Origin: a virus
Direction: 5' to 3' (one strand)
DNA length: 29,311 bases
Virus record (IMG/VR): IMGVR_UViG_3300017992_000068
Coordinates: 1-29,311 of that record
Positions 1 through 29,311 of this stretch are shown here, one piece after another. The position numbers and the translations under genes are program-made. Each line of letters starts with the position of its first letter. Positions within the stretch are counted from its first letter, which is position 1. Below the pieces are notes generated by a model. The model worked only from the letters and a program-made list of their open reading frames with translations, was not told the DNA's origin and did no database searches.

Positions 1-415
1 CTTTTATAGACTTTAATTTGTCTATCACGCTATCAAAATGAAACTTACTCGATGCTAAAAAGTTATTGTCACAAACAATTGGTTTTATTTTCCAATCATC
101 AAGTTCTACAAAATCCCCTTCTATTTTAGGTACTATGCAAAACGGACACTGACGTATACAACCCCTAGTAGTAAACGTAGCGTCTGGATTATGTTTTTCT
201 AAAACACCATCCATTGAATTTCGAACTAATGCAACGCTTTTTAAATATTGTGGGTTATACAAGACCGCCGGACCGCCAGCAACAACCTTATATCCTAGTG
301 ACTTATACCAAATCGCTCGCTGATAAGTCTTGGCTAATTGCCATGAAAAAACTACAGAAAGGTAAGCTGTATCATTCTCGATCCAATCAATAAGTCCGCC
401 AGACCATTTAGTCAT
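1..415 (-). CDS. Radical SAM protein, truncated by the window edge
   Basis: The first 138 codons are visible; the gene runs off the left edge. Residues 80-95 carry a cysteine triplet in CX3CX2C spacing (Cys86, Cys90, Cys93, context 'TTRGCIRQCPFC'), the 4Fe-4S ligand pattern of radical S-adenosylmethionine enzymes. Upstream, 'YKVVAGGPAVL' (residues 42-52) resembles the GGP turn found in the cobalamin-binding-like domains that precede many radical SAM domains. The substrate cannot be told. The ATG lies 22 bases beyond the DnaD-like gene stop, with AGAGGA upstream, so it is probably co-transcribed with the replication gene. The protein family is firm because of the cysteine motif; any role (RNA, nucleotide or peptide modification) is open. 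Confidence 0.75.
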   Translation of the reverse strand, partial: MTKWSGGLIDWIENDTAYLSVVFSWQLAKTYQRAIWYKSLGYKVVAGGPAVLYNPQYLKSVALVRNSMDGVLEKHNPDATFTTRGCIRQCPFCIVPKIEGDFVELDDWKIKPIVCDNNFLASSKFHFDSVIDKLKSIK

Positions 416-437
416 ATTGTTTATTAATTCCTCTTAC

Positions 438-1190
438 TCAATTTGAGTAGCCTGCACGTTTCAACTCCTCAACGGATGTGCCGTTAGTCTTGCTGTCTTT
501 GCGGTTGGACTGGAATCCTTCCACCTGCCATCGTTTTAGAATCGCCTCGGCATAAGACCACGACCGTTTATTCTGGCGCGACGCCTCCTCAATTGCCGCG
601 ATAATCCACTCCTCCGGTATTTGTTCATCATCAATCCACGACGCTATAGAATCCATGACCTTTGGAGTTAATACCCCTATCTCTGATTCATAAGAATTAA
701 AGACAGAAGAACTATTACTACTGCCTTTCCTTTCTTCTTCTTCTTTATTTTCTTCTTCTTTAATTAACGATATGGTATCTATACCGTATGGATAGGGTAT
801 ATTATTAGTAGAATAGGGTATTTTTTTCTGATAATATGCTATATAAATGTGTTTTAATTCGCAATCTGGTATTTCGTCTAGATCCTTTTGGATTCGTTTT
901 TCTACAAGCGAACTTCCCTTATGGTATTTGCGCATGTTCACAATCCATACGATTCCCTCACGGTAAATAACCTTGTTCCCTTGCTCGAATTTAATAAGTG
1001 AATTTTTTATGAAGTCCTCGTCAAGCCCGGTTTCCCAATGCATTACTTTAATGGGTAATTTATAAATCCCGCTAAGACTAGCAAGCTCATTAGAAAACAA
1101 GTAAATAAATAACAGTTTTTCATCTGAATTTAAATCTATGAACCATTCATCTTTCCAGATGCTTACATGAATTTGACGATAATTAGCCAT
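438..1190 (-). CDS. DnaD-like replication initiation protein
   Basis: A 250-residue protein with the two-part layout of phage DnaD-like initiators. The N-terminal ~110 residues ('MANYRQIHVSIWKDEWF') look like the winged-helix N-domain. After an acidic, low-complexity linker (about 145-165, 'EEENKEEEERKGSSNSSS') comes a C-terminal helical DnaD domain with the signature 'RSWSYAEAILKRW' near residues 209-221. Such proteins bind the phage origin and help load the helicase. No helicase loader is visible; it may lie past the left edge. The start has a GAGG Shine-Dalgarno and follows the wHTH/GIY-YIG gene by 13 bases, so both share a transcript. The linker is A/G rich and could slip, but the frame is intact. 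Confidence 0.85.
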   Translation of the reverse strand: MANYRQIHVSIWKDEWFIDLNSDEKLLFIYLFSNELASLSGIYKLPIKVMHWETGLDEDFIKNSLIKFEQGNKVIYREGIVWIVNMRKYHKGSSLVEKRIQKDLDEIPDCELKHIYIAYYQKKIPYSTNNIPYPYGIDTISLIKEEENKEEEERKGSSNSSSVFNSYESEIGVLTPKVMDSIASWIDDEQIPEEWIIAAIEEASRQNKRSWSYAEAILKRWQVEGFQSNRKDSKTNGTSVEELKRAGYSN

Positions 1191-1203
1191 AAATACCTCA
1201 ATA

Positions 1204-1725
1204 TCAAAGCAGGAACGGATTGATTAAATCGGTTTCTTCAATGCTTTTTATCCAATCTACATCCTCATCAGTTAATTGAAACCATTCTCCAAATACACAC
1301 TTGCCAGCAAACATCTGATGTAAAATTTTTTCAAGTTCGGAGCACCTCTTTGAGCGGATTTTATGGATCAACATTAAACTAGAGTTTCCCGTAGATGATT
1401 GCAGAGCATTAAGACGCTTGCGAATATCAGTAGTCATTCCAATTTTATATAAATTACGTTCGCAATCTTTGATTAGATAAACATATCCAATGCGTCGTCT
1501 TACACCCTTGAAATCATCAAGCAATCCAAGTTTCTCTAGTTCTGCCACATCGCGTTCAATATTTTCTAGCGACTTATGAGTATAAAAAGCTAGGTCTTCG
1601 GAAGTAACCAACTCTTCTTTCCAAGAAAATACTAAACAAATTTCAACGAATGTTCGCCACAGCCTGTCGCTCAACGTACCAATTTTGTAGTTATTTAATA
1701 TATGATGATTAATTACGAGTTTCAT
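1204..1725 (-). CDS. Winged-helix plus GIY-YIG (T5orf172/MUG113-like) protein
   Basis: 173 residues. The first ~75 look like a winged-helix DNA-binding domain ('TSEDLAFYTHKSLENIERDVAELEKLGLL'-type helices). Residues 80-165 match the T5orf172/MUG113 branch of GIY-YIG folds: 'GYVYLIKDCERNLYKIGMT' supplies the paired GYVYLI and YKIGM strands, 'DIRKRLNALQSSTG' the Arg helix, and Glu131 or Glu147 could be the metal ligand. These domains are nuclease-like, but their activity in phages is mostly unproven. Here the wHTH may target it to DNA, either as a regulator or a nuclease. It is the first gene after an extended -10 promoter and a folded leader, with AAGGAG upstream of the ATG. Confidence 0.7.
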   Translation of the reverse strand: MKLVINHHILNNYKIGTLSDRLWRTFVEICLVFSWKEELVTSEDLAFYTHKSLENIERDVAELEKLGLLDDFKGVRRRIGYVYLIKDCERNLYKIGMTTDIRKRLNALQSSTGNSSLMLIHKIRSKRCSELEKILHQMFAGKCVFGEWFQLTDEDVDWIKSIEETDLINPFLL

Positions 1726-1842
1726 TCCGCTCCTTACGCAAACACCCGCTCACCACCATTTCTGTTAGCTGCTAGGGCACACAGGACTGGGTAGATGAGC
1801 GGGTATTCGCACAGAAACATAAATCCTGCGTGCAACCTAGCC
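1726..1842 (-). promoter_or_regulatory. Structured 5' leader in front of the wHTH/GIY-YIG gene
   Basis: About 117 untranslated bases separate the predicted transcription start from the ATG. A perfect 9-base inverted repeat, ACCCGCTCA/TGAGCGGGT (1796-1804 with 1744-1752), closes a 43-base loop. GCTAGG at the very 5' end (1836-1841) is complementary to CCTAGC (1771-1776) inside that loop. The two pairings interleave, so they form either a pseudoknot or two alternative folds. A weaker hairpin (CGCAG/CTGTG) lies between. The Shine-Dalgarno follows the 3' arm closely, so folding could affect translation. No known riboswitch class is recognised. Confidence 0.45.
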
Positions 1843-1847
1843 CCACA

Positions 1848-1856
1848 ATTATACCA
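1848..1856 (-). promoter_or_regulatory. Extended -10 promoter
   Basis: On the minus strand the sequence reads TGGTATAAT, a perfect extended -10 (TGn-TATAAT). No good -35 box lies at the usual distance, as expected for this promoter class. It sits directly after the methyltransferase stop codon and is oriented to transcribe the wHTH/GIY-YIG, DnaD-like and radical SAM genes. A second TATAAT overlaps the end of the methyltransferase gene. Confidence 0.6.
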
Positions 1857-1865
1857 CAGGTTGAA

Positions 1866-2981
1866 TTATATACCGGCGGCATGTTCAATTATCCTCCTGC
1901 CAACCCACTCTGCGACCTGCGGCACTACGGCGTTGCCTAGTCCTCTAAGTCGGTCCACCCGAGCGGGAACTTTTGTGGCTATACGAGGGATGCCATCTTC
2001 CCAACTGGATATTTCCCAATTCGTCTTCCCGTCGAATGCCAAAAATCGTGACACGGTTTGCATAGAGTTTGAATGTTCTCTGCTAAATTGTTCTGAATCC
2101 TCTGGTCTATATGATGAGCCTGCAAATCCAAGCATGAGCCGCACGCCTCGCATTTCGTCTTCAAGTGCTTCCGGGCACGCCACGAATATCCGTGCTTGGT
2201 CAATGTCTGGCGCGTGTTCGCACACGAAAGCGAACAAAACCTCCGCTGCTTGAAGGCGGTCAAGTCCTCCAGTCGCTTTCCGTATCGCTTCCGCACCATT
2301 TCCTCGCCACAACTCTCGCAATATTTTGGTTGCTCTTTTACTCTCTTCATAACTCATTCCTTTTCCGATATGTCGCTCCAACCATGAGGGAAACCCATCA
2401 GACCTTCTACCCACGCCGGGTTCAACTGACCACCAACTTCGCTTGATAGAGGAGGCGAATGATTCCCGTGGTCTGTTCCTGTTCCGCTCCTGTAGTCTCG
2501 TTCTGTCGGTGTCGGCCACAATGAAGATCCGTTCTCGTCTGTGCGGGGCATCGAAGGCGCAAGCTGGAATATTAAATGTCCAGCAGGTGTAGCCTTCACT
2601 TTCCAGGTCAGATAGCACCTGGTCGAGATAGGTGGTGACGATTCCAGGAACGTTCTCGGCAAGGACGTATCGCGGTCTTGCCTCTCTAATAATCCGGATA
2701 AATTCTGGCCAGAGATTGCGGTCATCTGCTGCGCCTCGTCGCTTCCCGGCGACACTGTGAGGCTGGCAAGGGAATCCTCCAGCAATAAGATCAACTGGTT
2801 CGAGGTTCCGTTTTCCACACTTTCTGACATCTCTGTACCTCCTAACCTCCGTCCAATGCTTCTCCAATACTTTTGTGCAGTAGTTGTCAAGTTCGACCTG
2901 CCACAGGCACGTCATTCCAGCGCGCTCAAGCCCCAGGTCAATGCCTCCTATCCCCGCGAACAGCGAGCCGAAGGTCATCAT
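1866..2981 (-). CDS. DNA (cytosine-5) methyltransferase
   Basis: 371 residues with all the main C5-MTase motifs in order: I 'FAGIGG' (8-13), IV 'GGFPCQP' with catalytic Cys72, VI 'AENV' (108-111), VIII 'HRRERIF' (147-153), and IX/X 'RVDRLRGLGNAVVPQ' (341-355). It transfers a methyl group from SAM to a cytosine in double-stranded DNA, probably protecting phage DNA from host restriction; no cognate restriction enzyme is seen. The stretch 155-330, where the target-recognition domain should be, is unusual. Most of it overlaps two other recognisable ORFs in the +1 frame, and two pre-motif-IX-like segments occur ('EPGVGRRSDGFP' at 188-199 and 'WEDGIPRIATKVP' at 327-339), as if the 3' end were chimeric. 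Its ATG overlaps the stop of the lipoprotein gene (ATGA). Confidence 0.85.
   Translation of the reverse strand: MMTFGSLFAGIGGIDLGLERAGMTCLWQVELDNYCTKVLEKHWTEVRRYRDVRKCGKRNLEPVDLIAGGFPCQPHSVAGKRRGAADDRNLWPEFIRIIREARPRYVLAENVPGIVTTYLDQVLSDLESEGYTCWTFNIPACAFDAPHRRERIFIVADTDRTRLQERNRNRPRESFASSIKRSWWSVEPGVGRRSDGFPSWLERHIGKGMSYEESKRATKILRELWRGNGAEAIRKATGGLDRLQAAEVLFAFVCEHAPDIDQARIFVACPEALEDEMRGVRLMLGFAGSSYRPEDSEQFSREHSNSMQTVSRFLAFDGKTNWEISSWEDGIPRIATKVPARVDRLRGLGNAVVPQVAEWVGRRIIEHAAGI
1979..2350 (-). CDS. HNH endonuclease ORF nested in the methyltransferase gene
   Basis: 123 residues in the +1 frame relative to the methyltransferase. Three cysteine pairs (Cys11/14, Cys39/43, Cys67/70) precede an HNH motif: 'LQAHHID' (His79-His80), Asn92 in 'ENIQTLCKPCHDFWH', Cys97/100, His101 and His105. 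This is the usual zinc-stabilised phage HNH fold, a metal-dependent DNA nicking or cutting enzyme. Its ATG lies three bases after the stop of the other nested ORF, in the same frame, so the two may be coupled. It may be a free-standing homing-type nuclease inserted in the methyltransferase gene without breaking its frame. The motif density makes an accidental ORF very unlikely; expression is not proven. Confidence 0.7.
   Translation of the reverse strand: MKRVKEQPKYCESCGEEMVRKRYGKRLEDLTAFKQRRFCSLSCANTRQTLTKHGYSWRARKHLKTKCEACGSCLDLQAHHIDQRIQNNLAENIQTLCKPCHDFWHSTGRRIGKYPVGKMASLV
2354..2890 (-). CDS. Phage protein of unknown function overlapping the methyltransferase in +1
   Basis: 178 residues, wholly inside the methyltransferase gene in the +1 frame. 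It holds stretches I recognise from phage hypothetical proteins that sit near DNA methylases: 'EDSLASLTVSPGSDEA', 'YLTWKVKATPAG', 'SSLWPTPT' and a C-terminal 'GQLNPAWVEGLMGFPHGW'. No function is known to me. The DNA for 'EDSLASLTVSPGS' also encodes the MTase 'GGFPCQPHSVAGK' motif, and the DNA for 'LNPAWVEGLMGFP' encodes 'VEPGVGRRSDGF'. The family may therefore have arisen by overprinting. The alternative is a spurious ORF family created by conserved methyltransferase codons. Start choice is uncertain. Confidence 0.5.
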   Translation of the reverse strand: MTTTAQKYWRSIGRRLGGTEMSESVENGTSNQLILLLEDSLASLTVSPGSDEAQQMTAISGQNLSGLLERQDRDTSLPRTFLESSPPISTRCYLTWKVKATPAGHLIFQLAPSMPRTDENGSSLWPTPTERDYRSGTGTDHGNHSPPLSSEVGGQLNPAWVEGLMGFPHGWSDISEKE

Positions 2982-3982
2982 CTCAACATCTCCTCATACA
3001 CGTACCACGCGGGCTTCTTCATTCTTGCATACGCCAGGTCGGAGTTGCGCCAACCGTTGCCGTAAAGCGTGTACCACAGCACGTGGTCAACCAGGTCTAA
3101 GTTGAATATATAGTGCGCGTAATCTGCCTGCGCCTTCTCGAATGAGCCGCCGCAGTCTCCGTCACAAAGTAAACTGGTCTCTGTAATCCAGATAGGTTTG
3201 TCCACGCCGTACCTGCGTAAAAAGTCAAGTTGTCTCAGCACTTGCTTGTAGTCCATCTTGGGGTATGTCAAGTATGAGTGAATTGAGTACACGTCATAGT
3301 TGGGTTGGGTCGATAACATCCCCTCGGTAAACTCTGCCTTTTTACTGAACGGGTCAAGAAGTGTCGCACCTGCCATGATGTAAACGCTGGGATGGTACGC
3401 ATGTACGATGTTGTAGACATAATCCACGAACTCACCATACAGTTTGCCCGCCTGGAAATACGTCAACCTGTTCGGCCAACATCCCATCAGCGGGGAGTTC
3501 GGGTCAATGCCGCTCGCGTGCGTCTCGGGTTCGTTCCATATCTCAACCGCGTTGGGGTGATACCTGTCTATCACGCTGACAACGAACATTGCGTAGTCAT
3601 AGTAGTAGTGTTCCGCGGGAGGAGAGCAAACATAACCCGCGTACTGCCTCGCCCAGGTGGGTGTAGTCTTGATGTTCAACACTAACGGATATGACTCAAG
3701 TGCGCGAATGTCAGCGTCAAGCTTTGAAGGCCAGTTTAGAACTCCGCGCTCTTCTTCAATCTTGTACCAGAACACCTGCCGCTCAACGGTAGATCCTGGT
3801 ATGAGGTACGGTTGGTTGTAATCGGTCGCGCCTTCCAACTGGACGCCGACACGGTGCAGCGCGGGTCTTGACTTGATTGCGATTGGCATGAATATTTTAT
3901 GCTCCTGTATTCCTAGTGGTTTTGTTGGTACACAAGAGACCATGATTACCGCCAGAATAAATAAAACCAGATATTTTCGCAT
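2978..3982 (-). CDS. Clan GH-A-like glycoside hydrolase lipoprotein
   Basis: 334 residues from the ATG chosen here. This start gives a signal peptide 'MRKYLVLFILAVIMVSC' with a lipobox-like end at Cys17; a longer reading adds 14 unlikely residues. The body resembles TIM-barrel hydrolases of clan GH-A (GH5/GH39-like): 'AVEIWNEPE' places the acid/base at Glu151, and 'PIWITETS' places the nucleophile candidate at Glu268, with 'YSIHSY' between them. It would act outside the cell on a polysaccharide. 'HKIFMPIAIK' (28-37) resembles a spacer common in Chloroflexota exported proteins. A secreted, lipid-anchored hydrolase is odd for a lytic gene set; lysogenic conversion or envelope degradation are possible. 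Coupled to the methyltransferase by ATGA. Confidence 0.65.
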   Translation of the reverse strand: MRKYLVLFILAVIMVSCVPTKPLGIQEHKIFMPIAIKSRPALHRVGVQLEGATDYNQPYLIPGSTVERQVFWYKIEEERGVLNWPSKLDADIRALESYPLVLNIKTTPTWARQYAGYVCSPPAEHYYYDYAMFVVSVIDRYHPNAVEIWNEPETHASGIDPNSPLMGCWPNRLTYFQAGKLYGEFVDYVYNIVHAYHPSVYIMAGATLLDPFSKKAEFTEGMLSTQPNYDVYSIHSYLTYPKMDYKQVLRQLDFLRRYGVDKPIWITETSLLCDGDCGGSFEKAQADYAHYIFNLDLVDHVLWYTLYGNGWRNSDLAYARMKKPAWYVYEEMLR

Positions 3983-4156
3983 GTCATAATAATTCCGGGC
4001 ATGGGTGCCGCCGTTCCCATGCAATGAAGGACACTTGTTCTGGTATCAAAGATTGAAGTAGGATCTCTCCTTTAGTTCTCCACCGCAGGGTTAGGCGGCA
4101 TCGTACTGCGGATCGTTGCGGGGTGGGAGCATACGCTTCTACCACGTACCGCTTAG
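3983..4156. other. Gap with no convincing gene
   Basis: These 174 bases between the tRNA-like element and the lipoprotein gene hold one open frame reading from the element, which I take as a shadow. A 6-base stem (CCGCAG/CTGCGG, minus strand) lies in the middle. No promoter or terminator is clear. Confidence 0.4.
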
Positions 4157-4242
4157 TGGGGCGGGCAGGATTCGAACCTGCGGAAACCACGGTGGTATGA
4201 TCAAAACTCCGCGCATTTCGTGCTCCATAACGCCGCCGCCCC
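4157..4242 (-). tRNA. tRNA-like element 1, possibly a degenerate class II tRNA
   Basis: 86 bases with a perfect 7-base acceptor pairing GGGGCGG/CCGCCCC, an A discriminator, and a perfect T-arm GCAGG-TTCGAAT-CCTGC that matches the B-box consensus. A D-arm GCGTT/AATGC with GG in its loop is possible. The anticodon arm folds poorly: the best fit is GGAGT/ATACC around TTTGATC, giving anticodon UGA (Ser) with one mismatch and a non-purine at 37. Base 8 is C rather than U. The length suits a class II tRNA, but the variable arm is weak. It may be a decayed tRNA or a tRNA-like regulatory element. It follows a small ORF by 13 bases. Confidence 0.4.
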
Positions 4243-4255
4243 ATGTCTGTATTGT

Positions 4256-4450
4256 TTATGAGATTTGTTGCTCATAACGCCCAAGCGCATCCATGGCTGT
4301 TAGCTCTGGAATTATCGTGTTGCTATATTCCCCTTGTGTAGCGAAGGCGATCAACCGGATTGCGCAGAAATAAACAAGTCTCTTTGGCATCTTCCATGCC
4401 AGTTTCATCCAGAATTTTGCTATTAATCTTTGTATTACGCCATTTATCAT
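4256..4450 (-). CDS. Small conserved phage protein, function unknown
   Basis: 64 residues with a strong AAAGGAG ribosome site. It starts with a basic amphipathic stretch ('MINGVIQRLIAKFWMKLAWK'), then 'MPKRLVYFCAIRLIAFATQG' and an acidic tail 'IIPELTAMDALGRYEQ'. I have a memory of similar unnamed small phage proteins ('LPK.LIY...IR...YAT.G.YS...PELT..D.L.R'). The central hydrophobic part might touch membrane but is short and carries charges. No function assigned. It lies between tRNA-like elements 1 and 2. Confidence 0.65.
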   Translation of the reverse strand: MINGVIQRLIAKFWMKLAWKMPKRLVYFCAIRLIAFATQGEYSNTIIPELTAMDALGRYEQQIS

Positions 4451-4486
4451 TGCTATTCTCCTTTCAAATCCATCTTATCCTTCTAG

Positions 4487-4653
4487 TGGGGCGGGCAGGT
4501 AACGCTCCTGCCACCGTTTCCGCACCACGAAGGGCTGAGTGATAACAAGGTATTTTTGCACTTATTCAACGGATCGCCTGCGGCTTACGTTCCGCGGGTT
4601 ACACACATCAGATACGCTTCTGTGTGAACGTGTCACTTCCACGCCGCCGCCCC
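4487..4653 (-). other. tRNA-ended element 2
   Basis: 167 bases that start and end like element 1: GGGGCGGCGGCGT at the 5' end and CCTGCCCGCCCCACTA at the 3' end. The T-stem GCAGG/CCTGC is kept, but its loop is AGCGTTA, lacking TTC. The interior is unrelated to element 1. It contains a strong hairpin built from CACA-CAGA pairing with TCTG-(A)-TGTG around AGCGTA, and an expanded region of roughly 95 bases. It cannot be a standard tRNA. An intron-bearing or expanded tRNA relic, or a structured RNA or recombination element, is possible. Confidence 0.45.
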
Positions 4654-4657
4654 AAGT

Positions 4658-4915
4658 TCATTCGTTATCTTCTGGTAAACAGGATCTCTCAATAGGAATA
4701 TTAATCACCGGATATACAGTACAAATTATTCGAGCTTCACCTGACAATTCAATGACTTCACCAGATTTTGCCGGAATCACATCGTAGGTAATATATGTAA
4801 CTCCATAAGGAATTTCAATAACACAAAATGGCTGACCTTGATTGTCAGCAAGAGTTCGAGCCCGATTTATCGTATTATTTCTTAAACTCTCAACCGATTG
4901 TGTATATGCGCTCAT
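4658..4915 (-). CDS. Small soluble protein, function unknown
   Basis: 85 residues with an AGGAG ribosome site 6 bases before the ATG. The N-terminal third is polar and helical ('MSAYTQSVESLRNNTINRAR'); the rest looks beta-rich ('QPFCVIEIPYGVTYITYDVI', 'GEVIELSGEARIICTVYPVI'). No membrane helix and no metal motif. I do not recognise a family. It follows a pair of hairpins and precedes tRNA-ended element 2 by 4 bases. Confidence 0.6.
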   Translation of the reverse strand: MSAYTQSVESLRNNTINRARTLADNQGQPFCVIEIPYGVTYITYDVIPAKSGEVIELSGEARIICTVYPVINIPIERSCLPEDNE

Positions 4916-4933
4916 TGCAATCTCCTATTATTT

Positions 4934-4985
4934 GTCTCTCCCTACCAGATCGGGAGAGACTCTCCTCTTTTCGCCCCGAAGGGCG
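4934..4985 (-). terminator. Two adjacent stem-loops upstream of the 85-residue ORF
   Basis: On the minus strand a stem CGCCC-TTCG-GGGCG with a stable UUCG loop (4972-4985) is followed by GAAAAGAGG. Then comes a 9-base perfect stem GTCTCTCCC/GGGAGAGAC with a 9-base loop (4934-4960). Neither has a proper U-tract, so they may act as mRNA processing or stability structures rather than intrinsic terminators. Confidence 0.4.
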
Positions 4986-5025
4986 GAGCCACTTTCTCGC
5001 CCCCATTTTGTCAGGACTAGGACAA

Positions 5026-5187
5026 TCACCTGACTGTAGCACCACCTCCGTTGCCTTTGGGTACTGTTAGCGTCGTTACCACACGTCCGAGGCCTGTCGT
5101 TTCATTCAATACGTGGCACGTTATCTCGGCCTTTTGTGGCTTGCCATTCCACCATAGGCTCTGTGGGGCGGGCAGGATTCGATCCAT
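5026..5187 (-). CDS. Possible 53-residue protein reading out of tRNA-ended element 3
   Basis: The frame starts MDRILPAPQSLWWNGKPQ with GGGAG 7 bases upstream and ends in TVPKGNGGGATVR before a TGA. Composition looks protein-like, with alternating beta-type residues ('AEITCHVLNETTGLGRVV') and a Gly-rich end. The first codons overlap the conserved 3' end of tRNA-ended element 3, whose CTGCCCGCCCCA reads as LPAP. No family is recognised. This is the only ORF in the stretch between element 3 and the 85-residue gene. It may be a fragment of a larger gene broken by a TAA upstream. Confidence 0.35.
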   Translation of the reverse strand: MDRILPAPQSLWWNGKPQKAEITCHVLNETTGLGRVVTTLTVPKGNGGGATVR

Positions 5188-5280
5188 ATCATTGCTCCCG
5201 GTCTGGTCGGTGTCCAGGTCGGCGTGGCACGCTTACGGGCGATCAACCCCAGCCAGACGCGTTACCCACGCCGCCGCCCC
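5164..5280 (-). other. tRNA-ended element 3
   Basis: 117 bases with the same ends as elements 1 and 2 (ATGGGGCGGCGGCGT at the 5' side, TCGAATCCTGCCCGCCCCAC at the 3' side, the latter a 20-base match to element 1). The 5' arm of the T-stem is lost: GCA and GG are separated by ATGATAT. The interior has GGCGTGG/CCACGCC and GTCTGG/CCAGAC, which interleave and so could form a pseudoknot. It lies 4 bases after the zinc-ribbon gene stop. Not a functional tRNA as read. Confidence 0.45.
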
Positions 5281-5284
5281 ATGA

Positions 5285-5455
5285 TTAAACATCGTTCATT
5301 TGAACGTGGATAAGTAACTCTCCCTCAATGATTAATTCACACCCACAGTGGGGGCAATTTTCAATTTGCTTGTCCTCGAGATAATCCTCAATGTCTTTCG
5401 CAAGTTGAAAATCTCCAGCGCATTTAGGACAAAACGTATATTCCCAGGTGTTCAT
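5285..5455 (-). CDS. Zinc-ribbon mini protein
   Basis: 56 residues: 'TFCPKCAGDF' near the start and 'ENCPHCGCEL' about 26 residues later make two CxxC knuckles, the layout of a zinc ribbon. Between them is an acidic helix ('LAKDIEDYLEDKQ'). Such proteins often bind nucleic acid or other proteins. The ATG lies just after the repeated GGGGCGGCGG motif, whose continuation GGAGCGG may serve as ribosome site. Confidence 0.65.
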   Translation of the reverse strand: MNTWEYTFCPKCAGDFQLAKDIEDYLEDKQIENCPHCGCELIIEGELLIHVQMNDV

Positions 5456-5460
5456 CTATC

Positions 5461-5474
5461 CGCTCCGCCGCCCC
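5461..5474 (-). repeat. Fourth copy of the GGGGCGGCGG 5' end (half element)
   Basis: GGGGCGGCGGAGCG on the minus strand, 4 bases past the endolysin stop, matches the 5' end of tRNA-ended elements 1-3. No matching 3' half (CCTGCCCGCCCCA) follows nearby; instead the zinc-ribbon gene begins at once. It may be an element that lost its 3' half or whose 3' half was replaced by a gene. Confidence 0.4.
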
Positions 5475-5478
5475 ATAA

Positions 5479-6189
5479 TTACTTTACCCACTTAGCATAT
5501 ACCTTGCCGCGGTAGCGCATTGCGGCGTATTGGCAGTAGCCCAACACCATCCAGAGATCGTTGCCATCGGGGAATGAACTGCCTCGTACAAGACATATAA
5601 CCTCGACCAATTCGCCTTTATTTAGGTGATATGTAACAGGGTTAGCAGTTCCTGGTCCAGTACGTATATTCAGGAACGGGTCAGCGGTGATTTCCGCAAC
5701 GGGCAACTCTGGAAACTGCGGTATTTCAATCTCAACTGGTTCCGGTTCCTCGTCAATGCACTTGACCAGGTATGGAGCCGGGTCGATTGGCACTCCATCT
5801 TTACGAAGTTCAAAGTGCAGGTGTGGTCCGGTGCTATTGCCCGTGTTGCCCAAATAACCAACAAAATCTCCGGCTCTGACATCCTGACCTTCGTCAACGA
5901 CAATATCTCTTAGATGGGCATAAATAGTCATAAAGTGAATGTTGTGAGCGATACGTACATGATAACCATAGCCAGTTTTAGCCCATCGCCTATCAGATAC
6001 AACCCCATCAGCCGAGGCAAGTACGGTTGTTCCCATAGGAGCGCCAAAGTCAACCCCCCCATAGTAATAAACGCCACTCGGACATGGACCAGGCTTATGG
6101 CACCACCCATTCACCTTTGCCCACTTCACATGCTCCGCAAACGTCTGTGTTATTGGAGCATTTGACGGGACTGGATATAAAAGTTTCAT
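5479..6189 (-). CDS. M23 metallopeptidase with SH3b domain, endolysin candidate
   Basis: 236 residues. Residues 41-140 match the LytM/M23 fold: '[20 protein letters not shown]', 'YAHL' (His92) and '[10 protein letters not shown]' (His123, His125). M23 enzymes cut peptide cross-links of peptidoglycan using zinc held by HxxxD and HxH. Here the first ligand position, normally His in 'HxGxD', is Tyr43, while Asp47 is kept; His31 might substitute, or activity may be altered. An acidic Pro-rich linker leads to a bacterial SH3 domain (about 166-236, '[19 protein letters not shown]') that would bind the wall. No signal peptide, so export needs a holin; none is recognised nearby. Ribosome site AAGGAG. 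It lies with early genes, not after the tail genes. Confidence 0.8.
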
Positions 6190-6935
6190 TGTGTCTCCTT
6201 ATCTTCTGGCATCCTCGTGTATTTATTTGTGATAATGCTCCGCAGGTTGGCATCCCGCAGGTCGGCATCCCGCAGGTCGGCACTCCGCAGGTCGGCATCC
6301 CGCAGGTCGGCATCCCGCAGGTCGGCATCCCGCAGGTCGGCATACCGCAGGTCGGCACCCTGCAGGTTGGCACTCCGCAGGTCGGCATACCGCAGGTTGG
6401 CATACCGCAGGTCGGCATACCGCAGGTCGGCATACCGCAGGTCGGCACCCTGCAGGTTGGCACTCCGCAGGTCGGCATCCCGCAGGTCGGCATACCGCAG
6501 GTCGGCATACCGCAGGTCGGCACCCTGCAGGTTGGCACTCCGCAGGTCGGCACCCTGCAGGTTGGCATACCGCAGGTCGGCACCGCAACACCAGCCCAGC
6601 CGGATAATGCGCCAGAACACACGTTTACTAACACGTTTCAAGCGGAGTTCCCTCACCCCTACTTTCTCCTTGCTTTCACCAATGATGCCTCGATACTCAC
6701 AAAACCACGGCCACCAACCGACAGGTGCGTATCGCGCGGATAGTTTCTTCATGACGTGCCACCTGCCCGCTCCACAATCCTTACCATCTGGTTCAGCAGG
6801 TTCGGGATGTGTGAGCCACGGACCCCACTTCTCGTCAGGTCTTGGCAGGGGATCTATGGTTTCACCCCCTTCGTATTCCGTCGCCCCGTACTGGTTCAAG
6901 AACTTCCAGCCGCGACCATCTATTTTTTCGGTCAT
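6186..6935 (-). CDS. Pentapeptide-repeat protein, longer copy
   Basis: 249 residues. The first ~115 form a Trp-rich domain ('[20 protein letters not shown]', '[20 protein letters not shown]') followed by a basic stretch ('[19 protein letters not shown]'). Residues 117-232 are about 23 tandem A(D/N)LRx pentapeptides, which fold into a right-handed quadrilateral beta-helix. It ends '[15 protein letters not shown]'. Some family members mimic DNA and protect gyrase; this one has no known target. It overlaps the endolysin start by 4 bases and is a tandem duplicate of the next gene upstream, with nearly the same ends. The 15-base codon repeat is so regular that other frames and the opposite strand stay open. 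Confidence 0.85.
6236..6585 (-). repeat. 15-base coding repeat array (pentapeptide array 1)
   Basis: About 23 copies of a 15-base unit, plus-strand consensus CCGCAGGTCGGCATA, differing at a few fixed positions (CCGCAG or CTGCAG; GTCGG or GTTGG; final CATA, CATC, CACT, CACC). Higher-order blocks repeat too, such as the 'ACCCTGCAGGTTGGCACT' junction seen three times. The near identity suggests recent expansion by slippage or unequal exchange. Confidence 0.85.
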
Positions 6936-7546
6936 TGTGTCTCCTTATCTTCTGGCATCCTCGTGTATTCGTTTGTGATAATGCCGCGCAGGTCAGCACC
7001 CTCCAGGTCGGCATACCGCAGGTCGGCATCCCGCAGGTCGGCATACCGCAGGTCAGCACCCTCCAGGTTGGCATCCCGCAGGTTGGCATTCCGCAGGTCT
7101 GCATACCGCAGGTTGGCATCCCGCAGGTTGGCACCCCGCAGGTTGGCACCCCGCAGGTCGGCATTCCACAGGACGGCATTCCATAGGTTGGAACCCTTAC
7201 ACCAACCCAACCGGATTACACGCCAAAACACACGCTTTGGTACAAGGCGCAACCGCAATTCACGGACCCCAACCTTTTTATCGCTCTCGCCAAAGATGCC
7301 TCGATATTCGACGAACCACGGCCACCAACCAATGGGCGCGTATTGTGCTGACAGTTTCTTCATCACATGCCAGCGACCAGAACCGCAATCCTTACCATCT
7401 GGTTCAGCAGGTTCGGGATGTGTGAGCCACGGACCCCACTTCTCGTCAGGTCTTGGCAGGGGATATATGGTTTCAACCCCTTCGTATTCCGTCGCCCCGT
7501 ACTGGTTCAAGAACTTCCAGCCGCGACCGTCTATTTTTTCGGTCAT
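6932..7546 (-). CDS. Pentapeptide-repeat protein, shorter copy
   Basis: 204 residues, paralogous to its downstream neighbour: the first ~115 residues are nearly the same ('[20 protein letters not shown]', '[20 protein letters not shown]'), and the C-terminus '[16 protein letters not shown]' matches. The pentapeptide part (about 118-190) is shorter, with around 14 units. The two copies have diverged more in the repeat region's edge ('[13 protein letters not shown]') than in the N-terminal domain. The start codon overlaps the stop of the 67-residue gene (TAATG), with GAGGAG upstream, so translation is coupled. Role unknown; the shared N-terminal domain suggests a common partner. Confidence 0.85.
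6983..7196 (-). repeat. 15-base coding repeat array (pentapeptide array 2)
   Basis: About 14 copies of the same 15-base unit as array 1, with more base changes (ATTCC, CTCCAG) and decay toward the 5' side of the gene. Array 2 looks older or less homogenised than array 1. Confidence 0.8.
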
Positions 7547-7749
7547 TATGTCTCCTCGATTTTGTGAGTGCTGGTAATATATTTATGTTGTAAGCGGACT
7601 ACAAACTCTTTATCGCAACCACCCTCTTCTATGTCGCATATCAATACAAGGGAGGTTGGTCCATATAATTTGCAGGGGAACAGGTAGCAAATAGTTTTTC
7701 TGCAATATGGACATTCTAGATTTAGTCTTACATCATATTTGTTTATCAT
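7546..7749 (-). CDS. Small cysteine-rich protein
   Basis: 67 residues with '[20 protein letters not shown]' and '[14 protein letters not shown]': a CxxC knuckle and a second Cys pair spaced CX6C, so a zinc-ribbon-like fold is likely. Ribosome site GAGGA. It is coupled to the shorter pentapeptide gene by TAATG. No family recognised; one of several small metal-binding proteins in this operon. Confidence 0.65.
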
Positions 7750-7778
7750 TGTGTCTTCCTCATTTATATGATTCTCCT

Positions 7779-7802
7779 GGGGGGAGGTATCAGCCTCCCC
7801 CC
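7779..7802 (-). other. Perfect 9-base hairpin after the recombinase gene
   Basis: GGGGGGAGG-CTGATA-CCTCCCCCC on the minus strand, between the recombinase stop and the next start. There is no U-tract, so it is more likely an mRNA stability, processing or attenuation structure than an intrinsic terminator. A closely similar hairpin follows the capsid gene. Confidence 0.5.
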
Positions 7803-7825
7803 ATACCCAAGGAGGAGAAGAAACG

Positions 7826-8707
7826 CTAAGGCTGATCGCCCTTCAGCGCCTTAGCCAGCGCGGTTTCTTTTTCGTCGCCTTTATCGCGCCACCCACGATA
7901 GAATTTGGCGGCGAGTACAAGTTCCTGATCAGAAATCTTGGGCTTTTCTGATTTGATCATGTTCAGGATACTAGCCGCGTGCGCATTATTGCTTGCGGTC
8001 CCAGCATCGACCAGAGCTTGAACAACTTTCGATACGCCGTTGCCGTTAGGTTCTTTTGCTTTAGGTGGGGATTTCTTCACAGTATCGGATGGGGTTTTTG
8101 TTTCTACCACTTGGCCCTCAACGGTATCAACGGCATCAAACCCGTTTGATGCTTGCCCCATTTCTTCTGCGGTATACAATCCGCTCAACTCTTGGGGAAA
8201 TGCTTTGCGAAGCGCAAGAGACTCGGCGCATTTTGCCAGCATAAGGTCGGGCATTCGTGACCAGAAAACAGTTATACTGCCATCCTTTTTGCACTGTACA
8301 TAAGAGTCATAACGGGCAACTGCCCAAAGTGGTTCTGCAAAGCCGGTTTTGAAAACTCCGACCTTGGCGGCAGATGGAGGCTCGTTAGACAACCACACAT
8401 CCAACCATTCGCCATCTTTGCCACACCAGAAGGGACCGATTTGACCAGCATATTTTTCTGTCCGATCAGCAATGAGACGAAAACCGTCTATACTGGTTTG
8501 AATTGCCATGACCTCTCGTTTCTCTTTTGAATCCCAGCGTTTGATTGCGTAGATTTGGCGCGAGAAAGGGTCAAGTCCTGTGCGCTCTGCCTGCATGATA
8601 AACAATTTCAGTTCATCGTCAGTTGAGCCTTTGGCAATAGTGCGCTTTATCAAATCAATTTGCTCGTCTGTCATGTGTGTTCGCTGTTGTATTATTTCAC
8701 TTGTCAT
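7826..8707 (-). CDS. bet: RecT/Bet-family single-strand annealing recombinase
   Basis: 293 residues. The N-terminal ~200 match the Bet (lambda Red beta)/RecT superfamily: '[20 protein letters not shown]', 'IYAIKRW', '[17 protein letters not shown]', and '[20 protein letters not shown]' followed by '[14 protein letters not shown]'. The protein anneals complementary single strands during phage DNA recombination and replication. The C-terminal third is a Lys/Pro-rich linker and a small helical domain ('[20 protein letters not shown]') that could bind host SSB or another partner. Usually an exonuclease gene lies next to it; none is visible here, so it may be elsewhere in the genome. Ribosome site GAAAGGAA. 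Confidence 0.85.
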
Positions 8708-8720
8708 CAGTCTATTCCTT

Positions 8721-9008
8721 TCAGAATCCTAGCTCAGTTAGGATCTCGTCCGAACTTCTTTTGGGTTTCTTCTTTCGTAAGTCGCGCGCCGCAAACGCCT
8801 CATCGCTGTTCAATTGGTCGATGCGCACGCGGCTTGTGTGTATGTGTTGTGTCACCTTCCCGCAGTTAGGGCACTCGGCGTAATACTCGCCGTTGCCCTG
8901 GTAGAACGGGATAAAGTGGCTGCGGCATATTGCGCAACGCCGGTCACGGATGAACAACCCGATCTCTGCCTCTGTGAATGTGAGCGGGGCTAAAATATTG
9001 TCTGTCAT
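8721..9008 (-). CDS. Zinc-ribbon protein upstream of the recombinase
   Basis: 95 residues. '[14 protein letters not shown]' and '[16 protein letters not shown]' give two CxxC pairs 20 residues apart, a zinc ribbon. The C-terminal third is basic ('[17 protein letters not shown]'), fitting DNA or RNA binding. Strong GGAGGAG ribosome site. It ends 13 bases before the recombinase ATG, so it may work with it. No exact family is recognised. Confidence 0.7.
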
Positions 9009-9020
9009 GCTCCTCCTTTC

Positions 9021-9112
9021 TGCTATTTTCTATTCAAGTCACGCCATGCCATCCAGCACAGCACGAAGCCTAGGACTGCCATCACGGTATAGAATTCAAG
9101 GGGGGTCAACAT
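9021..9112 (-). CDS. Mini membrane protein (about 29 residues)
   Basis: A short frame, MLTPLEFYTVMAVLGFVLC then a charged end (WRDLNRK), with one hydrophobic helix. Its ATG overlaps the stop of the 87-residue gene. It could be a tiny holin or anti-holin-like protein, or a membrane anchor. I am not certain of the exact codon count near its 3' end. Confidence 0.35.
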
Positions 9113-9375
9113 TAATAAACCTCCTCTAGCGGGAACATCTCCCGCGCCTTGGCTTCGCATGCTGGGCAGTGGTGTTCTGGTAGGAAGCAGGCGCAGTCAT
9201 CAACCGGCGTGGTCCAACAGCCCCCATTTTCTAGGGCTACCAGCCAGGAGTTTATAGCGTCTCCCAGTTCAATTATGATTGTGCCCTCGCCGTAATCCAC
9301 GTGACATCTGATAGGATCGGGCAATTTCACAAACTGGCGCGTCATGTGCTCAGGATGGGATTGGTAAATAGGCAT
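9112..9375 (-). CDS. Small cysteine/histidine-rich protein
   Basis: 87 residues from the ATG that follows AGGAGGAG; a longer frame adds 10 residues overlapping the previous gene and lacks such a site. The middle looks beta-rich ('RCHVDYGEGTIIIELGDAIN'). The C-terminus has 'DDCACFLPEHHCPACEAKA', a CxC plus CxxC cluster with two His, likely a zinc site. Family unknown. Confidence 0.65.
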   Translation of the reverse strand: MPIYQSHPEHMTRQFVKLPDPIRCHVDYGEGTIIIELGDAINSWLVALENGGCWTTPVDDCACFLPEHHCPACEAKAREMFPLEEVY

Positions 9376-9383
9376 AGCTCCTC

Positions 9384-9473
9384 CTAGAGTACAGAACGGC
9401 GACAACCGTATAGGTATGTCGCCACGAATAGGGTTATCAGGATGAATGCGGTAAAACTATCGATCTCGGGCAT
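9384..9473 (-). CDS. Mini membrane protein (29 residues)
   Basis: MPEIDSFTAFILITLFVATY followed by a short basic tail (LYGCRRSVL): one clear transmembrane helix with a positive C-terminus. The start overlaps the preceding stop region (TGAAATG) and the stop lies just before the next gene's ribosome site, so it fits tightly into the operon. Function unknown; phage mini membrane proteins include holins and superinfection-exclusion factors. Confidence 0.4.
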   Translation of the reverse strand: MPEIDSFTAFILITLFVATYLYGCRRSVL

Positions 9474-9474
9474 T

Positions 9475-9654
9475 TCAAGCCGTTCCAGCGACAGGCTCTT
9501 CTTCTTTCTGGGGCAGGGTGTCGCCAAAAACGTATTTGTATTCTCGTGTCACCAACTGGTCAATTTGCTGTACAATGTACAAGCGGTTTAGATCAGCCAG
9601 CTTTTCTAATTTCTCGTAGGTGTCCAGCCAAACTCGTACCTGTTTACTTTTCAT
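9475..9654 (-). CDS. Ribbon-helix-helix-like DNA-binding protein
   Basis: 59 residues. 'KQVRVWLDTYEKLEKLADLN' followed by 'RLYIVQQIDQLVTREYKYVF' resembles the strand-helix-helix of CopG/Arc-type regulators; the first strand 'QVRVWLD' would enter the major groove. The C-terminus is acidic. GGAGG lies 5 bases before the ATG. It is the first gene after a consensus sigma70 promoter that faces away from a second one, a usual place for an autoregulator. It may control both divergent promoters. Confidence 0.6.
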   Translation of the reverse strand: MKSKQVRVWLDTYEKLEKLADLNRLYIVQQIDQLVTREYKYVFGDTLPQKEEEPVAGTA

Positions 9655-9691
9655 TGTACCTCCAACTGGCGGAACTAATTTATTCGATATT

Positions 9692-9720
9692 ATTATATAC
9701 TATTGTAGTTGAATTGTCAA
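9692..9720 (-). promoter_or_regulatory. Consensus sigma70 promoter, leftward
   Basis: On the minus strand TTGACA, a 17-base spacer, then TATAAT: a full match to consensus. The start site would be about 30 bases before the ribbon-helix-helix gene. It should strongly transcribe the block from that gene through the recombinase and perhaps the endolysin. Its -35 lies 7 bases from the -35 of the opposite promoter. Confidence 0.85.
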
Positions 9721-9727
9721 TACTTAA

Positions 9728-9756
9728 TTGACTATTTCACGGTAGGTATTTATAAT
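9728..9756 (+). promoter_or_regulatory. Near-consensus sigma70 promoter, rightward
   Basis: TTGACT, a 17-base spacer, TATAAT on the plus strand; one mismatch to consensus. It points into the 31-residue zinc-knuckle ORF and then antisense to the tail-tip genes. A transcript from here would be the only plus-strand one in the window. Confidence 0.75.
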
Positions 9757-9778
9757 TATTATGAAAGGATGTGGTGTT

Positions 9779-9874
9779 ATGGATAGTAAAATGGAAAGAC
9801 CGCGCACGTTGTACGCGGTCGTTACCTGCCCGCACTGCGGGGGATTGGTGGAGTTCGGCTTGAGGGGTGGGTGA
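9779..9874 (+). CDS. 31-residue zinc-knuckle ORF, only plus-strand gene candidate
   Basis: MDSKMERPRTLYAVVTCPHC then GGLVEFGLRGG; 'CPHCGG' is a typical zinc-knuckle. AAAGGA lies 9 bases before this ATG and the near-consensus promoter ends 22 bases upstream. The ORF meets the end of the opposing tail gene with no gap. An in-frame upstream ATG (9761) would add six residues but lies too close to the promoter. It may be a tiny regulator, or the transcript may matter as antisense RNA. The terminator hairpin of the opposing operon lies within it. Confidence 0.45.
   Translation: MDSKMERPRTLYAVVTCPHCGGLVEFGLRGG
9786..9820 (-). terminator. Terminator of the tail-gene operon
   Basis: On the minus strand a 7-base GC-rich stem GACCGCG/CGCGGTC with a 9-base loop is followed by TTTCCATTTT. 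It lies about 55 bases past the stop of the last tail gene and before the leftward early promoter, where an operon end is expected. The U-tract is interrupted, so strength is uncertain. Confidence 0.55.
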
Positions 9875-10564
9875 TTATGAGTATAGTTTGGCGATGGCGA
9901 TGTGGGTAAATTCACCGTCAGAATCGATTTGTTGGGCATCTCCTGAATTTTGGTATGCGCGAACATCGATATAATCTGCTGCCGATAAATCTACAATTGC
10001 AGATCCAATAACGAACACGTTGACGGTATTATTTGCATTAACAAAGTAGGAACCCATAATACAAACCCTGGCTCCGTTTTTATAAAGTTCCAAATCAGCG
10101 CGTTCATTTGCTAACCATCCTGCAGACTGGTAATAACAGGTCGCGATTACCAGATATTTACCGCCCTGGTCTGCGGGTACAGTGAATTTCCACGCTGCCC
10201 CAACCGTTACGGCAGTATCGGTATCGTAGTCTTTTACAGCATAATCGATAATGGTTTGACTGGAATCCGCGACTTCTTGGGTATCGTCTACATAATAACG
10301 CGCTCCTACTCCGGTCGATGGACCATTAGGAACTGTGCCCCATTTTATGCCGCACGCCTCCCCGCTGTCAGCAATGAGAACATGCCCATCGGTTCCTACC
10401 GCCAATCTTGCGGCGGTATCCGCTGCGGTTGCAACCGCCAGATCACCCTTGGTTGTGAATATGTCCGGCACCCCTGCGGCGAAATTATCTCGCACATAGG
10501 TATTATGTTCGGCTGCCGTCCATTCATCGCCTGTATTTTGCGTGGGTACTGCTGTATATGCCAT
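9875..10564 (-). CDS. Tail-tip or receptor-binding protein, copy 2
   Basis: 229 residues. The first ~75 ('GDEWTAAEHNTYVRDNFAAG', 'TTKGDLAVATAADTAARLAV') nearly repeat in the next gene upstream, a phage tail module probably used as a shared virion anchor. The C-terminal ~140 residues are beta-rich ('KYLVIATCYYQSAGW', 'DLELYKNGARVCIMG', 'SAIVDLSAADYIDVRAYQNS'), recalling C1q-like jelly rolls found in receptor-binding tips. That fold is an inference from pattern. As the last gene of the tail operon it probably helps decide host range. Confidence 0.6.
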   Translation of the reverse strand: MAYTAVPTQNTGDEWTAAEHNTYVRDNFAAGVPDIFTTKGDLAVATAADTAARLAVGTDGHVLIADSGEACGIKWGTVPNGPSTGVGARYYVDDTQEVADSSQTIIDYAVKDYDTDTAVTVGAAWKFTVPADQGGKYLVIATCYYQSAGWLANERADLELYKNGARVCIMGSYFVNANNTVNVFVIGSAIVDLSAADYIDVRAYQNSGDAQQIDSDGEFTHIAIAKLYS

Positions 10565-10574
10565 AATCGCCCTC

Positions 10575-11261
10575 CTAATTCAGCGGTAAGTAAGCTACAG
10601 AAAGATTGCCCCAGGTTGAATCACCTGATAAATACCAATTTTCACCGCCCGTTTTAAAGCATTTCATACGAACATCGATAATGTCTCCCTGGATGCACTT
10701 TACAATATCCATTCCTACGACTTCCCCATGGTATCCACCGCCGACCTTTGCCTCATCAAAATTTGCTCTGTATAATACAGAGTGCAAAACCGCATTTTTA
10801 TATAAATAATATCTAAGGTTATCATTTATTTGAATATGTCCTTCACTGTTTCCATCTGCATAATCTGTGCAAATCACCAGATACATACCTGGAGCAGGAC
10901 AGGTAAATCTATCGCTTGTAAATGCCGCTGCGGTATCAAATGTTTCTGTAGATAGACAAGTGATAAGTGCAGTGCTTACCGATGATACAAGTTGATTTGC
11001 TCCATCTCCTACTGTTTTTAAATGCCCAATTTCTCCCCAGACAAGTCCTGTAGTTGCCCCACTATCGGCATAGAGCCACTCATCATTTGAGCCAATGCCG
11101 AGCCTTGTTGCTGTATCATTGGCGGTCGCTACTGCAATGTCGCCCTTGGTTGTCATTATGTCGGGAACGCCCGCCGCAAAATTGTCACGCACGTATCTAT
11201 TCATATCCCTTGCAGTCCATGGGTCGCCCGTGCTAACTGTTTTGACTGCTGTATAAGCCAT
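10575..11261 (-). CDS. Tail-tip or receptor-binding protein, copy 1
   Basis: 228 residues, paralogous to its downstream neighbour over the N-terminal anchor ('GDPWTARDMNRYVRDNFAAG', 'TTKGDIAVATANDTATRLGI'). The C-terminal domain follows the same beta plan ('GMYLVICTDYADGNSEGHIQ', 'YYLYKNAVLHSVLYRA', 'KCIQGDIIDVRMKCFKTG') but is diverged in sequence, as expected if the two tips bind different sugars or form a heteromeric tip. The start follows the upstream tail gene by 3 bases. Confidence 0.6.
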   Translation of the reverse strand: MAYTAVKTVSTGDPWTARDMNRYVRDNFAAGVPDIMTTKGDIAVATANDTATRLGIGSNDEWLYADSGATTGLVWGEIGHLKTVGDGANQLVSSVSTALITCLSTETFDTAAAFTSDRFTCPAPGMYLVICTDYADGNSEGHIQINDNLRYYLYKNAVLHSVLYRANFDEAKVGGGYHGEVVGMDIVKCIQGDIIDVRMKCFKTGGENWYLSGDSTWGNLSVAYLPLN

Positions 11262-11264
11262 GTC

Positions 11265-12764
11265 TCACCATCCTAAAATCGTGTTGGTCTCGAAGGTTGC
11301 CGGGAATATCCAGTATCCCAATACGTCCTCTGGGTCGGGCTCTAACCTCCAAGTCGTCCTGCAACCGCGGGTCGCCTGCCAGTCATGCTCGATGTAGGTG
11401 ATGTAGTAATCCCCGTCAATCCCCAGTTTATCAATATCCAGCACGACGCCATCGAATAAATCATATGCAAACTGGTAGGTAGGTCTCTCCTCGAAGCGTA
11501 TCCAGGGTACTTTGCGGGGATCTGCGTACAAATATATTGCAAATCCCGCGTGGTCTGCCGCTTCTTGTGATTCCTGGGTCCAAATCTCATTTACCGTCAT
11601 GTCGCGCCTACCATAATCGTTGATGCTGACGGTATCTGATTCGATAGCAAACGTCTTGCTCTCGTCCTGGTACAATTCCCCGCGCAGTTTCATCAAGGTC
11701 AGGTAAACGCCTCCCGCATCGTTGTTCGTGATTTCCAATTTCGCCTCGGTTGCATAATCAGTCATTGAGATGCTAATTTGCGCGGTCTTATCCGCGCCGC
11801 CGCCTCCTTCCTCCGTATTGGCGGTATAGTCCGTGGTAGCTACAGGCGTGGTCACGCTCTTAGCGGGAGCCCATTCGCCCTCGTCCTGGTACTCAGCCCA
11901 AATGGTCAAAGTACCACTTGCGCCGATATATGGGATGTCTGATAGTCTCCAAATCTCTATTGATCCCGACTCGCGCCTCGGGTGAGCTCCAATCCTGATG
12001 CGATTCTTTATCTCCTCCCATGGCTGCTGCAGCTCCATGTCCTTTAATAATTCAGACTGCGTGATCGTGACTTTTGGATCTAATCCATAAATGCGCGCCT
12101 CATAACTAAATGTGCCATCTGTCGCTACAAATGCGTTGCCCGCCCAAGTGTTCTCCAGTTCGTTGATCGCCTCCAGCACGGTCTTCTTCGGGTCTGACCA
12201 CCAGTAGGGCATCGTGTCGCCGTTATTTTCAATCCCCGTACCACCCAATTCGCTGTTGGTCTCAAAAATCATCGGGAATATCCAGCCCGAAGTATCAGCG
12301 AAAGGCCAACCTGCAGCGACCGTTAAGTCGTTGATCGCCTCATTGACTAGGTAATCGGTCTGCACATCCCCGTGTTCGCAGTTCTGCTCCTGTAACCAGT
12401 CCAGCCCGTCAGAGCATACGATTTGCGCCTCCGATCTCCCCTGGAAGCCCCGTTGTGGTCGTACATCACGGATAAACCCGGTGAATAGGTTGTAAGTCAA
12501 TGTGCCATCAGTTGCTTTTATCCGCACAACGCGGTTTGGTAGTATGTACCCGTAAAGTTCCCCAGAGGTGTTGAACGGGTCATAGCGACCATCGTAATTA
12601 TCCAGGGTGAGGTACGCCATCCCAGGGTTCACATGGGCGTAACCGTCCTTTTCCACAGTCCTGCGCTTGCCACGCTGGATGTTGAACCGGATCACCCGCC
12701 CGCCCTCATCGGTGAATGTCCCGTTATCGTCCCAGTCGATGTAAATGTAATATTGGGTCGCCAT
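11265..12764 (-). CDS. Tail-tip / minor tail protein
   Basis: 499 residues. 'QYYIYIDWDDNGTFTDEGGR', 'GMAYLTLDNYDGRYDPFN', 'LPNRVVRIKA' and 'LFTGFIRDVRPQ' resemble phage minor tail proteins that follow the tape measure and build the distal tail or hub. The C-terminal part is beta-rich, with 'YLYADPRKVPWIRFEERPTY' and 'DGDYYITYIEHDW'. No peptidase motif seen. It lies one base past the tape measure gene stop. Confidence 0.65.
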   Translation of the reverse strand: MATQYYIYIDWDDNGTFTDEGGRVIRFNIQRGKRRTVEKDGYAHVNPGMAYLTLDNYDGRYDPFNTSGELYGYILPNRVVRIKATDGTLTYNLFTGFIRDVRPQRGFQGRSEAQIVCSDGLDWLQEQNCEHGDVQTDYLVNEAINDLTVAAGWPFADTSGWIFPMIFETNSELGGTGIENNGDTMPYWWSDPKKTVLEAINELENTWAGNAFVATDGTFSYEARIYGLDPKVTITQSELLKDMELQQPWEEIKNRIRIGAHPRRESGSIEIWRLSDIPYIGASGTLTIWAEYQDEGEWAPAKSVTTPVATTDYTANTEEGGGGADKTAQISISMTDYATEAKLEITNNDAGGVYLTLMKLRGELYQDESKTFAIESDTVSINDYGRRDMTVNEIWTQESQEAADHAGFAIYLYADPRKVPWIRFEERPTYQFAYDLFDGVVLDIDKLGIDGDYYITYIEHDWQATRGCRTTWRLEPDPEDVLGYWIFPATFETNTILGW

Positions 12765-12765
12765 G

Positions 12766-14265
12766 TTACCTTCTTAAGGCATCATTTATTATCGGTACTA
12801 ACTGTCGTTCAACTTCATATTGGTCTACAAACGATACAGCCGGGGAATACGTTAAATTAACCGTTGTCTGTCCTGGCTTAATGCGTGAATGACCAGGAAC
12901 CCAGGTATTCATATTGGACGAGGTTGTAGGGTTTTCTCCGCCTCCCCCTAAATTTGGTAGGGTAATGTTGAATGCACCTAATACCGCGTTGATTGCTGTT
13001 TGACCCATTTTAAACCAGAGCATTGCCCACCAGCGACCTACCGATAATACGCCATTACCAATCGCTGTTAGAATGTCTCTTCCGACCTGCCCCCAATCAA
13101 CACTTCGTATGTACTCCAGCGTATCTTCTATACGCTTCTCCATTACCCCTTTTATCGTATCCCAGATGCTTTTCCATAATTCCTGTAGAGTGTCTCCAAA
13201 TTTCTCCCAGTCGCCCTCAAATGCCGCGCTGAATAACTCGAATGTAAGTTGCAATCCCTCCCAGACGCCCTCTACGAAAGTTTTGATACCCATAAAATCA
13301 CTTTCCCAGGCAGAGCGCAAACCAGCAATCCCAGCTTTCATCGCCTCAATTTTTGGAGACAACCATTCCCAGAACTCGCGCAAGGCTGGTAATAATTCCT
13401 CCTTCACCCAGCGGTAGGCATCCTTTAGCCAGGGGATTAATTCCTCTCTCAACCATCTGGCAACGTCCCTGATCCACTGTTGGAACTCCTCAGATGATAC
13501 AAACTCGGTGATTTCATCTGCAAGATCCTGTATCAATGGTAGAAACGCCCCTCCGATTTCTTTAGCAGCAGTATCTTTCAGGTTGACCAGTGTTACGCTC
13601 AGTTGTTTGAATGGGTCGCTCATCTCGGGCAGGTTTTCGGTATTGATAGCAAGCTGTTGCATCACGGCATCAAATATCGCCATTTGCTGCTCGCTCTTTG
13701 TCAATTCCTTTGCGGTCTTTCCGACCGATTCTGCATAGGCCTCCGTTGCGGCAGTCAAATCAACCTGTACCCCCAGGTTGTCCAAAATCATCGGGCTTAC
13801 ACGCCCAACGCCGCGCACAAGACTATCCATCAGGAATCCCATGTCCTCGCCGGTCGCTGCGCTAACGCGGCTGAGATAATTCATGGCATTTGGTAATTCA
13901 TTGGCAAAATCATCACTCACCAGACTGGCTGCCATGTTGTAGGATTTCATCAGGTCGGTATTGCGAATCAAGCCCCCTGACTGCCTTCTAAAGGCATCCA
14001 TTAATTCATCGGCAGATTTTCCAGAACTCTCAGCAATCCCCTCGAATGCTTCCTCAATAGGACCGAGTTGGGCGGCATCTTTCGCCAAAACACCCAGACC
14101 AACCGCTAAACCACCAACCGCAGCTGTGGTCGCTCCAATTCCAGCTACGACTGCAGTACCAGCAAGTTTGCCCAGTTTGCCCAATGATCCAGATAAGCCG
14201 CCAATTATACCTTTTGTTTGATCTTTGGCACTTATAATGATTTGTAGTTCTTCTTTGGTCGCCAT
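12766..14265 (-). CDS. Tail tape measure protein
   Basis: 499 residues. The order (tube, chaperone with frameshift, this gene, tail tip) fixes its role in setting tail length. The N-terminus begins 'TKEELQIIISAKDQTKG', a usual tape measure opening, followed by a Gly/Ala-rich hydrophobic stretch (about 22-65, 'LGKLAGTAVVAGIGATTAAV'). Long amphipathic helices with Trp repeats ('REELIPWLKDAYRWVKEELL') follow. At roughly 1.5 Angstrom per residue the tail would be about 75 nm, which is short. No lysozyme or peptidase domain seen. Its ATG overlaps the end of the frameshifted chaperone by no bases. Confidence 0.85.
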   Translation of the reverse strand: MATKEELQIIISAKDQTKGIIGGLSGSLGKLGKLAGTAVVAGIGATTAAVGGLAVGLGVLAKDAAQLGPIEEAFEGIAESSGKSADELMDAFRRQSGGLIRNTDLMKSYNMAASLVSDDFANELPNAMNYLSRVSAATGEDMGFLMDSLVRGVGRVSPMILDNLGVQVDLTAATEAYAESVGKTAKELTKSEQQMAIFDAVMQQLAINTENLPEMSDPFKQLSVTLVNLKDTAAKEIGGAFLPLIQDLADEITEFVSSEEFQQWIRDVARWLREELIPWLKDAYRWVKEELLPALREFWEWLSPKIEAMKAGIAGLRSAWESDFMGIKTFVEGVWEGLQLTFELFSAAFEGDWEKFGDTLQELWKSIWDTIKGVMEKRIEDTLEYIRSVDWGQVGRDILTAIGNGVLSVGRWWAMLWFKMGQTAINAVLGAFNITLPNLGGGGENPTTSSNMNTWVPGHSRIKPGQTTVNLTYSPAVSFVDQYEVERQLVPIINDALRR

Positions 14266-14756
14266 TTATCGCATTCTCCGCGCCTTTCGCTGTTCAGCCT
14301 GTGCAACTCTACCCCGCTCCATATTAGCCAACTCGCAGTAATGCCACCATCTACCTGTAAGTTTCTCCTCCATCTCCTGGGCCTTTAATGGATCAAACTC
14401 TGCTGCCGCCAGGATACGGAACCAGAGCGGAACATAAGCCTTGTATCCTCTAAAATAGGCGCGTATTTCTGCCCTATCTTTAGAGGTTATGTTGTAGGGT
14501 TTTCTTCATCACCTCCCCCCGTGATTGCCACCATTAATGATCTAATTTGTGCTTCCGAGGCATCCAAGAGCGCTTCTCGCGCTTCGTCCCTGTCTTCTGG
14601 CTCGGTCACATATCCGAGAAATATTTCCACTAACCCATCAATCGCACCTGGCGATAGATTATCCTTAAATTCGGAATACAACTCAAGGATATGTCGTTGT
14701 CGCCGTAGGTATCCTGGCGCGTCTATGCCTGGAGGGTCAAATTTTAATACTGTCAT
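14266..14756 (-). CDS. Tail assembly chaperone, -1 frameshift fusion (G-GT type)
   Basis: The second frame from 14496 to 14266 (76 codons, 'SKDRAEIRAYFRGYKAYVPL', 'GRWWHYCELANMERGRVAQA') has no start codon upstream of its middle and two stops just upstream. It is thus reached only by a -1 shift from the 89-residue frame, giving a 163-residue fusion. The shift site is A AAC CCT with a 9-base spacer and a 13-base-pair stem-loop. In lambda the G and GT products chaperone the tape measure during tail assembly; the position here is the same. The function rests on gene order and the signal rather than on sequence similarity. Confidence 0.8.
14447..14502 (-). promoter_or_regulatory. Programmed -1 frameshift signal
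   Basis: The slippery heptamer AAACCCT (14496-14502) is in the right phase, A AAC CCT in the zero frame. The spacer is 9 bases and holds the zero-frame TAA. Then comes a stem CCTCTAAA/TTTAGAGG, one bulged G, and a second stem ATAGG/CCTAT with a 13-base loop. Slipping here gives ...ENP then YNITSKDRAE. Another heptamer upstream, GGGGGGA, would run into TGA at once and cannot be the site. Confidence 0.85.
14487..14756 (-). CDS. Tail assembly chaperone, zero-frame product (G type)
   Basis: 89 residues when no frameshift occurs: 'MTVLKFDPPGIDAPGYLRRQ', helical 'RHILELYSEFKDNLSPGAI', ending 'GGDEENPTT'. It is the abundant product, with the fusion made at low level. Small acidic alpha-helical proteins of this kind follow the tail tube gene in most siphoviruses. 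Confidence 0.8.
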   Translation of the reverse strand: MTVLKFDPPGIDAPGYLRRQRHILELYSEFKDNLSPGAIDGLVEIFLGYVTEPEDRDEAREALLDASEAQIRSLMVAITGGGDEENPTT

Positions 14757-14771
14757 GTATAGTCCTTTCCA

Positions 14772-15782
14772 CTACTGTACTGCAGCTAGTGCGGGCACTA
14801 CGTAAATCTCGCAGAACGCGGCGGCGTCTGGGTCGTAGGCAACCCGGAATGTCCCGGTTACAACATCATCTCCGTCCATGTCATCCAGTGGCGTGAAGTC
14901 CTCCCACGATCCCACCATGGAGATACGCAGCGTCTTATAGGTGAATGAAGTCCCGGCGGTCGTGAATGCGGTTCCCTCAAATATCAAGCGCAGTTTCCGC
15001 GCAGTCCTTGCGCGCCATGCGGCGATTTCGGTGATCGCATCGGCGTTGTGTTCCATGGTGATGTCGCAGCGGATCTCAGGTCCCACGTTTTTAGCAAAGG
15101 TGAAGTACAGCGATCCGTCCCCGGTGTACTGCGGTTCCCATCCGGTATTACAGCGGAACTCAAAACCGCGCCAGAATGACGTTTTTTGAGTGTTGCCCCA
15201 GGTGACGGTATCACCATCGATGTAGATTTTGCCCTTGCCGAACAGGATCTCCTCCACGGTCGGGATCGTGGCGGTCGTAGTACTGGTGAACGTCCCAGTT
15301 GAGACTTGTCTCCCCACGATATTTGCCTGCATCATCACCGCTTCGCCCGGTACGCCTGACAGGGTGAAGTCGGTACAGAAACCGTAGGCGAACTCCTCCT
15401 CGCCGGAGTTATCGCCGCCCTCGACCGTGTAACTTTTGACCGATCCAGTATCGCTGGTCTGGTTGAACGGATATACGTAAACGTACCCGCTGCCGCTCCC
15501 GTCCTGCGATGCCGCGGCGGACTCGACGCCCATCTCAAGGATGTGCAATATCTGCTCAAACGTGGCGGGCGTCTCCTCTAAATCTAGCAATGCCTCATAT
15601 TTGGAGATATAAGATCTGTTCACGCCTCCTTTATAGCCCACGTCCTCGTCGGGGAACACCAAACTCATGTTGTCTTCGATGGTGCCAGTCCCGCGCCAGT
15701 AGGTCGTCGCATCGACCTTTGTGCCCGCGGTCGTCTCCCGCCCCAATTGAATCTTTCTTAGTTTTCTGATACCTCCTGCCAT
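14772..15782 (-). CDS. Major tail (tube) protein
   Basis: 336 residues. It begins 'IRKLRKIQLGRETTAGTKVD', typical of phage tail tube proteins, and is largely beta ('FTLSGVPGEAVMMQANIVGR', 'RTARKLRLIFEGTAF'). A stretch with many Ser/Thr and Gly ('TGTFTSTTTATIPTVE') may form an exposed loop. It lies directly before the chaperone genes, the classical position. Start chosen by GAGGAGGTGAG upstream; it overlaps the previous gene by 25 bases. Confidence 0.8.
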   Translation of the reverse strand: MAGGIRKLRKIQLGRETTAGTKVDATTYWRGTGTIEDNMSLVFPDEDVGYKGGVNRSYISKYEALLDLEETPATFEQILHILEMGVESAAASQDGSGSGYVYVYPFNQTSDTGSVKSYTVEGGDNSGEEEFAYGFCTDFTLSGVPGEAVMMQANIVGRQVSTGTFTSTTTATIPTVEEILFGKGKIYIDGDTVTWGNTQKTSFWRGFEFRCNTGWEPQYTGDGSLYFTFAKNVGPEIRCDITMEHNADAITEIAAWRARTARKLRLIFEGTAFTTAGTSFTYKTLRISMVGSWEDFTPLDDMDGDDVVTGTFRVAYDPDAAAFCEIYVVPALAAVQ

Positions 15783-15985
15783 TTACTCACCTCCTCTATC
15801 TCTGGCTTTTCCGATTTGCGCTTTTTATATATTCTCCTCTCTTCCTCCGGTACAACCTCGATGTATAAACCCGAACCGATCAGCGCGCCGTAGTCCCAGC
15901 CGTTCGCCTCGATCTCCTCCAGCGTCAAATCCCTGGATGGCACGCCTGGTATCCAACTATTCCCGATGTATTTCAGTTTGCACAT
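15758..15985 (-). CDS. Small phage structural-region protein
   Basis: 75 residues: 'MCKLKYIGNSWIPGVPSRDL', then 'ALIGSGLYIEVVPEEERRIY' and a charged tail. The '.KYIG..WIPGVPARDLT..E' plan with '..SGLY' recurs in short phage proteins encoded near head-tail genes, as I remember it; no function is known. It overlaps both neighbours (29 and 25 bases), so translation is probably coupled. Confidence 0.6.
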   Translation of the reverse strand: MCKLKYIGNSWIPGVPSRDLTLEEIEANGWDYGALIGSGLYIEVVPEEERRIYKKRKSEKPEIEEVSKWQEVSEN

Positions 15986-16697
15986 CTTTAATGTCCTCCT
16001 CTGGTATTGGGTTTACCTGGCAGTAAGTTCGGTAAGTCTGCTCCGTTACCCAATGCGTCCCCCCGTGCGGGCTGGTCAGGGTAAAATCGCACCATATTTT
16101 GATACCCGCCTCCTTCGCTTTCTGGCAAAAATAGTTATCGTGGCTGCCCAACGTCTTGCTGGGGTAATGCGGGTCGTTGATAAACCAAGGCCACTCCACC
16201 TGCTCGAACACTTCCCTGGCGATGATGATACATCCCGTGCCGATAGCGTCTACCTCGGCGCACTCTGGTTCCCATTCGTGAGGGCGATATATCCCCTGCT
16301 CTGATACATAGCACGCCAGCGGCGAGAATGGCGCATTGCGTTTGAAATTCAACCCACCAACTACTAATCGCTCCGGGTCTTCTATCACGCGCCTGCACAA
16401 CCTGTGAACCACATCAGTCGGGTGACGGTGATCGGCGTCCAGCATGACGATATGCGTCTTGTCACTATCTAGCAGTTCCTTAGCGGCTTCATTGCGCGCC
16501 CGATCTGCGAACATGTACGGCTGGTAGATAAATGGGGTCCCGTACCTGGCAATTTCGTTGATGCGCGGCCATACCTCATCGGCAAACGGTAATGATTGCA
16601 TCATTGGGATAAATACTACCGGCTTAGGCCAGTCCCAATGCACCACCGGCCATTTATTCAGTATGCTGTAATCAGGCTCGTACCCGTTATCGCCCAT
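15957..16697 (-). CDS. GT-A fold glycosyltransferase-like protein
   Basis: 246 residues. 'KPVVFIPMMQSLPFADEVWP' opens a nucleotide-sugar-binding fold, and 'THIVMLDADHRHP' supplies the DxD metal motif (Asp87, Asp89). 'VDAIGTGCIIIAREVFE' and 'SHDNYFCQKAKEAGIKIWCD' fit the acceptor side and catalytic-base helix (Asp187), with 'SPHGG' after. It would transfer a sugar from a nucleotide donor; the target may be virion proteins, phage DNA or host surface. Its place inside the tail operon suggests virion modification. It overlaps the upstream paralog by 11 bases. Confidence 0.7.
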   Translation of the reverse strand: MGDNGYEPDYSILNKWPVVHWDWPKPVVFIPMMQSLPFADEVWPRINEIARYGTPFIYQPYMFADRARNEAAKELLDSDKTHIVMLDADHRHPTDVVHRLCRRVIEDPERLVVGGLNFKRNAPFSPLACYVSEQGIYRPHEWEPECAEVDAIGTGCIIIAREVFEQVEWPWFINDPHYPSKTLGSHDNYFCQKAKEAGIKIWCDFTLTSPHGGTHWVTEQTYRTYCQVNPIPEEDIKDVQTEIHRE

Positions 16698-17814
16698 TCT
16701 TTACCATCTCCAATGCTTTCTGCCCTCCCGCGGCTCTCACCGCATTGTCCAGTTCCCTGGTCAGTTTCAAATTCTCCTCGAAGATCCCTAGTGCAAATCC
16801 CTTAGCGTATCCGGCGTTGATGTGCTGTCTTGTGAAGCTGTCTAGTTGCAGTCGCGCGGTTGGGCTCTTGCCGTGTTCATACGCCTCAATCGTGTAATCC
16901 AACCTGCCTGCGGTGCGGTGGATCATCTGGTGATACCTCTCGGCATCCTGCCGCGCCTGGCCTGCTGCTGCTTCATACTCGTTGCGATCTAAAATCGCCG
17001 TTCCCCCGTTCTGCAGCATCTCGGCAACTTTACTGGCGTACTTCTCTATTTCGTGCAAATGACCTTCCAGTTTACCCAAGGCGCCGCTGGCATTGATCAG
17101 TTCGCTTATCCTCTGCGATAAGTTCCCGTTGTTAAATGCCCTGGATAACGCCGCCTCTTTGCGGTCGTAGTCCTCCTTTGCCTCAGCGACCAATTCTCTC
17201 AGTTCCTCGGCGCGCTGGTCAAATCCTTCGGTTGTCCGCATGATGTCGCCTTCATAACCATAAACCGGCTGGTTGAAAAGCGAATTGCCGCCGTAGTAAT
17301 CCACCAGGATACTCTTACCCAGCGCAATCCCGGTGTAGAAAGCGATGCAATCGCGCTGCCTTATATACTCGGTATCGGTCGCATTCTCCACACCATAAAC
17401 GCAGATTTTGTTAGGTCTCTTGGTGATCGCCAATGCCAGGGCGTATGCGATCGACGAGGTGAAGAATTTAAGCTCCTTCAACTCAACTCCCTGCCTGAAC
17501 CCGCTCAAGAGTGAATAGCATACTTCTTTCAGCGGGTATTTGCGGGAATTGGGCACCAGCGGATCAACCTCCAGCATATAAATCACTAGGTCGCCATGGT
17601 TCTGCTGCAGCCAGCGCCAATGATCTTTATCGGCGCGGTTGTGAGAACTGCGGTAGACCTCCGGCGGGTGCATTTGGAACAATACCCGCGCGTTCCCCTT
17701 TGTCCATGGCGAGGTGTAGGTCTCGTTGAATATCCAGAGTTCAGCCTCTGGATTGTCAAACGGCGCCATTTCCCTAGTCGCTGGATGCGTCCCCACAATG
17801 TGTATCTCGCTCAT
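16687..17814 (-). CDS. Rossmann-like phage protein, paralog B
   Basis: 375 residues. The N-terminal ~190 open with a glycine-rich strand-loop ('HIVGTHPATREMAPFDNPEA') and continue 'ELWIFNETY', 'FQMHPPEVYRSSHNRADKDH', 'VYGVENATDTEYIRQRDCIA', an unnamed phage family I remember with 'YMQE..P..PNS..YPL' and '..YG..M....EY.YQR' signatures; compare DUF115-type glycosyl or phosphotransferase-like folds. Residues ~200-300 are coiled-coil. It is a clear paralog of the gene upstream and joined to it by ATGA. With the GT-A gene next door, a sugar-related role is a reasonable guess only. Confidence 0.6.
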   Translation of the reverse strand: MSEIHIVGTHPATREMAPFDNPEAELWIFNETYTSPWTKGNARVLFQMHPPEVYRSSHNRADKDHWRWLQQNHGDLVIYMLEVDPLVPNSRKYPLKEVCYSLLSGFRQGVELKELKFFTSSIAYALALAITKRPNKICVYGVENATDTEYIRQRDCIAFYTGIALGKSILVDYYGGNSLFNQPVYGYEGDIMRTTEGFDQRAEELRELVAEAKEDYDRKEAALSRAFNNGNLSQRISELINASGALGKLEGHLHEIEKYASKVAEMLQNGGTAILDRNEYEAAAGQARQDAERYHQMIHRTAGRLDYTIEAYEHGKSPTARLQLDSFTRQHINAGYAKGFALGIFEENLKLTRELDNAVRAAGGQKALEMVKNGR

Positions 17815-18947
17815 TCGCCCATCACCATCTCTAACGCTTTCACTCCACCTGCGGAGCGTACCTGCTCATCGTATAGTTCCATCCAGCGGGTATTCTCCGT
17901 TCTCACCCCATTCGCTACACCAGCGGCGTAACAGGCATTTCCATGCTCTGCGATACGGTGCCCGATTTGCGCCCGCAATGCTGCCGCTCTAGCCGACTTA
18001 TCCCCGCTCCACATATCGATAAACGGTTGCAGTTCTCCAGCGGTGCGGTACACCTCGTTGCGGTAGTCATTAGCGTCCTGGGCGGTAAGCGCCAGGGCAC
18101 TCTCCCATTCTCCACGATCCAGAAAAGCGGTTCCCCACTTCTCCAGCATATCGCTGACGATGTTATGGAACCTTTCCGACACCTGTAAAGCGCCTTCCAG
18201 ATTACCCCATTCCGTCATCGCTTGAGCCCATTCGGTGATGCGCTCGGATAGTTTCTTGTTGTTCCAGGCACGCAACAGCGCGTCAGCCTTGCGCTCCACT
18301 TTCTCGCGCGCCTTGCGGATCTCCGTTTTCAACTCTCTGACACGCTCCTCGAAGGTTTCCAGTTTCTGTTCCAAGTTGCCCTCATAAGCGTACAGCGGGA
18401 AGCGGAAAATCCCGTCCCCGGAATAGAAGTTAACTTTTATCCCGCGCCCGATTGCAATGCCCGTCCAAAACGTCAGGTTGTCTCGCTGGTATTCCCACTC
18501 TGTGTCGCTTGACATTTCCACGCCGTACACATTGATTTGGGAATACCCCTGATAAATTGCCAGGGCGATTGCATATACCGGAGTAGAGCGGAAGAACGGG
18601 CACTCCTCCAGGTCCACCCCTTGATGGAAGTTACCCAACAGTTCCAGACAAATCCCCTCCAGGGGATACCGCACCGAGTTTGGCACATCCGGGTCAACCT
18701 CCTGCATATAAATTTTCAAATCGCCGTGATCCTGCTGTAACCATTCCCAATGGTGCGGGTCACAACGGTTGTGCGGCGATTGGTAAACTACCGGGATGTG
18801 AATCTGGAATACTGCATCCAAATCCCACTCCTTCGCCCATTGGTTAGCCGCCTCGTTCATCACCCATACATCCACATCGGGATCATGTGACGGTGCGAGG
18901 TGGCGCGTATCCGACTGGCTGCCTACGATCGCTACGGTTTGGTTCAT
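17811..18947 (-). CDS. Rossmann-like phage protein, paralog A
   Basis: 378 residues from the ATG that overlaps the upstream stop (ATGA); an upstream ATG would add 17 unlikely residues. Layout as in paralog B: 'VAIVGSQSDTRHLAPSHDPD', 'FQIHIPVVYQSPHNRCDPHH', 'INVYGVEMSSDTEWEYQRDN', then a long helical section ('REKVERKADALLRAWNNKKL') and 'RSAGGVKALEMVMG' at the end, matched by 'RAAGGQKALEMVKNG' in B. Motifs shared from end to end show a tandem duplication. Function unknown. Confidence 0.6.
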   Translation of the reverse strand: MNQTVAIVGSQSDTRHLAPSHDPDVDVWVMNEAANQWAKEWDLDAVFQIHIPVVYQSPHNRCDPHHWEWLQQDHGDLKIYMQEVDPDVPNSVRYPLEGICLELLGNFHQGVDLEECPFFRSTPVYAIALAIYQGYSQINVYGVEMSSDTEWEYQRDNLTFWTGIAIGRGIKVNFYSGDGIFRFPLYAYEGNLEQKLETFEERVRELKTEIRKAREKVERKADALLRAWNNKKLSERITEWAQAMTEWGNLEGALQVSERFHNIVSDMLEKWGTAFLDRGEWESALALTAQDANDYRNEVYRTAGELQPFIDMWSGDKSARAAALRAQIGHRIAEHGNACYAAGVANGVRTENTRWMELYDEQVRSAGGVKALEMVMGE

Positions 18948-19375
18948 GCAAGGATGCTGGTATCTTCGATCTTGATACCGGTGACGGTGAACGTCCAACC
19001 GGAGTAATAATCCGGCTGAGTTTCACTACCCAGGTTGATGTTGGCGCTGAACGTGTATTCGATGTCTCCGAAGGTCTGGCAGGTGCTGTTTAGCGTGACG
19101 TTTTTCTCCAGTTCTGCCGCTACCAGTTCGCCCATTGGCAAGAGCGTTTTGAGTGTTTTTGCCAAGTCAATTCGCGGGCAGTAGACGTACAACTCGACGC
19201 TATGGAGCCCCTGTAAAACGCCAGTAGGGGCCTGCCGGAATACGCCGCTTGACGGTAATGCCATAGCAAATATCCCCGGAGGCAATTTGTCAGTTGCGTA
19301 CTCCGGCGCAGCTCGTACCCCCTGTACGTCCCCTACAATGGCGAGTATTTCTCGTATCGCATCGTCAAGAGCCAT
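18944..19375 (-). CDS. Tail terminator / head-tail joining candidate
   Basis: 143 residues: helical start ('DDAIREILAIVGDVQGVRAA'), 'LHSVELYVYCPRIDLAKTLK' and a beta-rich end ('DIEYTFSANINLGSET', 'YYSGWTFTVTGIKIED'). Size, fold pattern and place right after the connector gene fit a tail terminator or neck protein. No specific motif proves this. Confidence 0.5.
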   Translation of the reverse strand: MALDDAIREILAIVGDVQGVRAAPEYATDKLPPGIFAMALPSSGVFRQAPTGVLQGLHSVELYVYCPRIDLAKTLKTLLPMGELVAAELEKNVTLNSTCQTFGDIEYTFSANINLGSETQPDYYSGWTFTVTGIKIEDTSILA

Positions 19376-19378
19376 GCG

Positions 19379-19996
19379 CTACACCATACTGATTTTGAAC
19401 GCGTCCAGCGTGCGCTTCGCGTCAGGATGCCAGCCTGGGACTACCGCGATCTGACCGACCTCGGTTGGACCAAGCACCCCCGTCGGGGAAGCGTTGTAGT
19501 CATGCAGGCATTGGAGCAAACACGCCTCCTTGATAGCATTCAGGGTGCTTGCTGGCGCGGTCGCTGCGTGGTAGTTGAAGCGCCCGACCACCTTGACCGC
19601 CTTGGCGCTCGTTGGGAAGCATAGAGATCCCAGTGGCAGCCGGTCGATCCTGAAATAGGGTAAACCCTCCGAGCTGGCGTTATAGGGGTAAGCCTCAAAG
19701 TGTGTGCCCTCTGTCCAGCTGGTCGAGTATGTCCTATCCACCTCATCATCGGTCGCCACGCTGGTTATCGTGGTGATCGGGTCAATCCAGCAGTGTGATA
19801 CATCCTGGGCGGTAAAGTAGCGCGTCTCATCGCTGCCAGTGTTGTAAAAGCGCGTCCCGGTATACAGGTTAATTTCCCTGCTCACCTTGGCGATGATGCG
19901 CGCTAGTTCGGTGTCGTTTACATCATCGGGCACCTGGTCGCTAGGCCACAGTCTCGCCTTGAGTTCGTCCAGAGTGCAGTAGTCGCCAGTCGCCAT
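19379..19996 (-). CDS. Head-tail connector (gp6-like)
   Basis: 205 residues. The opening 'YCTLDELKARLWPSDQVPDD' and 'TELARIIAKVSREINLYTGT' is the usual helical start of HK97 gp6-like adaptor proteins, followed by 'YFTAQDVSHCWIDPITTITS' and a C-terminal helix 'STLNAIKEACLLQCLHDYNA'. Such proteins bind the portal ring. Position after the capsid block agrees. Confidence 0.7.
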   Translation of the reverse strand: MATGDYCTLDELKARLWPSDQVPDDVNDTELARIIAKVSREINLYTGTRFYNTGSDETRYFTAQDVSHCWIDPITTITSVATDDEVDRTYSTSWTEGTHFEAYPYNASSEGLPYFRIDRLPLGSLCFPTSAKAVKVVGRFNYHAATAPASTLNAIKEACLLQCLHDYNASPTGVLGPTEVGQIAVVPGWHPDAKRTLDAFKISMV

Positions 19997-20008
19997 GCGC
20001 TACCTCCG

Positions 20009-20272
20009 CTATTGGTTCAGAGTTGCAAGGTAAGTCAGAACCACCGTCCCCTCGGTCGATACGCCGTAAATGGCTTCATTAGGACCGACATACAGGTCGA
20101 TTTTTCCACTGGCTGGCAAATAGTGCCCGGTCGTTGTCGACACCGTAGAATTGCCGATATAAACTACGCCCTGGCTTGATACCTGGATATGCACATACGC
20201 GCCATCCCTATCAGGCGGGAATATCAACGTTGGATTGGTGGTTACTGTTACCTTATTTGTGGAAAGTGTCAT
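20009..20272 (-). CDS. Small beta-rich head protein
   Basis: 87 residues from the ATG 4 bases after the upstream gene; an upstream start would add 19 residues overlapping that gene. 'TVTTNPTLIFPPDRDGAYVH', 'SQGVVYIGNSTVSTTTGHYL' and 'IDLYVGPNEAIYGVS' recall phage proteins of a small beta-sandwich kind found between capsid and connector genes. A decoration or neck role is possible but unproven. Confidence 0.55.
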   Translation of the reverse strand: MTLSTNKVTVTTNPTLIFPPDRDGAYVHIQVSSQGVVYIGNSTVSTTTGHYLPASGKIDLYVGPNEAIYGVSTEGTVVLTYLATLNQ

Positions 20273-20276
20273 AGAC

Positions 20277-20651
20277 CTATTCCTCGTAAACCAGAATAAG
20301 CGCGCCTGATTTACTAGCACCTCCCTCATCTACAGTAAGTTTAGGTCTGCCCATGATGATAAATGGTTCCCGATCTCCACCGCTAGTCCCTGTCAGATCC
20401 GATCCCGTTTCGCCTTGCAACAACCTGCGCGGATACCATATTTTGTCGGCTGTTCCGGCATTAGTGATAGTCAGGATAGTTTCGGTTACGGGATAAGAGT
20501 CCCAAGTCAGTGTCAAATCTGTTCCAGTATCCATGTCTCCGCGGTCATAAAGGACTGCGATCAAGCGCCCAAAGATCGACTTCTCGCCATAGGTAACGAG
20601 GTCGCCAGATGCGTCCACGGTTATCGCGATACGCATATCTTTTAGGGTCAT
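20277..20651 (-). CDS. Head-region protein, function unknown
   Basis: 124 residues, beta-rich: 'RLIAVLYDRGDMDTGTDLTL', 'TILTITNAGTADKIWYPRRL', 'REPFIIMGRPKLTVDEGGAS'. I recognise this plan ('..WYPR.L......G......EPF...G..K..V..GG') from unnamed phage capsid-region proteins. Coupled to the 59-residue gene by ATGA. Confidence 0.55.
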   Translation of the reverse strand: MTLKDMRIAITVDASGDLVTYGEKSIFGRLIAVLYDRGDMDTGTDLTLTWDSYPVTETILTITNAGTADKIWYPRRLLQGETGSDLTGTSGGDREPFIIMGRPKLTVDEGGASKSGALILVYEE

Positions 20652-20827
20652 TTCGTGGCCTTTTTAGCGCGCGGCTTTGGTTCGTCCTCTAAATCATCGT
20701 AGGGTGACACTTCCTCGACCTTACCTGCGTATTTTGATTTAATCAAAAAATCAGGCACCCAGGCAATCTCACCCTTTTTAAACTGGTCGATAGCAACCTT
20801 GAATTTAACTCGTGACATTAAAGGCAT
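20648..20827 (-). CDS. 59-residue basic-tailed protein
   Basis: MPLMSRVKFKVAIDQFKKGE, 'IAWVPDFLIKSKYAGKVEEV', an acidic patch and a basic end (KPRAKKATK). Its ATG follows GGAGGATAA. It fits tightly between the beta-helix gene and the next ORF. It resembles short phage proteins with 'F..G....VP...I..KY.GKVE', of unknown role. Confidence 0.55.
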   Translation of the reverse strand: MPLMSRVKFKVAIDQFKKGEIAWVPDFLIKSKYAGKVEEVSPYDDLEDEPKPRAKKATK

Positions 20828-20839
20828 GATTTATCCTCC

Positions 20840-21742
20840 TTATACTGGGTCTATTGCGGTCGTACCGAGGTAGTTGACACCCCAGTTGTTAGTTGTGACA
20901 GTCCCTGCATCATCGTAGGGCGATGTAGTTGTAGCAACACCGTAGCCAGCGCTATTACCAGACACAAAAGCGCGCGACACGGCAGAACCAAGAGTTATCG
21001 CCAGACCTTCAGTGTTCGCCTTGAGCGCAAAAGTGTTATTGATAATCCGGTGATATGCGCCCGCAGATATATTGATGCAATCTCCGGTCAATCGGTCAAA
21101 GTGGCATCCCTCAATCCACACCCCAGGCGGGTCATCCTGCACAGAAATTCCCCCCGAGGAAAGTGAGGACAAGAAGAAGCTATCAGTTACCGCGATATTA
21201 AATCCCCAATCACCAGAAGTGACGGATAGTCCGTAGGTGCCCTGTGCAAAGAAGCACTCATGGATATGCAGCATTTTCTTTCCATCATCTACCGTTATCC
21301 CGGCAGATGCCGCATTCGGATAAAACCCTAATCCTTCGAGGTAAACACAGTCCGCTACAATATCCATACATGCGGTCGTTGAGGGCGCATACATACATAC
21401 CCATTTCGTTGATGGGTGTCGGGGCTGCAGTCCAATGATGTTGACTAAGCTCTTGTTGACACTAACCGGCCACGTTTCGCCGGTTGGTTGATAGTAATCA
21501 AGTATAAAGATGTAATCATTCGCCTCGGTTGTGCAGTATGACAACGCTTTGGTCAGCGTCATCAATGGTTCTTCGGGCGAAAGCCCATCATTAGCATCAC
21601 TACCAGTTCCAAATCCGTTCGCCCAGGTGATCCCATTGACGTAGAACACCTCGCCATGATTTGGTGGCAGACTACTTTGAATCCCGTCTGCTAAGTCGCG
21701 GAGTTTGCTTACTCCCTTTCTCAATATATATGATCTAGACAT
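20840..21742 (-). CDS. Right-handed beta-helix protein following the capsid gene
   Basis: 300 residues. 'GTGSDANDGLSPEEPLMTLT' is the usual opening of phage and bacterial parallel beta-helix proteins. Later rungs carry 'VYLEGLGFYPNAASAGITVD', 'VWIEGCHFDRLTGDCINISA' and 'HRIINNTFALKANTEGLAIT'. No clear lyase catalytic set. Beta-helices commonly form tailspikes, but this gene lies right after the capsid protein, so a capsid decoration or head fibre is more likely. GGAGGATAAT precedes the ATG. Confidence 0.65.
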   Translation of the reverse strand: MSRSYILRKGVSKLRDLADGIQSSLPPNHGEVFYVNGITWANGFGTGSDANDGLSPEEPLMTLTKALSYCTTEANDYIFILDYYQPTGETWPVSVNKSLVNIIGLQPRHPSTKWVCMYAPSTTACMDIVADCVYLEGLGFYPNAASAGITVDDGKKMLHIHECFFAQGTYGLSVTSGDWGFNIAVTDSFFLSSLSSGGISVQDDPPGVWIEGCHFDRLTGDCINISAGAYHRIINNTFALKANTEGLAITLGSAVSRAFVSGNSAGYGVATTTSPYDDAGTVTTNNWGVNYLGTTAIDPV

Positions 21743-21763
21743 TATTATCCTCCTTTGCCTCCG

Positions 21764-21787
21764 GGGGAGGGTTGTAATACCCTCCCC
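21764..21787 (-). other. Perfect 9-base hairpin after the capsid gene
   Basis: GGGGAGGGT-ATTACA-ACCCTCCCC on the minus strand, in the gap after the capsid polyprotein stop. No U-tract, and translation signals for the next gene follow, so it is probably a stabiliser for the abundant capsid mRNA or a processing site. Same design as the hairpin after the recombinase gene. Confidence 0.5.
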
Positions 21788-21809
21788 TATCAGGCTCTCA
21801 TATCAGAGT

Positions 21810-24092
21810 TTATACAGTAATGTTGTAGGTGATGGCGCTTGCATCGGAGTCCCGATACGCCAAACCCCAGCGCAGCAATGCAACGATTTGGTTGGTGTCG
21901 GCCTCGGGCCAACGGTCAATCTCCATGGTCATGCGCCGTTTCCAGCGCAAAGCCCATTGATCCCAGCGGACTGCAAAGAACGCGCCTTTAGTGTTATTCG
22001 ATTCGGTAGTCTGATCCACTTTGCCGCTGGTATTGGCCTTCAGCTGGTACGCGGCGGTCGTGACCGTGCCGAGCAGAACCCCGGCGTAGTGCATAAAGTG
22101 ACTTACCTTTACCGGATAACCCCAGATTGCGGTCAGCATACCGTTTTCGATGGTCGCCCCAGAGAATACATCCCTGGTCTTGACCTCAGACAGTTCTAAT
22201 GCCTTCCAGTGTACCCACGGATCTAGGACGAAACTAACCTTGGTTCTATCAGTCGCATGCTTCCCGGCGGTTCCCATCAGTTTGAGTGTTTCCAGAAAAT
22301 CTTCCACAGCTAAAACGCCACCATCTCGTGAATTTGCGGTGTTCGTGACTAGCCCCAACTTGCGGAAACCGTCCACCAGGTTGAATACCGCAGTACCGGC
22401 GGGTTGTGCCCCAATGTCATTGATATTCGTGGTGTTCGCGCTTGATGTGTCGCCATCGATGATAGCGTGTTCCATTTGCTCCTGACCGCTTACCTGGATC
22501 TGTCGGTAAGCGTTTGGCACCCAGCGGACCAGCGAGTCCTCAACCATCTCGCCGGTAAACAGAACTCGGCACCCCATTTTTGCTAGAGAAACGCTCTTCT
22601 GTGCAGTGCCAATCGGCGAGGCGGTAACAGACGCTACCGGGCGCAAACAGGTCGAATCGACCGCCGTAGTCTGCGCGACCTTGTACCAGATTGGGTCGGT
22701 GCTTTCCAGTGGCACAATGTCGCTTTCGTACCCGTCGGGGATCTGGCGCACATCGCCGCCCCGCTCTAGTTCAGACAGCACCCACGTCCCGGCTCGGATT
22801 TTCTCCCACAGGTCGGAATGGTACAGGACTCCAACCCACTGATCGCCGTAGCTGGAGTAGGTGGAGTAGTTGACCTCGTTAGCCTTGATCTCTGGCGCCA
22901 GTTTGTGCAGCGCCTTCATCGCGGAATAACTGTGCTTGTCGCCCTTCTGCGCTTCGCTATCAGCTTTGAGTGCCAACGCCTTGACTGCAGCATCGGTGAT
23001 GTTCTGTCCTTCTCCGCGCTGATGGTATAACCCTTTCCAGCATGACAGCATAAATGCATGTTCGCCTGGAGTAAGGTCATCGAATTTATCGGTGTCGCCA
23101 TACTTTTTGATATACGGCATACCGTCGTCAGACGATAGGCGGTTCGCTTTGGCAGCCTCGGCCTCCCACTTCTCGCGCTCGGCTTTGACTGCAGCGTCGA
23201 TCTTCTCCTGTTCCGCTTTGGCGACGGCTTCGGCGACTTCGCGCTTTTCAGTCTCAGCCTTTAACGCATCAGCAACTTGTTTAGCAACAAGTTCTTGTAC
23301 TTCTTTCTCTTCCATGATTTTTTGTCCCTCCATAACTCGTTCTGAGCTTTCTAAATGATTGGTGTCCGGGGAGGTCTGAGGCTTCACCGCGCCACCCGGC
23401 TGGGTCTCTAGCGTGGTCTCCGGCCCGTCCATCTCCGGCAGTTCGGGCAGTTCTAATCCCGCCCGCTTATAACTCTTCTGCGCTATGGGTAGCGCCACCG
23501 CGTATTGGTTGGCGGGTTGGCGGCTGCCCACGGCGTCTAACAAACTCAACTCGGTAATCGGCCAGTGCAGGATCTCTCCATCAGTAGCGGTCCGTACCAG
23601 GTGCGATATGCTCCCGCTCGATGCCCTGGCGATGCCCTGCTTGGCCGCTTCCCAGACGCGCTTGGCGTACTCGCTGGCTTTATCCAGAACCACTCTCCAC
23701 CACACACCATCAGCGCGCTTTTCATAACCGTTGGTCTCGCCGATAATCTCCGGGTCTCCCTGGGGATTTCCTTCTGGGTCGAAACCGTGGTAATACGTCA
23801 CCAGGGGCTTGCTAAACCGATCCAGGTAAAATTCGGTCTTCGAGCTGAAGTACTCGCCATCGGCGTCTTTTCCCCCTTGTGGCCCCCCATAGGGGATGCC
23901 GAGTACTTCCAGCTCCCAATCCCCCACGGCTTTGACCGATATACCCTTAACGCTCTTCTTCGCCTGTTCCCACATGCTGTAACAGACCGCCACGGCCTGC
24001 TTGTTGTCCTCGGCGGTTCCATCCTCCAGCACAACCGGGATGCAGCGCTGGATAAATTCTTCTTGTGTTTCCCCATCCTGCGGTTCCGGCAT
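21810..24092 (-). CDS. Fused prohead protease, scaffold and major capsid protein
   Basis: 760 residues from the ATG after GGAGGAAAT; a longer reading would start inside the terminator. Residues 7-44 ('ETQEEFIQRCIPVVLEDGTA', 'AVAVCYSMW') are a motif often seen before phage proteases. Residues ~50-200 resemble prohead proteases: 'PLVTYYHG' (His102 candidate) and 'IARASSGSISHLV' (Ser158, 159 or 161), then 'HWPITELSLLD'. About 205-257 is a Pro-rich linker; 258-317 is coiled-coil ('AVAKAEQEKIDAAVKAEREK'), the scaffold delta-domain. From ~318 on is an HK97-fold capsid protein ('EHAFMLSCWKGLYHQ', 'WVPNAYRQIQVSGQEQMEHA', 'FFAVRWDQWALRW'). Normally three functions in two or three genes; here self-cleavage would free the capsid part. 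Confidence 0.8.
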   Translation of the reverse strand: MPEPQDGETQEEFIQRCIPVVLEDGTAEDNKQAVAVCYSMWEQAKKSVKGISVKAVGDWELEVLGIPYGGPQGGKDADGEYFSSKTEFYLDRFSKPLVTYYHGFDPEGNPQGDPEIIGETNGYEKRADGVWWRVVLDKASEYAKRVWEAAKQGIARASSGSISHLVRTATDGEILHWPITELSLLDAVGSRQPANQYAVALPIAQKSYKRAGLELPELPEMDGPETTLETQPGGAVKPQTSPDTNHLESSERVMEGQKIMEEKEVQELVAKQVADALKAETEKREVAEAVAKAEQEKIDAAVKAEREKWEAEAAKANRLSSDDGMPYIKKYGDTDKFDDLTPGEHAFMLSCWKGLYHQRGEGQNITDAAVKALALKADSEAQKGDKHSYSAMKALHKLAPEIKANEVNYSTYSSYGDQWVGVLYHSDLWEKIRAGTWVLSELERGGDVRQIPDGYESDIVPLESTDPIWYKVAQTTAVDSTCLRPVASVTASPIGTAQKSVSLAKMGCRVLFTGEMVEDSLVRWVPNAYRQIQVSGQEQMEHAIIDGDTSSANTTNINDIGAQPAGTAVFNLVDGFRKLGLVTNTANSRDGGVLAVEDFLETLKLMGTAGKHATDRTKVSFVLDPWVHWKALELSEVKTRDVFSGATIENGMLTAIWGYPVKVSHFMHYAGVLLGTVTTAAYQLKANTSGKVDQTTESNNTKGAFFAVRWDQWALRWKRRMTMEIDRWPEADTNQIVALLRWGLAYRDSDASAITYNITV

Positions 24093-24102
24093 ATTTCCTC
24101 CT

Positions 24103-24153
24103 AAAAACAAAAAAGCGCAACCAGCACGGAATAATCCCGCGCGAATTGCGCTT
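24103..24153 (-). terminator. Intrinsic terminator upstream of the capsid gene
   Basis: On the minus strand AAGCGCAA/TTGCGCTT (24146-24153 with 24113-24120) with an inner GC-rich stem, followed by a TTTTTTGTTTTT run. It ends 11 bases before the capsid start codon, so it lies inside that gene's leader. It could end transcription from upstream genes or work as a regulated attenuator. Confidence 0.75.
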
Positions 24154-24250
24154 CGATACATCGAACTTTTGCGCCCCTGCGATTCCCTTTTCGCCCCACC
24201 CTCACCGGGTCTCTAGGGCTATCCTGTCACCGCAGGTACGTTATTCAACT
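24152..24250 (-). promoter_or_regulatory. Folded leader domain of the capsid transcript
   Basis: Reading downstream from the predicted start: CCTGCG (24231-24236) pairs with CGCAGG (24176-24181) and closes a 61-base domain. Inside, GCCC/GGGC and ACCC/GGGT form an arm with an uneven internal loop and a GGTGA end loop, flanked by GTGACAGGATA and GAAAAGGGAAT. Next comes GCGC, a near-perfect palindrome TTCGATGTATCGAA, then the terminator. The upstream GCGC can pair with the GCGC in the terminator's 5' arm, giving an antiterminator alternative. No known riboswitch class is recognised. Confidence 0.5.
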
Positions 24251-24256
24251 GTCGAT

Positions 24257-24284
24257 ATTATACCATAAATACAATACTATGCAA
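24257..24284 (-). promoter_or_regulatory. Promoter for the capsid gene
   Basis: TTGCAT, 16-base spacer, TATAAT on the minus strand, with TGG before the -10 (extended -10). It lies just after the stop of the 69-residue gene and would start about 158 bases ahead of the capsid ATG, giving the capsid block its own high-level transcript. Confidence 0.75.
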
Positions 24285-24292
24285 GCGGTTTA

Positions 24293-24502
24293 TTATGTTG
24301 GAAAAATTTCCACAGGTAAATTCAAATTCCCCAAATGTTCACCTGCATATTTACCGATATAATAGGCCGCCACAACAACCTCAATAGGATTTTCAAAATC
24401 AATCGGTTGTCCAAATATAGAACTCCTATCCATTCTACTAATTATCTTTTCATATTGTCTATCAATGTATCCTCGACGTTCCCTGTCAATAACCTCGCTC
24501 AT
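24293..24502 (-). CDS. Small protein before the capsid promoter
   Basis: 69 residues: 'VIDRERRGYIDRQYEKIISR', then 'PIDFENPIEVVVAAYYIGKY' and 'NLNLPVEIFPT'. Charged helix followed by an amphipathic one. Ribosome site GAAAGG. No family recognised. It is the last gene of the packaging transcript. Confidence 0.55.
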   Translation of the reverse strand: MSEVIDRERRGYIDRQYEKIISRMDRSSIFGQPIDFENPIEVVVAAYYIGKYAGEHLGNLNLPVEIFPT

Positions 24503-24505
24503 ATA

Positions 24506-24964
24506 TTACCTTTCCAGTGCCTTCTGCACTTCTTTCTGAACGAACTCAATTACCCTATTAGCCTCTTCCTTCGCTACTTGCTCGGTGGTCTTCCACCCGC
24601 GTTGTTTATGGAAAGACGCCTGCTGGTCTCCCTGGACAAATGGACCATATGACACATTGTTCCCCACAATCTGCCCGAGACCGCCGCTTGTTGCGCGAGT
24701 AGTCCATTTCTTGCCCAGGGTCTCACTGGTTTTGCGCCCTCCAATTGAGCCGTCAGCGCGCCTCCACCTGGGACCATAACCGCGCTCGTACCATCTACGC
24801 TGTGCCGGACTGTTAGCGCTGGTCGCCGGTGGGTATTGCGCTATCTTGCCCTTGACGTGTTCGGCGGCAGCTTTTAGCGCGGTCTTGACCGGCTGGAGGT
24901 CTTTTAGCCTCTCCAGTTTGCCCATCAGTTTGTCTAGCCCTTCAATGCGTACTGCGGTTGTCAT
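24506..24964 (-). CDS. HK97 gp10-like protein
   Basis: 152 residues. 'VRIEGLDKLMGKLERLKDLQ' and 'ALKAAAEHVKGKIAQYPP' is the standard opening of HK97 gp10-like (tail completion/neck) proteins; 'VSYGPFVQGDQQASFH' is the usual middle motif, with a C-terminal helix. In many phages it follows the connectors; here it precedes the capsid gene. It overlaps the MuF-type gene by 4 bases. Confidence 0.75.
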   Translation of the reverse strand: MTTAVRIEGLDKLMGKLERLKDLQPVKTALKAAAEHVKGKIAQYPPATSANSPAQRRWYERGYGPRWRRADGSIGGRKTSETLGKKWTTRATSGGLGQIVGNNVSYGPFVQGDQQASFHKQRGWKTTEQVAKEEANRVIEFVQKEVQKALER

Positions 24965-25626
24965 TTTTGTAACTCATACGTTACCCAGCACCTACACCTG
25001 GGATGCATCGGCGGGTAAACGCCATCGGTAATCTCTTTATTGTGCCTGGGACCACATAGCGGGCATACCAGCTCGTCGTTGTTCGTCTGCCACATGGGGA
25101 TCATGCGTATGCCCTGGTTCGCCAGTTCCCGCGCCATTCCCTGCTCGCCTTCGCTGGCGGCGCGGGTGATTTCTGTCACCGCGATGTTCTCTGCCCTTGA
25201 AGGTCCAAAACCGGCGCGCATGATTTGTTCCTCAAGTTCGCCCCTGGTCAACGCATCCCGATAGTAGCGACTGACCGCATTAGCTACCCGATCCCTGGTG
25301 GTTCGGTCGATACCCCTTACCAGTTCACCCGTGTACTGCGCTGCCCAATCTGCAGCGCGCTCATTGACCAGTGACCAGTCAATACCAATATCGAGCCCCT
25401 CGCTAATCATCATTTGCGCCGCATCCAAATATACCCTCTCCCCAAAAGGGCGCAGCACTCTCAACAATTCCTGGGCTTCATCGTCCCAAAACTCAGGCGG
25501 TATATTATCTAGGCTGGGCGGGTCTCCCAGTTTCTCCAGCAGGTTTCCCCCGTACTTCTGCAGCAAGCGCGATAATGCCCTGGTGTACTGCCGTTCTAAC
25601 TCGTCACGGTTCGGAATTGGGGGCAT
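24961..25626 (-). CDS. MuF-type minor head protein
   Basis: 221 residues. The C-terminal domain has 'GFGPSRAENIAVTEITRAAS' and 'CPLCGPRHNKEITDGVYPPM' then 'HPRCRCWVTY', the Mu gpF signature, with a CxxC and CxC set that should bind zinc. The N-terminal half is helical. These proteins bind the portal inside the capsid and may be ejected with the DNA. Position after the portal is classical. Confidence 0.85.
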   Translation of the reverse strand: MPPIPNRDELERQYTRALSRLLQKYGGNLLEKLGDPPSLDNIPPEFWDDEAQELLRVLRPFGERVYLDAAQMMISEGLDIGIDWSLVNERAADWAAQYTGELVRGIDRTTRDRVANAVSRYYRDALTRGELEEQIMRAGFGPSRAENIAVTEITRAASEGEQGMARELANQGIRMIPMWQTNNDELVCPLCGPRHNKEITDGVYPPMHPRCRCWVTYELQK

Positions 25627-27162
25627 TTACGGGTATCCATTCCATGCCAGGGCATCACTAAATATGCGCTTTACAGCGTCCTTGCTGACCGCAGATTCCA
25701 ATGCTCCAATTATAGCACTGTTCAGCGACTGCGGAATTACATCACTTTCGAACTCCACCGCCGGGGGCTTGCTGCGCTTGATGGCATTTAGCGCCTTGCG
25801 CTGCCATTTCGCGACCTCCACCTCGAACTCGCTCTCCTCCGGTGGGCTCTCCTCTTCTTCGCTGGTAGTCTCTTCCTCGGGTGCTTCCTGGGGCGGTAGC
25901 TGCAGTTGGGGTGGGATCTCCTGTTCTTCGCCCCTGGATACCGCCATCGATACCGGAGCAGCGCCAATCTGCGCGGGCAGCAGTAATCCACGGTCGTCGC
26001 CGATCTCCACATCCCCGTAAAACTCCTGGCGAATTTCATTGACTGTATGCGTCATTGAGAATACGCGCTGCTCCTCCAGCTCCAACGCACGGTCGACCTG
26101 GCGCGGGTCATCGAACACAGCAAACAGGTTCTCCCCGTAAAGCGGCAGCAGAACATTGGTGATTTTGGCGGCAATATCGACCAAAAGCGGCCAGATGGTC
26201 ATTTCTAAAAACGTCTGCTTTCCTGCCTTGGCGTTGGCCTCGGTCGCGTTCACGTCCAGTATGGATGCAAGTCCTGGGGCATACACGCTATAAATCTCCT
26301 CTTTGTTGAATTTGCGCCCCAGGATAAATTCCATGTCCCGGTGTCCAATAGCAGACTGCAACCACTCGACGCCGCCCTTGCCGACATTGCGGAGCATGAG
26401 ATAATTGCGTTTTGCGGATTGACTGTCAATCTGGTTCTGCAGTTTGATCCACTGCAAATCGTTGATGGGGTCAGCAAACGCCAGTATACCGGGGATGCGT
26501 GCGTTCGATTTATACAGGCTGGTGTTGTACTTCTGCATCTCCAAATCACCGACCGATACCTGCGCCAATGCCTCGATGGGGCTCATCCCCACAAACTCGT
26601 TCATCGGGTTATAGCGTTTGAAATGGACAACCTCCCAGGTCTCTAGTGCGAAGGGCTCGGTGCCACCGCCTGGATCGTATACGTACCCTTTTAGATACAA
26701 CTTGTTGTCAGGGACTGGCATGATCTTGTAAGACGGGATCACCCATATCTCAGCGGGCGTCGCATTCTCGCTTGTCTTATTCAACCACCAGTAGGCATTT
26801 CCGGTCAGCGCGTGGAAACTGAACGTAGCGACCAGGAACTCGAAGCGGCTCATCAGCGGGTTTGGGCTGTTCAGTTTCAACTCGAACTCGTGGTTATCGA
26901 TGTCCTCCAGTTCTTCTCCCTGCTTCTTGAGCTTTTTTATACTGAGCTTCTGGATCGCCGCAGTCTGCGCGGTGCGCTCCACCGCTGACAACACCCAGGA
27001 TAAGCGCCGGTACAAATCAGCCTGGTTCTCGTACATCCCCGCATCGGGCATATCCCAGGCCTCGTGACCAGCCATTGCCAGCAGGTGTGGCGCGCTGGTC
27101 TCGCGCGCTTTCCTGAATGTCCCGTAATTACTCGCTACAATCGCTGCCCTATTGTTGTTCAT
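25627..27162 (-). CDS. Portal protein, HK97-like
   Basis: 511 residues. Portal features in order: 'YRRLSWVLSAVERTAQTAAI', 'LNSPNPLMSRFEFLVATFSF', 'LTGNAYWWLNK', 'EIWVIPSYKIMPV', 'VVHFKRYNPMNEFVGMSPIE', then 'YAPGLASILD' and 'IWPLLVDIAAKITNVLLPLY' near the C-terminus. It forms the ring through which DNA is packed. The tail is rich in Pro and Glu ('LQLPPQEAPEEETTSEEEES'). It overlaps the small gene upstream by ATGA and ends one base before the MuF gene. Confidence 0.9.
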   Translation of the reverse strand: MNNNRAAIVASNYGTFRKARETSAPHLLAMAGHEAWDMPDAGMYENQADLYRRLSWVLSAVERTAQTAAIQKLSIKKLKKQGEELEDIDNHEFELKLNSPNPLMSRFEFLVATFSFHALTGNAYWWLNKTSENATPAEIWVIPSYKIMPVPDNKLYLKGYVYDPGGGTEPFALETWEVVHFKRYNPMNEFVGMSPIEALAQVSVGDLEMQKYNTSLYKSNARIPGILAFADPINDLQWIKLQNQIDSQSAKRNYLMLRNVGKGGVEWLQSAIGHRDMEFILGRKFNKEEIYSVYAPGLASILDVNATEANAKAGKQTFLEMTIWPLLVDIAAKITNVLLPLYGENLFAVFDDPRQVDRALELEEQRVFSMTHTVNEIRQEFYGDVEIGDDRGLLLPAQIGAAPVSMAVSRGEEQEIPPQLQLPPQEAPEEETTSEEEESPPEESEFEVEVAKWQRKALNAIKRSKPPAVEFESDVIPQSLNSAIIGALESAVSKDAVKRIFSDALAWNGYP

Positions 27163-27398
27163 ATCTCCTCCCCGCTCAATACTACGTGGATGGTATCGAT
27201 CTCCTGCAGCGGGAACGTGATCTCGGTCGGGTGGTTGTCCAGCATGATCTCAAATGTGCCAATCAGCCTGCCTCTGCGATACTCCTTCAATAACCGCTGG
27301 TACTCGCTCCACTCTGTCACCCCGATAAACGGAGCCCGCTGCCCCTCCGCTGTTGGCTTGAAATGAATTGCTATGTCATAAGAGTCCTTTTTATTCAT
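27159..27398 (-). CDS. Small protein between terminase and portal
   Basis: 79 residues from MNKKDSYDI, chosen because GGGAAC lies at a good distance; an upstream ATG would add four residues. 'QRAPFIGVTEWSEYQRLLKE' and 'LIGTFEIMLDNHPTEITFPL' with 'IDTIHVVLSG' suggest a compact alpha/beta fold. No family recognised. It overlaps the terminase end and the portal start. Confidence 0.6.
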   Translation of the reverse strand: MNKKDSYDIAIHFKPTAEGQRAPFIGVTEWSEYQRLLKEYRRGRLIGTFEIMLDNHPTEITFPLQEIDTIHVVLSGEEI

Positions 27399-28647
27399 AA
27401 GTTCCCGCAAATCCTACTAATGATGCTCCGACCGGCATACCAATATGCTGTATACAGTAGCGCAGTGCATCAATGCGGTGGTATTTCTCTTTGTCCTTGA
27501 TCTTCTCGGTCGGTTGTCCAAACTCATCTAAAACCCTCGAATAACGTCCAATCTCATCAATCAATCCAATACAGGTATCAAAAATAAACAATCGCTTAGT
27601 TTTCAACAATTCTATTATCCTATCAATACCAGCCTCCACATCGATAATTACTGGCTCAGATACCGGGACACCCGCGTCATGCCAATCCATGCGTTGCTGT
27701 TCTTCTCCTTTCGCACCGCCCGCCCATTTGACTACATTTTCTCCTTTTGCGTTATTGAGCGCCTCTCTTGCGTGCTGCCTAGTAGTCATGCCGCCTTCCA
27801 GACTTTCCCGGTAAATAAAGAATACATTGCGCTCCAAATCTTCAACTACCCAAATCAACGCAGTATTTACCGCTCCGAAGTCCACACCAACATACCGCGG
27901 CCATTCCGGGGACAGAGCGAAGGGCTTGATCTTGTGGATTGTCTCGTCATAATCCACCAAGATCATCCCGGCTGGGCGCTCAAAGTTGCCGCGATACATC
28001 ATCTCAAACTTCCACTTTGGAAGTACTCTGCGCGCCCGCTCGAACTCTTCCTCAGGGAACGATGGGTTCATTACGCTCTCGAACTGAAACACAGCATAAT
28101 CGCCATCGCCACCTCGCCAGCGATCATACACCTGCGACTTTAGCCAACCCATATTGTAGACCGTGGTAGATCCCAATACGCGCCCCTGGGAAAGACTTAA
28201 CCGGCGCTGTACCGCCTCCCACGCCTGGAGAGTGAAGTCGTCTTGACCGCATTCGTCCAACCAGGCTGCTTTAGCCGTTGCCGCCTCCAACCCACCTTCG
28301 CTGGTCGCTGCCCTTAGTATGATGCGGGTATCCCCTGCGTTGTTGTATATTACCCGGTCAGTTTTGTGGTAGCTCCAATCTGGAATATAACCGCCGAATA
28401 CCCGCAGCAATTCAGGTAGCATCTTCAGTTTGAAAAGATCGTATGTCGCTGTTACCGCTAAATAATCTCCTGGTCCACAAGTCTCAATTTCGCGCCGCAG
28501 CCACCAGGGACCAAAAGTAGTCTTTCCTGACTGCGTCCCTGCAATGATCCAGGTAAAACGCCGGTCGCTATCATAGGCTCTAGATTGACCTGGGTGAAAA
28601 TTGAGGCGCAGTTTATTACCGACCAACTCAACCAGTTCATTCGCCAT
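27391..28647 (-). CDS. Terminase large subunit
   Basis: 418 residues from the ATG that overlaps the small-subunit stop by 11 bases, with AGGA upstream. Walker A 'AGTQSGKTT' (36-44), Walker B 'AAWLDE' (127-132) with catalytic Glu132, and 'GSTTVYNMGW' as the coupling motif. The nuclease domain has 'YVGVDFG' (Asp256) and 'KYHRIDALRY' (Asp393) as metal ligands. It packs DNA into the prohead by ATP hydrolysis and cuts the concatemer. Length is normal for the short form of this family. Confidence 0.9.
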   Translation of the reverse strand: MANELVELVGNKLRLNFHPGQSRAYDSDRRFTWIIAGTQSGKTTFGPWWLRREIETCGPGDYLAVTATYDLFKLKMLPELLRVFGGYIPDWSYHKTDRVIYNNAGDTRIILRAATSEGGLEAATAKAAWLDECGQDDFTLQAWEAVQRRLSLSQGRVLGSTTVYNMGWLKSQVYDRWRGGDGDYAVFQFESVMNPSFPEEEFERARRVLPKWKFEMMYRGNFERPAGMILVDYDETIHKIKPFALSPEWPRYVGVDFGAVNTALIWVVEDLERNVFFIYRESLEGGMTTRQHAREALNNAKGENVVKWAGGAKGEEQQRMDWHDAGVPVSEPVIIDVEAGIDRIIELLKTKRLFIFDTCIGLIDEIGRYSRVLDEFGQPTEKIKDKEKYHRIDALRYCIQHIGMPVGASLVGFAGTYE

Positions 28648-28996
28648 AGTCCTTGACAATCTCTATCGTCTCAATTCGTACAGGAGTGCCCTCCTTGCCT
28701 GTATGTTCTACGCGCTCTACATATCCGCGGTTTTTACATTGCGTCTTAAGATAGAAAATAATTGCTGTAATGTTTCCACCATCAACCGCCTTTAGCAATG
28801 CATTTTCAACGTAGTCGTGTCGCTTCTCCCTGGTGTCCTCCAGTGCCTGTTTGGCAGTAGCATACTGGTTGAGATAGCGGTAAAAAGTGGAGCGCGAGAC
28901 GCCTAGAATATCAGCCGCCTTGGACGCAAACCCGCGGCTCTTCTCGATTGCGTCTATCATCTGCTCTGCTGTCCTATGATTAAAGTTTTTAGCCAT
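28637..28996 (-). CDS. Terminase small subunit candidate
   Basis: 119 residues. A helix-turn-helix near the N-terminus ('GFASKAADILGVSRSTFYRY') followed by helices 'KQALEDTREKRHDYVENALL' and 'AVDGGNITAIIFYLKTQCKN', a common plan in phage small terminases ('..A...GN..A..FYLK....RGY'). It would recognise the packaging site. Directly before the large subunit and overlapping it. Confidence 0.8.
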   Translation of the reverse strand: MAKNFNHRTAEQMIDAIEKSRGFASKAADILGVSRSTFYRYLNQYATAKQALEDTREKRHDYVENALLKAVDGGNITAIIFYLKTQCKNRGYVERVEHTGKEGTPVRIETIEIVKDYGE

Positions 28997-29014
28997 CTCT
29001 TTTTTATAGGTGTC

Positions 29015-29311
29015 CTATTTGTCCTTTATTTCAATATCACCACATTCCACATCGCCATACTGCTTAATCGCCTTCGGATCACCCTTATAAAATATCAATA
29101 CGTTTTGATGGGTCTTTCCCAGCTTGCGGTATCCCTGGAACTGTTTACCAACTCTAATAGTCAACGATCCCACAGCCGTTACTAATATAGCCTCGTTATA
29201 TAATTCCATACCCGCTCTTTGAAATGCGTCAATGGTATCACTCACGAAATTACGATAGAATCCTTGTTTATCCCGTAAATCCCCAACCACAAAACAGGCA
29301 AAACGATTGTC
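29015..29311 (-). CDS. C-terminal part of a phage DNA methylase-like protein
   Basis: 98 codons are visible; the gene continues past the right edge in frame (DNRFACFVVGDLRDKQGFYR at the edge). 'NEAILVTAVGSLTIRVGKQF' and 'YRKLGKTHQNVLIFYKGDPK' match the C-terminus of a phage protein often annotated as DNA methylase with a ParB-like N-terminal part. The catalytic DPPY-type motif would lie upstream, outside the window. A GTG inside could be mistaken for a start, but the conserved sequence runs through it. Confidence 0.7.
   Translation of the reverse strand, partial: DNRFACFVVGDLRDKQGFYRNFVSDTIDAFQRAGMELYNEAILVTAVGSLTIRVGKQFQGYRKLGKTHQNVLIFYKGDPKAIKQYGDVECGDIEIKDK

Follow-up and report, generated by a model that had tools for sequence, protein, structure and literature searches.

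A probable two-polypeptide C5 cytosine methyltransferase encoded in two overlapping frames of a viral genome, with an inserted HNH gene at its dual-coded site

The window analysed here is the whole 29,311-nucleotide stretch of the IMG/VR virus record IMGVR_UViG_3300017992_000068 (positions 1 to 29,311). It contains a C5 methyltransferase gene, in which a first-pass annotation had recognized two further coding regions in the +1 frame. All three open reading frames were found where that annotation had placed them, the enclosing one (alpha) running from 2981 to 1866, with two nested ones in +1, referred to here as beta and HNH (Table 1). The alpha start codon forms an ATGA overlap with the stop of the upstream gene. 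For beta, a length of 178 residues had been given, corresponding to a start at TTG 2890; the likelier start is the ATG at 2830, behind AGGAGG, which gives 158 residues. The stop codon of beta (TGA, 2356-2354) is followed 3 nt later by the ATG of HNH at 2350. The two pairs of peptides that had been listed as sharing bases are both correct, namely GFPCQPHSVAG with DSLASLTVSPG, as seen on inspection of the sequence, and VEPGVGRRSDGF with LNPAWVEGLMGFP, as seen in the alignment with the empty-site relatives described below.

Table 1. Features of the methyltransferase locus in the window.
Feature	Position	Strand	Evidence or content
alpha, C5 cytosine methyltransferase large subunit (putative), 371 aa	1866..2981	-	motifs I-VIII and X, without motif IX
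beta, nested +1 gene, 158 aa (start at TTG 2890 possible)	2354..2830	-	phrog_1008 match, third-position constraint, frames
likely beta ribosome-binding site AGGAGG, 7 nt before ATG 2830	2838..2843	-	sequence
predicted HNH endonuclease, 123 aa, +1 of alpha	1979..2350	-	four Cys pairs, HH..N..H
423-nt insert (141 codons), flanked by the two copies of the motif IX/pre-X site	1971..2393	-	comparison with the empty sites of L005 and L006
5' adaptor of the insert	2351..2393	-	beta tail HGWSDISEKE*, alpha linker, Shine-Dalgarno (SD) sequence AAGGA (2362-2358)
downstream target-site copy	1929..1970	-	alpha pre-motif X VPARVDRLRGLGN; beta-frame fossil FPLGWTDLED*

As to the surroundings of the locus, the gene upstream (2978-4024) is glycosyl-hydrolase-like (PF11790), and it is its stop that overlaps the methyltransferase start. 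Just downstream of the methyltransferase, a GIY-YIG-like (MUG113/T5orf172) gene at 1204-1725 is possibly a second homing-type nuclease. At 6186-7546, the genes of two pentapeptide-repeat proteins lie side by side with a 4-nt overlap. Two neighbouring 499-aa ORFs at 11265-14265 were considered as duplicates, which proved wrong.

Alpha matched PF00145 (E 5.7e-49), with residues 2-164 only, and the Pfam search returned no other match for it. Within this fold, motifs I, IV (PCQ), VI (ENV), VIII and X could all be located. It had been assumed that the enclosing ORF keeps the complete set of motifs; motif IX, however, is missing from this chain, and a motif IX-like block sits instead in the +1 frame, in the nested protein. 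The same truncation is seen in most of the nested loci described below, where Pfam coverage ends at about residue 165; in canonical enzymes from these genomes, the match extends to about profile position 323. The AF2 model of alpha is confident at residues 1-160 and 350-370, the latter around motif X, and low at most of residues 170-349; it could be aligned with M.HhaI over 168 columns (Foldseek). The alpha frame is open throughout, including across the HNH.

Beta belongs to phrog_1008 (E 9e-27). Its layout comprises an N-terminal arm, a TRCYLTWK...L block (the LTWK hairpin), variable blocks of the WPTP type and a C-terminal L.P.WVEWLMG(F/Y)P.GWTDL, the motif IX-like block of the window being LNPAWVEGLMGFP. 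The conserved L.P....LMG.P.GW fits the in-frame motif IX of locus L220, RRLTPLECERLQGFPDGWTNI (motif IX profile E 0.02). Beta gave no match in Pfam and no significant match in the PDB, and the AF2 model obtained for it is of low quality (pLDDT 54) and unfit for a fold search; its motif IX is therefore assigned by pattern and position. In the stretch between motifs VIII and IX, which would be the recognition stretch, the mean pairwise score was 56.8 in the beta frame, as against 34.4 in the alpha frame and 33.3 in the unused third frame. Because the frame conserved here is that of beta, the variable, target-recognizing region looks to be in beta, judging from the sequence comparison, and the alpha reading of the same DNA would be a shadow linker.

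Relatives of the locus were collected by tblastn with beta (130 phage records) and by searches of IMG/VR (best 80 of 138 relatives) and of GTDB genomes (best 80 of 347), followed by frame-by-frame scans. It should be noted that most loci were collected with beta or HNH as the query, which does not in itself force a +1 overlap. Among the relatives scanned, about 150 loci, from phages and prophages, show the +1 nesting of the window locus. Of 160 loci without the HNH, 149 have beta in +1 relative to motifs I-VIII, with a return to the alpha frame for motif X; all the HNH-less nested loci use one common overlap frame between motifs IX and X. The distance from the beta MG to the alpha GN is exactly 38 nt in 122 HNH-less loci; among HNH carriers it is 492 nt in 18 loci and 461 nt in 6. 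Nineteen loci, mostly HNH carriers, are "split", with motif X fused to beta. A third layout was observed in L051, L060, L071, L079 and L157, which have a copy of motif IX in the I-VIII ORF and motif X in another ORF, while in L223 (Micromonospora) motif VIII is in a different frame from the one that holds the motifs to VI together with recognition region, IX and X. Members of the beta family have already been annotated, as the "g62 internal gene" of Paenibacillus phage Lily and as a "Mte8-like" protein of phage K1H.

A check that the first-pass annotation had proposed was whether homologues of the nested protein always overlap a C5 methyltransferase in +1. This held for the N-terminal arm of beta, in 159 of 159 strong matches in the loci collected, and the arm was seen in the overlap only. 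This finding, like the lack of a Pfam or significant PDB match for beta, is what would be expected if the methyltransferase were an ordinary one-chain enzyme on which an unrelated protein, beta, had been overprinted, in line with the suggestion that the nested family was simply born in this way. Such an origin for the whole of beta is nevertheless very improbable, considering that motif IX is absent from alpha, that the motif IX-like block of beta adjoins motif X, that the frame conserved in the recognition stretch is the nested one, and that motif X is fused to beta in the split loci. Only the N-terminal arm, over motifs IV-VIII, looks overprinted.

Several statistics bear on whether beta is translated. 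No stop interrupts the +1 frame in 96 of 97 non-redundant loci, whereas after synonymous shuffling the mean per-locus probability of an open frame is 0.118. Third-position entropy at conserved four-fold sites falls from 1.89 bits upstream of beta to 1.05 bits inside the overlap. Identity in the beta frame is 52%, against 31% expected from synonymous shuffling; the unused frame is also raised (45% vs 28%), owing to conservation at the DNA level, and the upstream stretch shows almost no excess (22% vs 20%). In 70% of the nested loci, a start in the beta frame follows an SD sequence (4 nt or longer), as compared with 6% of control-frame starts. Third-position conservation, open-frame statistics and in-frame ribosome-binding sites thus support translation of beta. 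Conceivably, programmed ribosomal frameshifting might connect the two frames, so that a single full-length enzyme is made and no separate beta: a passage into the beta frame behind motif VIII and a return to alpha ahead of motif X would restore the canonical motif order, and in some loci motif IX does lie in the I-VIII ORF. Considering, however, that beta has its own stop and the in-frame SD sequences and start codons just mentioned, we regard this as very improbable. The earlier suggestion that almost the whole gene is under double coding constraint holds over the alpha/beta overlap. Across the HNH, all 19 non-redundant loci keep the enclosing frame free of stops, with a shuffled expectation of 0.0077 per locus, while its identity excess (41% vs 34%) is about that of the unused third frame (41% vs 35%), i.e. 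no amino-acid selection on alpha was detected in this stretch, and only stop-avoidance is therefore claimed there.

The HNH matches HNH families weakly in Pfam and PHROG profile searches. Six paired cysteines had been counted in it; its family has eight conserved cysteines, forming four pairs, in addition to HH..N..H. The genes of its close relatives are located between the DNA segments for motifs IX and X. In the HNH-less relatives L005 and L006 the site is present in a single copy (CTCATGGGGTTCCC/AAGCGGGTGGACAGACTTAGAGG, L005 letters), whereas in the window it occurs twice, 423 nt apart, a value equal to the difference between 461 and 38 nt. The empty site bears out the proposal that the HNH entered later and that a segment is duplicated in the enclosing frame, but this segment precedes motif X, not motif IX as had been stated. 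The ends of the insert can slide by up to 6 nt, TTTCCC (2393-2388) being repeated as GTTCCC (1970-1965).

The junction reads VP/xRVDRLRGLGN in alpha and LMGFP/xGWTDL in beta. After the HNH, the displaced end of beta is left as the fossil FPLGWTDLED*, which is also found in many other HNH loci. At the upstream copy, beta acquires the new tail HGWSDISEKE*, whose codons hold AAGGA, the likely ribosome site of the HNH. The 3-nt stop-start distance and the SD sequence recur in L102, L103, L104 and L107, and the 3-nt stop-start is present by sequence in L099. Of the stretches profiled in the alignments, the best conserved one, 24 nt long (0.42 bits), is overlapped by the site and has the insertion point at its edge; for comparison, the lowest value in the motif I-VIII stretch is 0.48 bits and the median 0.94.

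The distribution of the HNH does not follow that of the methyltransferase. The window alpha is 81% identical to that of L005 and 76% to that of L006, both HNH-less, and at most 55% identical to those of HNH carriers, while HNH identity to the window averages 64% and is higher than that of the methyltransferase in 34 of 36 carriers. In a quick tree, three HNH-less rows and the window form one group (support 99), and the HNH label needs nine changes. HNH homologues outside this gene have stops in the alpha frame in eight of nine cases, some over short matches. In L266 and L267, the HNH is shortened to about 71 aa and the enclosing frame is open, which looks like a decaying element. The insert is spread patchily, like a homing element; its movement cannot be dated, since L005 and L006 are only about 80% identical to the window.

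All the close relatives of the HNH reside inside methyltransferases of this kind, and its translation appears coupled to that of beta. On these grounds it could be the restriction partner of the methyltransferase, making a whole restriction-modification system within one gene, rather than a homing nuclease. This is most improbable, given its patchy occurrence, an HNH identity at odds with that of the methyltransferase, the duplicated insertion site, the shortened HNH within an intact enclosing frame in L266 and L267, and the related hidden HNHs in N6/N4 methylases.

The reading that we prefer, and consider highly likely, is that the locus encodes a two-polypeptide C5 methyltransferase, with beta nested +1 in alpha, and that a mobile HNH gene has been inserted at the dual-coded IX/pre-X site. 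Beta, providing the target recognition region and motif IX, would assemble with alpha, providing motifs I-VIII and X, and the pair would methylate DNA. The HNH gene would have entered the DNA coding for motif IX in beta and for the lead-in to motif X in alpha, with the 423-nt insert rebuilding the C-terminus of beta and keeping alpha open as a linker. The HNH is probably translated by ribosomes that end beta and restart 3 nt further on, and the predicted nuclease would cut HNH-less copies of the site and spread by repair (homing).

A more specific proposal, to which we would give an even chance, is that the HNH element is adapted to its dual-coded target. The target DNA would be an unusually stable homing site because the coding of two subunits bars synonymous drift. 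The 43-nt adaptor would restore the beta C-terminus and supply both the alpha linker and the HNH ribosome site, and owing to these three roles a single insertion would be tolerated in two frames. Which subunit receives motif X, alpha as in the EcoHK31I type or beta as in the AquI type, would then be decided by the junction frame.

These results suggest what a widespread family of phage proteins, labelled hypothetical or "DNA methyltransferase", may do. The annotations of PHROG 1008, Lily and K1H concern the same beta family, given as nested or as "DNA methyltransferase", but assign neither a subunit role nor motif IX. If our interpretation is true, many of the phage C5 methyltransferases regarded as "single-gene" would show no activity on expression without the hidden subunit. 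In addition, the locus would be a case of a mobile nuclease that appears to land on dual-coded, highly conserved DNA and to repair both frames.

The beta gene of M.EcoHK31I (YGGCCR) is reportedly nested in the alpha gene in another frame. The C5 methyltransferases M.AquI and M.EcoHK31I naturally consist of two chains, and in the latter alpha carries motifs I-VIII and X and the small beta chain motif IX alone (PMC3404938). The division of motifs is the same in the window, here by pattern and position only. The locus differs in having the variable/recognition region seemingly in beta, as well as in being phage-borne and in the inserted HNH; it should be noted that in M.EcoHK31I the recognition domain has been placed in alpha (PMC3404938), which counts against the reading preferred here. 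With M.AquI, the likeness lies in the 19 split loci, which have motifs I-VIII in one ORF and IX and X in the other, unlike the window locus, which is nested.

As for the HNH, a hidden HNH in +1 was also observed in a one-chain C5 methyltransferase of Staphylococcus phage CUB-EPI_14 (L114, 1836-3638), upstream of motif IX. A hidden out-of-frame HNH insertion, the ShiLan domain, has been described in a mycobacteriophage methylase (PMC11855218). It shares with the window locus the placement of an HNH out of frame within a methylase that nevertheless remains open in its own frame, and sporadic presence at a conserved site; the HNH of phage Lamina13 is likewise in +1. The window HNH is remotely homologous to the ShiLan type (tblastn E 1e-3; hhalign 95.7% with the Lamina13 HNH, at 30% identity). 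The mycobacteriophage hosts examined, however, are N6/N4 and not C5 methylases, and the paper on ShiLan mentions no nested subunit and reports no detectable ribosome-binding site (PMC11855218), whereas here that of the HNH lies in the rebuilt beta tail. No paper describing a two-frame insertion, a dual-coded site and a two-subunit methyltransferase together was found in the open-access literature, and what appears to be new, compared with the known systems, is this combination, that is, a two-frame insertion at the dual-coded site of a two-subunit methyltransferase.

Follow-up and report, generated by a model that had tools for sequence, protein, structure and literature searches.

In transcription attenuation leaders, a promoter is followed by a structured domain, an antiterminator, one strand of which also belongs to an intrinsic terminator, and the Shine-Dalgarno sequence and start of the controlled gene, and the mutually exclusive helices covary. 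In the usual riboswitches the P1 helix itself competes in the switch, and in T-box leaders a tRNA holds the antiterminator closed. Cis-acting RNA switches are known for few phage structural genes. One candidate is the Mu-gpT-DE motif, a structured RNA proposed to lie ahead of a phage major-head gene and probably to act in cis. Its Rfam accession is RF03012 (PMC7657543). The put sites of phage HK022 each consist of two stem-loops of about 70 nt at the early promoters, with putL just downstream of its promoter, and cause read-through without protein factors; they belong to early operons, are present in two copies per genome, and act on the polymerase without overlapping a terminator (PMC9378689). 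In phage lambda, the late promoter pR' and the promoter-proximal terminator tR' lie ahead of the late genes, and Q depends on a site in the DNA together with a -10-like pause sequence in the initially transcribed region (PMC6606751).

Here we describe a leader with the plan of an attenuator in front of a phage capsid gene. As about 24 other phage sequences have this arrangement, with compensating base changes, in front of their capsid-protease genes, it likely represents an undescribed family of RNA switches, which likely control capsid production. No account of this RNA element was met in the literature searched, the coverage of which was incomplete.

Gene neighbourhood and elements of the leader

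The window, i.e. the whole stretch of DNA that was analysed, is a 29,311-base IMG/VR virus record with all genes of interest on the minus strand. Upstream of the leader lie the genes for the small and large terminase subunits, the portal (Pfam, E = 4e-37), a Mu-F-like protein, a neck protein and a 69-residue open reading frame (24292-24502, minus strand). The latter ends in TAATAA only a few bases before the capsid promoter, which leaves the promoter region little room between its two neighbouring genes. Downstream of the leader, the gene that the initial annotation had simply called the capsid gene is more exactly a fusion of protease, scaffold and major capsid, followed by a head-tail adaptor and a tape measure gene. 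Protease and capsid are encoded separately in L005, L006 and others. The capsid start is the ATG with AGGAGG before it; another ATG chosen by the open reading frame lister, at 24161, falls within the hairpin. Elsewhere in the window (6186-7546, minus strand), a tandem gene pair shares an identical N-terminus and carries long pentapeptide-like repeats that differ in length; the repetitive plus-strand reading frames of this region are shadows. Among assembled genomes, capsid relatives sit in Anaerolineae MAGs, in Herpetosiphon and in one Zipacnadia MAG, which makes a Chloroflexota host likely for the window phage. BLASTN searches with the leader and TBLASTN searches with the capsid protein against phage genomes gave no match.

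The extended -10 promoter, the closed 61-base domain, the palindromic hairpin and the terminator with a long U-run, all noted in the initial annotation, were located exactly as described (Table 1). Simple promoter and terminator scans had left these sites unlisted owing to their scan rules. The -35-like hexamer is weak, while TTGACA occupies this position in six relatives (L015, L016, L039, L132, L137, L524). The RNA 5' end is predicted at the A at 24250, which would give a terminated transcript of about 148 nt. The 186-nt leader folds with -72.2 kcal/mol, compared to -53.4 +/- 4.6 kcal/mol for dinucleotide shuffles (z = -4.1).

Table 1. Coordinates of the leader elements and the capsid gene in the window.
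Feature	Position	Strand	Basis
-35-like hexamer TTGCAT, weak; 16-nt spacer to -10	24279..24284	-	Sequence
Extended -10 TGGTATAAT	24257..24265	-	Sequence; most relatives have a TGnTAnnnT-type site here
Initially transcribed motif CAGTTGAATA	24242..24251	-	CAAYYRAATA-type motif in related leaders
Conserved RNA domain, 61 nt	24176..24236	-	Covariance model, covariation
Putative antiterminator hairpin GCGC-AAAAG-UUCGA(UGUA)UCGAA-GCGC	24148..24174	-	Architecture common to nearly all members; covarying 4-5 bp helix
Palindromic hairpin TTCGATGTATCGAA	24152..24165	-	
Intrinsic terminator hairpin, about -25 kcal/mol	24115..24151	-	Folding; terminator in 25/25 members
U-run TTTTTTGTTTTT	24103..24114	-	Sequence; last T 11 nt from ATG 24092
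Shine-Dalgarno AGGAGG, directly after U-run	24097..24102	-	Sequence
Capsid maturation protease-scaffold-major capsid fusion gene, 760 aa	21810..24092	-	PHROG 267 major head protein, E = 2.3e-5

A conserved RNA domain in capsid leaders

In the window the domain, closed at exactly its full length by CCTGCG and CGCAGG, comprises P1 (CCUGCGGUGAC/GGAAUCGCAGG), an internal loop AGGAUA/GAAAAG, P2 (GCCC/GGGC), a UAGAG bulge and P3 (ACCC/GGGU). Eight leaders including that of the window have A(A/G)GAUA and GAAAAG-type motifs in common, flanked by complementary sequences. A covariance model seeded with six of these recovered the two held-out copies at the same site, with E = 1.8e-5 for L031 and E = 0.002 for L039 (these E-values are rough owing to the short calibration). 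Pattern-only scans of DNA, which used no protein information, yielded copies in L224, L217, L516, L531, L536, L508, L534, L524, L527, L533, L522, L503, L514 and L341. All of them precede capsid-protease genes; in L514 a neck-like gene stands between the leader and the protease gene. Altogether, at least 25 copies (about 22 independent) were found in metagenomic phage contigs, each of the 25 lying in the leader of a capsid-protease or capsid operon and being followed by a terminator, most also having a promoter-like site. Every record, including one of 45.8 kb and those of 23 to 29 kb, holds a single copy, before capsid genes only. The family is surely larger than this count, since the viral scans were pattern-based and gave an incomplete list of matches. 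On the protease tree, the distribution of the domain needs about 10 changes, at least five of which are forced by well-supported branches; hence, it is patchy over a diverged family.

The consensus order is P1, AGGAUA, P2, a 5' bulge (AGAG-like), the P3 hairpin, GAAAAG and P1'. Between covarying helices, the internal loop of AGGAUA (AAGAUA in two copies) and a GAAAAG-type strand is near-invariant (n = 25), a conservation that is partly a product of the search patterns; in the last batch of copies the letters of AGGATAGC and GCGAAAAGG were set by the pattern, and the pairing of P1 was free. In the 25-row alignment 85.8% of the cells are paired compared to 56.4% after shuffling, where the pairing percentages, like the loop conservation, are biased upwards by members partly chosen by covariance model or loop sequence. 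Double changes were counted in 121 cells, compared to 42.5 +/- 5.6 in shuffled and 10-25 in slid controls, with the reservation that the alignment was model-fitted, which leans such counts. Changes on both sides occur in all 11 P1 pairs (25 sequences; an earlier run used 13 rows). A fresh RNAalifold prediction on the alignment fitted by the covariance model recovered nine P1 pairs, each with compensatory changes.

The initial annotation had not recognised the domain, and Rfam offered no match near threshold to the leaders of the window and 16 related loci, the riboswitch, PyrR site and Mu-gpT-DE models included; in this the leader differs from Mu-gpT-DE. Rfam matches at relaxed thresholds were chance only, and the sole real match to an exact 16-mer of the domain came from a near-identical contig. 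Searches of about 800 Chloroflexota genomes with the RNA models gave chance-level matches, and those inspected were not leaders. Weak covariance model matches in L093 and L203, as well as in L495, L548, L518, L512 and L515, were judged chance by their context. Two broader, structure-filtered patterns returned only known capsid leaders among the matches listed, the model later adding L341, and an improved model (R2) found no further copies in 100 relatives judged domain-less. Four leaders (L118, L067, L085, L078) follow the plan of P1, internal loop, P2 and P3 with other loop letters (AGGAAC/UUAAAG in L118) and are missed by the model; they are possible diverged relatives of the domain.

A putative antiterminator overlaps the terminator

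Directly after P1, every member contains a segment that can pair with the base of the 5' arm of its own terminator, usually enclosing a small hairpin. The resulting antiterminator has an outer helix of about 4 bp, then an A-rich bulge of 5 nt on the 5' side, an inner helix of 3-5 bp and a 4-nt loop, and it occupies 2-10 nt of the arm of the terminator. For the window, pairing is possible between GCGC at 24174-24171 and GCGC at 24151-24148, as the initial annotation had pointed out. The helix appears as GCGC/GCGC, ACGC/GCGU, GCAC/GUGC, GGUU/AACC, GUAC/GUAC, CAUAC/GUAUG or UGUGC/GCGCA. The segments fit their own terminator better than those of other members (permutation p = 1e-5, z = 5; p = 8e-4 without the GCGC helices), and none of 500 linker shuffles reached the observed mean pairing; an earlier version of this test had taken segments picked by eye. 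As the terminator arms must also stay paired, three strands change together, which is a sign of two mutually exclusive folds. Covariation of the helices, on which the attenuator plan of the initial annotation had been made to depend beforehand, is thus strong in both P1 and the antiterminator helix and supports that plan.

The median fold energy is -4.9 kcal/mol for the antiterminator hairpin and -25.3 kcal/mol for the terminator. The much stronger fold of the latter suggests termination as the default, and a stabilising factor must be assumed for read-through. Among 44 leaders, most of them domain-less, pairing with the terminator arm was not generally in excess (Fisher p = 0.82), which limits the claim of alternation to the domain-bearing leaders. 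Among the hallmarks of an attenuator, an intrinsic terminator between promoter and gene start is present, and a conserved alternative helix that shares a terminator strand is found in domain-bearing leaders only.

The promoter-terminator layout in capsid relatives

Scans with the capsid protein, followed by alignments of the capsid part and the protease part, gave about 110 non-redundant phage loci. A terminator hairpin stands just before the capsid-protease start in at least 50 of 108 relatives, the start codon typically lying 18-27 nt past the end of the called hairpin stem, and most of the terminator-bearing relatives have a TGnTAnnnT promoter-like site upstream of the stem. On these grounds the layout of promoter, leader, terminator, Shine-Dalgarno sequence and capsid gene is old and widespread. 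About half of the 108 relatives have promoter, terminator and capsid gene in this order, mostly without the RNA domain. Upstream of the terminator, CAAYYRAATA is present in 25 of 50 leaders (1.8% of random windows), usually 5 nt after the -10, and it is seen at the predicted transcript start of leaders both with and without the domain. Pairing of this conserved 5' end with the Shine-Dalgarno sequence, arms, loop or gene reached at best p = 0.019 in one of six regions, which was lost after correction.

Some relatives have minimal leaders (e.g. L004, L071, L161), and in some domain-less ones merely about 20-30 nt separate the predicted start from the terminator stem. Six short leaders without the AGGAUA domain (L027, L057, L185, L187, L053, L169) contain a single stem-(A)AGAG-hairpin-stem element, the 3' strand of which is the terminator 5' arm; this is perhaps a stripped-down antiterminator.

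Proposed mechanism and alternative explanations

Comparison of the leaders establishes, at the level of sequence, the promoter-like site, the domain and its covariation, the overlap of antiterminator and terminator, the terminator itself and the place before capsid-protease genes. Taken together we consider it probable that the leader is a cis-acting transcription attenuator of the terminator/antiterminator type before the capsid gene. Transcription would begin near 24250, and the 61-nt domain would fold first and the short antiterminator hairpin second. Unaided, the stronger terminator would reclaim its 5' arm, and most transcripts would end as an RNA of about 150 nt, 11 nt short of the capsid start codon. 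If the domain and the adjoining antiterminator were stabilised during passage of the polymerase, the terminator base would stay open and the capsid gene would be transcribed. We infer the direction of the switch, with termination by default and read-through when the domain is engaged, as well as a factor that acts on the domain and a tuning of capsid dose or timing. Candidate triggers are a protein of the phage or the host, a small ligand, or the RNA polymerase itself.

The leader shares the order of elements and the covarying exclusive helices with known attenuation leaders, but its target is a phage capsid gene, it stands outside the Rfam families, and its P1 does not overlap the antiterminator. 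As the two share no strand, the arrangement resembles leaders whose weak antiterminator is supported by a bound factor more closely than it does the usual riboswitch. More tentatively, the leaders could form a new class of RNA switch for capsid dosage, in which the AGGAUA/GAAAAG domain responds to some signal linked to the phage or to assembly and keeps the antiterminator closed in a T-box-like manner; such a signal may be a protein (capsid or protease), an antiterminator of the phage or an infected-cell metabolite.

The initial annotation had also brought up HK022 put, where the nascent domain and the second hairpin would bind the polymerase and only transcripts from this promoter would pass the terminator. 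Both are phage leader RNAs with an adjoining hairpin pair, here no more than about 15 nt from the predicted 5' end and of a different shape, and a strong terminator ahead. The anatomy nevertheless makes such an action unlikely: a single copy per record is found, before capsid genes only, whereas put stands at both early promoters, and the second hairpin and the terminator have a covarying strand in common, which put would not need. The persistence of promoter, short leader and terminator in many domain-less relatives, together with the conserved motif just after the -10, would instead suit a phage protein that loads the polymerase at the late promoter and carries it past the promoter-proximal terminator, as Q does at pR'-tR', the RNA domain being an add-on in some phages. 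On inspection, however, the initial motif AAYYRAATA does not fit the NANNAT -10-like pause element, and no such pause sequence is seen in the window leader; no Q-like protein turned up, short of a systematic search; an RNA domain plays no part in the Q system, and the covariation of domain and antiterminator would be left unexplained, so that we give this explanation little weight.

Two further explanations appear highly improbable. Being compact, structured and present in one copy, the RNA of about 150 nt with its strong terminator could serve as a small RNA, acting in trans or within the particle like a packaging RNA, with the capsid gene reached via read-through. Its strict place before capsid-protease genes and the overlap with the antiterminator point to control in cis, and many relatives keep the promoter-terminator layout with a minimal leader. 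These same minimal leaders, and the absence of general pairing between arm and leader over the 44 leaders, would be expected if nothing were regulated and the site held just an additional promoter for the capsid gene, with either a terminator to stop transcription arriving from upstream or a 5' hairpin to stabilise the capsid mRNA. Against this stand the covariation in domain and antiterminator and the position of the promoter upstream of the terminator, by which the capsid gene's own promoter would be attenuated. Ribosome-mediated attenuation was rejected, as the window leader has no start preceded by a Shine-Dalgarno sequence and no leader peptide is conserved across the members.

For the phages that carry it, an RNA family found only before capsid-protease genes would offer a direct handle on how the amount and timing of capsid production are set. 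With an aptamer-like domain separate from the antiterminator hairpin, this question may be addressed in vitro with one RNA and one polymerase.
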